A program made the translations under genes and the position numbers. A model generated the notes under the pieces. It had not been told where the DNA came from. It saw nothing but the letters and a program-made list of their open reading frames with translations, and made no database searches. Shown here piece by piece: positions 1-64,000 of a stretch of DNA of 64,000 nucleotides. This DNA comes from Marilutibacter aestuarii (GTDB taxonomy: Bacteria; Pseudomonadota; Gammaproteobacteria; Xanthomonadales; Xanthomonadaceae), in contig NZ_VICE01000133.1 of assembly GCF_006546775.1 (NCBI RefSeq), forward strand, positions 1 through 64,000, read 5' to 3'. Position 1 is the first letter of the stretch, and every line of letters starts with the position of its first letter.

Positions 1-3000
1 CCGTGGGCGTTGGCGCCACCTCGGCCGGGGCTTCGGCTTCGGCCGGCAGCCGCCCATCCAGGTAGTCGGCGAGCGAAGCGAGGGTCGAGGTATCGCTCAT
101 CAGCTGGCGGAAGGTCACCGGCGTTCCGAAGGATTTCTGCAGTTGCAGGGCGACCTGGGTGAGGATCAGGCTGTCGAGACCGAGCTCGATGAAATTGGCT
201 TCGGGCTCGGCATCGTCCATGTCGATGCCGGACACGTCTTCGATGGCCTCGCGCAACTGCCCCACCAGTCGGGCACGGCGGTCCTGGTGGTGGGCGGGCG
301 ACGGCATGGGCGAAGCGGCTTCGTTCGCCGGGACGAGGTGCGGCATGGGGTTCTCCTGGGTGGCCACGGCGGCCGGATGCGGGACCACGGTGCGGGTCGC
401 GGAAGGGGCGTCGAGCCAGTAGCGCTGGCCTTCGAAGGGGTAGCTGGGCAGTCGCACGCGGCGCCGGTACTCGCGCGCGTCCAGTTGCCCCGGCTGCGTG
501 TCGACCCCCGCCGACCAGAGCGCGCCGAGCGCGCGTCGCAACGCGACCGACTCGTCGACGCTGCCGTCGGAGAGGCTGGACACCAGCGGTACGTGCTGGC
601 GTGAAACCTGCGGGTGCATGCGCGCGAGGCTGGCGAGGTTGGTCCGCGGGCCGACTTCGAGCAGGGCGATCGACGGCGACTCGAGCGCGGTGAGGAGTGC
701 GCGCGAGAAGCGGACCGGCTCGCGCAGGTGCGAGGCCCAGTAGTCGGCCGACGCCGCCTGCGCCTGGTCCAGCCAGGTGCCAGTCGTCGTCGACACGATC
801 GGGCAGCGTGGCGCATGGCGCGCCACCGCGTCCACGGCGGCGCGGAAAGGCGCTATCGCGGGCGCCATCATCGCCGAGTGGAAGGCATGCGAGGTATGCA
901 GCAGGCGGCAACCGATTCCGTCGCTTTCGAGCCCTGCCTGGAACTCGGCCAGTCGATCCAGCGGTCCGGCGACCACGCACGCGTTGGGTGCGTTCTCCGC
1001 GGCCAGGGACACGCCGTCGGGCAGGCGCGAGGCAAGCGTCGCTTCGTCGATGCGCACCGACAACATGCCGCCGGGGGGTTGCGCCTGCATCAGCGCGCCG
1101 CGCCGGGCGACCAGGCGGATGGCGTCTTCCAGCGAGAAGATGCCGGCCAGGGTCGCCGCCACGAACTCGCCCACGCTGTGGCCGATCATGGCCACCGGCT
1201 CGACGCCCCGGGCCTGCCACCAACGCGCCAGCGCGTACTCGATGGCGAAGGTGGCCGGCTGCATCACCGAGGTCGGCAGCAGGGCCTGCGGGTCGTCGCT
1301 TGCCAGGCGTTCGTGCAGGTCGAAGCCGAAATCACCACCCAGGGCATCGGCGCAGGCGTCCAGCGCTTCACGGAAGGCCGGCTCGCGCTCGCGCAGTGCG
1401 CATCCCATGCGGGCGTAGGTCGCGCCCTGGCCCGGGAACATGAAGACCACCTGCGAGGCGCGCGCCGGTCGGCTTCGCGATGCCATCGCAGCGGTATCCC
1501 TTTCGCGCAATGCGCGCACGGCGTCGGCCGTGTCGCTGGCCACCAGCGCGAGCCGGTGCGCGAAGGCCTTGCGTCCAACGGCCAGTGTCCAGGCGACGTC
1601 GTCGAGATTGAGCGAGGGGTGCTGGTCCAGGTGCGCGGCGAGGCGTTCGACCGACGCTCCCAGCGCCGCCGGCGTGCGCGCCGACAGCACCAGCAGCTTG
1701 GGATCGGTCGACTGCGCCGTTGCCTCCCGCAGGGGCGCTTCCTCCAGCACCACGTGAGCGTTGGTGCCGCCCACGCCGAACGAACTGATGCCGGCGCGAC
1801 GCGCGTCGCCGCCACGCGGCCATGGCGTGCGCTCGGCGTTCACCACGAACGGCGAAGCGTCCAGTTCGAGCGCCGGGTTGGGCGTGTTGAAGTGCAGGGT
1901 CGCCGGAAGCGTCTCGTGCTCGAGCGACAGCGCGGTCTTGATCACGCCCGTCGCGCCCGCCGCGATCAGCAGGTGGCCGACGTTGCTCTTCACCGAACCG
2001 ATGCGGCAGAAGCCACGCGCGTCGGTCCCGCGTCGGAATGCACGCGTCAGGCCTTCGATCTCGATCGGATCGCCCAGGGGCGTGGCGGTGCCGTGCGCTT
2101 CGACGTAGCCGATGCTGCGCGCCGGTACGCCGGCGTCGGCATGCGCCATGGCGACCACCGCCGACTGCGCCTCGCTGCTGGGGGCGGTGAAGCTTGCCTT
2201 GTCGCCACCGTCGTTGTTGATCCCCACGCCGCGGATCACCGCGTGGATCGGATCGCCGTCGGCCAGTGCCGCCGACAGGCGCTTGAGCAGCACCACCGCG
2301 GCACCGTCGCAGAACACCGTGCCTTGCGCGTCCACGTCGAAGGTCCGCGTGTGCCCGTCGGGCGAGAGCATCGCGCCTTCCTGGTAACGGTAGCCGCTGT
2401 TCGGCGGACAGGTGACCGACGCACCGCCGGCCAGCGCCATGTCGCAGCGCCCGGCGCGCAGGCTGTCCACGGCCTGGGCAATGGCGACCAGCGACGTCGA
2501 GCAGGCGGTGTGGATGCTGATCGCCGGACCCGTGAGGTCGAGCTTGTGCGCGACCCGCGTGGCAATGTAGTCCTTCTCGTTGTCGAGCATCACCTGGAAC
2601 GCGCCCAGGCGCTCGATGCGCTCGGGATGGGCCGAAACGTGTTTCTGGAAGTAGCTGGCGTTGTACATGCCGGCGAACACGCCCACCGGTCCGGCGGTCG
2701 CGCCGGGCACGTGGCCTGCGCGCTCCATGCAGGCCCAGCACAGCTCGAGGAAGATCCGCTGCTGCGGGTCCATCAGCTCGGCCTCGCGGGGACTGATGCC
2801 GAAGAACGCGGCGTCGAACAGTTCGACGCCGTCGATCACGCCCCGCGCGGCGACGTAGGAAGGATCCTGCCGTTCTGCAAGGTCGATCGAAGGATCGAGC
2901 TCGTCGGCGCTGAAGAAGCGGATCGAGTCGCGCCCCTCGCACAGGTTCTCCCAGAACGCCTCCACGTCGTCCGCACCCGGGAACCGGCCCGCCATCGCGA

Positions 3001-5662
3001 TGATGGCGATGGGCTCTGAGGCCTCGCTCCTGCGCTCGCCCGTGGCGAAGCGCGAGGGCGCGGCATGGGTGTCGCCGGCATCGGCCAGCGCGCGCGCCAG
3101 CCCGGCCGGCGTGGGCAGTCGGAACAGGCTCGTCACGCCGACCTCGCCGAGGCCTTCGCGACGGATCGCCTGCAGCAGGTGCAGGGCCAGCAACGAAGTG
3201 CCGCCGAGGTCGAAGAAGTTGTCGTCGCGACCGATCCGCTCCAGGTCCAGCACCTCGGCGAACAGCCGGCACAGCGCGGCTTCCGGCGCGTCGCGCGCGG
3301 GCACGAATGCACCGGCCCAGTCCGGGCGCCCGCGGCCCGGCGCGGGCAAGCGGGCGCGGTCGAGCTTGCCGTTGGGCGACAGCGGCATGGCATCCATCGC
3401 CACGTAGGCCACCGGCACCATGTAGTCGGGCAGGCAGGCCAGCAGGTGCGCGCGCAGGCGATCCACGCGCACGGGCGCGCCGGGCTCGAGCGCGGTGAAA
3501 TACGCCACCAGGCGCTTCATCCCGGGCGTGTCCTCGCGGACCACCACGCCGGCTTCGCGCACGCCCGGGCAGGCCATGACCTGCGCCTCGACTTCGCCCA
3601 GCTCGATGCGGAAGCCGCGGATCTTGACCTGGAAGTCGCGACGCCCCAGGAACTCGAGCGTGCCGTCGGCCTGCCATCGCGCGAGGTCGCCGGTGCGGTA
3701 CATGCGCGCGTCCGCGCGGTCGACGAAGGGATCGGGCAGGAAGCGCTCGGCGGTCAGGTCGTCGCGTCCCAGGTAGCCCCGGGCGACCACCGGTCCGGCG
3801 AGGTACAGTTCGCCGGCCACGCCCTCGGGCACGGGCTGGCCGTTCGCGTCGAGCAGGTAACAGCGGGCATTGTCGATCGGCGCCCCGATCGAGGGCAGGC
3901 GCGGCCAGCGCGACGGCTCACCGTCCAGCGTGAGCGCCGTCACCACATGCGTCTCGGTCGGCCCGTAGTGGTTGTGCAGGCGGCACGCCGGCACGGCCTC
4001 GAAGAACGCGCGGATGCGCGGCTCGATGCGCAACTGCTCGCCGGCGGTGACCACTTCGCGCAGCTCGCATGCAGGGGTCGCCGATCCATCGCCCGCGCTG
4101 GCATTGGCATGGCCTTCGGCCAGCATCTGCAGGGCGAAGTACGGCAGGAAGATCCGCTCGATCCGGTGTTCGGCGATGAACGCGTACAAGCGGTCGCCGC
4201 TCAGGCGGGTGTCGCCATCGACCAGGTGGAGTTCGCCGCCGCTGCCCAGGGTGCTGAACATCTCCTGGAAGGCGACATCGAAGCCCAGCGCGGCGAACTG
4301 CAGCGTGCGCAACGGACGGTCGTGCCCAGGCTGGCGGTTCTGCCACAGGACCAGGTTCACCAGCGGCGCATGCGGCATCGCCACGCCCTTGGGCTTGCCG
4401 GTCGAACCGGAGGTGTAGAGCACGTAGGCCAGGTGCCCGGGGCCCACGCCGGTGTCGCTGGTTGCCAGGTCGGTCTCGGGCAGTCCGTCCCAGGACGTTG
4501 CATCGGCTTCCAGGTCGAGGACCGGGGCGTCACCTGCCGGGGCCTCGCCCAGGGCCGCCCAACCGTCGCCGAGCGACGCCTGGGTGACGACCGCGACCGG
4601 TGCGCTGTCGGCCAGGGTGTGGCGAAGCCGCTCGGCCGGATAGGCCGGGTCGAGCGGTACGTAGGCCGCGCCCGCCTTCAGGGTGGCGAGCACGGCGACC
4701 ACCAGTTCGAGCTGGCGGTCAAGGTAGATCGCGACGCGCGCGTCCGGGCCGGCGCCCAGCGCTTGCAAGTGGCGGGCCAGGCGATTGGCACGGCGGTTGA
4801 GCGCGTCATAGTCGAGGCGACGCGCACCATCCACCACGGCGGTCGCCGCCGGCGTGCGGCGTGCCTGGGCCTCGAAGAGCTGGTGCACGCAGGTCCCGGG
4901 CGGCAGGTCCGCTTCGTGGACGCCCTTGCCCATCAGGGCGGGCAGGTCTTCCTCGGACACGAGCGGCAACTGGTCGAAGGGCGCGGCAGGCGCGCCGACG
5001 ACGAGTCCGATCCAGCGCGACAGCCAGGCGGCAAGCTTCCCCACCATCGGCGTCTCCGCCGGCGATGCCTGCACGACCAGATCCAACTCGAGCGCGTCGT
5101 CGGATACCGTCGCCTGCAACACCAGCTCGCAGGACGCCAGGGGCGCGGGCACCGACGATGCGGCGCCGGACGCGCCCGCGATCTCGACGAAGCCCACCTG
5201 GAAGCCACTGCCGACGGCTTGCGCGTCCAAGCCCAACAGGGCCTCCCATCGTGCGCGCGGCATGCCGGCCTGCGCGCGGCCCTCGGCGCGCGCAGCGTGC
5301 ACTCCTGCCGCGCGATCGCCTGCGCTCGCGCCCGGGGGGCATTCGACCGCGACCGGCGTCAGGCGCGACCAGGCATCGTCGCCCTCGCAGAGGTCCGGGC
5401 CCAGGGTGGCCGCCCAGACCGTGCCGACGCCGCCGATGCGGGCGAGCAGGCTCGTCCAGGCGAGCAGGACGATGTCGCCGGGGCTCGTGCCGTGGCGCTC
5501 GGCCAAAGCGAAGATCGAACGGCTGCATGCGCGATCAAGGGCCACGTGCTGGCGCTGCGGCCGGCGCGTATCGTCGCCCTGGGCGAAAGGCAAGTCGATC
5601 CGCAGCGACGCACCCGAAAGCCGCCCCTGCCAATAGTCTTCCTGGTTCTGGAACGGATCCAC
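1..5662 (-). CDS. Hybrid NRPS-PKS megasynthase, 5' part (runs off left edge)
   Basis: About 1,887 codons are visible and the frame is still open at base 1. The start is a GTG at 5660-5662, with GGAG 8 nt upstream; there is no in-frame ATG before it. Domains in order: C-terminal lobe of a condensation domain (residues 1-225, starting at a YWxxxLxG motif, with no HHxxxDG lobe); adenylation domain (about 235-745; YTSGSTGKPKG at 416, substrate-pocket Asp462 in FDVAFQE); peptidyl carrier (Ser823 in LGGTS); ketosynthase (about 880-1305; Cys1054, His1190, His1230); acyltransferase (FPGQG, Ser1496 in GHSVG, HAFH at 1592-1595, the usual malonyl-CoA signature); acyl carrier (Ser1831 in LGLDS). No KR, DH or ER lies between AT and ACP. 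By family knowledge it would activate one amino acid and extend it with one malonyl unit without reduction. The product is unknown and the following modules are outside the window. A phosphopantetheinyl transferase gene at 7995-8768 could supply its cofactor. Confidence 0.93.
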   Translation of the reverse strand, partial: MDPFQNQEDYWQGRLSGASLRIDLPFAQGDDTRRPQRQHVALDRACSRSIFALAERHGTSPGDIVLLAWTSLLARIGGVGTVWAATLGPDLCEGDDAWSRLTPVAVECPPGASAGDRAAGVHAARAEGRAQAGMPRARWEALLGLDAQAVGSGFQVGFVEIAGASGAASSVPAPLASCELVLQATVSDDALELDLVVQASPAETPMVGKLAAWLSRWIGLVVGAPAAPFDQLPLVSEEDLPALMGKGVHEADLPPGTCVHQLFEAQARRTPAATAVVDGARRLDYDALNRRANRLARHLQALGAGPDARVAIYLDRQLELVVAVLATLKAGAAYVPLDPAYPAERLRHTLADSAPVAVVTQASLGDGWAALGEAPAGDAPVLDLEADATSWDGLPETDLATSDTGVGPGHLAYVLYTSGSTGKPKGVAMPHAPLVNLVLWQNRQPGHDRPLRTLQFAALGFDVAFQEMFSTLGSGGELHLVDGDTRLSGDRLYAFIAEHRIERIFLPYFALQMLAEGHANASAGDGSATPACELREVVTAGEQLRIEPRIRAFFEAVPACRLHNHYGPTETHVVTALTLDGEPSRWPRLPSIGAPIDNARCYLLDANGQPVPEGVAGELYLAGPVVARGYLGRDDLTAERFLPDPFVDRADARMYRTGDLARWQADGTLEFLGRRDFQVKIRGFRIELGEVEAQVMACPGVREAGVVVREDTPGMKRLVAYFTALEPGAPVRVDRLRAHLLACLPDYMVPVAYVAMDAMPLSPNGKLDRARLPAPGRGRPDWAGAFVPARDAPEAALCRLFAEVLDLERIGRDDNFFDLGGTSLLALHLLQAIRREGLGEVGVTSLFRLPTPAGLARALADAGDTHAAPSRFATGERRSEASEPIAIIAMAGRFPGADDVEAFWENLCEGRDSIRFFSADELDPSIDLAERQDPSYVAARGVIDGVELFDAAFFGISPREAELMDPQQRIFLELCWACMERAGHVPGATAGPVGVFAGMYNASYFQKHVSAHPERIERLGAFQVMLDNEKDYIATRVAHKLDLTGPAISIHTACSTSLVAIAQAVDSLRAGRCDMALAGGASVTCPPNSGYRYQEGAMLSPDGHTRTFDVDAQGTVFCDGAAVVLLKRLSAALADGDPIHAVIRGVGINNDGGDKASFTAPSSEAQSAVVAMAHADAGVPARSIGYVEAHGTATPLGDPIEIEGLTRAFRRGTDARGFCRIGSVKSNVGHLLIAAGATGVIKTALSLEHETLPATLHFNTPNPALELDASPFVVNAERTPWPRGGDARRAGISSFGVGGTNAHVVLEEAPLREATAQSTDPKLLVLSARTPAALGASVERLAAHLDQHPSLNLDDVAWTLAVGRKAFAHRLALVASDTADAVRALRERDTAAMASRSRPARASQVVFMFPGQGATYARMGCALREREPAFREALDACADALGGDFGFDLHERLASDDPQALLPTSVMQPATFAIEYALARWWQARGVEPVAMIGHSVGEFVAATLAGIFSLEDAIRLVARRGALMQAQPPGGMLSVRIDEATLASRLPDGVSLAAENAPNACVVAGPLDRLAEFQAGLESDGIGCRLLHTSHAFHSAMMAPAIAPFRAAVDAVARHAPRCPIVSTTTGTWLDQAQAASADYWASHLREPVRFSRALLTALESPSIALLEVGPRTNLASLARMHPQVSRQHVPLVSSLSDGSVDESVALRRALGALWSAGVDTQPGQLDAREYRRRVRLPSYPFEGQRYWLDAPSATRTVVPHPAAVATQENPMPHLVPANEAASPMPSPAHHQDRRARLVGQLREAIEDVSGIDMDDAEPEANFIELGLDSLILTQVALQLQKSFGTPVTFRQLMSDTSTLASLADYLDGRLPAEAEAPAEVAPTPT

Positions 5663-5814
5663 CCGGCCTACTCCGTCTCGACGTTCGAAAACATCCTGTC
5701 CACGGCTAGGGAATACGCATGACGGCCTCGATCTCGGCCATTTTCCGTGCTTGATCCAGAGGGCCCGCGATTGGCCCCGCGACGCGCCCGGGCGCGTGCC
5801 TCCCAGGGGACGAC

Positions 5815-6321
5815 ATGGATTCGGATTTCAACCAGCTCTACGCGCAGCTCGGCCTGCGGCCCGGCTGCACGCTCGACGAGTTCAAGCAGGCGTACCGCCG
5901 CAGGGTCGCCGAGCTGCATCCGGACCGCCATCCCGGCGCGACCACGCGTGCCGCCGAGGCAGCCGCGCTCTCGCTGTCCGAGCTGACGTCGCTGTACGCG
6001 ACGGCGACGCGATTCCACCGCGCCCATGGCCGGCTCCCGGGCGCGGCACCCTCCTCCCGCCTGGTCGAGCTGCCACAGCGCCGGCATGCATCCATCGGCG
6101 AAAACGAGAACACGCTGCCGTCGCGGCTGGACACGGATGGCGACCCTCGCCGCCAGACACGTCTCGCGGCCCTGGTGGTCGTGGTGATCGTGGTCCTGAT
6201 CGTCGTGCTGGAAGCCAGCACGCCCGATGGTCGCCCCACGACGGCACCCGATCGCGCCGGCGCCGCGCCGCCCCCGTCCCCGTCGCCGACCGACCCGGCG
6301 AGCGGACTGCCCGCTCCTTGA
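5815..6321 (+). CDS. Small J-domain protein with one C-terminal membrane segment
   Basis: This 168-aa protein has an N-terminal J-like domain: residues 1-60, with a YAQLGLRPG start, a basic helix II and the HPD tripeptide at 35-37. A polar linker is followed by a very hydrophobic Val/Ile/Leu helix at about 117-133 and a Pro-rich tail. J domains stimulate Hsp70 ATPase, so it may recruit DnaK to the inner membrane; this is inference. It lacks the G/F and zinc-finger regions of true DnaJ. AGGGGA lies 4 nt before the ATG. It is divergent from the NRPS-PKS gene and convergent with the sugar transferase gene. The client is unknown. Confidence 0.85.
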   Translation: MDSDFNQLYAQLGLRPGCTLDEFKQAYRRRVAELHPDRHPGATTRAAEAAALSLSELTSLYATATRFHRAHGRLPGAAPSSRLVELPQRRHASIGENENTLPSRLDTDGDPRRQTRLAALVVVVIVVLIVVLEASTPDGRPTTAPDRAGAAPPPSPSPTDPASGLPAP

Positions 6322-6326
6322 CGGCA

Positions 6327-6347
6327 CGGCCGGCATCTCGCCGGCCG
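6327..6347. terminator. Perfect 8-bp hairpin between convergent genes
   Basis: CGGCCGGC and GCCGGCCG surround a 5-nt loop, just after the J-domain stop and just before the sugar transferase stop. There is no clear T tract on either side, so termination is only a guess from its position. Confidence 0.35.
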
Positions 6348-6357
6348 CGCGAGCACT

Positions 6358-7752
6358 TCATCGGGAGCCGCGCTGGAAGATCACCACCTCGACCGTCTGC
6401 AGCAGGATCATCAGGTCGAACACGAGGCCGTGGTTCTTGACGTAGAACAGGTCGAACTTGAGCTTTTCCTCGGCATCCTTGACCGAGGCGCCATACGGGT
6501 AGCGCAACTGTGCCCATCCGGTCAGGCCCGGCTTCACGCTGTGGCGCACGGAGTAGTAACGCAGCTCCTGGTCCAGCATGTCGACGAACTGCGGCCGTTC
6601 CGGACGCGGCCCGACGAAGCTCATCTGGCCCTTGATGATGTTGAACAGCTGCGGGAGCTCGTCCAGCCGGGTCAGGCGGATGAAGCGCCCCACGCGCGTG
6701 GTGCGGTCGTCGCCGGTACTGGCCCAGCGCGCGACGCCGTCGGCCTCCGCGTCGGTCCTCATGCTGCGGAACTTGACCAGGTCGAAATGCTTGCCGCCCT
6801 CGCCCACCCGTGTCTGCCGGTAGAAGATCGGGCCCCCGGACTCGAACCAGATGCACAGGGCCACCACCAGCATCGCCGGCCATGCGAGCAGCAGGAGCAC
6901 CAGCGCCGCAGCGAGATCGAAGAAGCGCTTGCTGAGGCGGCGCGGCGTGGAATGATCGAAGCCGCCCGAGAACACCAGCCAGGACGGGTCCGCCACCTGC
7001 ATCTTGACGATGCCGGCCTCGCGCTCGAAGAACGTCGACAGGTGGGTCACGGTGACGCCGCTTTGCGCGCAGGCGAGCATCTGCTCCATCGGCATCGCGC
7101 CGCGGCGCTCGTCGGCCGCGACGACGATCTCGTGCACCTGGAGGCGATCGACCAGCTCCATCAGCGTGCCGCCGCCGGCGTCGAGCAATCCGTCGCCGAC
7201 CACGACCTGCTGGCCATCCAGGGGCAGGAAGCCCACCACGACGAAGGATTGCCTGTCGTTCTGTCGGCGCATCCGCTGGTTGATCAGGTCGGCACGCTCG
7301 CCGGCGCCCAACACCAACACGCGGCGCTTGAGCGCGTCGCTCTTGAGCACGCGGAACAGGCCCACGCGCACGAGCAGCAACGCCCCGAAACCCAATGCGA
7401 GGGTCATCGCCAGCACGCCCCGCCCGATGTAGATCGCGGGCAACAGGTAGTACGCGACAAGCAGGGCGATGCCGCCGAACGCGAAGGACAGGATCAACCT
7501 CAGGATCAAGTCCACCCACTTGTGGCGGACATGCACCTGGTAAAGGCCGAACGCGGCCATCGCACCGGTCACGGCCATCGCCACCATGAATGCGCGCAGC
7601 CACAACCACTCGGCGAACTCCTGGTGGCCGGCCGGATCGTCATGGAAGCGCAGCCAGGCCGCGGCGGGCACCGCGATCATCACCAGCGCCAGTTCGACGA
7701 TCCAGAGGGTCAGCAGGGTCCTGCTCTTCCGGCTCCGCATGGACGCACTCAT
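6358..7752 (-). CDS. EpsB-type polyprenyl-phosphate sugar phosphotransferase (PEP-CTERM-associated type)
   Basis: This 464-aa membrane enzyme is expected to transfer a sugar-1-phosphate from a UDP-sugar to undecaprenyl phosphate, the first step of exopolysaccharide repeat assembly at the inner membrane. Four N-terminal transmembrane helices lie within about residues 10-130. A nucleotide-binding-like central domain follows (VLVLGAGERA), then a membrane re-entry at about 275 and the catalytic domain with KFRSMRTDAE, RLDELPQLFN, VGPRPERP and KPGLTGWAQ. The ending LRYPYGAS followed by a KNHGL-type segment and LLQTVEVV is typical of the TIGR03013 group, which is linked to exosortase/PEP-CTERM loci. 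The start MSASMRS is chosen because GGGAG lies 7 nt upstream; the frame is open further upstream but that sequence is not protein-like. It sits between the phosphopantetheinyl transferase gene and the NRPS-PKS gene. Confidence 0.92.
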   Translation of the reverse strand: MSASMRSRKSRTLLTLWIVELALVMIAVPAAAWLRFHDDPAGHQEFAEWLWLRAFMVAMAVTGAMAAFGLYQVHVRHKWVDLILRLILSFAFGGIALLVAYYLLPAIYIGRGVLAMTLALGFGALLLVRVGLFRVLKSDALKRRVLVLGAGERADLINQRMRRQNDRQSFVVVGFLPLDGQQVVVGDGLLDAGGGTLMELVDRLQVHEIVVAADERRGAMPMEQMLACAQSGVTVTHLSTFFEREAGIVKMQVADPSWLVFSGGFDHSTPRRLSKRFFDLAAALVLLLLAWPAMLVVALCIWFESGGPIFYRQTRVGEGGKHFDLVKFRSMRTDAEADGVARWASTGDDRTTRVGRFIRLTRLDELPQLFNIIKGQMSFVGPRPERPQFVDMLDQELRYYSVRHSVKPGLTGWAQLRYPYGASVKDAEEKLKFDLFYVKNHGLVFDLMILLQTVEVVIFQRGSR

Positions 7753-7895
7753 GCCGGGACTCCCGGGACCGCCGGAATCCCGCACCGCGGCACCCCGGCG
7801 ACACTCGCCCTGCGCGCGGCATCGCGCCGGCGCTCCCCAACGCCATCGCCCCGCGTGGAGGCGCCCCCGAGCTGCTTGAACATCCCTGCTGCCTC

Positions 7896-7918
7896 TGAAT
7901 GCCACTAACCTGCATTCA
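7896..7918. promoter_or_regulatory. Inverted repeat upstream of the sugar transferase gene
   Basis: TGAATGC and GCATTCA are separated by 9 nt and centred about 155 bp before the start of the sugar transferase gene, in the 242-bp gap (7753-7994) that follows the phosphopantetheinyl transferase gene. The symmetry is perfect in both 7-bp arms. It could be an operator; nothing in the sequence names the regulator. The rest of the gap holds nothing recognisable. Confidence 0.3.
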
Positions 7919-7994
7919 AGAACGGCAAGGTGCCGCCGAACCGGCCTCCATCCCCGCCTGGCGTGCACGCCGCGGACGCCAGGCGCCCCGGGCA

Positions 7995-8768
7995 CTACGC
8001 GCGCGGCGTGGCCGCGGGCGCGAGCCAGGCAAAGGTGACCGGCGCCCCCGGCGCCATCGAGGCGAGCGCCGCGACATGCGCCGGCCCCGCCTCGAGCATG
8101 CGGATGCGGATATCCCGGCCATCACCGGGCAGCGGCAACCAGGCATCCGGAGGCGCTTCGATGGCGGTCATCTCGATCGACATGCCCTGGCCCGTGGCCT
8201 TGAGGAGGGCCTCCTTGCGCACCCACAGTTCAAGCAGGCCCGGTCCGCGGTCGGCAGTCTCCCCCGGCAGCCGGCGACGCTCGGCTGGCGTGCACATCGA
8301 CGCCACCAGGTCCGGCAGCATCGAAGCCCTGGCGCGTGCCTCCAGGTCGATTCCCACCGGCCCGTCGAGGCTCAAGGCCAGGGCCACCGCGCCGTCGGCG
8401 TGGCTCAGGCTGGTGTGCCAGGGCGTGCCGGGCAGTCGCGGACAGCCCATCGCGTCGCGCACGAGGGGCACCCCCGAGGGCGGGAGACCCATCGCGCAGG
8501 CCACCGCCATGCGATGGAATGCGTAGGCCAGGGCATGCATCTCGCGATCGCGGGGACGGCGCTGGCGGTCGACGCGCTCGCGCTCGACGTCAGTGATCAA
8601 CGCCCTCGCAGCTGCCAGGCGATCGATCCAGGCGTTGCAGTGGACGAGCACCGCGAAGGTCGTCGGCCAGCCGGACGTGCCCGGGAGCGCCGCCCGCAGG
8701 CAGGCCGAGAAATCGGCGAACAAGGCATCGACGGATGCCGGACTCGCTTGCGGGTCCTGGAACGACAT
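7995..8768 (-). CDS. Sfp-type 4'-phosphopantetheinyl transferase
   Basis: This 257-aa protein should move phosphopantetheine from CoA to the carrier-domain serine of NRPS/PKS enzymes. The family signatures are visible: SLSHADG, GIDLEAR (metal-binding Asp and Glu) and WVRKEALLKATG (catalytic Lys/Glu helix). The length fits the two-repeat monomeric Sfp class rather than the short AcpS class. The start MSFQDPQ is preferred because the frame upstream is low-complexity sequence that reaches back into the tRNA-Arg gene; a GGAG lies 11 nt before it. It is transcribed in the same direction as the sugar transferase and the NRPS-PKS gene further left, whose two carrier domains in view are likely substrates. 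Confidence 0.9.
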   Translation of the reverse strand: MSFQDPQASPASVDALFADFSACLRAALPGTSGWPTTFAVLVHCNAWIDRLAAARALITDVERERVDRQRRPRDREMHALAYAFHRMAVACAMGLPPSGVPLVRDAMGCPRLPGTPWHTSLSHADGAVALALSLDGPVGIDLEARARASMLPDLVASMCTPAERRRLPGETADRGPGLLELWVRKEALLKATGQGMSIEMTAIEAPPDAWLPLPGDGRDIRIRMLEAGPAHVAALASMAPGAPVTFAWLAPAATPRA

Positions 8769-8928
8769 CGGCGGCGGCACTCCATCCTGTCCCGGCGATT
8801 CCGGTCGGGGGTGCAGCATGCGGCAACCCGGCGGCGCGCGCCAATGCGCATGCAATGGCCGGCAGCCCGGAACACACATGCGCGTCGCGGGCATCGGTAA
8901 AGGCGAGCGCCAAGGATGCATCCACGGC

Positions 8929-8970
8929 CAAAAACAAAAGGGCCAACGGCATGCGCCGTCGGCCCTTTTG
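8929..8970 (-). terminator. Rho-independent terminator after tRNA-Arg
   Basis: Read leftward, CAAAAGGGCC-GACGGC pairs with GCCGT-GGCCCTTTTG around an ATGC loop, with one mismatch, and is followed by TTTTGTTTTTGG. It lies 11 nt beyond the tRNA-Arg 3' end. Confidence 0.85.
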
Positions 8971-8980
8971 TTCTTGATAA

Positions 8981-9057
8981 TGGCGCGCCCGGAAGGATTC
9001 GAACCTCCGACCCCCAAGTTCGTAGCCTGGTGCTCTATCCAGCTGAGCTACGGGCGC
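8981..9057 (-). tRNA. tRNA-Arg (anticodon ACG)
   Basis: A 77-nt cloverleaf with encoded CCA. The acceptor stem is GCGCCCG/CGGGCGC with discriminator G. The anticodon stem CCAGG/CTTGG holds the loop CTACGAA, giving anticodon ACG (inosine-modified, reads CGU/CGC/CGA). The T-loop TTCGAAT is normal. No integrase or duplicated 3' end (attachment site) is seen next to it. The 243 bp between it and tRNA-Ser show no gene. Confidence 0.97.
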
Positions 9058-9300
9058 GTAGTCGGAAAATTATGACGACGATGAGGCTTTCCGTCAACCA
9101 TTTTCCTGTACGTTTTCCGGTCTTTCTTCGACGCCGAAGCAGTCGCTTGCACGACTGCCCGGGCTGTCATCGAACGTCGCCCCTTTGCATGCACGCGTGC
9201 CGGATGCGGACATCCAGCTTGGCGATTGCAGACCGGGTAGCAGGGCTGCGCGGCATTCAAACCGGGCGCAGGACTGCTGGAGGCAACATCGATATGGAAC

Positions 9301-9393
9301 TGGCGGAGAGTGAGGGATTCGAACCCTCGATAGAGCTATAAACCCTATACTCCCTTAGCAGGGGAGCCCCTTCAGCCACTCGGGCAACTCTCC
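9301..9393 (-). tRNA. tRNA-Ser (anticodon GCT)
   Basis: A 93-nt class II tRNA with a long variable arm and encoded CCA. The acceptor stem is GGAGAGT/ACTCTCC. The anticodon stem CTCCC/GGGAG holds the loop CTGCTAA, giving GCT, which reads AGC/AGU. It follows csrA in the same direction, as in many pseudomonads and xanthomonads. Confidence 0.97.
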
Positions 9394-9460
9394 GCGACAC
9401 CAACAAAAGCGATGCGGGCGGGAATCATAACGGCTCACCCCACGCGCGGCAAACTTTTTA

Positions 9461-9661
9461 TCAGTCGACCGGCTTGCCAGCGTCTTCGGCGGCGCCTTCG
9501 CCGCGCTGGATGCGCTGGTAGATCTCTTCACGGTGAACCGCTACGTCCTTCGGCGCAGTAATGCCGATACGTACCTGGTTGCCCTTGACGCCGAGCACGG
9601 TGACGGTCACCGAGTCGCCGATCATCAGGGTTTCACCGACGCGACGCGTCAGGATTAGCAT
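9461..9661 (-). CDS. csrA: Carbon storage regulator CsrA/RsmA
   Basis: This 66-aa RNA-binding dimer is a global post-transcriptional regulator that blocks or stabilises mRNAs at GGA motifs. It starts [12 protein letters not shown] and carries the [11 protein letters not shown] core, including the conserved RNA-contact residues Arg (near position 6) and VHREEIY. The length matches the family (60-70 aa). GAGGAGAG lies 6 nt before the ATG. It lies between alaS and tRNA-Ser, a conserved position, and has its own promoter at 9754-9782. Confidence 0.97.
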
Positions 9662-9753
9662 TGAAAACTCTCCTCATGCCGGCCGCTTCGGGTGCCGACG
9701 GTTGCACCACGTCCATCAAGGTACACGGTGCGCAGGTTGAAAAACAATTGGCA

Positions 9754-9782
9754 ATTATCCTATTGAGAAGTCCGGGCCACAA
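9754..9782 (-). promoter_or_regulatory. Predicted sigma70 promoter of csrA
   Basis: Read leftward, TTGTGG (9782-9777) is followed after exactly 17 nt by GATAAT (9759-9754). Transcription would start near 9747 and give a leader of about 85 nt before csrA. It is in the 144-bp gap after alaS, an AT-richer patch in GC-rich surroundings. Confidence 0.6.
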
Positions 9783-9805
9783 GCGTATGGAGCCCATCCG
9801 GACCT

Positions 9806-12454
<2,649 letters not shown>

Positions 12455-12651
12455 GCCTGGCGCTGGATCGGAGGGCTGGGCCGGGCCGCCATGACCCGTC
12501 GTGCCCCGAAGCATGCGGGCAGCGATCCGGGCAGGCAACCAAACGGAAGCCCGATAGGGTATCAGCCTTGGCTCCGGCCTGCCTGATCAGGGGCCCAACA
12601 CGGGCAAGGCCCCGCCGGAGGCCGGGTCCAGGGGTCCCGTCCGGGATGCAC

Positions 12652-13236
12652 TCAGTCGAATTCGTCCAACGGCAAGCGACTGACCGCCCTCACGACGTCG
12701 CCCGGAAATCCCCTGCGCATCAGCAGGTCGGCGATCCTGCGCTGGGCCTGCAAGCCCGGTTCCAGCCCGCGATGGCCGAGGCGCCGCCTTGCGAGGTCGC
12801 GTGCCAGCTCGATCCAGTCCCCCTCGAAGGTCGCCATCGCGGTGTCCACGGCCGCGTCGTCCAACCCATGCGTGGCCAGCTCCGCGCGAATCCGCACCGG
12901 ACCGTACCCGCCCTCCGACCGGGTCCGCACCAGGCCCTCGGCGAAGCGGGCGTCGTCCTGCCAGCCCTCGCCCGCCAGGCGCTCGACGGCCGCATCCACG
13001 GCCCCGGGCTCCAGCCCACGCGACACAAGCTTGGCGGTCAGCTCCTTGCGCGAATGCTCCCGGCGCGACAACAGGGCAAGCGCCCGCTGCAGGGGCGTCT
13101 GCTCCGGACGGCCACGACGGCGATCGCGCCCTTGCCCGTCGGGGCCTTCCAGCCCCGCCCCACTTCCCTCACCGGCGACAGCAGGATCGCCAGGAAGCGG
13201 GAACAAGCTGTCCTCAGGGCCTGGCGCGCTGCTCAT
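12652..13236 (-). CDS. recX: Regulatory protein RecX
   Basis: This 194-aa protein is a RecA filament modulator. The all-helical three-helix repeats are recognisable: [50 protein letters not shown], and a third repeat ending [16 protein letters not shown]. About 45 N-terminal residues are Gly/Pro/Asp-rich and probably disordered, which makes the protein somewhat longer than typical RecX. It follows recA by 68 bp in the same direction and is probably co-transcribed. Confidence 0.94.
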
Positions 13237-13304
13237 GCGAGGCTCCGGCTGACCCGCCCGCCTGGACAGGCCCGGCCGCTTCGATCACGAACGTTCCCTT
13301 AGGA

Positions 13305-14336
13305 TCAATCCTCATCGGACTCGTCTTCGACCTTGTCGGCCTCCTCGGGCACGAACTGGGCGCGCAGCGCCGCTTCCAGCCGCTCGGCCACCGCGGGGTT
13401 CTCCTTGAGGTAGTTGCGGGCGTTCTCCTTGCCCTGGCCGATCCGCTCGTCGCCGTAGCTGTACCAGGCGCCGGCCTTGTCCACCAGCTTGGCGGTCACG
13501 CCCATGTCGATCAGTTCGCCTTCGCGCGAAATGCCCTCGCCGTAGAGGATTTCGGTGATGACCTGCTTGAACGGCGGCGCCATCTTGTTCTTGACGACCT
13601 TGATGCGGGTCTGGTTGCCGATGATCTCGTCGCCCTTCTTGACCGCGCCGATGCGGCGGATGTCCAGGCGGACCGAGGCATAGAACTTCAGCGCGTTGCC
13701 GCCGGTGGTGGTCTCCGGGCTCTGGCCCGGCATCATGATGCCGATCTTCATGCGCAGCTGGTTGATGAAGATCACCAGGCAGTTGCTGCGCTTGATGTTG
13801 CCGGTCAGCTTGCGCAGGGCCTGGCTCATCAGCCGTGCCTGCAGGCCGGGCAGCTGGTCACCCATCTCGCCTTCGATCTCGGCCCGCGGCGTCAGCGCCG
13901 CGACGGAGTCGATCACGACCATGTCGACCGCGCTGGAGCGCACCAGCATGTCGGCGATCTCCAGGGCCTGCTCGCCCGTATCGGGCTGCGAGAGCAGCAG
14001 TTCCTCGACGTTGACGCCCAGCTTGGCGGCGTAGATGGGGTCGAGCGCGTGCTCGGCATCGATGAACGCCGCGGTGCCGCCCTTTTTCTGGCATTCGGCA
14101 ATGGCCTGCAGGGTCAGGGTGGTCTTGCCGGAGGACTCGGGGCCGTAGATCTCGACCACGCGCCCCTTGGGCAGGCCGCCGATCCCCAGGGCGATGTCGA
14201 GCATCAGCGAGCCGGTACCGATGACCTCCGCGGCCTCGACGACGCGGTCGCCCATCCGCATGACCGAGCCCTTGCCGAACTGCTTTTCGATCTGGCCCAG
14301 TGCCGCGGAAAGCGCGCGCTTCTTGTTCTCGTCCAT
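13305..14336 (-). CDS. recA: Recombinase RecA
   Basis: This 343-aa protein forms DNA strand-exchange filaments and triggers LexA self-cleavage. Walker A is GPESSGKTT, Walker B is VVIDSVAAL, loop L2 lies near [17 protein letters not shown], and the C-terminus is acidic ([13 protein letters not shown]), as in most RecAs. It lies 211 bp downstream of lexA on the same strand. No TTAGTA-type SOS box is visible in that gap, so SOS control probably comes through read-through from the lexA promoter. Confidence 0.98.
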
Positions 14337-14547
14337 CGTGAGGTCCTCTAGGTCGCTGAAGTGGGTATGGGGTGACTGTACGGAAGGCAGGTCGCAGGAG
14401 CTGAGATCGCCGCCAGGAGGCAGGATGCCGCGGTCACGGGCGACTGGCAGTCGGGGACCGGCGCGTCGGCGCGTCGGGTACGTCCCTGGCCGGGTGTAGG
14501 AAAAAACCGAATGCCGCGGGCCACGACGCTGGCAGGCGTTGCGTGGA

Positions 14548-15219
14548 TCAACGGCTCGGCCTCACGAGGCCGCAGTAGAGGCCCTCGATGGCGAACTCCT
14601 GGCCCGGCTGGACCTCGATCGGCGCGAAGTCGGGGTTGCGCGGCAGCAGGCGGATGCGTTCACGGCCCAGCTTCAGGAGCTTCACGGTGATCTCGTCGTC
14701 GATGCGGGCCACCACGATCTGCCCGGAGCGGGCATCCCGGGTGCGGTGCACGCCGATCAGGTCGCCGTCGAAGATCCCCTCGTCGCGCATGGAGTCGCCC
14801 TTGACGCGGAGCAGGTAGTCCGGCGACGGCGAGAAGAAGTTGCGGTCCAGCAGGACCATCTGGTCCGATCCGATGTCGGCGCCGATCGGCACGCCCGCCG
14901 CGACCTGGCCGAGGACCGGCAGGTGCAGGGCATCGTCGTTCAGTGGCACGCGCGACGCGGCATTGGCCTGCGCCTCGTCCGCCAGGGCGTCCTCGTCCAG
15001 GCCGTCGGGCTGGACCCGCAGGCGCAGGCCCCTCGCCCGCCCGGGGATACGCTCGATGATGCCCGCCTGTTCCAGGGCCTCGATGTGATATTGCGCGGCA
15101 CGCACGCTGCTGAAGCCCATCGCCCGAGCGATCTCGGTCTGCGAGGGCGGCATGCCCTCGGTCTGGATGCGCTCGGCGATCAGGTGCCAGATCGCGTGCT
15201 GGGTGTCGGTGATGTCCAT
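14548..15219 (-). CDS. lexA: SOS repressor LexA
   Basis: This 223-aa protein has an N-terminal winged helix (residues 1-65, [13 protein letters not shown] recognition region) and a C-terminal S24 peptidase. The self-cleavage bond is Ala108-Gly109, and the catalytic pair is Ser143 (KGDSMRDEG) and Lys180 (EITVKLLKL). The start MDITDTQ matches Xanthomonas LexA. The operator at 15221-15239 begins one base upstream of the start codon, so LexA represses its own gene. No Shine-Dalgarno sequence is present, consistent with a very short leader. recA and recX follow. Confidence 0.97.
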
Positions 15220-15220
15220 G

Positions 15221-15239
15221 TTAGTAGCAATACTACTAA
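15221..15239. promoter_or_regulatory. LexA (SOS) box of the Xanthomonas type
   Basis: The sequence TTAGTAGCAATACTACTAA has six-base outer arms in perfect symmetry and differs from the published Xanthomonas box TTAGTAGTAATACTACTAA at one base. It covers the predicted -10 and the likely transcription start of lexA. The enterobacterial CTGT-N8-ACAG form is absent. Confidence 0.92.
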
Positions 15240-15259
15240 CATGCGTTCTGCGCCGTCAA
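15230..15259 (-). promoter_or_regulatory. Predicted lexA promoter
   Basis: Read leftward, TTGACG (15259-15254) is followed after 18 nt by TAGTAT (15235-15230). Transcription would start near 15223, leaving about 4-5 nt before the lexA ATG. The LexA box overlaps the -10. Confidence 0.55.
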
Positions 15260-15264
15260 GCGGC

Positions 15265-15765
15265 TCAGGTCATCAGCTCGATCAGCCCGTGCAGGGCCGC
15301 CGCGACCGTCTGGCGGCGGACCATTTCGCGGTCGCCGTCGAAGTGGAAGACCACCGCGGTCGGATAGCCGCCACGCCGTTTCCAGGCGATCCAGACCGTC
15401 CCCACGGGCTTGTCGTCGGTACCGCCCCCCGGCCCCGCGATGCCGGTGACGGCGACGGCCGCGGACGCGCCCGATTGCACCAGTGCACCGGAGACCATTT
15501 CCATCACCGTCTCGCGACTCACCGCGCCATGCTCCTCGAGCGTGTGCGGCTGGACGCCGAGCAGGGCCTGCTTGGCTTCGTAGCTGTAGGCCGTGATCCC
15601 GCACTCGAACCAGTCCGAGGAACCGGCGATGTCGGTCAGTGCCTTGGCGATCCAGCCGCCGGTGCAGCTCTCCGCCGTGGTCAGGCGGTGGTGCTGGTCG
15701 ATGGCGGTGCGGGCGACCTGCTCGGCGAGCGCGCGCAGGGCGATATCGGAGATGTCGGCGTTCAT
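15265..15765 (-). CDS. pncC: Nicotinamide-nucleotide amidase (CinA C-terminal domain protein)
   Basis: This 166-aa protein deamidates NMN to nicotinate mononucleotide in pyridine-nucleotide recycling. It is the stand-alone CinA_C domain, the same size as E. coli PncC, without the N-terminal MoeA-like half. The motifs TTAESCTGG (catalytic Ser/Cys region) and [19 protein letters not shown] are present. It ends 45 bp before lexA on the same strand, so read-through into lexA is possible, but lexA has its own promoter in that gap. Confidence 0.92.
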
Positions 15766-15830
15766 GGCTGGACACTATAACGGCCGCCGCGCGCGCCCGG
15801 TGAAGCGGGAACGCGCGGCGACGGCGGTGG

Positions 15831-18455
15831 TCAGTAGTGCACCCGCAGGGTCACGCCGTAGGTCGCCGGCGCACCCGGGAAGCCGTTGTAGGAATTGAGC
15901 GGATCGCCGGGCGCCGGCGAGCCCGGGGCCTGCAGCGGAGCGTCGAACGCGACCTGCGTGTAGTACTCGTCGAAGATGTTCTGGCCCCAGAGCTCCACCA
16001 TCCACCGGCGGTCCCGCGAGCCGATCCCCAGCCGCGCATTGAAGACCGCATAGGCCTCCTGCGCCTTCTCCGCGTCGAGGTCGGAGCCGGTGTTGAAATC
16101 GGACATGTACTTGCCGCCCAGGTTGAAGCGCCCCATCAGCGAGCCGCCGAAGTCCCACTCGTAGGTCACCGACGCCGAACCCGACCAGAGGGGCGCGAAG
16201 CTGGCGCGACTGCCGGGCAGCTTGTACAGCGAGCCGGGGAAGACGAAGTCCGCCGTGGGCGTCTCGTCGCCGTAGCGGGTGTCGGCGTAGGTCAGGCCGG
16301 CCTGCAGCATCAGGCCCTCGAGGGGCGTGTCCCACAGGAGCTCGGTGTCCACGCCCTTGGACACCACCTCCGGGATCGACCTCACCACGAAGCTCGTGCC
16401 CAGGAAGGAATTGAGCTGGAAGTCCTCGTAGGTCTGGTGGAACAGGGTGGCGTTGAGCAGCAGGTTGCCTTCCATCCAGGTGGTCTTGGCGCCCAGCTCG
16501 TAGCTGTCGACGAACTCGCCCGGGAAGGAGGTGTCGTCGACCGGGATGATGCCCGCGCCGCTGCTGGACTGGCCGTCGGCCGATTGCACGCGATCGAAGT
16601 TGAAGCCGCCCGCCTTGTAGCCGCGCGCGGCGGAGGCGTAGGTCATGACCTGGTCGTTCCAGCGGTAGGCCGCCTTCAGCGTGCCCGACCACTCCTTCTC
16701 TTCGCGCTCCTGGTGGGTCGCGCGACCGGCCTGCAGGGCATTGGCCCAGGGCAGGCACATGAAACCGACCACCTGCGGGGCGAGCTGGCCCAGCAATGCC
16801 GCCTGCTGCGCCGGGGTCAATGCGCCCAACGGTACGCCACGCGCGAGCAGGGCCTGCGCGACGCCGCCCGCCGGATTGGCCAGCGCCGCGGCACAGCCCG
16901 GGCTGCCGTTGGGATTGCTGTAACGCGAGTCAAGCTCTTTGTCCTCGCGTGTGTAGCGCAGGCCCAGGGTCAGGTCGAGCGCGTCCGTGGCGTGCCAGGT
17001 GTTGTTGGTGAACAGCGCGTAGCTCTTGGCATCCTGCTCGTACCGGTCCAGTGCGCCCAACCCGGCGAAGCCGGTGCCGTAGGGTTGCCCGGTGACCTGC
17101 GAGAAGAAGGTCGCGGGGTTGCTCATGTCGATCGGAAGGCCAGCGGCCGTGATGCCGGCGGCGACGCGCTGGAACACCAGGGTCGACACGTAGGGCTCGT
17201 AGGCGGCGCCCATCCGGTAGGAGTCGTTGCGCTTGAGGTCCTCGTCGGAATAGAAGCCGCCCACCATCCAGTCGAAGGAATCCGTCGAGCCCGTCAGCCG
17301 GAGTTCCTGGGTGAAGGTGTCGAACGCGATCAGCGACTCGTCCTCGTCCGCGTTGCGGTAGATGATGTCGGCGGTGCTGTAGTCGTAGTCCAGGCCGTTG
17401 ATGGCATCCCAGTCGCGCTGGGCGGTGATCGAGGTCAGGGTGGCGCCGCCCAGCCAGGGGGTCTCCCAGTTGAGCTCCATCGACAGGCCCTTGTCCTTGA
17501 TGTCCTGCTCGGTGCCGCGGTTGCCCCAGGCCTGGCGCGCCTCGGGGTCGGCGACCGGGCTGACGCCCTCGTCCGGTGCAAGCGCATCCACCAGCGGTGC
17601 GGTGCCGCCCCGGACCAGGGTCACCGCCGTGCAGCAGTTTTCCTCGCGACTGGTGAAATCGGCGATGAAGTTGATGTCCAGGGTGTCGGTCGGCTCGAGC
17701 AGCAACTGACCGCGCAGCGAGTGGAAATTCTGGTCGTAGTCCTCGTCCTCGCGCCGCGGGCCGTTGCCGGTGTGCACGTCCATCCAGCCGTCGCGTTTGC
17801 GCTTGGCCGCGTACACGCGCATGGCCGAGTTGTCGCCCAGCGCGCTGTTGAAGGTACCGGCCACGCCGAGCGCGCCGTAATTGCCGACCGTCAGCTCGCC
17901 GTCGACGTAGGTGTTGTAGTCCGGCCGGCGCGTGATCACGTTGATGACGCCGGCGGAGGTGTTCTTGCCGAAGACGGTGCCCTGCGGCCCCTTCAGCACC
18001 TCGATGCGCTCGATCTCGCCCAGGTCGCCGAAGCCCACCCCGTTGCGCGGACGGTAGACGCCGTCGATCACGACGCCGACCGAGGACTCCAGGCCGGGGT
18101 TGTCGCCCACCGTGCCGATGCCGCGGATGCGCGCCGTGGTCTGCGCCTCGCTCTGCGTGCTGGTGACGGTGAGGCCCGGGACCAGCACCTGCAGGTCCTT
18201 GACGTCGCGCACGCCGGTATCCTGGAGGAGCTGCTCGGGCAGCGCGGTGATCGAGATCGGCACGTCCTGCAGGACTTCCTCGCGCTTCTGCGCGGTGACC
18301 ACCAGCCCGGCCAGGGTGGTCGCGGACTCGGATTCCTCTTCGCCGGCCTCCTGGGCCGTGGCGGGCATCGCGACACAGGCGGCCAGCGCCATCGCCACGG
18401 ACAACGAAAGACGGTGGGTGGCCGGACCCCGGGTGTGTTTTTTGACAGCAGGCAT
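15831..18455 (-). CDS. TonB-dependent outer-membrane receptor
   Basis: This 874-aa precursor starts MPAVKK, with GGGGA 7 nt upstream, and has a signal peptide ending near PATAQE. A TonB-box-like [10 protein letters not shown] follows, then the plug domain (VPISITALP ... [13 protein letters not shown] ... [21 protein letters not shown]) and a beta-barrel with repeated aromatic/glycine strands that ends in an aromatic terminal strand (TLRVHY). The plug resembles the receptors abundant in Xanthomonadaceae and sphingomonads. No substrate can be named: no siderophore or polysaccharide gene is adjacent. The gap to the SulP gene upstream is 446 bp. Confidence 0.94.
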
Positions 18456-18901
18456 GCGTTTTTCCCCGATTGCTGACATGCGTTGATCGATCGACGGCCC
18501 TTCGACATGCATGTCACAGGTACGCCACTGCGCGACGCCCGGCGACTTCCCGGTCCGGCGCGACGCGCGCCGGCGAAGTCCCTGGCGTCCGGTTCGCATG
18601 CGGCCGCCCAGAACCCCTGCCCCTGCGACCGCGAATGCGAATGCGAACACGGCCGACGGTACCACGCCGTGGAATGATCGCACGCGGCAGCGCAGCAGTG
18701 TCGTCGCGGACCCCGGTTCCTTCTTTTCGCGAGGTGATCGAGTCGACGCGAGCCGGTACCATGTCGCACTCCGCTTCCGTCGGCTCCCTGCCGTGGCGCG
18801 AGCCCGCGAAGAAGCTGCATGGGCCGTGCCCGATCCCCGCCCGCGGGGCTCCGGACTTCCAGAACCCGAACCGGCCGCGCCCGACGCGGCGAGACCCGAC
18901 C
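18456..18901. other. 446-bp divergent intergenic region
   Basis: This region separates the TonB receptor (leftward) from the SulP transporter (rightward) and should hold both promoters. No convincing -35/-10 pair, inverted repeat or RNA was found. Reading frames stay open through it because of the high GC content, but their translations look like composition artefacts (Arg/Pro/Ala-rich). Confidence 0.5.
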
Positions 18902-20380
18902 ATGTCCATGTCCCTGCGCCAGCAATGGTTCTCCAATGTCCGCGGCGACGTCCTTGCCGGGCTGGTCGTCGCCCTGGCCCTGATCCCCGAGGCGATTGCG
19001 TTCTCGATCATCGCCGGCGTCGACCCCAAGGTCGGCCTGTACGCCTCGTTCTGCATCGCGGTGGTCATCGCCTTCACCGGCGGCCGTCCGGGCATGATTT
19101 CCGCGGCGACCGGCGCGATGGCGCTGGTGATGGTCGACCTGGTCAAGGACCACGGCCTGCAGTACCTGTTGGCCGCCACCCTGCTGACCGGCGGTTTCCA
19201 GATCGTCGCCGGCCTGCTGCGCCTGGGCGGGCTGATGCGCTTCGTCTCGCGCTCGGTCGTCACCGGTTTCGTCAACGCCCTGGCGATCCTGATCTTCATG
19301 GCCCAGCTGCCCGAACTCATCGACGTACCCTGGCCGGTCTACGCGATGACCGCAGCGGGCCTGGCGATCATCTACCTGTTCCCGCGACTGACGCGCGCGA
19401 TCCCGTCGCCGCTGGTCGCCATCGTGGTCCTGACCATCGTCGCGGTCACGCTGGGCCTGGACATCCGCACCGTCGGCGACATGGGCGAGCTGCCCGACAG
19501 CCTGCCGGTCTTCCTGCTGCCGGACGTGCCGCTGGACTGGGAGACGCTGCGGATCATCGCGCCCTACTCGGCCACGCTCGCGGTGGTAGGCCTGCTGGAG
19601 TCGCTGCTCACCGCTCAGATCGTCGACGACCTGACCGACACGCCGAGCGACCGCAATCGCGAATGCGCCGGACAGGGCGTGGCGAACATCGCCGCGGGGA
19701 TGCTCGGCGGCATGGCCGGCTGCGCGATGATCGGCCAGTCCGTCATCAACGTGAAGTCGGGCGGACGCGGGCGCCTGTCGACCCTGGTCGCCGGCTCCGT
19801 CCTGCTGGTACTGGTGGTGTTCGCCGGCCCCTGGGTCAAACAGATCCCGATGGCGGCGCTCGTGGCGGTGATGATCATGGTCTCCATCGGCACGTTCAGC
19901 TGGACGTCGATCCTCAACCTGCGCACCCATCCGGGCACGTCGAGCGTGGTCATGCTGGCGACGGTGATCGTCACCGTCTTCACCCACGACCTGGCCAAGG
20001 GTGTGCTGACCGGCGTGCTGCTGTCGGGCATCTTCTTCGCCCGCAAGGTCGGCCGCGTGCTCCATGTGGGGTCGAATGCCAGCGGCGATGGCCGGGAGCG
20101 CACCTACGTGGTCACCGGGCAGGTGTTCTTCGCTTCCAGCGAACAGTTCGTCGCCGCGTTCGACTTCAAGGAGGCGCTCGACCGCGTGGTGATCGACGTC
20201 TCCGGCGCCCATTTCTGGGACCTCAGCGCGGTGGGCGCGCTGGACAAGGTGGTGATGAAGTTCCGGCGCGAGGGCGCCGACGTCGACGTGCGCGGCCTCA
20301 ACACCGCCAGTCGCACCATCATCGATCGCCTGGGCGTGCACGACAAACCCGATGCCGAACGCCTGATGGGCGACCACTGA
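18902..20380 (+). CDS. SulP-family anion transporter with STAS domain
   Basis: This 492-aa inner-membrane transporter has 10-12 hydrophobic segments from residue 12 to about 380. Conserved SulP features include [16 protein letters not shown] (helix 1), [15 protein letters not shown] and the [10 protein letters not shown] ... [12 protein letters not shown] region. A C-terminal STAS domain follows (about 400-492; [13 protein letters not shown]). SulP proteins move sulfate, bicarbonate or other anions with Na+ or H+; the substrate cannot be read here. The start MSMSLRQQW is where homology begins. The frame is open upstream with unlikely sequence. The stop is 11 bp before the Usp gene, so the two form an operon. 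Confidence 0.92.
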
Positions 20381-20391
20381 GGAGCGCAACG

Positions 20392-21255
20392 ATGACGTCA
20401 CTGATCAAGACCGACGGCCGGGTGGTGGCGGCCCTGGACGCATCGTCCTATACGTTCAGCGTCGCCGGGACCGCGGCCTGGGCCGCGTCGCGCCTAGGCG
20501 CCCCCCTGACCCTGCTCCACGCGATCGACCGCGCGAACAGCGGTTCGAGCGAGGACCTGAGCGGGAGCCTGGCGCTCGGCGACCGCGAAGTGCTGCTGGA
20601 GCAGTTGGCGAGCGTGGATGCCGAGCGCGCGAGGCTCGCGCAGGCCCGCGGGCGCGAGTTGCTCGACCTGGCGCGCGAGCGCCTCGCCGAGCAGGTGGAC
20701 ATGGAGGCCGAGTGCCGGCTGCGCCATGGCGCACTGGTCGACAACCTGCTCGACATCGAAGCAGACGTGCGCCTGTTCGTGGTCGGCAAGCGCGGCGAGC
20801 ACGCGGACTTCGCCAAGGCCCACCTCGGCAGCAACCTGGAGCGCGTGGTGCGCGCGGTCCACCGCCCGGTGCTGGTGGCGGCGCGCGCGTTCAAGGCACC
20901 GCGCGGCTTCATGATCGCCTTCGACGGCAGTGCCACCACCGCCAAGTGCGTGGAGATGGTGGTCGCCAGCCCCCTGCTCGCCGGCATGCCCTGTCGCCTG
21001 CTGGCGGTCGGCGACGCCGAGCCCCGTGGGTTCCAGGCCGCCGCCGCGCGGCTACGCGAGGCCGGTTTCGAGGTGGAGGCGCAATGCCTGCCCGGCACCC
21101 CGGACACGGTGATCGCCGCCGAGGTCGAACGGCAGCGGATCGAGCTGCTGGTGATGGGCGCCTATGGCCACTCGCGCATCCGCCAGCTGATCGTCGGCAG
21201 CACCACCACCACGGTGCTCCGCCAGTGCAACATCCCGGTCCTGCTGCTGCGCTGA
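20392..21255 (+). CDS. Tandem universal stress protein (UspA family)
   Basis: This 287-aa cytoplasmic protein has two Usp folds: about 1-150 (VVAALDASSYTFSVA ... VVGKRGEHADFAKAHLGSNLERV) and 155-287 (MIAFDGSATTAKCVE ... VMGAYGHSRIRQLIVGSTTT). The second keeps the G-x2-G-x9-G-S/T nucleotide-binding motif; the first has a degenerate version. GAGGAG lies before the ATG, 11 bp after sulP, implying co-translation. Pairing with SulP suggests a role in controlling anion uptake under stress, which is inference. Confidence 0.93.
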   Translation: MTSLIKTDGRVVAALDASSYTFSVAGTAAWAASRLGAPLTLLHAIDRANSGSSEDLSGSLALGDREVLLEQLASVDAERARLAQARGRELLDLARERLAEQVDMEAECRLRHGALVDNLLDIEADVRLFVVGKRGEHADFAKAHLGSNLERVVRAVHRPVLVAARAFKAPRGFMIAFDGSATTAKCVEMVVASPLLAGMPCRLLAVGDAEPRGFQAAAARLREAGFEVEAQCLPGTPDTVIAAEVERQRIELLVMGAYGHSRIRQLIVGSTTTTVLRQCNIPVLLLR

Positions 21256-21259
21256 GCCC

Positions 21260-22006
21260 TCAGGACGACAGCGCCTGGCGCGCCAGGCGCGACGCTGCTT
21301 CGCGGCGCTCGGAATAGCGGTCGGTGAGGCGCCCGGCGTGCGGCCGCAGCAGCACGGTGAAACGGACCAGCTCCTCCATCACGTCGACGATGCGGTCGTA
21401 GTACGCCGAGGGCTTCATGCGGCCCTCGTCGTCGAACTCCTGCCAGGCCTTGGCCACGCTCGACTGGTTGGGGATGGTGAACATGCGCATCCAGCGCCCG
21501 AGCAGGCGCAGCGAATTGACGGCGTTGAACGACTGCGAGCCGCCCGACACCTGCATCACCGCCAGCGTCCGTCCCTGGGTCGGACGGATGCCGCCCATCG
21601 ACAGCGGCAGGTGGTCGACCTGCGCCTTCATCACGCCGGTGAGCTGGCCGTGGCGCTCGGGCGAGCACCAGACCTGACCCTCCGACCACAGCGACAACGC
21701 GCGCAGTTCCCGCACCGCCGGATGGTCCTCGGCGCCGGCCTGGTCCGGAAGCGGCAGGTCGCGCGGGTCGAAGATGCGCGGTTCCGCGCCCATCAAGCGC
21801 AGCAGGCGCGCCGCCTCCTCAACGGCGAGGCGCGAGTAGGAACGCTCGCGCAGCGAACCGTAGAGGAGCAGGATCCGCGGCGGATGGCCGTCGATCCCGG
21901 CACGCAGCGCGTCAAGCTGCAGCTGCGACGGCTCCAGCGCCGGCAGCCGGTCGGGGTCCGGCAACATGCGTTCGCGCGGCCCCCGGACGTGCCCGGCCGG
22001 GCTCAT
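21260..22006 (-). CDS. arsH: ArsH NADPH-dependent FMN reductase
   Basis: This 248-aa flavodoxin-like protein has the flavin-binding [14 protein letters not shown] near residue 45. ArsH-specific features follow: [39 protein letters not shown] and [17 protein letters not shown]. ArsH oxidises organoarsenicals and is the usual last gene of proteobacterial ars operons. Its ATG overlaps the acr3 stop (ATGA), so it is translationally coupled. It converges with the usp gene, 4 bp away, with no visible terminator. Confidence 0.95.
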
Positions 22007-23103
22007 GCGGCCGCCTCCCGCCGATCCGGCGTCAGGGCGGCACGCGCATCGTCGGGCAGCGTCCCGGGGAACCAGCGGCGCCCGATCCACAGCGCGACGT
22101 GGACCAGTGCGACCAGCACCGGCACCTCCACCAGCGGCCCGATGACCGTCGCGAACGCCACCTGCGAGGCGAGCCCGAAAGCGGCGATGGCCACCGCGAT
22201 GGCCAGCTCGAAGTTGTTGCTGGCCGCGGTGAAGGCCAGGGCGGTGGTGCGTGGATAGTCGATCGCGACCAGGCGGCCCATCAGGTAGCTGACCACGAAC
22301 ATCACCACGAAGTAGATCGCCAGCGGGATCGCGATGCGCAGCGCGTCAAGTGGCAGCCGCACCACGTCGCCGCCCTTCAGGGTGAACATCGCCGCGATGG
22401 TCAACAACAAGGCGACGAGCGTCAGCGGCGCGATCCGCGGCAGGAAGACCTGCTCGTACCAGTCGTCGCCCTTCCGCCTGCGCAGCACGTAGCGGGTCAG
22501 CCAGCCGGCCAGGAACGGCAGGCCCAGGTAGGTGAGCACCGCGCGGGCGATGGTGGCGAACCCGACGTCGACCACGCTGCCCTGCAGGCCGAACAGGGGC
22601 GGCAGTACCGACAGGAAGAACCAGGCATAGACACTGAAGAACGCGATCTGGAAGATCGAGTTGAAGGCCACCAGGGCGGCCACGTACTGGTTGTCGCCAC
22701 AGGCCAGCCGGTTCCAGACCAGCACCATCGCGATGCAGCGCGCCAGGCCGATCAGGATCAGGCCGGTCATGTACTCGGGACTGTCGTGCAGGAAGATCGC
22801 CGCCAGGGCGAACATCAGGATCGGACCGACCACCCAGTTCTGCAGCAGCGACAGGGCGAGCACCCGCCGGTCCTCGAATACCCGGTGCAGCGACTCATAG
22901 CGCACCCGGGCCAGGGGCGGATACATCATCAGCACCAGGCCGATCGCGATCGGCAGGTTGGTGCCGCCGATCGACATGCGGTCGAGTGCGAGGGGCAGGC
23001 CCTCGAACGCGAGCCCCAGTCCGATGCCCAGCGCCATCGCGGCGAAGATCCACACGGTGAGGTAGCGGTCCAGCCATGACAGCCGGCCAGCAGGCCGGCT
23101 CAT
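22003..23103 (-). CDS. acr3: Acr3-type arsenite efflux permease
   Basis: This 366-aa inner-membrane protein has about 10 transmembrane helices and exports arsenite by H+ antiport. It has the Acr3 features [13 protein letters not shown], with the conserved functional Cys, and [18 protein letters not shown]. ArsB, the unrelated alternative pump, is excluded by sequence. The start [16 protein letters not shown] is fixed by its ATGA overlap with arsC. It is the third gene of [11 protein letters not shown]3-arsH. Confidence 0.96.
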
Positions 23104-23567
23104 CGCGTCGCTCCCACGCGGTGGCCCGCGGCATCGACCACGGCTTCGCCGTCTTCCTTCGCGAACGCCGCCCGTTGCGGTGACGGCAACAGGTCGAGCA
23201 CGCGCTCGGAGGGTCGGCACAGGGCCACGCCGAGCGGCGAGACCACGATCGGCCGGTTGACCAGGATGGGATGGGCGACCATCGCATCGAGCAGGGCCGC
23301 GTCGTCCAGCGACGGGTCGTCCAGGCCGAGCTCAGCGTAGGGCGTTCCCTTCTCGCGCAGGAGCTCGCGCGCCCCAATGCCCATGCGGGCCAGCAGCGAC
23401 TCGAGCATCGCGCGGGTGGGCGGCGACTTGAGGTACTCGACCACGTGCGGCTCGATGCCGGCATTGCGGATCATCGCCAGGGTGTTGCGCGAGGTGCCGC
23501 AATCGGGGTTGTGGTAGATCACCACGTCCACCGGATCCAGCCGGTCCAGCGTGTCGTTCGGGCTCAT
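23100..23567 (-). CDS. arsC: Glutaredoxin-dependent arsenate reductase ArsC
   Basis: This 155-aa enzyme reduces arsenate to arsenite using glutathione/glutaredoxin. The catalytic Cys23 lies in [13 protein letters not shown]. The conserved arginine region [23 protein letters not shown] is intact. Its size and N-terminal position match plasmid R773 ArsC rather than the thioredoxin-linked class. The start is set by the ATGA overlap with the arsR stop. Confidence 0.96.
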
Positions 23568-23893
23568 GCGCAGTCTCCGCCGCGACCGGCCGGCCCGCAC
23601 GCCGCGGCGTCGCCTCCGCAGCAATTGTCGGTGAGGTAATCGACCAGCCCCTGCATGGCGGCGAAGTCGGCACGGTAAGTGATGCTCCGGCCCTGCGGGT
23701 CGGCATCGACCAGGCCGGCCTGGGCCAGGGTCTTGAGGTGGAACGACAGCGTCGTCGCGGCGATGCCGAGCGCCTCGCCCAGCTCGGCCGGGGTGGCCCC
23801 CGTCGGGCCGGCCTCGACCAGGTGGCGGAAGATCGCCAGTCGGGTCTTCTGGGCCAGTCCGGCAAGGGCGTCGAGCGCGGCGGTGTCATCCAT
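23564..23893 (-). CDS. arsR: ArsR/SmtB-family arsenic-responsive repressor
   Basis: This 109-aa winged-helix dimer has [18 protein letters not shown] and the recognition helix [20 protein letters not shown]. The canonical ELCVCDL cysteine pair in the DNA-binding helix is absent. Instead there is a C-terminal cysteine cluster (Cys91, Cys92, Cys99, Cys108), as in the ArsR types with a relocated As(III) site. The start MDDTAAL places the first base of the ATG inside the inverted repeat at 23891-23916. A TATTAT -10 is 6 nt upstream and there is no Shine-Dalgarno, suggesting a leaderless mRNA. Confidence 0.93.
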
Positions 23894-23916
23894 TGTTCGA
23901 TAATACTGGAACAATG
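23891..23916. promoter_or_regulatory. ArsR operator and -10 of the ars operon
   Basis: CATTGTTC (23891-23898) and GAACAATG (23909-23916) are a perfect 8-bp inverted repeat with a 10-nt spacer. The spacer contains the leftward -10 TATTAT (23905-23900). The left arm includes the arsR start codon. Repressor bound here would cover both the -10 and the transcription start. Confidence 0.7.
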
Positions 23917-24030
23917 GTTTTGAAGTCGAGAGGCCCCCGCGGCGGCTCCCGGGCGGGCTTGACCCAGCCGTTACAATCGATGGCCGCGGCGGGCCCGCCC
24001 TGCCCGCCCCACGACCAGCCAAGCGAGCCG

Positions 24031-26628
24031 ATGTCCAAGAGCGCCGACAAGACGCCCGAGCACACGCCCCTGATGAAGCAGTTCTTCGCCGCCAAGGCGG
24101 AGCATCCGGACGTGCTGCTGTTCTTCCGCATGGGCGACTTCTACGAGTTGTTCTACGACGATGCGCGCAAGGCAGCGCGGCTGCTCGACATCACCCTGAC
24201 CCAGCGCGGCAGCTCCGGGGGCGCGCCGATCCCGATGGCCGGCGTGCCGCACCACGCCGCGGAAGGCTACCTGGCGCGGCTGGTGGCGTTGGGCGAGTCG
24301 GTCGCGATCTGCGAGCAGATCGGCGATCCGGCCGCCAGCAAGGGCCTGGTCGAGCGCAAGGTCGTGCGCATCATCACCCCCGGCACGGTCACCGACGAGG
24401 CCCTGCTCAACGAGCGCCGCGACACCTTGCTGCTGGCGATCGCGCGGGGCCGCAACGGCTATGGCCTGGCCTGGGCCGACCTCGCGGCCGGGCGCTTCCT
24501 GGTCAACGAAGTCGCCGGCGACGACACCCTGGAAGCCGAGCTCGCCCGCCTCGAGCCGGCCGAGACCCTGGTCGCCGACGAGGATGGCTGGCCGGGTTTC
24601 GTCACCGGACGCGGCGGCCTGCGCCGCCGCCCGCCCTGGCTGTTCGACGCCGACAGCGGACGACGCCAGCTGTTGCGCTTCTTCAACCTGCACGACCTGG
24701 GCAGCTTCGGCATCGAGGACAAGCCGCTGTCGATCGCCGCCGCCGCTGCCCTGCTGGGCTACGTGGAGGAAACGCAGAAGCAGCGGCTGCCGCACCTGGC
24801 CTCGATCGCGGTCGAATCCGGCGACGGCGCGATCGCGATGAACGCCGCCACCCGGCGCCACCTGGAGCTGGATACCCGCGTCGACGGCGACACCCGCCAC
24901 ACCCTGCTCGGCGTGCTCGACAGCACGGTGACACCAATGGGCGGACGCCTGCTGCGCCGCTGGCTGCACCGTCCCCTGCGCGACCGGCCGACGCTGCGCC
25001 TGCGCCACCAGGCGGTCGAGACCCTGGTGGACACCGGCGCGGGCGAGGACCTGCGCGAACGCTTCCGTGCCCTCGGCGACCTCGAGCGCATCCTGTCGCG
25101 GATCGCCCTGCGCAGCGCGCGGCCGCGCGACCTGTCCACGCTGCGCGACGGCCTGGGACTGCTGCCGGGCGTGCATGCCCTGCTCTCGCCCCTGGACGCA
25201 CCGCGCCTGGCGGCCCTGCTCGAGGCCCTGGGCGAACACGACGCGCACGCGCGACTGCTGGCCTCGGCCATCGTCGAGCAGCCGCCGGTGCTGGCCCGCG
25301 ACGGCGGCGTGTTCGCCGACGGCCACGACGCCGAACTCGACGAACTGCGGCGCCTGTCGAGCAACGCCGACCAGTTCCTGGTCGAACTGGAAGCGCGCGA
25401 ACGCGAGGCCAGCGGCATCCCCACGCTGAAGGTCGGCTACAACCGCGTGCACGGCTACTACCTGGAGATCAGCAAGGCCCAGGCCGGCAAGGCGCCGACT
25501 CACTACACGCGGCGGCAGACGCTGGCCAACGCCGAGCGTTACATCACCGAAGAGCTGAAGGACTTCGAGGACAAGGTGCTGTCCGCGCGCGAGCGCGCCC
25601 TGGCCCGCGAACGCCTGCTGTACGAAGAACTGCTGGACACGCTCAACGAACGCCTGCCGCCGCTGCGCGCGTGCGCGGCCGCGCTGGCCGAACTGGACGT
25701 GCTCGCCGGCCTGGCCGAACGCGCGCAGGCGCTGGACTGGACGCGACCGGAGCTGGACGAACGGCCCTGCCTGCACATCGAGCGCGGCCGCCACCCGGTG
25801 GTGGAGGCGGTGCGCGAGGACCCCTTCGAGCCCAACGACCTGGTGCTCGACGAGTCACGCCGGATGCTGGTCATCACCGGCCCGAACATGGGCGGCAAGA
25901 GCACCTACATGCGGCAGAACGCGCTGATCGTGCTGCTCGCCCACATCGGCAGCTTCGTGCCGGCCGCACGCGCCTCGATCGGTCCGATCGACCGCATCCT
26001 GACCCGCATCGGCGCCGGCGACGACCTCGCCCGCGGGCAGTCCACCTTCATGGTGGAGATGAGCGAGACCAGCTACATCCTCCACCACGCCACCGCGGAA
26101 TCGCTGGTGCTGATGGACGAGATCGGCCGCGGCACCTCCACCTACGACGGCCTGGCCCTGGCCGACGCCTGCGCGCGCCATCTCGCCCACCACAACCGCG
26201 CCTACACGCTGTTCGCGACGCATTACTTCGAGCTCACCGCGCTCGCCGAACCCGGCAGCGGGATCACCAACGTGCACCTGGACGCGGTCGAGCACCACGA
26301 CCGCGAACACGGCGACCGCCTGGTCTTCATGCACGCGGTCAAGGACGGCCCGGCGAATCGCAGCTTCGGCCTCCAGGTCGCGGCGCTGGCCGGCCTGCCG
26401 CGCTCGGTGGTACAGCAGGCCAAGGGCCGCCTGGCCGAGCTGGAGCAGCGCGGCCGCGACGCGCCCAGCGCGGCACCGCTGGTGCCGGAAGTGCTGGACG
26501 CGCCGCGCCAGGCCACGCTGTTCTCCGCGCCATCGGCGGCGATGGAAGCGCTGGCCGGGCTGGACCCGGACGACCTGACCCCGAAGCAGGCGCTCGAAGC
26601 CCTGTACCGCCTGAAGTCGCTGGCCTGA
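24031..26628 (+). CDS. mutS: DNA mismatch repair protein MutS
   Basis: This 865-aa mismatch-binding ATPase has the mismatch-reading [14 protein letters not shown] near the N-terminus (Phe-x-Glu motif), connector and lever domains, the clamp with coiled coil, and the ATPase with Walker [14 protein letters not shown] and the [10 protein letters not shown] and [12 protein letters not shown] motifs. The C-terminus ([21 protein letters not shown]) is the tetramerisation/dimer tail. The length is close to the E. coli 853. The start [18 protein letters not shown] matches the family; the open frame upstream overlaps the ars promoter. It is divergent from arsR. Confidence 0.98.
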
Positions 26629-26629
26629 C

Positions 26630-27244
26630 TCAGGCCTTGGCGGCGGCGCGCTCGGCTTCGCTGGCGCGCGCGCGCACGCCTGCCTCGCGGCCGGCATGGC
26701 GGGCAGCGTAGGCCTCGAAGGCCGGGCGCTTGTCGATGACGCCGAACTGCATGTACCAGCCCAGGTAGGCCGACAGCATCAGGTCGGCCGCACTGAAGCG
26801 CTCGCCGGCCACGAACTCACGGCTGGACACCAGCGACTCCAGCGTCGCCAGCACGTCCTCAAGAGAACCGTAGCCGGCCGAACGCGGATCCAGCGTCGCC
26901 CCTCCCATCTTGGTCAGGACCGCCGCTTCCAGAGGTCCCGCGACGAAGAACAGCCAGCGGTAGTAATCGCCGCGCTCGCGGCTGCCCGAGGGCGGCGCCA
27001 GGCCGGCGGCCGGGAACGCATCGGCGAGATAGGCGCAGATGGCGGCGTTCTCGGTCACCACGGTGGTGTCGTGGCGGATCGCGGGCACCTTGCCCATCGG
27101 GTTGATCGCCAGGTACTCCGGCGACTTCATCGTCGTGCCGTACTCGAGGTACTCGGTGCGGTAGGGCTGGCCGGTTTCCTCGAGCATCCAGCGCGCGACG
27201 ACGCCGCGGGACTCGGGGTGGGTATACAGGGTCAGCGTGGACAT
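26630..27244 (-). CDS. Glutathione S-transferase family protein
   Basis: This 204-aa protein has an N-terminal thioredoxin-like domain (YTHPESRGVVARWMLEE, NPMGKVPAI with the cis-Pro, TENAAICAYLAD) and an all-helical C-terminal domain (FSAADLMLSAYLGW). It should conjugate glutathione to electrophiles; the substrate is unknown. It converges tail-to-tail with mutS, one base apart, and no terminator is visible between them. The 116 bp behind its start hold nothing obvious. Confidence 0.92.
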   Translation of the reverse strand: MSTLTLYTHPESRGVVARWMLEETGQPYRTEYLEYGTTMKSPEYLAINPMGKVPAIRHDTTVVTENAAICAYLADAFPAAGLAPPSGSRERGDYYRWLFFVAGPLEAAVLTKMGGATLDPRSAGYGSLEDVLATLESLVSSREFVAGERFSAADLMLSAYLGWYMQFGVIDKRPAFEAYAARHAGREAGVRARASEAERAAAKA

Positions 27245-27360
27245 CGGCGGTTCCTCCTTGAAGGACTGCGGGACAAGGGGACCACGTTACGCCGCACCTG
27301 CTGACAGCGCGTGTCAGCACACCTGCGCGCGCCGCTCTCGGACCGGCCGGAACGCGGGCG

Positions 27361-28029
27361 TCAGGAGGCCTCGCCGCCCGCACCGGTCGACGGCGCGGCG
27401 TCGAAGCGCCGGACCTGCCGAGCCGGGTCGAACGGGCCGATGCGGTCGCGGCCATCGAAGCGGTAGTCGGCGAACTCGCCGTCCGCGCGCACGTAGTGCA
27501 GGAACACCTGCACCCAGTAGCGTCCGTCGAAACGCCCCCGCCAGTGCGGCAGTTCCGCCCCCTTGTAAGCGAGCATGTCGCCCGGGGCCAGCGGGAGCTC
27601 GAGATCGCGGCCGCCCGCCTGCACGCCCAGCGTCCAGGGCTGGTCGGCATCGAAGCCCAGGGTCAGCGAGGTGCTGATCTCGCAGGAGGGCCGGTCCAGG
27701 TGCCGCGGCAGCTCGGCGCCGGGCATGTAGACCCGCAGGTACGAATAGCACGGGTGGAGCGGACCGCCGGCGACGCGCTCCATCAGCGGCAGCACCCGCA
27801 GCAGCAGGCATTCCGAGAGCGTGTCGGCATAGCGGCCCTGCGAGCCGAGGGTTTCCTCGACGGTGTAGTAGCCCGGCACGCCGGTCTGCATCACCGCGTA
27901 GTTGGCGCACAGTTCCGCTTCGGCCGGCGCCAGCACCCCGCGCAACACGCTGAACCCCTCCGCGGCGAAGTGGGCCGCGCTGCGGGCGATCATGTCGGCG
28001 GGGGCGATGGCGGCTCGGGGATCGGTCAT
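27361..28029 (-). CDS. Putative 2OG-Fe(II) oxygenase-like protein
   Basis: This 222-aa protein is not firmly recognised. The central pattern fits a 2-oxoglutarate/Fe(II) double-stranded beta-helix. YSYLRVYMPGAELPRHLDRPSCEIS gives an H-x-D iron motif at the expected strand, followed by LTLGFDADQPW. PLAPGDMLAYKGAELPHWR gives the distal His, and an Arg follows in FLHYVR. The N-terminal helix (FAAEGFSVLRGVL) resembles prolyl-hydroxylase-like starts. It is divergent from katG across 303 bp. The substrate is unknown; other cupin-fold roles are possible. Confidence 0.7.
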   Translation of the reverse strand: MTDPRAAIAPADMIARSAAHFAAEGFSVLRGVLAPAEAELCANYAVMQTGVPGYYTVEETLGSQGRYADTLSECLLLRVLPLMERVAGGPLHPCYSYLRVYMPGAELPRHLDRPSCEISTSLTLGFDADQPWTLGVQAGGRDLELPLAPGDMLAYKGAELPHWRGRFDGRYWVQVFLHYVRADGEFADYRFDGRDRIGPFDPARQVRRFDAAPSTGAGGEAS

Positions 28030-28155
28030 GGAGGCGGGACGTGGGTCGGTGGCGGCGGAGGGGGACGATGGTAACCGCAGCGTCGCGGGGCCGGCACGTG
28101 GACGATTCCGTCATCGTTCCGGGCGCATGATGCGGCCCTCCGCGCCCGCCTGGCG

Positions 28156-28192
28156 ATAGCCCAGCGCTATCCCAACGAACAGAACATTCAAT
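28156..28192. promoter_or_regulatory. OxyR-like binding site before katG
   Basis: ATAG-N7-CTAT (28156-28170) is a perfect OxyR half-operator. Seven bases later comes a weak second half (AACAG...CAATT). The full consensus is two ATAG-N7-CTAT units 7 nt apart. It lies about 145-175 bp before katG in the 303-bp gap with the oxygenase gene and could serve either gene. Nothing else is recognisable in the gap. Confidence 0.55.
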
Positions 28193-28203
28193 TTCAGATA
28201 TGA

Positions 28204-30585
<2,382 letters not shown>

Positions 30586-30607
30586 GCAGTCCGACGCGTG
30601 CTCGCGA

Positions 30608-30636
30608 AAAAGCCCGGCATCCGCCGGGCTTTTTTT
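30608..30636 (+). terminator. Rho-independent terminator of katG
   Basis: AGCCCGGC and GCCGGGCT surround a 4-nt loop, preceded by A5 and followed by T7. It lies 23 bp after the katG stop. Confidence 0.93.
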
Positions 30637-30687
30637 CATGTGCGTCCACCGGCATGCGCGTCCACGGGGCCTCGGCAAGGCAGGGCC

Positions 30688-30777
30688 GTAGGATGGGTAG
30701 CGCGACGCAAAACCCATCGTGCGTATGGCACGAAATGTCGCGACGGTGGGTTTCGCTTTCAGCTCTACCCACCCTAC
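30688..30777. repeat. 90-bp palindromic repeat, copy 1
   Basis: The element starts GTAGGATGGGTAGCG and ends CTACCCACCCTAC, so its ends are inverted repeats. Inside, AACCCATCGTGCG pairs imperfectly with CGACGGTGGGTTT. It is about 85% identical by eye to copy 2 (30801-30891) and to the copy at 55030-55119. It is non-coding and could fold into a long hairpin. It resembles the REP-like intergenic elements common in Xanthomonadaceae. Confidence 0.85.
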
Positions 30778-30800
30778 GACGCGCGATGAGAGGCAGGGTT

Positions 30801-30891
30801 GTAGGAACGGTAGCGCGAAGCAAAAACCCATCGTGCGTATGGCACGAAACCTCGCGACGGTGGGTTTCGCCTTCGGCTCTAACCACCCTAC
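30801..30891. repeat. 90-bp palindromic repeat, copy 2
   Basis: It lies in the same orientation as copy 1 with 23 bp between them. It starts GTAGGAACGGTAGCG and ends TAACCACCCTAC, so the outer arms are slightly decayed, while the core AAACCCATCGTGCGTATGGC is the same as copy 1 apart from one extra A. Together with the katG terminator it fills the 345-bp gap 30586-30930. Confidence 0.85.
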
Positions 30892-30930
30892 GACGCACTT
30901 GTCTCTGGTCCCTGGCCTTGACCTTCGCGA

Positions 30931-32130
30931 CTACGCCGCCGCTGCGTCCCGATGCACGCCAGCCGGCACCGCCTCCAGCGCGCGCGACAGATCCGCCCAC
31001 AGGTCGTCGACATGCTCGATGCCCACCGACAGACGCAGCAATCCGGGCGTGATGCCGTGGGCGAGCTGGTCGGCCTCACCGACCACCCGGTGGGTCAGGC
31101 CGGCCGGGTGCTGGATGAGGGTGTCGACCGAACCCAGGCTGACCGCGGGCGTGAGCAGCTTCACTTCGCGCATCACCGACGCCGCGGCGGCATGGCCGTG
31201 CGCCAGCTCGAAGGCAACCAGGCAACCGGGGCCGCGCATCTGGGTCCAGTGCAGCGCGGCGTTCCTGACGGTGCCCAGTCCCGGGTAGAACACCTTCGCG
31301 ACGCTCGGGTGCGCCTGCAAGCGCTCGGCGAGCACCTCGGCATTCTTCTGCGCACGCTCCACGCGCAGCGCCAGCGTCGGCAGCCCGCGATGCAGCAGGT
31401 AGGCTGCCAACGGGTGCAACAGCCCCCCCGTCGCTGCACGCACGGTGCGCAGCGGGCGGGCGTCCTCGTCGGCGCAGCACACCACGCCGGCGATCACGTC
31501 GCCATGCCCGCCAAGGAACTTGGTGGCGCTGTGCAGCACGTAGCGCGCGCCGAGTGCGGCCGGGTTCTGCAGCACCGGCGTGGCGAACGTGGAGTCGACC
31601 AGCACCGGGACCTCGCCCGCAGCGGCCACCGCAGCCCGAATGTCGACCAGGTCCAAGGTCGGATTGGCGGGGGTCTCGACGATCACCAGCGTGGTATCGG
31701 CGCGGCGGCGCGAAGCGATCTCACCGGCCTCGACGAATTCGGCCTCGATCCCGCACAGGCCGCTGGCCAGCAGATGATCGGAGGTGCCATACAGCGGGCG
31801 CACGACCAGCACATGGGCGCCGTGGGCACGGCGGGCCATCAGCACGGCGGTCAGCGCCGCCATGCCCGAGCCGAAGGCAACGCAGGCGCCGGTGCCCTCC
31901 AGCGCGGCCAGCGCATCCTCCACGCGGGCCACGGTCGGATTGTGCAGCCGGGCATAGATGGGATTGTCGGCGCGTGCCTGCCCCCCCACCAGGGCGTCGA
32001 AGCTGGCGGTCCCCGCGTCGAGGTCGGTCACCGGGTAGGTCGTGGACAGGTCGATCGGTGGCGCATGCACGCCGAGCCGGCGAAGCTCATCGCGGCCGGC
32101 GTGTACGGCACGGGTCGAAAATCGGGTCAT
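30931..32130 (-). CDS. Trans-sulfuration-family PLP enzyme, methionine gamma-lyase/cystathionine gamma-lyase-like
   Basis: This 399-aa enzyme of the Cys/Met-metabolism PLP family has Tyr59 and Arg61 (IYARLHNPT) for phosphate binding from the neighbouring subunit, Tyr114 (PLYGTSDH) stacking on PLP, and Lys204 (HSATKFLGGHGD) as the Schiff-base lysine. These numbers align with Pseudomonas putida methionine gamma-lyase, but its Cys116 is Thr here. Members cleave methionine, cystathionine or homocysteine, so the exact reaction is uncertain. A divergent Lrp/AsnC gene 91 bp away mirrors the mdeA-mdeR arrangement and supports a catabolic sulfur-amino-acid role. Confidence 0.85.
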   Translation of the reverse strand: MTRFSTRAVHAGRDELRRLGVHAPPIDLSTTYPVTDLDAGTASFDALVGGQARADNPIYARLHNPTVARVEDALAALEGTGACVAFGSGMAALTAVLMARRAHGAHVLVVRPLYGTSDHLLASGLCGIEAEFVEAGEIASRRRADTTLVIVETPANPTLDLVDIRAAVAAAGEVPVLVDSTFATPVLQNPAALGARYVLHSATKFLGGHGDVIAGVVCCADEDARPLRTVRAATGGLLHPLAAYLLHRGLPTLALRVERAQKNAEVLAERLQAHPSVAKVFYPGLGTVRNAALHWTQMRGPGCLVAFELAHGHAAAASVMREVKLLTPAVSLGSVDTLIQHPAGLTHRVVGEADQLAHGITPGLLRLSVGIEHVDDLWADLSRALEAVPAGVHRDAAAA

Positions 32131-32143
32131 GACGGCACCATTT

Positions 32144-32176
32144 CATCGGAAATCCATCCGATGCTAGAAGCTTCTA
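32144..32176. promoter_or_regulatory. Two dyads in the PLP-enzyme/Lrp divergent promoter
   Basis: CATCGGA-N6-TCCGATG (32144-32163) is followed directly by the perfect 12-bp palindrome TAGAAGCTTCTA (32165-32176). Both are in the 91-bp space between the divergent genes. They are likely operators for the Lrp-type regulator; this is inference from position and symmetry. Confidence 0.55.
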
Positions 32177-32221
32177 CGCCTGATAACCTTCAAGCCGAAC
32201 GATATTCGCAAAGGTGCCGGT

Positions 32222-32698
32222 ATGTTCCGACTCGACCGAACCGACTTCGCCCTGCTCCGGCTGTTGCGGAAGAATGCACGGCTGCCCAACAAGACCCTGG
32301 CCGAGAAAGCCGGGATCGCGCCGTCGACCGCTCTGGAGCGTGTCCGCCGCATGCATGAGTCGCGGACGATCCAGGGCTACCACGCGGAGATCAACCCGGC
32401 CGCGATCGGCATCGGGTTGCAGGCCATGGTCGTGGTCCGGCTCGCCCGCCACTCGCGCGCGATGGTCGACAGCTTCCACCGCCACCTGCAGGGCCTCCGG
32501 GAGGTGCTCGCCTTCTACCATCTGGCAGGGGCGGACGACTTCCTCGTCCACGTCGGCGTGCGCGACAGCGACCACCTGCGCGAACTCGCCCTGACCGCTT
32601 TCACCGAGCGCGAGGAAGTGGCCCACATCCAGACCCAGCTGATCTTCGAATTCCGCCGCAACACCGAGTTGCCGATCCTCCGACCGCCGGATCCCTGA
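32222..32698 (+). CDS. Lrp/AsnC-family transcriptional regulator
   Basis: This 158-aa protein has an N-terminal helix-turn-helix (LDRTDFALLRLLRKNARLPNKTLAEKAGIAPSTALERV-type, residues 4-42) and a C-terminal RAM/ligand domain (VLAFYHLAGADDFLVHVGVRD). AAGGTG precedes the ATG by 6 nt. It probably senses an amino acid and controls the divergent PLP enzyme gene and itself. The closest functional analogues are MdeR/BkdR-type local regulators rather than global Lrp. Confidence 0.92.
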   Translation: MFRLDRTDFALLRLLRKNARLPNKTLAEKAGIAPSTALERVRRMHESRTIQGYHAEINPAAIGIGLQAMVVVRLARHSRAMVDSFHRHLQGLREVLAFYHLAGADDFLVHVGVRDSDHLRELALTAFTEREEVAHIQTQLIFEFRRNTELPILRPPDP

Positions 32699-32745
32699 GC
32701 GTGCGCCCGGAGCGGCCGGCGGGCGTAGGATGGGGGCCCGACCGC

Positions 32746-33381
32746 ATGGATGACACGCCCATGACCAGTCCGATCGCACAGGACCTGCTCGGCCGCCTGC
32801 AGGGCCAGCCACTTTCCGACATCGGCCGCCAGCTTGGCCTCTCCGACAGCCAGGTACAGGGCGCGGTCGCCACCGCCCTGCCCCTGCTGCTGGGCGCGCT
32901 GGGCCGCAACGCCAGCCAGCCCCAAGGGGCCGACGCCCTGTTCGGCGCGCTGCAGCGCGACCATGCCGGCGAGGACATCGGCAGTGTGCTGGGCGCCGTG
33001 CTGGGCGGTGGCGGCCAGGGCGCTGGCATCCTCGACCACGTACTGGGCGCGCGACAGCAGACTGCCGTCCGCGGAATCGAGGCCAGCACCGGGCTGGACG
33101 GCGACCGCGCGGGCAACCTGCTGAAGATGCTCGCGCCCCTGGTCCTGGCCTACCTGGCCCGGCGGATGTTCTCATCCGATCCCGCGCCCGCCGGCACCGC
33201 GCCGCTGTCACCGACACCGCAAAGCCTGGGCAGCGTGCTCGGCCAGGAGAGCCGCCGCATCAGCGAGTCGGGCGGACTTGCGGGCGGCCTGCTCGGCGCG
33301 GTCCTCGACCAGGACGGCGATGGCGATGCCGACCTGGGCGACCTCGTTCGCCTGGGCGGCTCGATATTCGGCGGACGTTGA
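32746..33381 (+). CDS. DUF937 (YidB-like) protein
   Basis: This 211-aa protein from ATG 32746 could instead start at ATG 32761 or GTG 32701. It has low-complexity Gly/Leu/Ala helices: LLGRLQGQPLSDIGRQLGLSDSQVQGAVATALPLLLGALGRN is the DUF937 signature region. Later come VLGAVLGGGGQGAG and a dimer-like C-terminal GGLLGAVLDQDGDGDADLGDL with Asp repeats resembling a dockerin-type Ca loop. No function is known for the family. It lies 47 bp after the Lrp gene and may be co-transcribed with it. Confidence 0.8.
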   Translation: MDDTPMTSPIAQDLLGRLQGQPLSDIGRQLGLSDSQVQGAVATALPLLLGALGRNASQPQGADALFGALQRDHAGEDIGSVLGAVLGGGGQGAGILDHVLGARQQTAVRGIEASTGLDGDRAGNLLKMLAPLVLAYLARRMFSSDPAPAGTAPLSPTPQSLGSVLGQESRRISESGGLAGGLLGAVLDQDGDGDADLGDLVRLGGSIFGGR

Positions 33382-33395
33382 GCCCCCCGCCCGGA

Positions 33396-33827
33396 TCAGG
33401 TCGCGTCGATGTCGCCCAGCGCGCGGATCAGGCGCCGCGCCCGCTTGTCGGGCTTGCCTTCCGGCGCCCGGTAGCCGGCGTGGGCGGCCACGCGCAAGGC
33501 ACGTGCCTGTTCGCGCGCGGCGCGCGAATCCTCGCTCTCCTCGTACAGGGTGCGCGCCACGGCGGCCGGCCCGCGCGTATCGCTCAGGCCCAGGACCCGC
33601 ACGTCGAACAGTTCCTCGCCGCGCGCGACGCGCAGTGCATCGCCCACGCGCACCGAACGCGAGGGCTTGGGCCGCTGCCCGCCGACCTCGATCTTGCCGT
33701 TCTCGATCGCCTGCCGCGCCAGGCCGCGCGTCTTGAAGAAGCGGGCGGCCCACAGCCACAGGTCGAGCCGTACCGTGGCCGCGTCGTCGGCAGGCGTGCT
33801 GCCGTCGGGGGATGGAATGTGCGCCAT
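33396..33827 (-). CDS. hslR: Heat shock protein 15 (S4-domain RNA-binding protein)
   Basis: This 143-aa protein has an S4 RNA-binding domain at about residues 18-80 (VRLDLWLWAARFFKTRGLARQAIENGKIEVGGQR) and a basic C-terminal tail (EGKPDKRARRLIRAL). Hsp15 rescues stalled 50S subunits that carry peptidyl-tRNA. It is convergent with the DUF937 gene, 14 bp away, and downstream of rplS behind a hairpin. Confidence 0.92.
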   Translation of the reverse strand: MAHIPSPDGSTPADDAATVRLDLWLWAARFFKTRGLARQAIENGKIEVGGQRPKPSRSVRVGDALRVARGEELFDVRVLGLSDTRGPAAVARTLYEESEDSRAAREQARALRVAAHAGYRAPEGKPDKRARRLIRALGDIDAT

Positions 33828-33878
33828 GGGAGGAAGTCTAGCGGGTCGTTTGCCGGCGAGCCGGCACCAGAACGCAAA

Positions 33879-33899
33879 CGGCCGCCCATGGGGCGGCCG
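33879..33899 (-). terminator. Hairpin after rplS
   Basis: CGGCCGCCC and GGGCGGCCG form a perfect 9-bp stem with a 3-nt loop, followed leftward by TTTGCGTT. It lies 26 bp past the rplS stop and before hslR. The T tract is weak. Confidence 0.6.
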
Positions 33900-33924
33900 C
33901 TGCGGAAACCCGGGCGGGTACGTC

Positions 33925-34311
33925 TTACTTGGCCTTGGCCTTCGCGTAAGCCGCCAGGTCTTCCTTGATGCGGGCCTTCTTGCCTTCCAGGCCGCGCAGG
34001 TAGTACAGCTTGCCGGCGCGGACCTTGCCGCGACGCTTGACGCTGACCGAGTCGATGATCGCGCTGTGGCTCTGGAACACGCGCTCGACGCCGAAGCCGT
34101 GCGAGATCTTGCGCACGGTGAAGGAGGAATTCAGGCCGGCGCTCTTGCGCGCGATCACGACGCCCTCATAGGCCTGGAGGCGTTCGCGGTTGCCTTCCTT
34201 CACCTTGACGTTGACGACCACGGTGTCGCCGGGACCGAACTCGGGCAGCTCGCGCTGTTCCTGCTCGGCTTCGAAGTTCTGCAGAAGCGTATTGAGAGAG
34301 GGCTGGGTCAT
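33925..34311 (-). CDS. rplS: 50S ribosomal protein L19
   Basis: This 128-aa protein has [58 protein letters not shown] and the basic C-terminus AKAKAK. It sits at the 30S-50S interface. It is the last gene of rpsP-rimM-trmD-rplS; the 122-bp gap after trmD is longer than usual and could hold a promoter, but none is clear. Confidence 0.98.
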
Positions 34312-34433
34312 GGTTCTGGCCTGTTGGAGTCGTTGTAGCGCGAGTGCACGTGGACCCGCGTCTGGCTGGTTGGAACGTAAGCCGCTAATTGTAACGGATT
34401 TCCCCGCCCCGGCGCCACTGGGGTCGCGGGCGC

Positions 34434-35225
34434 CTACTCCGCCTGTTCAGGCGGCTCGCCGGCACGGCCGTCCGGCAGGACCCGGACGCCCTCGGGACCG
34501 GCCTTCCACTCCTCGAGCAGGGCGCGATCGGCGGGCGTGAGCGCCGCTTCGTCGACCAGGTCGGGGCGGCGCAGCCAGGTACGCCCCAGCGACTGCATCC
34601 GCCGCCAGCGGGCGATACGCGCGTGGTTGCCCGACATCAGCACCTCCGGCACGGTGCCCAGTTCATGCTCGACCGGACGCGTGTAATGGGGGCAGTCGAG
34701 CAGCCCATCCTCGAAACTGTCCTGGACCGCGGACTCGGCGTCGTTGAGGGCGCCGTCCTGGAGACGGGCCACGGCGTCCACGACCACCGCGGCGGCCAGT
34801 TCGCCTCCCGACAGCACGTAGTCGCCGATCGAGAGCTCCTCGTCGACCTCGGCCTGGAGCAAGCGCTCGTCGACTCCCTCGTAGCGCCCGCAGAGCAGCA
34901 CGAACCGCTCGCAGGCCGCCAGCTCGCGCACCTTGGCCTGGTCCAGCGGACGCCCCTGGGGGCTCATGTAGATCACGCGGGCGGGACGCGGGTCGGCCGC
35001 GCGCACGGCCCGCAGGCAGGCGCGCAAGGGGTCGATCAGCATCACCATGCCCGGGCCGCCGCCGAAGGGCCGATCGTCCACGCGACGGTAGTTGCCCTCC
35101 GCATGGTCGCGGGGGTTCCAGCCATGCAGGGACAGCAGGCCGCGCTCGCCGGCACGGCCCACCACGCCGAACGCGGCGCACTGGGCGATGAACTCCGGGA
35201 ACAGGCTGACGACGTCGATGCGCAT
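34434..35225 (-). CDS. trmD: tRNA (guanine37-N1)-methyltransferase TrmD
   Basis: This 263-aa SPOUT methyltransferase makes m1G37, which prevents +1 frameshifting. It starts [12 protein letters not shown], and has [13 protein letters not shown], the knotted SAM site [14 protein letters not shown] and [14 protein letters not shown], and the C-terminal tRNA-binding helices. The length matches E. coli (255). The start follows directly on rimM with 122 bp between them. Confidence 0.98.
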
Positions 35226-35347
35226 GGGGGCGTGGAAACCGGTGAACGGGGATGGGGGTCGACTCTATCGCGTCGCCGCCGGCCGGGGCCATCACGCGCG
35301 ACGCGGCGGCGCGGGACGGGCGGTCGCACCGGCCCCGGCCCGCGGGA

Positions 35348-35869
35348 TCAGAAGTCGGCGTCCCAGTCGACGCTGACGATGCCGGCTTCGAAGTCCACGC
35401 CGGTCACGTATTGCGGCTGGACGAAGGGAATCATGCGCTCGCGCTCGTCGTCGCGCGCGACCAGGACGTCATTGGCCCCGGTCGAGAACAGGTGCGAGAC
35501 CGTGCCCAGGTCGATCCCCTCGGCATTGACCACGCGCAGGCCCTCCAGGTCGGCCCAGTAGTACTCGCCGGGCCGGGGCGGGGGCAGCGCGTCGCGCGGG
35601 ATGTAGATCTCGGTCCCGCGCGCGGCTTCCGCCGCGTCGCGGTCGATCACGTCGGGCAGGTGGCCCACGAGGTACTTGCCGCTGGCCTTGCCGCGTGCGC
35701 CGCTGACCTGGCGTTCATTGCCCTGCGCGTCGCGCAGGATCCAGGGCTGGTAGCGGAACAGGGCCTCGCGCGGTTCGGTCCAGGACTCGAACTTCAGCTC
35801 ACCACGCAAGCCAAAGGCGCCGAGCACCCTGCCCAGCAGGATGCGGCGCCCTGGCGTTTCCACGGACAT
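35348..35869 (-). CDS. rimM: 16S rRNA processing protein RimM
   Basis: This 173-aa protein is a 30S head maturation factor that binds S19. It has the N-terminal [24 protein letters not shown]-type start and a PRC-barrel C-terminal half ([16 protein letters not shown] ... [18 protein letters not shown]). It lies 28 bp after rpsP in the conserved operon. Confidence 0.96.
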
Positions 35870-35897
35870 GCGGCCGCGCCTCGACGCAGCCCCGCAC

Positions 35898-36167
35898 TCA
35901 GGCTTTGGCAGCCGGTGCGTCGGCGCCCTTGAGCGCTTCCTTGTACAGCGTGGCGACCTTGTCGGTCAGCTGCGCGCCGGTGCCCACCCAGTGCTTGACG
36001 CGCTCGGTGTCCAGCTCGATGCGCTTCTCGCCACCGGTGGCGACGGGGTTGTAATAGCCCAGGCGCTCGATGTTGCGGCCATCGCGCGGGTTGCGGCTGT
36101 CGGTGACGATGATGTGGTAGAAGGGACGCTTCTTGGCGCCACCACGCGTCAGGCGGATCTTGACCAT
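35898..36167 (-). CDS. rpsP: 30S ribosomal protein S16
   Basis: This 89-aa protein starts [30 protein letters not shown]-like, followed by [11 protein letters not shown] and [19 protein letters not shown]. It is the first gene of rpsP-rimM-trmD-rplS. In many gammaproteobacteria ffh directly precedes it; here two unrelated genes (36342-41039) lie between. Confidence 0.98.
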
Positions 36168-36341
36168 CTTTTCGGTTTCCTGTGTTGCCCAGTCGCCAGG
36201 ACGGCGAGGTAAGCCGGCAATTCTAGCCCAGCCCCCGGGGCAATGGAAGATCCCGCCCCCGCCGTGCCTGAACGGGCGTATCGCGTCCCAGCTGCCCCCG
36301 GATGACCCGGACGGGCGATGCCCGCCCGGGTCCGGTCTCCG

Positions 36342-39300
36342 TCAAGGCGTGACCGTCAACCTGACCGGCAGGCTGGCCACCGGCTGGCTGGGGTCGTTGC
36401 TGGCGAAACAGGCACGCGCGCGGTATTCGCCCGGCGCAAGGCCGGCCGCGTTGACGCTCAGCAGTACCGTGCGGTCGGTGCCGCCGTAGACGCGGCCACT
36501 GCCCGGCAGCACCGCGCCGATCCACGCGGCACCGCACTGCGACGCGGCGTTCACCTGGAAGGCCAGGCCGGGATTGGTCGCCGAGGTCGCGCCCCAGGTC
36601 CCGCCCAGCTCGGGCGACTGCACCACCTGGGCCTGGCCGCCGATGCCCTGCAGCGACTGGTACCAGGCCCAGCGGTTGGCGAGCAGGGTCTCTACGTGCA
36701 CGTGCAGCCAGTAGGTGCCCGGCGGCAGCTGCACGTCCTGTCCGGCGAGGGTCGGGTCGAACTGCAGCCAACTGTCGGAGACGCCGATGCCCGCACTGTT
36801 GGGTGCGGCCGTGTACGTCCACAACGGGGGCGTCGAACCGGGCGTGCGCGGATAACCGGCCGGCTTGCCGCCATCGTCCGCGTAGATCGACCAGGTGATG
36901 CTGCTCGCGGTCGACTGCAGGCTGGCGCCGCTGACGACGAATCCGCGCGTGGCCAGGAAGTCGATCGCGCCGCCCTCCTCCATCACGAAGTCGTCGGCGG
37001 CGTAGAAGCCCGAGCCGTAATCGGGCATGAAGGCGCTCAGCGTGCCCGTGGTGACGCCCTCGCTGGTCGAGGCGTAGACCACGTCGCTGACCGCGCCACT
37101 GGGCTGGTGGTTCCACTCCAGCCAGCCACCGCCTTCGTTGGCGACCTTCGCGGCGACCACGCCCCGGCGGCCCGCCTTGAGCGTCAACGACGCGCCGTCC
37201 GCCGGCGCCGTGGCGATGCGCGGCGACGGCACGGACACCGCGACCGGCAAGCGCAGGGTCGCCACGTGCGGCGAGTGCCCGACCGGCTCCAGCACCAGCT
37301 TGCCGAAATTCCAGCTGTCGTCGGCCGGCAGCTTGCGACCGTCCACGATCACGGTGAGCGAGACCTCCTGGTCGCCCTTCACCATGAACAGCGCGGGCCA
37401 GACGATGCCCTTGACCCCTTCCAGGCGCGCGGTCCACAGCACGTTGGGACGACGCACGCTGCGGAAGGTGCGGGTGAAGGTGCAGAAGCCCACGCAGGCC
37501 TGCTCATTCATGCTCGGCAGGTTGAGCGTGCTGGTGTCGCCGCCCTCGACCGGATTGGCCGCCAGGTAGTTGGCGGTGGTCTCGTCCATGACCAGGCCGG
37601 TACGCGAGGCGTTGCGCACCTGCACGCGGCCCGCGCCCATGGCGAAGGCATCGGCCCGGGTCTCGCCGTCCTCGATGTAGACCTCCTGGTCGGCGGTCAT
37701 CATCAGCGCCGACTTGATTTCGGCGGGCGTCCAGGTCGGGTTCAACTGCTTGATCAGGCCCGCTGCGCCGGCCACGTGCGGCGATGCCATGGAGGTGCCG
37801 TTCTTCAGGCCCACCAGGTCTTCGAAGCCTTCGATGGTCGAACCCGCGTCGGCGGCCAGCACCGCCACGCCGGGCGCGGTGATGTCGGGCTTGACCAGCT
37901 CGTAGTTGGCCGGCCCGCGCGAACTGAAGGCACCGAGCACGTCGGGCGTGTTGGCGATGACCTGCGCCGGATAGCCGATCGCCGCCGTGGCCGACACCCC
38001 GCTGGCGAAGTCCCGCACCGCATCGCCGTCGACGCGGGTGATCGCGAAGGCCGGGATGGTGGTGCCCGGGACCGAGGGACTCAGGCCGCCGTCGGCGTTG
38101 TTGGCGATGACCACCGCGATCGCGCCGGCGGCCGATGCGTTGTTGGTCTTGATGCTGAACGAGCAGCCGCCGCGGCGGACGAAGGCGATCGCACCCTGGA
38201 ACACGTTGGCGCCGTAGGCCGAACACGCATCGGTGCCGCTGTCGAAGTCCGGCGCGACCACGAAGGCCGTGGTACCCGGGATCGCGGACTCGTGCGCGAC
38301 GCCGCTGCCGCCGGGCGTGAGCACCACGCCCTGGACCGCGGCCGGCGGTGCGCCGGGACCGGTCAGGTCGAGGATGAACTCGAAGCCCTGGCGGCCATGG
38401 GTCGCTGCGGCGACGGTGGTCACCCAGGGCTCGTGGTGGCCCAGGGTCCCGGCGGCCGGGCCGGAATTGCCGGCCGATGCCGCGACGAACACGCCGGCAT
38501 CCGACGCACCGAGGAACGCCTGCGATACCGCCTCGCTCCAGGGCGCGGCACCGCCGCCGATGGAGAAGTTGATGACGTCGACGCCATCGGCCACGGCCTG
38601 GTCGATCGCCGCCGCGGACGACACGTTCGGGCACAGGCCGTTGCCGTCGCTGGTGCGCGTGTAACACACGTCGTAGGCGATGATGTTGCCACGCGGCGCG
38701 ACGCCGGAGATGTTCACGCTGGCGCCGCGGAACTCGACCGTGCGCGGGTTGCCCGCCGCCGTCGATGCCGTATGCGAGCCGTGGCCATTGGTGTCGCCGA
38801 AGCCGGGCTCTTCGAGGATGCCGGCCACGCCGCAGCGGTTGCCCGGGGCTTCGCAGACGAAGTCGTAGCCACCGATGAGCTTGTCGTTGCAGCGTCCTTC
38901 GTCAACGCCACCGGGTGCACAGGTACCCAGATAGTTGCCGGCACCGTTCGGGTTGACGTGGTGGTAGCCGTCGCTGGCGACGGCGCTGAACGAGGGGCTG
39001 CCGAAATTGATGCCCGAGTCGACGATGCCGAACACGATGCCCTCGCCGCGCGCACCCGGGAGCTTGGGCGTCGACGGCAGGGTCTGTCCCGGCGGCAGGC
39101 CGCTGCCGCCGGCCCACACCTTGTCCGCGCCGATCCGCCGGGGGCCGACGTCGGTGTCCATCTCGTATTCGCGATAGGGCTCGACGAACGCGACCTCGGC
39201 CATGCCCGCCAGTGCGGCGGCTTCGTTGCGCGTCAGGTCGGTGACCACGCCGTTGAGCGCATGCTGCATGCGCCTGCGCACCTGCAGCTGGCGGCCGAGC

Positions 39301-39626
39301 ATGCGGCCCGCACGCGCCACGTGTTCGCCCTGCTGGCGCGCGAGGTCGGCGACATACGCGCGCGCCTCGCCGCTCTGGACGTCGATGCGGCCACCGGCGC
39401 CGCCCTGGCGACGCGGCGCGGGAATGCCGGCGCGATCGCCCTCGTAGTTGGCGAGTGCGGGTTCGACGTAACCGACGATGTAGATCTGCCGCGGACTGTT
39501 GTCGGGTTCCACGACGGCGGGCGCCTTGCCCGAAACCTGCGCCGAGGCGCCCGGGGTCGTCACGCCGGTGATGGCCACGAGCATGGCCGTGCCGAGCGCG
39601 ACACCCAGTCTTGTGTAAGAGAGCAT
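36342..39626 (-). CDS. Secreted S8 subtilisin-like serine protease with PA domain
   Basis: This 1,094-aa precursor starts MLSYTRLG, preferred over an ATG 15 nt upstream because GAGGGGA lies 7 nt before it. A signal peptide ends near GASAQ, and a propeptide/I9-like region spans about 30-160. The catalytic triad is Asp203 (GIVDSGINFG), His282 (NGHGSHT) and Ser612 (NGTSMASPHVAG), with oxyanion Asn387 (SAGNSGP). A protease-associated domain is inserted between His and Ser at about 420-545 (FVRRGGCSFSIKTNNASAAGA). About 450 C-terminal residues form beta-rich extensions with no membrane anchor or sorting signal seen. Several Cys pairs suggest disulfides. It is probably exported by Sec and released by type II secretion, which is inference. 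Confidence 0.95.
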   Translation of the reverse strand: MLSYTRLGVALGTAMLVAITGVTTPGASAQVSGKAPAVVEPDNSPRQIYIVGYVEPALANYEGDRAGIPAPRRQGGAGGRIDVQSGEARAYVADLARQQGEHVARAGRMLGRQLQVRRRMQHALNGVVTDLTRNEAAALAGMAEVAFVEPYREYEMDTDVGPRRIGADKVWAGGSGLPPGQTLPSTPKLPGARGEGIVFGIVDSGINFGSPSFSAVASDGYHHVNPNGAGNYLGTCAPGGVDEGRCNDKLIGGYDFVCEAPGNRCGVAGILEEPGFGDTNGHGSHTASTAAGNPRTVEFRGASVNISGVAPRGNIIAYDVCYTRTSDGNGLCPNVSSAAAIDQAVADGVDVINFSIGGGAAPWSEAVSQAFLGASDAGVFVAASAGNSGPAAGTLGHHEPWVTTVAAATHGRQGFEFILDLTGPGAPPAAVQGVVLTPGGSGVAHESAIPGTTAFVVAPDFDSGTDACSAYGANVFQGAIAFVRRGGCSFSIKTNNASAAGAIAVVIANNADGGLSPSVPGTTIPAFAITRVDGDAVRDFASGVSATAAIGYPAQVIANTPDVLGAFSSRGPANYELVKPDITAPGVAVLAADAGSTIEGFEDLVGLKNGTSMASPHVAGAAGLIKQLNPTWTPAEIKSALMMTADQEVYIEDGETRADAFAMGAGRVQVRNASRTGLVMDETTANYLAANPVEGGDTSTLNLPSMNEQACVGFCTFTRTFRSVRRPNVLWTARLEGVKGIVWPALFMVKGDQEVSLTVIVDGRKLPADDSWNFGKLVLEPVGHSPHVATLRLPVAVSVPSPRIATAPADGASLTLKAGRRGVVAAKVANEGGGWLEWNHQPSGAVSDVVYASTSEGVTTGTLSAFMPDYGSGFYAADDFVMEEGGAIDFLATRGFVVSGASLQSTASSITWSIYADDGGKPAGYPRTPGSTPPLWTYTAAPNSAGIGVSDSWLQFDPTLAGQDVQLPPGTYWLHVHVETLLANRWAWYQSLQGIGGQAQVVQSPELGGTWGATSATNPGLAFQVNAASQCGAAWIGAVLPGSGRVYGGTDRTVLLSVNAAGLAPGEYRARACFASNDPSQPVASLPVRLTVTP

Positions 39627-39866
39627 CTGATTTCCCCTCATGATGCGAACGGATCACCGACCGACCGTCATTGGTCGGAGGCATGTATGAACATGGTGAT
39701 TCCGCTTCTCCCCCTGTGACCTCGCCCGCCCGTGGTTTCCGCCATGCCAGGCCCACGGAAGGCGCTGCGCCGAAGCGTGCGCAACATCACGGAATGTAGG
39801 CGACCCGCCGGGTGAGGCGCAAGACACCGGGGCGACCGCTCGTCAGACAGCGGCCCGGAGCGGTCC

Positions 39867-41039
39867 CTATCCGGCCAGGGGCGGGGCGATGTCGACGCGT
39901 TTGGCCTGCGAGGGATACAGGTGCCGCAAGGCCAGGCAGGGCCGCTCGATCAGGCGCCAGCTCGTCTCGGCCGCCAGCAGTGTCAGCGCCGTGGTGAGCA
40001 GCATCGTGTCGACCAGGCTCCACAACGGCGTCATGCCCAGCGGCAGCAGCCACTGGTGGACCACGATCGCGATGGGCCAGTGGTAGAGATAGCCGCCGTA
40101 GCTGCGGTTGCCCAGCCAGCGGAACGGCGACCAGGCGAAGAAGCCGCGCAGTCCCAGTGTGCGCGGCGCGAATGCGAGCGACGTCAGCACGCCCACCGCG
40201 CCGACGATGTTCACGCTGTACCCCACGACCTGCACCAGCGGGTCGTCCAGCAGGTAGCCATGGCGCAGCAGGTAGAAGGCCAGGATCACCACCAGGCTGG
40301 CGGCGACCATGCGCGGTCCCCAGCGCCCCAGGCGCGCGCGGCCTTCCGGCGTGGCGGCCATCAGGGCGGTCAGCGCACCGCCCGCGAGCGCGTCCAGGCG
40401 CGTGAACAGCAGCACGTAGACCGGTACGTACGAGCTGCCCTGCAGGGTCATCGCGAGACGCAGCAGCGGCGCGAACAGCAGGAAGCCGAACAGGACCCAG
40501 CGCAGGCGGCCGATCGGCAGCATCAGCACCAGCAGGGGCCACAGCAGGTAGAACTGCTCCTCGATCGCCAGCGACCACAGGTGCGAAAGCGGACGGAAGG
40601 CGTCCCAGCCCTGGGCGCTGATGGCGAAGTTGTGCAGGTAGACCCAGTAGGACAACCGCGCCGGCTCGAAGGGCGCGCGCCAGTCTCCGGCGCTCCAGGC
40701 CAGCCAGGCGAACAACACCAGCAACAGGGCGTAATACGGTGGGAAGATGCGCAGGGTACGGCGGAAGTAGAACAGCCTCAGCGCGCGCTCGCGGCCCCTC
40801 AGTCGCAGCAGGATGCCGGTGATCAGGAAACCCGACAGCACGAAGAAGGCATCGATGCCTGCCCACGCGCAATGCACGAGCAGGTTGGGCAGCTTCAATT
40901 GCCAGGGGATCTCCACCCCTTCCCACAACTGGAAGACATGCGCGGCGACGATGCCCATGAAGGCAAAGCCGCGGAACCCGTCGAGAGACGGGAAATACAG
41001 GCCGGCGTCATCCGCCTGCGATTGTGGGACTGCTGCCAC
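39867..41039 (-). CDS. Membrane acyltransferase, OafA/YrhL (acyltransferase 3) family
   Basis: This 390-aa inner-membrane protein has about 10 transmembrane helices. The signature start FPSLDGFRGFAFMGIVAAHVF carries the family R-x-x-A-like helix 1 region, followed by FFVLSGFLITGILL, RRTLRIFPPYYALLLV and HLWSLAIEEQFYLLWPLLV. Such enzymes O-acetylate or otherwise acylate surface polysaccharides, LPS or macrolides. The target is unknown. It lies 240 bp before the protease gene and 92 bp after ffh, same strand. Confidence 0.93.
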   Translation of the reverse strand: MAAVPQSQADDAGLYFPSLDGFRGFAFMGIVAAHVFQLWEGVEIPWQLKLPNLLVHCAWAGIDAFFVLSGFLITGILLRLRGRERALRLFYFRRTLRIFPPYYALLLVLFAWLAWSAGDWRAPFEPARLSYWVYLHNFAISAQGWDAFRPLSHLWSLAIEEQFYLLWPLLVLMLPIGRLRWVLFGFLLFAPLLRLAMTLQGSSYVPVYVLLFTRLDALAGGALTALMAATPEGRARLGRWGPRMVAASLVVILAFYLLRHGYLLDDPLVQVVGYSVNIVGAVGVLTSLAFAPRTLGLRGFFAWSPFRWLGNRSYGGYLYHWPIAIVVHQWLLPLGMTPLWSLVDTMLLTTALTLLAAETSWRLIERPCLALRHLYPSQAKRVDIAPPLAG

Positions 41040-41131
41040 CCGTCGCCCCCTGCGCGACCGTCTCCCCCTTCACAACGCGATCGGTCGGGGGGGAAGGCCA
41101 GCGCACGCCGGGAGGACGGCGCGTGGGCGCC

Positions 41132-42499
41132 TCAGCGGAACGGCATGCCGCCGCGCCCGCCCATCATGCCTTTCATGCCGCGCATCATGCCCTTCATGCC
41201 GCCGCGGCCCAGCTTGCCCATCATCTTTTCCATCTGCTGGTACTGCTTCATCAGCTTGTTCACGTCCGCCGGGGTGACGCCCGCCCCGCTGGCGATGCGC
41301 TTGCGGCGCGAACCGTTCAGCAAGGCCGGGTTGCGTCGTTCCTTGAGCGTCATCGAGCCGATGATGGCGACCATGCGCGGGACTTCCCTGCCGGTGACCT
41401 GGTTCTTGACGTGGTCGGGGATCTGGCCGACGCCGGGCAGCTTGTCCATCAGGCCCGACAGGCCGCCCATGTTCTGCATCTGCTCGAGCTGGTCGCGCAT
41501 GTCGTTGAGGTCGAACTTCTTGCCCTTGGCGACTTTCTCGGCGAGCTTCCTGGCCTTGTCCTGGTCGACCTGCTGCTCGACCTGCTCGACCAGCGACAGC
41601 ACGTCGCCCATGTCGAGGATGCGGCTGGCGATGCGGTCGGGATGGAACACGTCCAGGCCGTCGGGCTTCTCGCCCACGCCGATGAACTTGATCGGGCGGC
41701 CGGTGATGTAGCGCACGCTCAGCGCGGCGCCGCCCCGGGCGTCGCCGTCGGTCTTGGTGAGCACCACGCCAGTCAGCGGCAGTGCCTCGCTGAAGTGCTT
41801 GGCGGTGACCGCGGCGTCCTGGCCGGTCATCGCGTCGACCACGAACAGGGTCTCCACCGGGTCGACGGCCGCGTGCAGGGCCTTGATCTCGGCCATCATG
41901 GCGTCGTCGATGCTGGTGCGGCCGGCGGTATCGACCAGCAGGACGTCGACGTAGGACTTCCTCGCGTCGTCGATCGCCGCGCGCACGATCGCCTCGGGCT
42001 TCTGGTCGGCGCTGGAGGGGAAGAACTGCACGCCGACCTGTTCGGCGAGCGTGCGCAGCTGTTCGATCGCGGCCGGCCGGTACACGTCGGCCGAGACCAC
42101 CATGACCTTCTTCTTGCGGCGATCCTTGAGGTGCTTGGCCAGCTTGCCGACCGTGGTGGTCTTGCCGGCGCCCTGCAGGCCCGCCATCAGGATCACCGCC
42201 GGCGGCGAGGTGTTGAGGTTGAGGTCGGCGGCCGCCGAGCCCATCACCGTGCTCATCTCGTCGCGCACGACCTTGATCAGGGCCTGGCCGGGCGTCAGCG
42301 ACTTGAGCACTTCCTGGCCGACCGCGCGGACCTTGATGCGCTCGATCAGCGCCTGCACGACCGGCAGGGCGACATCGGCCTCCAGCAGCGCGATGCGCAC
42401 TTCGCGCAGGGACTCGCGGATGTTCTCCTCGGTCAGGCGGCCTCGGCCGCGCAGGCGCTCGATGGTGCCGGAAAGTCGCTGGGTCAGGGATTCGAACAT
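41132..42499 (-). CDS. ffh: Signal recognition particle GTPase Ffh
   Basis: This 455-aa protein binds 4.5S RNA and nascent signal sequences and targets them to FtsY at the membrane. It has an N domain (MFESLTQRLSGTIERLRG), a G domain with GLQGAGKTTTVGKLA, DTAGR and TKTDGDARGG, and a Met-rich M domain ending KGMMRGMKGMMGGRGG. The frame is open upstream, but MFESL is the universal start. It is divergent from the CcsA-like gene, as in many gammaproteobacteria. Confidence 0.98.
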   Translation of the reverse strand: MFESLTQRLSGTIERLRGRGRLTEENIRESLREVRIALLEADVALPVVQALIERIKVRAVGQEVLKSLTPGQALIKVVRDEMSTVMGSAAADLNLNTSPPAVILMAGLQGAGKTTTVGKLAKHLKDRRKKKVMVVSADVYRPAAIEQLRTLAEQVGVQFFPSSADQKPEAIVRAAIDDARKSYVDVLLVDTAGRTSIDDAMMAEIKALHAAVDPVETLFVVDAMTGQDAAVTAKHFSEALPLTGVVLTKTDGDARGGAALSVRYITGRPIKFIGVGEKPDGLDVFHPDRIASRILDMGDVLSLVEQVEQQVDQDKARKLAEKVAKGKKFDLNDMRDQLEQMQNMGGLSGLMDKLPGVGQIPDHVKNQVTGREVPRMVAIIGSMTLKERRNPALLNGSRRKRIASGAGVTPADVNKLMKQYQQMEKMMGKLGRGGMKGMMRGMKGMMGGRGGMPFR

Positions 42500-42633
42500 C
42501 GCAGGGAAACCGGAAAACGGGGGCGGGCGCGGATTATAGCGCCCCCTGCGACGGTCCCCGGGCCTCGCGGCAATCACGTCCGAAGGGCGATCGCGGCCAT
42601 ACGGCCGACCGGCGCCTGTGCGACACTCCGCCG

Positions 42634-43428
42634 ATGACAATCGTTCTCATCGCCATCATCGCCTACCTCGCGGCCACCGGCCTGCTGGTCGGCGAACTGC
42701 GCAACGGCCGGCCGGCCGGCGGACCCCGCCCCTGGTGGTGGCTGGCCTGGACCGGCACCGCCTGCCACGCACTCGCCCACGTCATGGCCTGGCACGCGAC
42801 CGGGCGCGCGGACCTGCACTTCTTCGCCGCGCTTTCGCTGGTCGGGCTCGGCATGGCGGGCCTGACCGCCGTCTTCGCGACCCGGGGGCGAATGGCCGCC
42901 CTGGGCGTGGTGGTCTTTCCGCTGGCGGCCGCGGTGCTGGCCGCGGACTTCATGCACGAGCCAGGGGTCGCGCGCGCGCTCGACTGGCGCCTGCAACTGC
43001 ATGCCTGGCTGGCCCTGCTCGCCTACGCCACCCTGGCCGTGGCGGCCTTGCTGGCGGTGATGCTGTGGCTGCAGGAGCGCGCGCTCCGCCGCCGCGAGAT
43101 CCACGGCTGGCTGCGCGCCCTGCCGCCGCTGGTCGAGCTGGAGACCCTGTTGTTCCGCACCATCACGGTCGGCTTCATCCTCCTCAGCGCGACCCTGCTG
43201 ACCGGGCTGCTGTTCGTCGAGAACCTGCTCGCCCAGCACCTGGTCCACAAGACCGTGCTCAGCGTGCTGTCCTGGCTGGTGTTCGGCGGCCTGCTCCTGG
43301 GGCGCTGGCGCCACGGCTGGCGCGGCGCCAAGGCCGTGCACTGGACCCTCGTGGCGATGAGCCTGCTCGTGCTCGCCTTCTTCGGCAGCAAGTACGTGCT
43401 CGAACTGATCCTGCAGCGCGGGACCTGA
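42634..43428 (+). CDS. ypjD: CcsA/YpjD-like cytochrome c assembly-type membrane protein
   Basis: This 264-aa protein has about eight transmembrane helices. Family features: WWWLAWTGTACHALAHVMAW, HAWLALLAYATLAVAALLAVMLWLQE, LFRTITVGFILLSATLLTGLLF and HKTVLSVLSWLVFGGLLLGRWRHGWRG. Conserved His residues in these helices match haem-handling CcsA/ResC relatives, but YpjD members do not have a proven role in cytochrome c maturation. It faces away from ffh across 134 bp, a conserved arrangement. Confidence 0.88.
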   Translation: MTIVLIAIIAYLAATGLLVGELRNGRPAGGPRPWWWLAWTGTACHALAHVMAWHATGRADLHFFAALSLVGLGMAGLTAVFATRGRMAALGVVVFPLAAAVLAADFMHEPGVARALDWRLQLHAWLALLAYATLAVAALLAVMLWLQERALRRREIHGWLRALPPLVELETLLFRTITVGFILLSATLLTGLLFVENLLAQHLVHKTVLSVLSWLVFGGLLLGRWRHGWRGAKAVHWTLVAMSLLVLAFFGSKYVLELILQRGT

Positions 43429-43488
43429 CCTCCCACACCCCTCGTCGCTGGAACGCTGCGTTCCGGCGAATCGCTGCCTGGAGGCCAT

Positions 43489-43508
43489 ATAGTTGCCTTG
43501 ACAACTAT
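43489..43508. promoter_or_regulatory. MarR-type operator of the efflux operon
   Basis: ATAGTTG and CAACTAT form a perfect 7-bp inverted repeat with a 6-nt spacer. It overlaps the predicted -35 TTGACA at 43498-43503, so bound repressor would exclude RNA polymerase. Confidence 0.7.
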
Positions 43509-43526
43509 TGCGCGGGCTACGAAAAT
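43498..43526 (+). promoter_or_regulatory. Predicted promoter of marR-emr operon
   Basis: A consensus TTGACA (43498-43503) is followed after 17 nt by GAAAAT (43521-43526). The predicted transcription start, about 43533-43534, coincides with the ATG at 43534, so the marR message may be leaderless. No Shine-Dalgarno sequence is present. Confidence 0.6.
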
Positions 43527-43533
43527 GGCGCCC

Positions 43534-43983
43534 ATGAACACGCCAACCCCCTGCTCGGGCTCCTCGCTGGGCCTGCTTTTCCGCCAGGTGCGGGACGCCA
43601 TGTGGGCCCGCATGGCCCGGGAGCTCGCCGATGCCGGGCACGACCTGAGCTTCAGCCAGTACATCACCATCAAGAAGCTGGCCGAGGGCAGCCAGGGGGC
43701 CAGCGAGCTGGCGCGTGCCGCCGAGCTCAATCCCGGCGCCATGACGCGCCTGCTCGACAAGCTCGAGGCCCGCGGCCTGCTGGCCCGCAACGCCGACCCC
43801 GCCGATCGCCGCGCACTCGTCATCGAGCTCACCGATGCCGGCCGACGGCTGTGGGTGGACGTGAACGAGTGCGGTGCCCGTGTCCGCGAACAGGCGATGA
43901 AGGACATGGATGCCGACGAACAGGCGCAACTGCTGGCCCTGCTGGTCCGCGTCCGCGACAACCTCACCGCCTACGGGGCCTGA
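43534..43983 (+). CDS. MarR-family repressor of the Emr efflux operon
   Basis: This 149-aa winged-helix protein from ATG 43534 could also start at ATG 43525. Recognition region: QGASELARAAELNPGAMTRLLDKLEARGLLAR, followed by the DPADRRALVIELT wing. Dimerisation helices lie at both ends. Its stop is 4 bp before the outer-membrane factor gene, so it is the first gene of a four-gene operon. It should respond to a lipophilic drug or phenolic compound and release the operator at 43489-43508. Confidence 0.92.
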   Translation: MNTPTPCSGSSLGLLFRQVRDAMWARMARELADAGHDLSFSQYITIKKLAEGSQGASELARAAELNPGAMTRLLDKLEARGLLARNADPADRRALVIELTDAGRRLWVDVNECGARVREQAMKDMDADEQAQLLALLVRVRDNLTAYGA

Positions 43984-43987
43984 ACCC

Positions 43988-45433
43988 ATGCGATCGAACT
44001 TCCTCCCCTCCCGGCTCGCCCTCCCCCTGCTCCTGGCCAGCCTCGTCGGCTGCGCGACCAGCGGCGGCCTGGAGCCCGTGGGCCAGCTGGCCCCCGCCGA
44101 CGGCCTCGCCGCGCGCGAGAGCCTGGCCGGCCACGCGGCCGAGGGCGCCGCCTTCCCGGACATCGACTGGTGGACCGCCTTCGGCGACCCGCAACTCGAT
44201 GCGCTCGTCGAGGAAGCGCTGCGCGGCAATCCCAGCCTGGACGCCGCCGACGCGCGCCTGCGCCAGGCCAGCGCGCGTGCCGGCCTGGCCGACGCCCAGC
44301 GCAAGCCGACGGTCGGCGCCACCGCCCAGTACTCGGGCCTGAGGATCGGCGAGACCGTGGCGCCCGAACCGATCGGCGGCCAATACAGCGGCGTGGAGCT
44401 GCTGAGCCTGGGTTTCGACCACAGCTTTGACTTCTGGGGCGGCAAGCGCGCCCAGTGGGAGGCTGCGCTCGGCCAGGCCCGCGCGGCCGAAGTCGACGCG
44501 CAGGCCGCGCGCCTGTCGCTGTCGGCCAACATCGCCCGGGCCTACGTGGCACTGGCCGCTGCGTACGATGACCTGGACGTGGCGCGCGCGGAAGAAGCGC
44601 GCGCGACCGGCCTCCAGGACCTGAGCGGGAAGCGCGTCCGCGCGGGGCTGGACAATCGCATGCAACTCGAGCGGGCGCAGGCGAGCGTCGCCTCCGCCCG
44701 CCAGCAGGCCCAGGCGGCCCGGCAACGGATCGACGCCGCGCGCAACGCGATCGCCGCCCTGCTCGGCCAGGGTCCAGACCGCGGCCTGGCGATCACCCGC
44801 CCGACCCTGCTGCAGGCGCCCGCGCCCGGGGTGCCCGCCGTGCTGCCGAGCGAACTGCTGGGCCACCGCCCGGACATCGTCGCCGCCCGCTGGCGCGCCG
44901 AAGCCGCGCTGCGCGGCATCGACGCCAGCGAGGCCGCGTTCTACCCGACCGTCAACCTCAAGGCGATGGTCGGCCTGGCCTCGATCGGGCTGTCCGACCT
45001 GTTCCGCACCGAAGCAGGCCTGGTACAGGGTGGCCCGGCGATCAGCCTGCCGATCTTCGACGGTGGCCGCCTGCGCGCCCGCCTCGACGAGAGCGACGCT
45101 GGCTTCGACCTCGCCGCCGCCGATTACAACGGACGACTGGCCGTCGCCCTGCGCGAGGTGGCCGATGCCGTCCAGGGCGCAAGCGCGCTGGATGCGCGCA
45201 TCGCCACCGCGACCGAAGCGCGCGATGCCGCCGACCAGGCCTGGCAGCTCGCCACCCAACGCTACGACGCCGGCCTGGGCACCCAGCTCGACGTGCTCGC
45301 GGCGCAGCAACCACTGCTGCAGCTCGACCAGTTGCTTGCCGGCCTGCGCGCCCAGCGCCTGGTCGCCGCGATCGACCTCGACGAGGCCCTGGGCGGCGGC
45401 CTCGAGCTGCCCGCGCCGGCTTCCACCCACTGA
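43988..45433 (+). CDS. Outer-membrane efflux lipoprotein (NodT/TolC-like)
   Basis: This 481-aa precursor has lipobox LVGC with Cys22 as the lipidation site. Two OEP repeats are clear: about 55-250 (IDWWTAFGDPQLDALVEEAL, ANIARAYVALAAAYDDLDVA) and 265-475 (LPSELLGHRPDIVAARWRAEAALRGIDASEAAFYPTV, LREVADAVQGASALDAR). It forms the outer-membrane channel of a tripartite pump whose other parts are the next two genes. Confidence 0.95.
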   Translation: MRSNFLPSRLALPLLLASLVGCATSGGLEPVGQLAPADGLAARESLAGHAAEGAAFPDIDWWTAFGDPQLDALVEEALRGNPSLDAADARLRQASARAGLADAQRKPTVGATAQYSGLRIGETVAPEPIGGQYSGVELLSLGFDHSFDFWGGKRAQWEAALGQARAAEVDAQAARLSLSANIARAYVALAAAYDDLDVARAEEARATGLQDLSGKRVRAGLDNRMQLERAQASVASARQQAQAARQRIDAARNAIAALLGQGPDRGLAITRPTLLQAPAPGVPAVLPSELLGHRPDIVAARWRAEAALRGIDASEAAFYPTVNLKAMVGLASIGLSDLFRTEAGLVQGGPAISLPIFDGGRLRARLDESDAGFDLAAADYNGRLAVALREVADAVQGASALDARIATATEARDAADQAWQLATQRYDAGLGTQLDVLAAQQPLLQLDQLLAGLRAQRLVAAIDLDEALGGGLELPAPASTH

Positions 45434-45465
45434 ACGCCCGTCCCCGGATCCCCCAAGGCACACCG

Positions 45466-46695
45466 ATGACCCGCAAGATCAATCCCAACGCACATGACGC
45501 CCCCGCCGCGCCGCCGGCACGCAACGGCAAGCGCCGCAAGGCCCTGGCGATCCTCGCGACCGTCGTGGTCGTGGCAGGCATCGCCTGGACGGCCTGGTAC
45601 CTGCTCGTCGCCCGCTGGCACGAGAGCACCGACGATGCCTATGTCCAGGGCGACGTGGTGACCATCACCCCGCAGACCCCGGGCACGGTGACCGACATCG
45701 GCGCCGAGGAAGGCATGAAGGTCCGCGCCGGGCAGACCCTGGTGCAGTTGGACCCCAACGACGCCGACGTCGCCTACCAGCAGGCCCTGGCCAACCTCGC
45801 CGGCACGGTGCGCCAGGTACGTGGCCTGTACAGCGCCGTGGATGCCGGCCAGGCCCAGCTCAGGGCACAACAGGTGGCGCTGGACAAGGCACGCGCCGAC
45901 GTGCGCCGCCGCGAGGGCCTGGTGGCCAGCGGCGCGGTCTCGGCCGAAGAGCTGGCGCATGCCCGCGACCAGCTCGCCGCCGCGCAGGCCGCCGTCGCGG
46001 CGTCCAGCGGCGACCTCTCGCGCAACAAGGCCCTGGTCGATGCCACCGAAGTCGCCAGCCAGCCCCAGGTCCAGGCCGCCGCCGCGCAACTGCGACGCGC
46101 CTACCTCGACAAGCAGCGCTCGGCGATCCTCGCTCCCATCGACGGCTTCACCGCCAAGCGCACCGTGCAGCTGGGCCAGCGCGTCCAGCCCGGCACCCCG
46201 CTGATGACGGTCGTCCCGCTGGACCAGGTGTGGATCGAGGCGAACTTCAAGGAAACCCAGCTGGCCCACATGCGCATCGGCCAGCCGGTCAAGCTGCATG
46301 CCGACATCTACGGCGACGCCGTCGAATACGACGGCCGCATCGCCAGCCTCGGCATGGGCACCGGCAGCGCGTTCTCGCTGTTGCCCGCGCAGAACGCCAG
46401 CGGCAACTGGATCAAGATCGTCCAGCGCGTGCCCGTCCGCATCGAGATCGATGGCCGCCAGCTCGCCGAGCACCCGCTCCGACTGGGCCTGAGCATGCAT
46501 GCCGACGTATCCGTGCGCGACCAGGACGGCCCGGTGCTGTCCGAGGCCCGCGACACTACCGCACCGGTGCTGTCGACGCGTACCTATGCCAACCAGCTGG
46601 CCGAGGCCGACGCCCTGATCGAACAGGTCATCAAGGACAACCTGCCGCGCAGCGCGCGCGCGGCGCGCGGCGACCAGGCGGCGGGCCAGGGCTGA
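45466..46695 (+). CDS. emrA: Membrane fusion protein EmrA-type
   Basis: This 409-aa protein has a short cytoplasmic N-terminus, one transmembrane helix (about 26-47) and a periplasmic lipoyl/barrel-sandwich domain (STDDAYVQGDVVTITPQTPGTV). A long alpha-hairpin follows (about 105-205), then the second lipoyl half (ILAPIDGFTAKRTVQLGQRV) and a beta-barrel (VWIEANFKETQLAHMRIGQPV). It bridges the MFS pump and the outer-membrane channel. It starts 32 bp after the channel gene. Confidence 0.94.
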   Translation: MTRKINPNAHDAPAAPPARNGKRRKALAILATVVVVAGIAWTAWYLLVARWHESTDDAYVQGDVVTITPQTPGTVTDIGAEEGMKVRAGQTLVQLDPNDADVAYQQALANLAGTVRQVRGLYSAVDAGQAQLRAQQVALDKARADVRRREGLVASGAVSAEELAHARDQLAAAQAAVAASSGDLSRNKALVDATEVASQPQVQAAAAQLRRAYLDKQRSAILAPIDGFTAKRTVQLGQRVQPGTPLMTVVPLDQVWIEANFKETQLAHMRIGQPVKLHADIYGDAVEYDGRIASLGMGTGSAFSLLPAQNASGNWIKIVQRVPVRIEIDGRQLAEHPLRLGLSMHADVSVRDQDGPVLSEARDTTAPVLSTRTYANQLAEADALIEQVIKDNLPRSARAARGDQAAGQG

Positions 46696-46703
46696 GCACC
46701 GCC

Positions 46704-48290
46704 ATGACGGACATCATCGCCGAAGAGGAACGGATGGGCCTGCCACCGGGCCCGGAGCCGGCGGCCAAGGCGTTCGCGCCCCCGAACATGGCGCTGGCCA
46801 CGATCGGCATCTCGCTGGCGACGTTCATGCAGGTGCTCGACATCACCATCGCCAACGTGTCGCTGCCGACCATCGCCGGCAACCTGGGCGCCAGCGCCAA
46901 CCAGGCGGTCTGGGTGATCACCTCCTTCGCGGTCAGCAACGCGATCGCGCTGCCGCTGACCGGCTTCATGACGCGACGCTTCGGTGAGCGCAAGCTGTTC
47001 ATGTGGGCCACCTTCGCCTTCGCGATCGCGTCGCTACTGTGCGGCCTGGCCAGTTCGATGGGCATGCTGGTCGCCGCGCGCGCCCTGCAGGGCTTCGTCG
47101 CCGGCCCCATGTACCCGGTCGCGCAGGCCTTGCTGATCTCGATCTATCCGCCGCACAAGCGCGGACAGGCCATTGCCCTGCTGGCGATGGTGACCGTGGT
47201 CGCACCGATCGCCGGGCCGGTGCTCGGTGGCTGGATCACCGACAACTACAGTTGGGAGTGGATCTTCTTCATCAACGTGCCGATCGGCATATTCGTCAGC
47301 CTGGTCGTTGGCAACCAGTTGCGCGGCCGTCCGGAGAAACTGGACCGGCCGAAGATGGACTACGTGGGCCTGGCGACCCTGGTCATCGGGGTCGGCGCGC
47401 TGCAGGTGCTGCTCGACCTGGGCAACGACGACGACTGGTTCGCCTCGACACGCATTGTCGTGCTGGCGATCGTGGCGGTGGTCGCGCTGGCGGTGTTCGT
47501 CATCTGGGAGCTTACCGAGAAAGACCCCGTCGTCGACCTGCGACTGTTCCGGCACCGCAATTTCGCCAGTGGCACCGTGGCCCTGGTGCTGGCCTACGCC
47601 GCCTTCTTCAGCATCGGCCTGCTGGTGCCGCTGTGGCTGCAGCGCAACCTGGGCTACACCCCCATCTGGGCCGGCTTCGCCACCGCGCCGATCGGCGTGC
47701 TGCCCGTGCTGCTGACGCCGCTGGTGGGCATGTACGCGACCCGGTTCGACCTGCGCATGGTGTCCAGCCTGGCCTTCATCGCCATGGCGGTGACCTGCTT
47801 CATGCGCGCGGGCTTCAACCTCGACGTCGACTTCGAGCACGTCGCCACGGTGCAGTTGTTCCAGGGCCTGGGCGTGGCGTTGTTCTTCATGCCGGTGCTG
47901 ACGATCCTGCTGTCGGACCTGGAGCCGCACGAGATCGCCGCCGGATCGGGCCTGGCCACCTTCGTGCGCACCCTGGGCGGCAGCTTCGCCGCGTCCCTGA
48001 CCACCTGGGCCTGGAACCAGCGTGGCACCGTTCACCACGCGCGTCTCACCGAGCACATCCAGGCCGCCGACCCGGCGATCCAGCAGACCGTCGGCGTGCT
48101 GGGCCAGGGCGATCCGCAACGCGGCGCGGTGCTGCTCAACCAGATGATCTCCCAGCAGGCCATGCAGATCGGCTTCAACGAGATCTTCCACCTGCTGGGC
48201 ATCCTGTTCCTGGTGGTGATCCTGTTCGTGTGGTTCGCCCGCCCTCCGTTCACGGCCAAGGCCGCGGGCGCCGCGGCCGGCGGACACTGA
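46704..48290 (+). CDS. emrB: MFS multidrug transporter EmrB-type (DHA2 family)
   Basis: This 528-aa inner-membrane H+ antiporter has 14 predicted helices. DHA2 motifs: [24 protein letters not shown] (motif D1 region), [20 protein letters not shown] (motif A), [20 protein letters not shown] and [31 protein letters not shown] (motif C). Residues around the long periplasmic loop near the C-terminus (HHARLTEHI) are typical of EmrB. It starts 8 bp after emrA and ends the operon. Confidence 0.95.
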
Positions 48291-48298
48291 GCGGTCGC

Positions 48299-48325
48299 TC
48301 GCCCCCCGGCCCGCCCGGGGGGGCG
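48299..48325 (+). terminator. GC-rich hairpin after emrB
   Basis: A GCCCCCCGG/CCGGGGGGGC-type stem lies just past the emrB stop and is followed by only a short TTT. Termination is plausible but the tail is poor. Confidence 0.35.
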
Positions 48326-48396
48326 ATGGTTTCAGCGGTAATTTCCCCGCCGCACCGATTGCGCTATACAGGGCGCCCGCCCCTGTCGCGCCCACC

Positions 48397-49248
48397 ATGT
48401 CCGAACACGCGCTCACCCTGTCCTGCCCCGACCGGCCCGGGATCGTCAACGCGGTCACCGGGGAACTGCTGCGGCACGAAGGCAACATCCTCGACGCGCA
48501 ACAGTTCGACGACGTCGAGAGCGGGCGCTTCTTCCTGCGTTGCGTGTTCGCGCTGCCGGAGGGCCGCTTCGACGCGTTCCAGCGCGACTTCGCCAGCCTC
48601 GCCACGCGCTTCGACATGGACTGGACCGCTCGCGACCGCGGGGTGCCGCGTCGGGTGATGCTGCTGGCCTCGAAGTTCGACCATTGCCTGGCCGACGTAC
48701 TCTATCGCTGGCGCACCGGCGAGCTGGACATGGACGTCACCGCGATCGTCTCGAACCACCCGCGCGACGCTTTCCGCCACCTGGACTTCGACGGCGTTCC
48801 CTTCCACCACCTGCCGGTGGACAAGGCCAGCAAGGCCGCGCAGGAGCAGGCGCTCGGCGCGCTCGTCGACGCCACCGGAACCGAGCTTGTCGTCCTCGCG
48901 CGCTACATGCAGGTGCTCTCGGACGGCCTGGTCGCGCGCCTGGCCGGCCGCTGCATCAACATCCACCATTCGTTCCTGCCCAGCTTCAAGGGCGCGCGCC
49001 CCTACCACCAGGCGCACGCGCGCGGGGTCAAGCTGATCGGCGCGACGGCGCATTTCGTCACCGCCGACCTGGACGAGGGCCCGATCATCGAGCAGGACAC
49101 CCAGCGCGTCGGCCACCAGCACACACCCGACGACCTGGTACGCATCGGCCGCGACATCGAGCGCCAGGTGCTGGCGCGCGCCCTGCGCAACTGGCTCGAC
49201 GACCGCATCCTGCTCAACGGCCACCGCACGGTGGTGTTCGGCAACTGA
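48397..49248 (+). CDS. purU: Formyltetrahydrofolate deformylase
   Basis: This 283-aa enzyme hydrolyses 10-formyl-THF to formate and THF, balancing one-carbon pools. It has an N-terminal ACT domain ([27 protein letters not shown]) and a C-terminal formyltransferase fold with Asn-His-Asp catalytic residues in [21 protein letters not shown] and DLDEGPII. The length matches E. coli PurU (280). It stands alone and converges with radA, 18 bp apart. Confidence 0.96.
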
Positions 49249-49266
49249 AGCGATCGCAGGGCGCGT

Positions 49267-50688
49267 TCAGGCGTGCTCGAGCGCGTCGGCCAGGCGCTCG
49301 ACCGCGATCACCTGCATCTCGCCGACACGCCCCGACTTGGGCGCGTTGCCACGCGGGACGATCGCCCGTTTGAAGCCGTGCGTGGCCGCTTCCTTGAGGC
49401 GCTCCTCGCCATTGGGCACCGGGCGGATCTCGCCGGACAGGCCGACCTCGCCGAATGCAATGGTCTGCGCGGGCAGCGGCGCATCGCGCAGGCTCGACAG
49501 CACCGCCAGCAGCACCGGCAGGTCGGCGGCGGTTTCCTGCACGCGGATGCCGCCGACCACGTTGACGAACACGTCCTGGTCGCCGACGCCGACGCCACCG
49601 TGGCGGTGCAGGACCGCCAGCAGCATCGCCAGGCGATTGCCTTCCATGCCCACCGCGACACGCCGCGGATTGGACAGCGGGGAGGCGTCGACCAGCGCCT
49701 GCACCTCGACCAGCAGCGGCCGCGTGCCCTCGCGCGTCACCATCACGCAGCTGCCGGGTTGCGGCTCACGGCTGCCCGACAGGAAGATCGCCGAAGGGTT
49801 GGGGACTTCGCGCAGGCCCTTGTCGCCCATCGCGAACACGCCCAGTTCGTTGACCGCGCCGAACCGGTTCTTGAACGCGCGCAGGACCCGGAAGCGGCTG
49901 CCGCTCTCGCCCTCGAAATACAGCACCGCGTCGACCATGTGCTCGAGCACGCGCGGCCCGGCGATGCCGCCCTCCTTGGTGACATGGCCGACCAGGAAGA
50001 CCGCGGTGCCGGTTTCCTTCGCATACCGGACCAGGCGCGCGGCACTCTCGCGCACCTGGCTGACCGAGCCCGGGGCGGCGGCCAGCGATTCGGTCCACAG
50101 GGTCTGCACCGAATCGGCCACGATCAGTCGCGGCTGGCGTTCGGCGGCCTGCTCCAGGATCTTCTCGATCGAGGTCTCGGCCAGGGCATCGACGCCGTCC
50201 AGCGGGAGGTCCAGGCGCGCGCCGCGGCCGGCCACCTGCGACAGCGACTCCTCGCCGGTCACGTAGAGCGACGGCAGCGTGGCCGCCATCTTCGCCACCG
50301 CCTGCAGCAACAGGGTCGACTTGCCGATGCCCGGGTCGCCGCCGACCAGCACGACCGCGCCATGCACGAGGCCGCCACCCAGGACGCGGTCGAGCTCGCC
50401 GATGCCCGTCGACACGCGCGCCGCCTCGGTATGGCGGACATCCTTGAGCGCGGTCACGCGTGGCGGATCGACCTTGCCGGCCCAACTGCTGCGCCGCGAG
50501 GCCGCGCCCTTGGCGACGGCCGCGGCGGGCTCCACGACGAATTCGCCCAGGGTGTTCCAGGCGCCGCAGTCGGCGCACTGGCCCTGCCACTTGTTGTGGT
50601 CCGATCCGCACTCCGAGCAGACGTAGGCCACGCGGGCCTTGGCCTTGCCGGAGGGCTTGGCGGACGATCGGGGCGATGGCGTCGACAT
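49267..50688 (-). CDS. radA: DNA repair protein RadA
   Basis: This 473-aa branch-migration helicase of recombination has an N-terminal C4 zinc finger (Cys24, Cys27, Cys38, Cys41), a RecA-like core with Walker A GGDPGIGKST and the KNRFG motif, and a C-terminal Lon-protease-like domain (VGGIRVQETAADLPVLLAVLSSL). The start MSTPSPRSSAKPSGKAKARVAYVC has an unusually long basic leader before the zinc finger. It is divergent from the VOC gene. Confidence 0.97.
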   Translation of the reverse strand: MSTPSPRSSAKPSGKAKARVAYVCSECGSDHNKWQGQCADCGAWNTLGEFVVEPAAAVAKGAASRRSSWAGKVDPPRVTALKDVRHTEAARVSTGIGELDRVLGGGLVHGAVVLVGGDPGIGKSTLLLQAVAKMAATLPSLYVTGEESLSQVAGRGARLDLPLDGVDALAETSIEKILEQAAERQPRLIVADSVQTLWTESLAAAPGSVSQVRESAARLVRYAKETGTAVFLVGHVTKEGGIAGPRVLEHMVDAVLYFEGESGSRFRVLRAFKNRFGAVNELGVFAMGDKGLREVPNPSAIFLSGSREPQPGSCVMVTREGTRPLLVEVQALVDASPLSNPRRVAVGMEGNRLAMLLAVLHRHGGVGVGDQDVFVNVVGGIRVQETAADLPVLLAVLSSLRDAPLPAQTIAFGEVGLSGEIRPVPNGEERLKEAATHGFKRAIVPRGNAPKSGRVGEMQVIAVERLADALEHA

Positions 50689-50816
50689 AGCAGTTCGATC
50701 AGAGGGGAGGCCCCCACTTTACCCGCCCCCGGTCGCACGCCGCGAGATCGCGCGCGCGCGTTGCATGCTCGGCTAGACTCGCCACTGTCCGCCCTGCGCC
50801 ACGATCGAGTGCCCCC

Positions 50817-51236
50817 ATGCCGCTGTCGCCCTTCCACCTTGCGATCCCGGTCCATGACCTGCCGGCGGCGCGGCGCTTCTACGGCGAGGTGTTCGGCTGC
50901 CGCGAAGGCCGCAGCGCCGCGCAGTGGGTCGACTTCGACTTCTTCGGCCATCAGCTGGTGATCCACGAAGCCCCCGCGCGCATCGACGCGGCCCACCGCA
51001 ACCCCGTGGACGGCCAGGCGGTGCCAGTGCCGCATTTCGGCGTGGTGCTGCCATGGGAGGCCTGGGAAGCGCTGGCGGAGCGACTGCGCGACCACGGCAT
51101 CGACTTCGTGATCGAACCGGGCATCCGCTTTCGCGGCGAGGTCGGCGAGCAGGCGACGATGTTCCTGCTCGACCCCTGCGGCAATGCCCTCGAGTTCAAG
51201 GCGTTCCGCGATATCGGCCAGTTGTTCGCGAGATAG
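50817..51236 (+). CDS. VOC-family (glyoxalase/dioxygenase fold) protein
   Basis: This 139-aa protein has paired beta-alpha-beta-beta-beta modules. [23 protein letters not shown] gives a metal-ligand His; a second module begins at about [16 protein letters not shown], and [15 protein letters not shown] carries the terminal Glu ligand. A metal site is therefore possible. Substrate and reaction are unknown. It is transcribed rightward and convergent with the nucleotide-sugar dehydrogenase. Confidence 0.88.
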
Positions 51237-51254
51237 CCTCGCGATGGACGGGGC

Positions 51255-52550
51255 CTACAGGCGGCCGTCGGCCGAGCCGGCGGGCAGTACCGACTTGACG
51301 TCGTACACCACGCAACCCGGTTTGCCATATGCACGCACCGCGTCGAGCCCCCCGTCGAGGAACTCGCGGTGGGGGACCGCCAGCACGACGGCGTCGTAGG
51401 CGCCCACCGCGGGGGCGTCGACCAGGTCGATGCCGAGTTCGGCCCTGGCTTCGGCGGGATCGGCGAGCGGATCGTGCACGTCCACGCACGCATGCGACGC
51501 GCGCAGCTCGCGCACGATGTCGGTCACCCGCGTGTTGCGCAGGTCCGGGCAATCCTCCTTGAACGTGAGGCCGAGCACGAGGATCCGCGAGTCGACCACG
51601 TGCAGGCGCTTGCCGGCCATCAGCCGCAGCACCTGGTGGGCCACGTGCAGGCCCATGCGGCTGTTGATCCGCCGCGCGGCCAGGATCAGCTCCGGGTGGT
51701 AGCCCAGCACCGTCGCCTTGTGGGTCAGGTAGTAGGGGTCCACGCCGATGCAATGCCCGCCGACCAGGCCCGGGGTGAAGGGCAGGAAGTTCCACTTGGT
51801 GGCGGCGGCATCGAGCACGTCGCGCGTATCGATGCCCATCATGTTGAAGATCATCGCCAGCTCGTTGACCAGGGCGATGTTGACGTCGCGCTGGGTGTTC
51901 TCGATCACCTTCGCCGCCTCGGCCACGCGGATGCTCGGTGCGCGATGCGTGCCCGCGGTGATCACGCTGCGATAGAGGGCGTCGACGAAGGCCGCGGCCT
52001 CCGGGGTCGAGCCCGAGGTGACCTTGGTGATCGTCGCCAGGCGGCGCACCGGGTCGCCCGGATTGATCCGCTCCGGGCTGTAGCCGCAGAAGAAGTCTTC
52101 GTTGAAGCGTAGTCCCGATACCGCCTCGAGGATCGGCACGCAGACCTCCTCGGTGGTGCCGGGGTACACGGTCGATTCGTAAATCACCGTGTCGCCCGGC
52201 TTGAGTACCGAGCCCACCAGGCGGCTGGCGGCCTCCACCGCGCCCAGTTCGGGGCGGTTGGCCTCGTCCACGGGGGTTGGCACGGTGATCACGTGGACCG
52301 TGCAGTCGGCGATGGCGTCCGGCCGGTCGGCGAACACCAGGCGCGACGCGCCGGCGAGTTCTTCGCTGCGTGTCTCGCCGGTCCGGTCGTGGCCGGCCCG
52401 GAGCTCCTGGATGCGGCGTGCGTCGATGTCGTAGCCGACGGTCGCGAACCGCGCGCCGAAAGCCAGCGCGAGCGGGAGCCCGACATAGCCCAGTCCGATG
52501 ACCGCGACCCTGGGGTCGCCCGACTCGATCGCCTCGATGTCCAACTGCAT
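51255..52550 (-). CDS. UDP-N-acetylhexosamine 6-dehydrogenase-like nucleotide-sugar dehydrogenase
   Basis: This 431-aa NAD-dependent enzyme oxidises a UDP-sugar C6 alcohol to the acid in two steps. NAD site: VAVIGLGYVGLPLALAFG. Also present are VPTPVDEANRPEL, YESTVYPGTTEE and CGYSPERINPGD. The catalytic Cys267 lies in GLVGGHCIGVDPYYLTHKA, and the C-terminal UDP-binding region has LGLTFKEDCPDLRNT. These match the TviB/WbpO/VipA branch (UDP-GlcNAc/GalNAc) better than UDP-glucose dehydrogenase. No polysaccharide genes flank it, so its pathway lies elsewhere. Confidence 0.92.
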   Translation of the reverse strand: MQLDIEAIESGDPRVAVIGLGYVGLPLALAFGARFATVGYDIDARRIQELRAGHDRTGETRSEELAGASRLVFADRPDAIADCTVHVITVPTPVDEANRPELGAVEAASRLVGSVLKPGDTVIYESTVYPGTTEEVCVPILEAVSGLRFNEDFFCGYSPERINPGDPVRRLATITKVTSGSTPEAAAFVDALYRSVITAGTHRAPSIRVAEAAKVIENTQRDVNIALVNELAMIFNMMGIDTRDVLDAAATKWNFLPFTPGLVGGHCIGVDPYYLTHKATVLGYHPELILAARRINSRMGLHVAHQVLRLMAGKRLHVVDSRILVLGLTFKEDCPDLRNTRVTDIVRELRASHACVDVHDPLADPAEARAELGIDLVDAPAVGAYDAVVLAVPHREFLDGGLDAVRAYGKPGCVVYDVKSVLPAGSADGRL

Positions 52551-52691
52551 TCGCGCCTCGATGTGCCCGCGGGGCCTGACATCCTAATGCCGCGCGCGGC
52601 CGGGCGGTCGATCCACGGTCACAAGCCGGCAAGCCGACGCTAGACTCGGGGCGTGGCGCCGGCCTTCCGACCGGCCGCGAGGGCTCCGCCG

Positions 52692-53246
52692 ATGGCGATG
52701 ACGATGTCCATGCGCACCCTGTCCGCGCTGGCCTGCATCCTGGGCCTGGTCCTGGCCAACGTGGGCTGTCGCCATGCTGGGGCCGACACGACGGACACGC
52801 CATCGCGCTTCGTGGTCGTGCGGCATGCCGAGAAACTCGCGCCCCGTTCCGACGCCGACAACGACCCCGCGCTCACGGCGGCCGGGCTGGCGCGCGCCGA
52901 TCGGCTGGCGCGCTCGCTGCAGGACGCGGACGTGGTCGCGGTGTACGCCACGGGGTACCGGCGCACGCAGCAGACCGCGGCGCCCACGGCGGCGGCGCAC
53001 GGCCTGGCCGTCCGGACATACGACGCACGCGCGTCCGTGGATGCCTACGCCAGGCAGCTTCGCGCCGAGCATGCCGAAGGCACGGTACTGGTGGTCGGAC
53101 ACAGCAATACGGTGCCCGGGATCGTGGCCGCGCTGTGCGGCTGCCCGGTGCCGCCGATGAGCGAAGCCGAGTACGACCACCGCTACTACGTCGAATTCGA
53201 CGCGAAGGGCAGCCCCCGCATGTCGGACCGCCCGTACACGCCATGA
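52692..53246 (+). CDS. Histidine-phosphatase-superfamily protein, lipoprotein-like
   Basis: This 184-aa protein has an N-terminal hydrophobic segment ending in LANVGC, a plausible lipobox. The phosphatase core has FVVVRHAEK (catalytic His, with RHA instead of RHG), YATGYRRTQQTAAP and VLVVGHSNTVPG (second His). The nearby ATGs at 52698 and 52704 are alternative starts. The substrate is unknown. It is divergent from the dehydrogenase gene. Confidence 0.87.
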   Translation: MAMTMSMRTLSALACILGLVLANVGCRHAGADTTDTPSRFVVVRHAEKLAPRSDADNDPALTAAGLARADRLARSLQDADVVAVYATGYRRTQQTAAPTAAAHGLAVRTYDARASVDAYARQLRAEHAEGTVLVVGHSNTVPGIVAALCGCPVPPMSEAEYDHRYYVEFDAKGSPRMSDRPYTP

Positions 53247-53337
53247 CGTGCGCGACGGCAACGCAGCGTTGCAGCGGCTTGGCCCACGCGTCACGCCGGG
53301 GATGCGATCCTCGCCATTCCCACCAGAGCCCAGGCCC

Positions 53338-54198
53338 ATGACTACGATCATTGCCCCCCGCGTACACGACCTCGGCGGCTTCCAGGTACGGCGCGCGGTG
53401 CCGAGCCTGCAGGCGCGCAGCGTCGGTCCGTTCGTCTTCGTCGACCACATGGGACCGGCGACCTTCCAGCCGGGACAGGGCGTCGACGTGCGCCCCCACC
53501 CGCACATCGGACTGGCGACCGTGACCTTCCTGTGGTCGGGCTGCATCAACCACCGCGACACCCTCGGCAGCGACCAGGACATCCGGCCCGGCGACGTCAA
53601 CTGGATGACCGCCGGGCGTGGCATCGCCCATTCCGAACGCACTCCCGCCATCCTCCGGGAAGGCGAGCACCCGCTGCACGGCATGCAGACCTGGGTGGCG
53701 TTGCCCCTGTCCGACGAAGAGACCGCGCCGGCCTTCCACCACCACCCCGCCGACACATTGCCCGAGCTTCGTCACGACGGGCGCTGGCTGCGCATCGTCG
53801 CCGGCCGCGGCTACGGCGAGGAGTCCCCGGTGAGGGTCTTCGCCGACACCCTGTACGTGGCGATCGACCTGGACCCGGAGGCGGAAATGTTCCTCGAGGC
53901 CAGCCATCCGGAACGCGCGCTCTATGTCCTCGAGGGAGAGGCCCAGCTCGATGGCGCCGACATCCCCGACAAGCACCTGGTGGTGCTGGAGCCCGGCAGC
54001 CGCCCGCGGCTGCGGGCGCGCAGTCCGCTCAAGGCCATGTTGTTGGGTGGCGAACCCCTCGACCGTCCCCGCCACATGTGGTGGAACTTCGTGTCCAGCT
54101 CGCAGGAGCGGATCGAGCAGGCCAAGGAGGACTGGGTGGCCGGTCGTTTCGGCCGGATCGAGGGGGACGACGAGTTCATTCCGCTGCCGGAGCGCTGA
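53338..54198 (+). CDS. Pirin-family protein 1
   Basis: This 286-aa bicupin has the metal site in the N-terminal cupin: HPHIGLATVTF gives two His, and GRGIAHSERTP gives His and Glu. It has the pirin PVRVFADTLYVAIDL and MLLGGEPLDRPRHMWWNFVSSS. Bacterial pirins include quercetin dioxygenases and metabolic regulators, so no specific function is claimed. ATG 53338 is preceded by no strong Shine-Dalgarno. A second pirin is at 56626-57489. Confidence 0.92.
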   Translation: MTTIIAPRVHDLGGFQVRRAVPSLQARSVGPFVFVDHMGPATFQPGQGVDVRPHPHIGLATVTFLWSGCINHRDTLGSDQDIRPGDVNWMTAGRGIAHSERTPAILREGEHPLHGMQTWVALPLSDEETAPAFHHHPADTLPELRHDGRWLRIVAGRGYGEESPVRVFADTLYVAIDLDPEAEMFLEASHPERALYVLEGEAQLDGADIPDKHLVVLEPGSRPRLRARSPLKAMLLGGEPLDRPRHMWWNFVSSSQERIEQAKEDWVAGRFGRIEGDDEFIPLPER

Positions 54199-54312
54199 GG
54201 CAGGGCCGTAACATCTGAAACAATATCCGGTAAAATTTGTCAATCCCCTCGGAGTGTTTTATGGTCGGGTTGTGATCACCGGCCTGTTTTGGCCCTACAG
54301 GGGGGAATCCAG

Positions 54313-54768
54313 ATGAAGACGACGAGGGGAGTCCTGTTGCTCTGCGTGCTCGGATTGGGCGCCTGGAGCCAGGCAAATGCACAGACGGCGGCCGAAGGCT
54401 GCCCGATCCTGCCCGCCAGCACGGGCCTGACATGGGAATACAGCAGCGCCGGGGATGCGGACTTCTGCCGCGCCCTGCGCGAGGACGGCTCGGAAGCCTT
54501 CGGGATGTACATCAGCAAGAAGCCGGGCTTCGAGCCCAAGCGCGGCGATCGCGAGGAAGAAGGTCGCGTCGACGGCCAGCAGATCCACTGGTACCGCAGC
54601 GAACTGGCGGGCAAGCCGGACATCATCGCCCGCGAGACCCTGGTGAAGGTTGGGCGCGACCGCACGGCGCACATCTGGGTGCAGGCGGAGACGCAGGATC
54701 GCCTGAACCAGGCATTGCAGGCGACCCAGCTGCTGCAGTTCCCGAGCGCACAGCTCACCAGCAACTGA
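54313..54768 (+). CDS. Small secreted protein of unknown function
   Basis: This 151-aa protein starts MKTTRGVLLLCVLGLGAWSQANAQ, a clear signal peptide with cleavage near ANA-Q, giving about 128 mature residues. GGGGGG lies about 8 nt upstream. The mature part has two Cys (ILP preceded by a Cys, and FCRAL) that may form a disulfide, and a charged KKPGFEPKRGDREEEG segment. No family is recognised. The upstream 114 bp are unusually AT-rich for this genome (TAAAATTTGTCA near 54231-54242), consistent with a strong own promoter. A strong terminator follows, so the gene is monocistronic. Confidence 0.85.
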   Translation: MKTTRGVLLLCVLGLGAWSQANAQTAAEGCPILPASTGLTWEYSSAGDADFCRALREDGSEAFGMYISKKPGFEPKRGDREEEGRVDGQQIHWYRSELAGKPDIIARETLVKVGRDRTAHIWVQAETQDRLNQALQATQLLQFPSAQLTSN

Positions 54769-54795
54769 GCCCGCCTCCACGGCAATGCATCGAAA

Positions 54796-54822
54796 GCCGC
54801 CCCGCCGGGGCGGTTTTTTTTT
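54796..54822 (+). terminator. Rho-independent terminator of the secreted-protein gene
   Basis: CCGCCCC and GGGGCGG surround a 3-nt loop and are followed by T9, 28 bp after the stop codon. Confidence 0.93.
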
Positions 54823-54870
54823 CGCGCCCCAGCCAGTGTGCAAGCGCATGTCGCGGTTGACTCCAGCTCG

Positions 54871-54956
54871 CACGATGGGCTGCGCGAAGCGAAACCCGTC
54901 GGCGGCGGTGGACGTGAGCCACGGTGGGTATCGCCTTCGGCTCGACCCACCCTACG
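54871..54956. repeat. Diverged copy 3 of the 90-bp palindromic repeat
   Basis: This copy lacks a clean 5' GTAGG end but keeps GCGCGAAGCGAAACCC, CGGTGGGTATCGCCTTCGG and the 3' end GACCCACCCTAC. It has the same orientation as the other copies. The stretch 54769-55500 carries no gene and holds this copy, copy 4, the GTTGCC array and a second-family repeat. Confidence 0.7.
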
Positions 54957-54997
54957 GCTGCGCTGCAGCCGAATCCCCTCCGGCACCCCACACACAC

Positions 54998-55021
54998 CGT
55001 CATTCCAGCGAAGGCTGGAAT
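54998..55021. repeat. Short palindromic element (ATTCCAGC...GCTGGAAT type)
   Basis: ATTCCAGC and GCTGGAAT are separated by GAAG, preceded by CACCGTC and followed by CCAGCACC. It resembles the widespread short intergenic palindrome of the form GTCATTCCxGCGAAxGCxGGAATCC. It sits between copies 3 and 4 of the larger repeat. Confidence 0.6.
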
Positions 55022-55029
55022 CCAGCACC

Positions 55030-55119
55030 GTAGGATAGGTAGCGCCAAGCAAAACCCATCGTTCGTCTTGCGTGCAATCCCGCGATGGTGGGTTTCGCCT
55101 TTGGCTCTACCCACCCTAC
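55030..55119. repeat. 90-bp palindromic repeat, copy 4
   Basis: It starts GTAGGATAGGTAGCG and ends CTCTACCCACCCTAC, and is intact like copy 1. The central loop sequence differs (GTTCGTCTTGCGTGC), while both stems are kept. The GTTGCC array begins 5 bp after its end. Confidence 0.85.
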
Positions 55120-55123
55120 GAGG

Positions 55124-55182
<59 letters not shown>

Positions 55183-55348
55183 ATTTTGACCTCCGCGACT
55201 TTCAGGACGCCGAGGCACGCAGGGGACCGGTTCGGCGAAGCCGGACCGGCGGCCGATGGAGCCGGCGGTTTTGGTTCCTCTTGCCAAGACAAAAGGGATT
55301 CGCACACGCAGCGGGCGAAAGCCTTTGACTTTGCCCGCAATACGGAAA

Positions 55349-55380
55349 CCGGGTGCGCCTCGCTTACCCGGGCTACGCGG
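55349..55380. repeat. Second-family palindromic repeat, copy A
   Basis: CCGGGTGCGC-CTCGCTTACCCGGGCTACGCGG is the near-perfect reverse complement of the sequence at 57664-57695. Its core CCGGGT...ACCCGG is itself palindromic. It is of the widespread GTAGCCCGGGTAAGCGAAGCG type. Confidence 0.75.
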
Positions 55381-55500
55381 GGATCGGTGTCGATCTCGGT
55401 CTCCGGGATCGTCACGCCATGAACACACCAAGCTCACATGACCTCTAGTTTCATCCTGAATGGTGGCCAAACATGTTGGCTTTCTCGGGAGGGCAGGACC

Positions 55501-56235
55501 ATGATCAAGAGACTGGGTGCGGAGTTCATCGGTACGTTCTGGCTGGTGTTGGGAGGCTGCGGCAGCGCGGTGCTGGCGGCGAATTTCGGCGGGGATGGCA
55601 ATCCCCTCGGCATCGGCTTCCTTGGCGTCGCATTCGCGTTCGGCCTGACCGTACTTACCGGCGCCTATGCGCTGGGCCACATCTCGGGCGGCCACTTCAA
55701 TCCCGCCGTCAGCTTCGGCCTGTGGGCCGGTGGGCGTTTTCCGGCGCGCGACCTGTTGCCCTACATCGTCGCGCAGGTGCTGGGCGGCCTGTTCGCGGGC
55801 TTCATCCTCTGGCAGATCGCCAGCGGTTCGGCCGCGTTCGCGTCGGACCCGGCGGCGGCGGGCAATTTCGCCAGCAATGGCTACGGGACCCTTTCACCAG
55901 GCGGCTACACCGTCGCCGCCGCGTTCCTCTGCGAAGTGGTGATGACCGCCATGTTCCTGGTGATCATCATGGGAGCGACGCACAGTCGTGCCCCTGTCGG
56001 CTTCGCGCCGATCGCGATCGGCCTGGCACTGACCCTGATCCACCTGATCAGCATCCCGGTCACCAACACCTCGGTGAACCCGGCGCGGTCGACCGGCGTG
56101 GCCCTGTTCGCGGGCAGCGGCGCGATCTCGCAACTGTGGCTGTTCTGGCTGGCGCCGATCCTCGGCGGCCTCCTCGGCGGCGTCTTCTACCGCTGGCTGG
56201 GACCCGAGCGTCCCGACGTGGTCGGCGGCGCCTGA
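55501..56235 (+). CDS. aqpZ: Aquaporin Z
   Basis: This 244-aa water channel has six transmembrane helices and two NPA half-helices (GGHFNPAVS and [10 protein letters not shown]). The selectivity-filter residues match AqpZ: His in [10 protein letters not shown], Thr in VTNTS and Arg after the second NPA. This marks a water channel rather than a glycerol facilitator. The start [16 protein letters not shown] is the family N-terminus; upstream codons in the frame are not. The promoter must lie in the repeat-rich stretch before it. Confidence 0.96.
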
Positions 56236-56255
56236 GCCCACGCGTGAGCGATGGT

Positions 56256-56280
56256 GAAGGCCGCGCAATGCGCGGCCTTC
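56256..56280. terminator. Bidirectional hairpin between aqpZ and the DUF3861 gene
   Basis: GAAGGCCGCGC and GCGCGGCCTTC form a perfect 11-bp stem with an AAT loop, between the convergent stops at 56235 and 56300. Confidence 0.75.
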
Positions 56281-56299
56281 GCTTTGCAGCCCTGCCCGT

Positions 56300-56626
56300 T
56301 CACTCCACCTGCTTCGCGGCGGCACGCGCCTTGCCTTCGTCCTTCAGGGCGCGGATGACCTCGCCCAAGGCGGGCTTGAACTGCTGCAGCAGGGCGTCCT
56401 GGCGATTGCGCAGCACGGCTTCGCCCAAGAGCTTGAGGCCCAGGGCGAACGCTGCCGCCTCGTCTTCGGTGCCGAAGCGACCCGTTGCGCGCTGGCGCTC
56501 GACGATCTCGAAGATGTCGTCATGGTTGCCGTCCTCGAACACCAGCGGCGGATGCAACGGGCCCTCCGCACGCGGCTGGGCCAGGTGCTCGAGGGTGACG
56601 CGGTAACGATGCTGGCGCACGGCCAT
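56300..56626 (-). CDS. DUF3861 family protein
   Basis: This 108-aa protein has the family pattern HRYRVTLEHLA, LVFEDGNHDDIFEIVERQRATGRFG, EAAAFALGLKLLGEAVLRNRQ and FKPALGEVIRALK. It is a small cytoplasmic protein of unknown function. Its ATG shares one base with the upstream pirin stop (TGATG), so the two are translationally coupled. Confidence 0.9.
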   Translation of the reverse strand: MAVRQHRYRVTLEHLAQPRAEGPLHPPLVFEDGNHDDIFEIVERQRATGRFGTEDEAAAFALGLKLLGEAVLRNRQDALLQQFKPALGEVIRALKDEGKARAAAKQVE

Positions 56627-57489
56627 CAGAAGCGGCCTTCCTGGAAGTCGATGAAGGCCTGCATGATCTCCTGCCGGCTGTTCATCACGAACGGGCCGTG
56701 GCGGACCACCGGTTCGCGCAGGGGGCGTCCCGCGACGAGGATCAGGCGCGACGGCGCGTCGCCGGCCTCGAGCACGACGCGCTCGCCACCCCCGAGCACC
56801 GCCAGGGTCTGTCCCGGCAGCTCACGGGCATCTTCGCCCTCGCCCAGCCGCACGCTGCCTTCGAAGGCATAGGCGAAAGCGCTGTGCCCGGCCGGCAGTT
56901 CGTACGCCCAGGTGGCCCCGGACTCCAGCGCGATGTCGAGGTAGACCGGATCGGTCGCCGGCTGTGCGATCGGACCGGCCACGCCATCGACTTCGCCGGC
57001 GATCACCTTGACGCCGACGCCCGGCGCCGGCGCGACCGACGGGATCCGCTCCGGCGCGAATTCCTGGTAGCGCGGCGCGGTCATCTTCTCCCGCGCAGGC
57101 AGGTTGACCCACAGCTGGAAGCCACGCATGCGGCCTTCTTCCTGCTCGGGCATCTCCGAGTGCACGAGGCCGCGGCCGGCGGTCATCCACTGCACGCTGC
57201 CGGGCACGAGGACGCCTTCGTTGCCGTGGTTGTCCTTGTGCCGCATGCGGCCGTCGAGCATGTAGGTCACGGTCTCGAAACCGCGATGCGGGTGGTCGGG
57301 AAAGCCGGCGAGATAGTCCTCGGGCTTGTCGGTCCCGAATTCGTCCAGCAGCAGGAACGGATCGAGGTCGGGCAGCATCGGGCTGCCGATGACGCGGGTA
57401 AGTCGCACGCCGGCGCCGTCCGAGGCGGGCTGGCCCCGGACCAGGCGGCTGGGATGCGCATTGCGGCTGGCGGTGGCTTGGGTGGACAT
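56626..57489 (-). CDS. Pirin-family protein 2
   Basis: This 287-aa bicupin has metal ligands in FPDHPHRGFETVTYML and GRGLVHSEMPE. It has the E. coli YhhW-like FQLWVNLPAREKMTAPRYQEF and C-terminal PVVRHGPFVMNSRQEIMQAFIDF. It is closer to the quercetinase-type pirins than pirin 1, and the two are clearly different subfamilies. It is coupled to the DUF3861 gene. The 250 bp behind its start contain only a palindromic repeat. Confidence 0.95.
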   Translation of the reverse strand: MSTQATASRNAHPSRLVRGQPASDGAGVRLTRVIGSPMLPDLDPFLLLDEFGTDKPEDYLAGFPDHPHRGFETVTYMLDGRMRHKDNHGNEGVLVPGSVQWMTAGRGLVHSEMPEQEEGRMRGFQLWVNLPAREKMTAPRYQEFAPERIPSVAPAPGVGVKVIAGEVDGVAGPIAQPATDPVYLDIALESGATWAYELPAGHSAFAYAFEGSVRLGEGEDARELPGQTLAVLGGGERVVLEAGDAPSRLILVAGRPLREPVVRHGPFVMNSRQEIMQAFIDFQEGRF

Positions 57490-57663
57490 GGTCTTGCCCT
57501 CGTGTCATGGGCCGGGATCGGCTGAGGACTAGGATGCGCGCGAATGCGGCGACCAGTCGCTGCATGTCGGCAGCGATTCGTTCCGCCAGCGGAACAATCA
57601 CCCTTCACCGACACTGAGAAGCCCTCAAATGTCACCAATTTTGCGAGTGACGGCGTGCGGGCG

Positions 57664-57696
57664 CCGCGTAGCCCGGGTAAGCGAAGCGCACCCGGG
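57664..57696. repeat. Second-family palindromic repeat, copy B
   Basis: CCGCGTAGCCCGGGTAAGCG-AAGCGCACCCGGG lies in inverse orientation to copy A at 55349-55380. The pair brackets aqpZ, the DUF3861 gene and pirin 2. Confidence 0.75.
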
Positions 57697-57739
57697 CTTC
57701 GATGCCAGCGCCCCGGCATGGGCAGAGCCGAAAGCGCCC

Positions 57740-59896
57740 TCAGCGACGCCTGAGCCGCCAGCAGCGATGGATGCGGCTGTTGCGGGCGAAATCGGGTGGT
57801 AGCGTCTCGGGGCTGATTTCTTCGCAGTCCGCGAAGGCCGCGACCGCCGCCTCGTCCATGCGGAAGCGGCGGAAATTGTTCGAGAAGTACGCCACGCCGT
57901 CCGGCGCGAGGTGCGTGACCACTCCACGCAGCAGGCGGACGTGCTCGGCCTGGATGTCGAAGTCCTGGGCGCGCTTGGAGTTGGAGAACGTGGGCGGATC
58001 GCAGAACACCAGGTCGTACTCGCCGCTGGTGGCCTCGAGCCACTCCATCACGTCGGCCTGGACCAGCTGGTGCAGGCGGCCGCCGATGCCGTTGGCGGCC
58101 AGGTTGTCGGCGCACCACTGCAGGTAGGTCGCGGAGAGATCGACGGTGGTGGTCGCGCGCGCACCGCCCACCGCGGCCTGCACGGTGGCCGCGCCGGTGT
58201 AGCCGAACAGGTTCAGGAACCGCGTGTCATCGGCCTCCTCGAACAGGCGCATGCGCAGGGGGCGGTGGTCGAGGAACAGTCCGGTGTCGAGGTAGTCGAA
58301 CAGGTTGACGCGCAGACGCGCCTCGCCCTCGCGCACCGGGAGGAACTCGCCGCGCGTGTCGAAGGTGCCGTACTTGCTGCCGCCCTTGCCACGTGCACGC
58401 GTCTTGAGCGCCAACTGCTCGCGCGGGACCTCGAAGACCTCGCGCGCGGCGGCCATCAGCTCGTTGCGACGGCGGCGCTGGTCGGCCTCGGGGATCGTCG
58501 CCGGCGCGGCGTATTCCTGGACGTGCAGGAAGGTGCGCGACGGCGACTCATCGGTCTCGTAGACGTCGATCGCGGCGGCGTACTCGGGCAGGTCGGCATC
58601 GTAGGCGCGGAAGCAGGTGATGCTCTCCTGCCGTCGCCAGGCCTTGAGCTTGCGCAGGTTGCGGCGCAGGCGGTTGGCCACCATCCGCGCACCCTCGTCC
58701 AGCTCCGGCCGGGATTCGACGACGCGCTGCGGCGGCGCCACCGGATCGACCGCGATCAGGCTGCACTCGATCGCGCCGTTGAACAGCTGGTAGACCTTCG
58801 CCGCGCGCAGGCCGGTGGCGCGTGCCAGTTCGGCGTCGCCGCAGAGCAGGCTCGCGCGCCAGGCCGGCACGGCACGGCGCAGCGCGTCGCCCAACGCGCG
58901 ATAAAGCGAAGGATCGGCCGCCAGGCGCGCATCGTAGGGCGGGTTGCAGACCACCAGCCCTCTCGCCGCCGGATGCGCGGGCAGGCGCTCGATGTCGGCG
59001 TGGTCCCAGGCGATCATCCCGGTCAGGCCGGCGAGCGAGGCGTTGTCGCGCGCGGCGCGGATCGCCGCCGGATCGCTGTCGCTGCCGAAGAAACAGGGGC
59101 GCAATGCGTTCATGCCGGCGGCCTCGCGCTGGCGCGCCTCGTCGACCAGGCGCTTCCACGCGTCGATATCAAAGCCCCGCCACCGCGTCGGTCGCATCGC
59201 CCCGTAACGCGACAGCCCGGGCGCGGCGTCGGCCGCCATCAGCGCGCCTTCGATCACCAGGGTGCCGCTGCCGCACATCGGGTCGAGCAGCGCGCCGCCC
59301 TCGGCATGGATCCGTGGCCATTGCCCGCGCAGGAGCACGGCGGCGGCCAGGGTCTCCTTCAGCGGTGCTTCGCCCTGGTGCTGGCGCCAGCCGCGGCGGT
59401 GCAACGGGCCGCCGCCGAGGTCGACCGAGAGGATCGCCCGCCCCTTGCGGATGACGAGGTTGAGCCGAAGGTCGGGCGCATCGAGGTCGACGTCCGGACG
59501 CTGCCCGCTGGCCTCTCGCATCACGTCGACGACGGCGTCCTTGACCCGTTGCGCCGCGTAGCGCTCATGGGTGATGGCATCGCCCGACACATGCGCGTCC
59601 ACGGCGAGGCTGTGCCCCGGCTCGAGGTGCTCGGTCCAGTCGATCGAGCGCGCGCCCGCGTACAGCGCCGCTTCGTCGGGGCAGTCGAACTCCAGCAGGG
59701 GCCACAGCACGCGGCTGGCCAGGCGCGACCACAGCACGGCCCGCTGCGCATCGACCAGGCGGCCGACGGCATTGACCCCGGCGACGGTGGCCTTGGCGCT
59801 CTCGCAGCCGAGGGCGGCCAGCTCGTCGGCCAGCAGGTATTCCAGCCCCTTGCCGCAACTGGCGAAAAAGCGCGCGGGCGCGGAGACGTCGTTCAT
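57740..59896 (-). CDS. rlmKL: Bifunctional 23S rRNA methyltransferase RlmKL
   Basis: This 718-aa protein makes m2G2445 and m7G2069 in 23S rRNA. N-terminal ferredoxin-like/THUMP region: about 5-155. RlmL methyltransferase: SAM motif [16 protein letters not shown] and catalytic [11 protein letters not shown]. RlmK methyltransferase in the C-terminal third: [20 protein letters not shown] and [13 protein letters not shown]. The length matches E. coli (702). The start [19 protein letters not shown] overlaps the hydrolase stop by ATGA, so it is coupled to it. Confidence 0.97.
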
Positions 59897-60435
59897 GCGC
59901 GCCGGGACCGGCCCAGCGACGCCAGCAGCGCGGCGAAGGCCTCCGCGCTCGCGTCCACGTGCGAGGCCAGGCGATGGCTGTCGTCGACCAGCAGCAGGCG
60001 CGCGTGCCGCGTCTGCGCCCATGCGAACACGTCGCTGGCGGGGATCAGCTCGTCATGCCAGCCATGGACGATCGAGATCGGCACGTCGGCGGCTTCCAGT
60101 CGCGGCGCGTGGCCCATCTGCACCGGCGGCGCCATCAGGAACAGCCCGGCGACGGGCAACAGCGTCGACGCGCGCCCGGATATCCAGGCGCCGAGGCTCG
60201 AGCCCGCCAGTACCAGCGGTCCGCGCGCCGCGGCCGCATGCGCCAGGCCGATCAGGCGCTGCAGGCGGGCAGCCACGTCGCCCAGTTCGCTGACGTCGCG
60301 GCGGGCGTCCAGGTCGGTGTAATCGGGGCGATCATGGGTCCAGCCCAGGTGTTCGGCCGCCTCGGCAAGCGCGGTGACCTTGGTCGCGTCCGGGCCGCTC
60401 TCGAAGCCGTGCGACAGGATGCAGTGTCCGCGCAT
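59893..60435 (-). CDS. YqiA-like alpha/beta hydrolase
   Basis: This 180-aa small hydrolase has [14 protein letters not shown], nucleophile Ser in [11 protein letters not shown] (GxSxG), Asp in [11 protein letters not shown] and His in DDSHRLASH, giving a complete Ser-Asp-His triad. It is probably a soluble esterase of unknown substrate. It lies between the MOSC gene (2-bp gap) and rlmKL (ATGA overlap). Confidence 0.88.
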
Positions 60436-60437
60436 GT

Positions 60438-60968
60438 TCAGCTGCCCTCGCCCACGGTGGCCGCGGCGTCCGCCGGCAGTGCCTCGACGGCGTCGCCCAG
60501 GCGCAGCGCGCCGCCTTCGACGATGCGCGCGCACAGCCCGCCCATGCCGCGCATGGCGTTGTAGCCGCCCGCGCCCAGCGCGTCTTCCATGCGCGAACAC
60601 GGATCGCAGGGTTCGGTGCCTTCCAGCACGGCGTCGCCGATGCGGAAGCGGCGTCCCTTCAATGCGACCAGCGGGATCCCGGAGACCACCAGGTTGCGGC
60701 GCAGGGTGGCCGGCGACACGGCGTCGTGTCCGGCCAGCGAGGCGATCGCGGGCAGGTGTTCGGCCTGGATGAGGGTCAGGCCGCGCTTGCCGCTGCCGCC
60801 GGCGTAGCGGTCGCCGACCAGGCCGGCGCCCGCGACCGCGCGGGCCTCTTCGACGGCGTCCATCGGCACGTCGCGGGCCGGGCGCAGGCCGATCCATTCG
60901 ACCCGACCGGACCGGGGCAGTCGGGCCATCAGCTGGCCCAGTGGGGAATCGGCGGGGGGCAGTTTCAT
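60438..60968 (-). CDS. MOSC-domain protein
   Basis: This 176-aa single-domain protein has GLVGDRYAGGSGKRGLTLIQAEHL, LRRNLVVSGIPL and GTEPCDPCSRME with the conserved Cys expected for molybdenum-cofactor sulfur handling. The start MKLPPADSPL is chosen as the only family-like one; there is open but unlikely sequence upstream. It is the first gene of MOSC-hydrolase-rlmKL and is divergent from ampD with 72 bp between starts. Confidence 0.9.
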   Translation of the reverse strand: MKLPPADSPLGQLMARLPRSGRVEWIGLRPARDVPMDAVEEARAVAGAGLVGDRYAGGSGKRGLTLIQAEHLPAIASLAGHDAVSPATLRRNLVVSGIPLVALKGRRFRIGDAVLEGTEPCDPCSRMEDALGAGGYNAMRGMGGLCARIVEGGALRLGDAVEALPADAAATVGEGS

Positions 60969-61040
60969 GCGGGGCTCGTGGCTGGACCGGCGGCGCGACC
61001 GCGCGCGGCGGGGACGGTGGCGAATGGTAGCATCCGGGCC

Positions 61041-61601
61041 ATGCCCGCCCCGCCGATCGTCCACTCGCCCCTGCCCTACGAGGCCCGGCTTCAGGCCCGG
61101 GACCGGGCCGCGATCGACCTCGTGGTGATCCACTGCACGGAACTGCCCGACCTGGCGACCGCGCGCGAGTTCGGCGAGCAGGTCCATTACGCCGGCAGTG
61201 GCACCGGCAACAGCGGGCACTTCTACATCGATCGCGACGGCAGCGTGCACCAGTACGTCGACATCGACCGCGTCGCCCACCACACGCGCGGCCACAACGC
61301 CCGCTCGATCGGCATCGAACTGGTCAACACCGGGCGCTGGCCGCGCTGGCTGGACGCGGAGCACCAGGCGATGGACGAGCCCTACGGCGAGGTGCAGGTC
61401 GCCGCCCTGCTGGGACTCCTGGAATCCCTGCGCGGGCAGCTCCCGGGACTGGCCTGGATCGCTGGCCACGAGGACCTGGACACGACCGAGGTCGAGGCCC
61501 GCGACGATCCCGGCAGGCGCGTGCGACGCAAGCGCGACCCGGGCCCACTGTTCCCCTGGAAGTCCGTACTGGCCACCTGCGGACTGCAGCGACTGGCCTG
61601 A
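61041..61601 (+). CDS. AmpD-like N-acetylmuramoyl-L-alanine amidase
   Basis: This 186-aa zinc amidase 2 has the zinc ligands His in VIHCTE, His in RVAHHTRG and Asp in RKRDPGPLFPW, and substrate-side GTGNSGHFYIDRDGSVHQYV and SIGIELVNTGRWPRW. There is no signal peptide, so it may act in cytoplasmic recycling of anhydro-muropeptides as AmpD does. Sequence and size fit AmpD, but paralogues exist, so no symbol is given. Confidence 0.9.
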   Translation: MPAPPIVHSPLPYEARLQARDRAAIDLVVIHCTELPDLATAREFGEQVHYAGSGTGNSGHFYIDRDGSVHQYVDIDRVAHHTRGHNARSIGIELVNTGRWPRWLDAEHQAMDEPYGEVQVAALLGLLESLRGQLPGLAWIAGHEDLDTTEVEARDDPGRRVRRKRDPGPLFPWKSVLATCGLQRLA

Positions 61602-61701
61602 TCGCGGGCGGGGCGGGCGCGCCGCCGGGCCCTGTCGCACCGTGCAGGGTGCGCGCAGGTCGCCGGCTATACTGGCCCGCCCTGACCGCCGACGCCCGCG
61701 C

Positions 61702-62598
61702 ATGAGCTCTGCCGTTTCCGAACTGATCGAACTGCTGTCGCTGGAGCGCCTCGAGGACAACCTGTTCCGTGGCCAGAGCCGTGACATCGGCACCAAGTAC
61801 GTGTTCGGTGGCCAGGTACTGGGCCAGGCCCTGTCGGCCGCGCAGGCGACGATGCAGGACCCGCGCGCCGCGCACTCGCTGCACGCCTATTTCCTGAAGG
61901 CGGGGGACATCCGCGCGCCGATCGTCTACCAGGTCGATCGCACCCGCGACGGCGGCAGTTTTTCGGTGCGCCGGGTCACCGCGATCCAGCATGGCCAGCC
62001 GATCTTCTTCCTCGCCGCCTCGTTCCAGAAGCACGAAGACGGCGCCGCGCACCAGTTGTCGATGCCCGAGGTCCCCAAGCCCGAGGACATCGCCCCGGCC
62101 CCGGCGGTACCCGACGAGGTGATGAAGACGCTGCCGACCAAGATCCAGCGCTGGCTCTCGCGCGGCGGCCCGTTCGAGTTCCGCCACGTCTATCCGCGCG
62201 ACGAGCTGCAGCCGCCCAAGCGCCCGCCTTACCAGCAGGTGTGGTTCCGCCTGGCGGAAAAGGTCGACGACGCGCCCGAACTGCACCGCGCGCTGCTCGC
62301 CTACGCCTCGGACTTCCACCTGCTCGGCACGGCCACTTTCCCGCACGGCATCAGCTACTACCAGCCCAACGTGCAGATGGCCTCGCTCGACCACGCGCTG
62401 TGGTTCCATCGTCCGTTCCGGGCCGACGACTGGCTGCTGTACTCGATCGACAGCCCCAGCGCGCAGGCCGGCCGCGGCCTTGCCCGCGGCCAGATCTTCG
62501 ATCGCGAGGGCCGCCTGGTGGCCAGCACCGCGCAGGAAGGCCTGATCCGCGTGGTCGAGGACGCGGCGGCCGCGCTGCACGTTCCGGCGAAGCACTGA
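61702..62598 (+). CDS. tesB: Acyl-CoA thioesterase II
   Basis: This 298-aa double-hotdog thioesterase hydrolyses medium- and long-chain acyl-CoA. It starts ELIELLSLERLEDNLFRGQS, then has VFGGQVLGQALSAAQ (Asp/Gln/Thr triad neighbourhood), HSLHAYFLKAGD, YASDFHLLGTA and the C-terminal GLARGQIFDREGRLVASTAQEGLIR. The length is close to E. coli TesB (286). It lies 2 bp before the next gene's start, implying an operon. Confidence 0.96.
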   Translation: MSSAVSELIELLSLERLEDNLFRGQSRDIGTKYVFGGQVLGQALSAAQATMQDPRAAHSLHAYFLKAGDIRAPIVYQVDRTRDGGSFSVRRVTAIQHGQPIFFLAASFQKHEDGAAHQLSMPEVPKPEDIAPAPAVPDEVMKTLPTKIQRWLSRGGPFEFRHVYPRDELQPPKRPPYQQVWFRLAEKVDDAPELHRALLAYASDFHLLGTATFPHGISYYQPNVQMASLDHALWFHRPFRADDWLLYSIDSPSAQAGRGLARGQIFDREGRLVASTAQEGLIRVVEDAAAALHVPAKH

Positions 62599-62600
62599 AC

Positions 62601-63485
62601 ATGCGCCAGGTATTCAGCAGTCCCCGCGTTGAGAACGTCGAAGCCGTCGCCCGGTTGCTGGCCGAGGCCGGCATCGAGGTCCGCATCACCGATGGCCGCT
62701 CGTACCGCGGCAATCGTCGCGGCAACTTCAGCTACCGCGACAGCAGCGGGCCGAAGGCGGCCGTCTGGGTGGTGCAGTCCAGCGACCAGGTCCGTGCCCG
62801 CGAGATCCTCCGCGAGGCGGGGCTGATCGACTCCACCCGCCAGCGCGACAGCTTCGTGGCGAACTTCCGCGAACCGGAAGCGACGACGGCAGGGGGCGAT
62901 GCGCGTCAGCGCCGTGTGGTCCGCATCAAGTACGCCATGCTCGTGGTGCTGCTCATCGCCGCGGGCGCACTCACCGTGCACATGATCCGCAACCGTCCCC
63001 AGGCCACCGGCCCCGCGGTCAGCACGCCGACGATTCCGCAGCCATTGCCCGAGCGGCAGGAAGCGCGCGAGCCCTTCGACGGCAGCATCCAGCCCACCCT
63101 CACGGCGATCGCCGAGGCCGTATTCGTGCACGAGCTGGGCGGGGTCCGGCTCGACATCGCCTGCATGTCGGTCGACGGCCACGATGCACCCGCGCCGCTC
63201 ATCGAGGCGGTGCAGGCGCGCCTGGGCGACACGGGCGTCCAGCTGGTGTCGTCGTCGAACTGCGAGCGCTTCGCCGACGAGGACCCCGGCAGCCGCCACC
63301 GGGCGAGCGGCCGGCCGGCGATGCTGGTCGACGTCGGGCGCTTCCGCGCGCACGCCGCCGACGCCGGCGAGGTGGAGTACACCGCGTACCACCATCGCCT
63401 GTTCGCGACCTACAGGACGCTTGAGGTGCGGCGCATCGAGGGCCGCTGGCAGGTCGTGAAGGTGTTGCGCGGCGCGTCGATCTGA
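62601..63485 (+). CDS. DUF2007-like membrane protein ('pathogenicity-like' protein type)
   Basis: This 294-aa protein has an N-terminal DUF2007-like domain (RQVFSSPRVENVEAVARLLAEAGIEV ... VVQSSDQVRAREILREAGLI), one transmembrane helix at about 113-131 (MLVVLLIAAGALTVHMI) and a periplasmic domain of about 150 residues ending YRTLEVRRIEGRWQVVKVL. Similar genes in Xanthomonas carry the label pathogenicity-like, without a known mechanism. It follows tesB by 2 bp. Confidence 0.8.
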   Translation: MRQVFSSPRVENVEAVARLLAEAGIEVRITDGRSYRGNRRGNFSYRDSSGPKAAVWVVQSSDQVRAREILREAGLIDSTRQRDSFVANFREPEATTAGGDARQRRVVRIKYAMLVVLLIAAGALTVHMIRNRPQATGPAVSTPTIPQPLPERQEAREPFDGSIQPTLTAIAEAVFVHELGGVRLDIACMSVDGHDAPAPLIEAVQARLGDTGVQLVSSSNCERFADEDPGSRHRASGRPAMLVDVGRFRAHAADAGEVEYTAYHHRLFATYRTLEVRRIEGRWQVVKVLRGASI

Positions 63486-63584
63486 GGCCACGCCGGGGCC
63501 GGGCGGCGGCACCGTCACGTTTTCCGCCGCGCTTCGTCTTGGGACCAGGATGCGCGGCCTTGGCGCATCGAACCGGAGAACCCC

Positions 63585-64000
63585 ATGAACGCCATCGCCG
63601 CCGATTTCGACATCGACCAGCTGGTTGAACACCACCTGCCCGCCGCCCGGCGCGGCGACGGCGAGGCCTATGCCCGCATCGTCGGCGCCTGCCAGAACTC
63701 GATCACCGCCATCGCCCTGGCGATCGTCCGCGACGTGGCCACGAGCGAGGACATCGCCCAGGAAGCCTTCCTGAAGGCCTGGCAAGGCCTGGACACGTTG
63801 AAGAACCAGGCCAGCTTCCTGCCCTGGCTGCGGCAGATCACCCGCAATCTCGCCCGCGACTACCTGCGCGCCACCCGTACCCGCCCGATGACGGGCTCCG
63901 GCGCGGAGGTGGCGATCAACATGGCCGCCGACCCCTCGCCCTCGCCCGCCGAGCGCCTGTTGCGGACCGAAGAGGAGCAGGCGGCCGCCGACATCATCTC
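63585..64000 (+). CDS. ECF-type RNA polymerase sigma factor, 5' part (runs off right edge)
   Basis: About 138 codons are visible, open to the last base. Region 2 is clear: YARIVGACQNSITAIALAIVRDVATSEDIAQEAFLKAWQGL (core-binding and -10 recognition), then FLPWLRQITRNLARDYLRATR. Region 4 would begin just past the edge. CCGGAGAA precedes the ATG by 4 nt. The 99 bp before it after the DUF2007-like gene show no clear promoter. An anti-sigma partner would be expected downstream. Confidence 0.92.
   Translation, partial: MNAIAADFDIDQLVEHHLPAARRGDGEAYARIVGACQNSITAIALAIVRDVATSEDIAQEAFLKAWQGLDTLKNQASFLPWLRQITRNLARDYLRATRTRPMTGSGAEVAINMAADPSPSPAERLLRTEEEQAAADII

Follow-up and report, generated by a model that had tools for sequence, protein, structure and literature searches.

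An NRPS-PKS assembly line within an exosortase-free TIGR03013 exopolysaccharide locus of a Lysobacter-like bacterium, and its probable role in polysaccharide decoration

Among the closest described relatives of the locus reported here are the exopolysaccharide (EPS) loci associated with exosortase A (XrtA) and PEP-CTERM proteins (TIGR03013, TIGR03007 and TIGR03027 families; Haft et al. 2006, PMC1569441). Our locus shares with them these priming transferase, chain-length and export families, all over cut-off, as well as relatives of the tyrosine kinase, outer-membrane protein and hydrolases 1 and 2 that score below cut-off; unlike them, it lacks exosortase, PEP-CTERM and PrsK and has an NRPS-PKS line built in. 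It also resembles the Wzx/Wzy-dependent EPS pathway (priming transferase, Wzx, Wzy-type protein, Wzz, BY-kinase, Wza and glycosyltransferases) but couples a thiotemplate assembly line to the flippase gene. Hybrid NRPS-PKS lines of the mycosubtilin/iturin and McyE type carry an aminotransferase domain and are organized as KS-AT-T-aminotransferase followed by C-A-T modules. The line described here follows the same organization, whereas it starts with an amino-acid-type A domain, has no thioesterase domain and sits in an EPS locus. In the Dlt system, which D-alanylates teichoic acids, an adenylation enzyme makes a carrier-bound aminoacyl group, which is eventually placed on an envelope polymer. 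A comparable destination is proposed here for a carrier-bound aminoacyl group, although the present line is multi-module instead of relying on one A domain and the polymer differs. Among the matches listed in the open-licence literature (titles and abstract openings), no publication reporting NRPS/PKS genes within EPS loci of this kind was found; PMC3102044 treats NRPS genes and EPS genes in different sections.

The window, i.e., the whole stretch of 64,000 nucleotides analysed, corresponds to positions 1-64000 of contig C95 (81,056 bases; genome G000). Profile searches and motifs confirmed the gene calls and coordinates given earlier for positions 5815-8768, including a TIGR03013-type transferase lying between a phosphopantetheinyl transferase and an NRPS-PKS gene. 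The Sfp-type 4'-phosphopantetheinyl transferase (PPTase; 7995-8768, minus strand) matches PF01648 with 47.2 bits (cut-off 25), and has intact GIDLE and WVRKEA motifs; the genome contains PF01648 at one other place. The EPS priming enzyme, a TIGR03013 (EpsB_2) polyprenyl-phosphate sugar-phosphate transferase (6358-7740, minus strand), scores 537.4 bits against TIGR03013 (cut-off 393.35) and 221.5 bits against PF02397, and is the genome's sole match of that kind. Between it and the NRPS-PKS gene, and convergent with it, lies a J-domain protein ORF (5815-6321, plus strand; PF00226, 32.7 bits, cut-off 27.8) with its HPD motif. Relatives of this protein occur at or near the same place in several related loci, and 12 of the 14 members of the cluster retain HPD.

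The NRPS-PKS gene begins at 5662 (minus strand) and is cut off at the window edge, also the end of the contig, leaving a 5' part of 1887 amino acids (2-5662; Pfam and motifs). Its domain order is a C-like remnant recognized by eye, A, T, KS, AT and T. The starter A domain (3365-4876, minus strand; PF00501, 283.4 bits) bears the pocket DVQIVAHVVK, which looks proline-like. The KS domain (1889-3016, minus strand; PF00109, PF02801) holds the cysteine and both histidine motifs (HTACSTS, EAHGT, KSNVGH). The AT domain (632-1447, minus strand; PF00698, 188.2 bits) contains GHSVGE and HAFH and is presumably of the malonyl type, and a second T domain follows (59-259, minus strand; PF00550; LGLDSL). The 3' part of the gene, with the aminotransferase, was located on another contig of this genome, C86. 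Since the window part aligns with residues 1-1881 and the C86 ORF with residues 1971-2514 of the 2514-aa orthologue of G004, about 89 amino acids fall in the assembly gap.

Downstream on C86, a second synthetase, NRPS2, is laid out as C-A-T-C-A-T with two HHxxxDG motifs; Pfam gives two PP-binding stretches for its carriers, and a strict carrier pattern matches none. With NRPS2 as query, the genome's other matches, the assembly line itself excluded, reach at most 76.5 bits. Across the whole line Pfam identifies A, T, KS, AT, T, aminotransferase and C domains, in addition to the PPTase, while no thioesterase or reductase release domain was matched by Pfam in the complete NRPS-PKS of G001 or in our NRPS2. 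Solved-structure searches with two A domains returned general NRPS matches. By their pocket letters, starter domains differ among relatives (presumably Pro-, Thr-, Ser- and Val-like), and elongation pockets appear mostly Gly-like. A lipopeptide starter was considered and dropped, as the pocket letters of the starter A domain look to be of the amino-acid type (Pro-like). The domains accordingly do not suggest the lipopeptide-modified polysaccharide proposed in the earlier note.

The line itself has no thioesterase domain, and two free alpha/beta-hydrolase-like genes, HYD2 and HYD1, come after the NRPS. In the nearest relatives the NRPS, both hydrolase and Wzx flippase genes overlap head to tail. 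On C86 the order is aminotransferase part, NRPS2, HYD2, HYD1, Wzx. Three of the junctions overlap, by 1, 4 and 4 bases; HYD2 and HYD1 lie 83 bases apart as called, and HYD1 homology extends back to 9101, which makes a 4-base overlap. G001 shows 4-base overlaps at three junctions and G004 overlaps of 1, 4, 4 and 4 bases. The NRPS2/HYD2 junction is wider in G005 (142 bases) and G003 (241 bases as called), and the hydrolases of G055 lie on the opposite strand about 15 kb from the NRPS. Genes were labelled with an in-house gene caller and BLAST searches of a small reference set. This caller overlooked the G005 flippase gene as well as the G010 and G011 hydrolases, the latter being recovered by tblastn. 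Both hydrolases are present in all 11 extended NRPS loci (G000-G005, G010, G011, G017, G021, G055) and in none of the five NRPS-free ligase/carrier loci (G009, G018, G019, G022, G047; about 60-77 kb each), i.e., the pair goes with the NRPS across the extended loci. The nucleophile place is occupied by cysteine in 17 of 17 HYD1 rows and by arginine in 16 of 16 HYD2 rows, G033_0 and L164 being one gene counted twice. A predicted model of HYD1 places this cysteine at a strand-helix elbow, and a solved-structure search with HYD1 returned general alpha/beta-hydrolases. Both proteins match TIGR03100/TIGR03101 significantly, under the cut-offs.

The left flank of the locus, which the earlier note proposed to search for xrtA/epsH, prsK, prsR and wzx/wzy, is absent from C95; it was found on two other contigs of this genome, C86 and C80, and in relatives with long contigs. 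C86 carries Wzx (PF01943), the only exporter called next to the NRPS. C80 carries a Wzy-type protein (PF04932, a Pfam common to Wzy and O-antigen ligase), Wza (TIGR03027, 198.4, cut-off 180), Wzz (TIGR03007, 347, cut-off 278.85), glycosyltransferases and deacetylases. Because the locus is split over three contigs in the window's genome, its contiguity there rests on relatives. The seven long-contig relatives, selected for NRPS genes beside the transferase (G001, G003, G005, G011, G017, G021, G055), all combine, in one 50-60-kb stretch, EPS genes (transferase, Wzz, BY-kinase and Wza) with the A, KS, AT and C domains of the assembly line and both hydrolases. The aminotransferase occurs in four of them and Wzx in six, Wzx having been sought and not found in the extended locus of G017. 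G001 and G005 are examples of relatives in which a single stretch holds the priming transferase, Wzx, Wzy, Wzz and Wza. The contig of G010 ends before any Wzz, kinase or Wza; in G027 NRPS-PKS genes lie near the transferase, and none of these three genes occurs in the 40 kb viewed. Gene content, order and overlaps, and their conservation, are established by these loci.

The neighbourhood of the transferase was then surveyed in 78 of 80 named loci (L172 and L178, with no called transferase, were dropped), counting NRPS/PKS genes from one gene before to four after and ligase/carrier genes up to seven after. NRPS/PKS genes were found beside the transferase in 36 loci, an acyl-ligase/carrier pair in 28 and neither in 14, two of the latter at a contig edge. 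A PPTase lies at most two genes upstream in 20 of the 36 NRPS loci (absent there in 16) versus none of the 28 ligase/carrier loci (Fisher p 3.9e-7, the sequences not being independent). Hydrolases are not countable in 34 of the 36 NRPS loci because the 10-kb flank does not reach beyond the NRPS genes, and most other named ligase/carrier loci were likewise viewed over 10 kb per side. At least 3 of the 28 ligase/carrier loci carry NRPS genes elsewhere in the locus. A one-for-one exchange between NRPS-PKS and ligase/carrier pair was rejected, since L117, L150 and L164 (= G033) hold both.

Taken as one reading, the stretch is probably the left part of a single exosortase-free TIGR03013/Wzx/Wzy EPS locus, whose line would make an aminoacyl-polyketide-glycyl group decorating the EPS repeat before export. 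The PPTase would arm the carrier domains of the NRPS-PKS (A-T-KS-AT-T-aminotransferase) and of NRPS2, which would join a starter amino acid (Pro-like here), a single malonyl unit and two successive Gly-like residues, with the aminotransferase catalysing beta-amination at the malonyl unit. HYD1, with its cysteine at the nucleophile place, and its partner HYD2, with arginine there, may then release the product from the final carrier and pass it to a sugar in the undecaprenyl-linked repeat begun by the TIGR03013 enzyme. The decorated repeat would be flipped by the coupled Wzx, then polymerised and exported by Wzy, Wzz and Wza. The domain specificities, transfer by HYD1 and covalent link to the polysaccharide are all three inferred; the acceptor sugar and the identity of the transferring enzyme are guesses, and HYD1 could be a mere editing thioesterase.

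The most serious competitor, which we regard as unlikely though not negligible, is that the NRPS-PKS product is an independent, diffusible small molecule (a signal, siderophore or antibiotic) that is only co-regulated with EPS in a biofilm programme. Small NRPS-PKS lines often yield free products, the hydrolases could simply release one, no enzyme joining peptide to sugar was identified, and five of the six extended ligase/carrier EPS loci do without an assembly line. Against this, the genes of the line, the hydrolases and the flippase overlap head to tail in the closest relatives, Wzx is the only exporter called beside the NRPS on C86, and in 36 of 78 loci the line recurs next to this priming transferase. 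Moreover, because starters vary and the elongation pocket is mostly Gly-like, a variable decoration fits better than a single bioactive compound. Improbable, in our view, is an assembly line making a polysaccharide anchor or primer, one per chain, in place of a repeat-unit decoration: its position between priming transferase and flippase, outside the glycosyltransferase group, would suit this role, but TIGR03013 priming requires no peptide and nothing in the sequence separates one group per chain from one per repeat.

The window alone, ending inside the NRPS-PKS gene, might suggest a chance meeting of two unrelated loci, an option also raised by the earlier note; synteny in several genera contradicts it, and with the arrangement kept in the seven extended relatives and the 36 named loci it has very little left to recommend it. 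Least credible of all is a PEP-CTERM/XrtA locus carrying an NRPS-PKS insertion, even with TIGR03013, TIGR03007 and TIGR03027 all over their cut-offs. Exosortase (TIGR02602) had no match in the window's genome or in seven genomes of the genus, and none over cut-off in 247 family genomes (one weak match, E 1.1e-4), while the same model exceeded its cut-off in 53 of 185 class genomes. PEP-CTERM (TIGR02595) gave no match at E <= 1 in the window's genome, against matches in 7 of 14 control genomes, two over cut-off. PrsK (TIGR02916) was over cut-off in none of the seven genus genomes; matches below cut-off occurred in all seven, likewise in 13 of 14 control genomes. The TIGR03018 kinase, TIGR03016 outer-membrane protein and TIGR03100/TIGR03101 hydrolases were significant, all under cut-off. 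With no exosortase or PEP-CTERM protein found in the genome, and no exosortase over cut-off in the family, this is therefore not a PEP-CTERM sorting locus, and, the genome being 99.98% complete, it is very unlikely that its unassembled part hides an exosortase. The link between EPS and NRPS/PKS genes drawn in the earlier note is real, conserved and operonic, with a peptide-type polysaccharide modification as its best explanation; its exosortase-type character does not hold.

More tentatively, and with doubt prevailing, the line may be a mobile thiotemplate cassette, in which a Cys-type alpha/beta-hydrolase would move a carrier-bound aminoacyl-polyketide-glycyl group, built by NRPS-PKS, onto the lipid-linked EPS repeat ahead of the flipping step. 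NRPS-PKS and hydrolase pair would have been gained, lost or combined with the acyl-ligase/carrier pair at the same EPS locus across the order, the starter varying like a serotype switch, and by extension a carrier-bound acyl group would also be what hydrolases 1 and 2 act on in classical XrtA loci. If the decoration reading is true, it would offer a way into the role of hydrolases 1 and 2 near exosortase-A EPS loci. Genome mining would otherwise place these NRPS-PKS genes among orphan natural-product clusters and prompt a hunt for a free compound. On the decoration reading, NRPS-PKS lines would, beyond free natural products, also make surface polysaccharide decorations, with a starter residue that varies across a bacterial family.

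The window takes in the first 64,000 bases of the 81,056-base contig C95, in a 3.49 Mb genome of 156 contigs that is 99.98% complete. Near its left end, csrA (9461-9661, named by eye), an Sfp-type PPTase (7995-8768), the TIGR03013 priming transferase (6358-7740) and an NRPS-PKS gene running from 5662 down to the contig end, where it is cut, all lie on the minus strand; two tRNA genes separate csrA from the PPTase in right-to-left reading order. Among named relatives, Lysobacter spongiae stands closest, its transferase being 95% identical, followed by L. penaei at 81%. A second PF01648 phosphopantetheinyl transferase place elsewhere in the genome (G000:C97:10474-10719) indicates that the PPTase is not the only one. 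Convergent with the transferase is a plus-strand J-domain ORF (5815-6321) with a hydrophobic stretch recognized by eye; its relatives occur in NRPS loci and in loci with an acyl-ligase/carrier pair alike, the HPD being lost in 2 of 14.

The remainder of the NRPS-PKS, including an aminotransferase, was found at the start of another contig, C86, across a gap of about 89 aa as judged by alignment to a 2514-aa orthologue (G004). Following the aminotransferase part, C86 encodes a 2202-aa NRPS (C-A-T-C-A-T; NRPS2), two alpha/beta-hydrolase-like proteins, HYD2 and HYD1, and the Wzx flippase. A third contig, C80, contains genes for glycosyltransferases, two deacetylases, a Wzy-type protein, an outer-membrane protein, a BY-kinase, Wzz, Wza and an epimerase, along with TviB-like and GalE-like genes named after their cluster mates. 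Transferase, NRPS-PKS domains, hydrolases, Wzz, kinase and Wza lie on one stretch in 7 relatives (G005, whose genome is a single contig, and six more picked for having NRPS genes), with the aminotransferase in 4 and Wzx in 6 of them. Other genes also occur in related EPS loci: a large FG-GAP/NPCBM-associated protein adjoins the flippase at L090:11485-13812, its relative L037:9783-12659 has a right-handed beta-helix region, and the G005 and G001 loci carry two or three genes of this kind. L037:16956-18677 (573 aa) and L043:15664-17448 (594 aa), both in EPS loci, share a GINT1_N-like C-terminal part, the former also having a weak formyltransferase-like part.

Within the window's genome, NRPS-PKS and NRPS2 overlap by 1 base, NRPS2 and HYD2 by 4, and HYD1 and wzx by 4. 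HYD2 and HYD1 are 83 bases apart as called; by homology HYD1 starts at or before position 9101 of C86, giving a 4-base overlap likewise seen in G001, G004 and G005. Some junctions are wider in G003 and G005. Judging from this gene arrangement, assembly line and flippase would most simply be read from a single transcript.

The transferase was called in 78 of 80 named loci from relatives. NRPS/PKS genes stand beside it (one gene before to four after) in 36, an acyl-ligase/carrier pair (up to seven after) in 28, and neither in 14, of which 2 lie at an edge. Lysobacter, Pseudoxanthomonas, Luteimonas and Dokdonella are among the named genera in which NRPS/PKS genes adjoin the transferase. A PPTase lies at most two genes upstream in 20 of the 36 NRPS/PKS loci versus none of the 28 ligase/carrier loci (p = 3.9e-7, ignoring relatedness), and in 2 of the 14 others. 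The label 'NRPS beside', which scores what adjoins the transferase rather than which cassettes the locus owns, was mapped on a tree of 79 transferases that includes the window's. It requires 12 changes, of which starred branches force at least 9; shuffled labels require 26.3. The NRPS-beside state is thus clustered yet repeatedly changed.

A plain swap of the NRPS-PKS for the ligase/carrier pair was considered. Six ligase/carrier loci were extended, and five (G009, G018, G019, G022, G047; about 60-77 kb) contain no KS, AT or C domains and neither hydrolase. In the sixth, G033 (L164, Luteimonas sp. J29), a complete NRPS-PKS, a second NRPS and the hydrolase pair share the strand and lie approximately 9-22 kb upstream. 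Both kinds are also present in L117 and L150, which together with L164/L186 (G033) belong to Pseudoxanthomonas and Luteimonas. L137 and L143 may likewise hold both, since the hydrolase pair appears at the edge of their flanks. A plain swap is therefore ruled out by G033, L117 and L150, in which a ligase/carrier pair beside the transferase is combined with an NRPS-PKS. The association of the hydrolase pair with NRPS genes does hold: the pair is found in 11/11 extended NRPS loci and in G033, and in 0/5 NRPS-free loci, a count leaving out G006 and G027, where NRPS genes reach the edge of the stretch. In rows from NRPS and ligase/carrier loci, one gene being counted twice, the nucleophile elbow of HYD1 carries Cys in 17/17, a His is also present in 16/17, and HYD2 has Arg at the nucleophile place in 16/16. 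The AlphaFold model of a relative's HYD1, from the Luteimonas kalidii locus L137, where a ligase/carrier pair adjoins the transferase, has a mean pLDDT of 78. It is an alpha/beta-hydrolase in which the Cys sits between strand and helix, and it comes closest to esterases.

The recurring domain order is A-KS-AT followed by C(-A), in most cases with an aminotransferase in between; the aminotransferase is missing from the same gene in some Thr-like and Ser-like lines. The starter pocket DVQ-x-x-AHV-V/I-K is shared by the window and 11 relatives, others including DFWNLGMVHK, DVWHMSL.. and DALWLGG... Once same-genome duplicates are removed, 19 of the 23 elongation-type A domains examined have DILQLG.VW, the four exceptions being in G001, G003, G010 and L158. 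Under the usual specificity codes, the starter and elongation pockets would be predicted to stand for Pro, Thr, Ser, Val and Gly. Genes of 254-325 aa lie between transferase and NRPS in L121, L127, L152, L153, L169, L170, L175, L181 and L182. All three such intergene ORFs scanned (L152, L175 and, in G055, L058:9220-10137) match Cupin_8/JmjC; they are candidate amino-acid hydroxylases, which fits hydroxylation of a residue.

The earlier note had suggested that an exosortase-type EPS locus might be linked to NRPS-PKS chemistry, the alternatives being a lipopeptide-modified polysaccharide and two loci meeting. Its exosortase half fails. The TIGR02602 exosortase profile has no match in the window's genome or in 7 genus genomes, and none over cut-off, with one weak match, in 247 family genomes; the same search was positive in 53 of 185 class genomes. 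No PEP-CTERM tail was detected at E <= 1 in the window's genome by a search that gave hits above its cut-off in 2 of the 14 genomes used as controls, and PrsK was over cut-off in none of the 7 genus genomes. TIGR03013 is above cut-off in 81 of the 247 family genomes. XrtA-type EPS proteins are thus retained in the family without the sorting enzyme.

The link itself is real: the NRPS-PKS is built into the EPS locus, has a hydrolase pair of its own and is coupled to the flippase. An open-licence literature search found no paper on an NRPS-PKS within such a locus; earlier publication is still possible. The most economical explanation would have the product of the assembly line end up on the polysaccharide.
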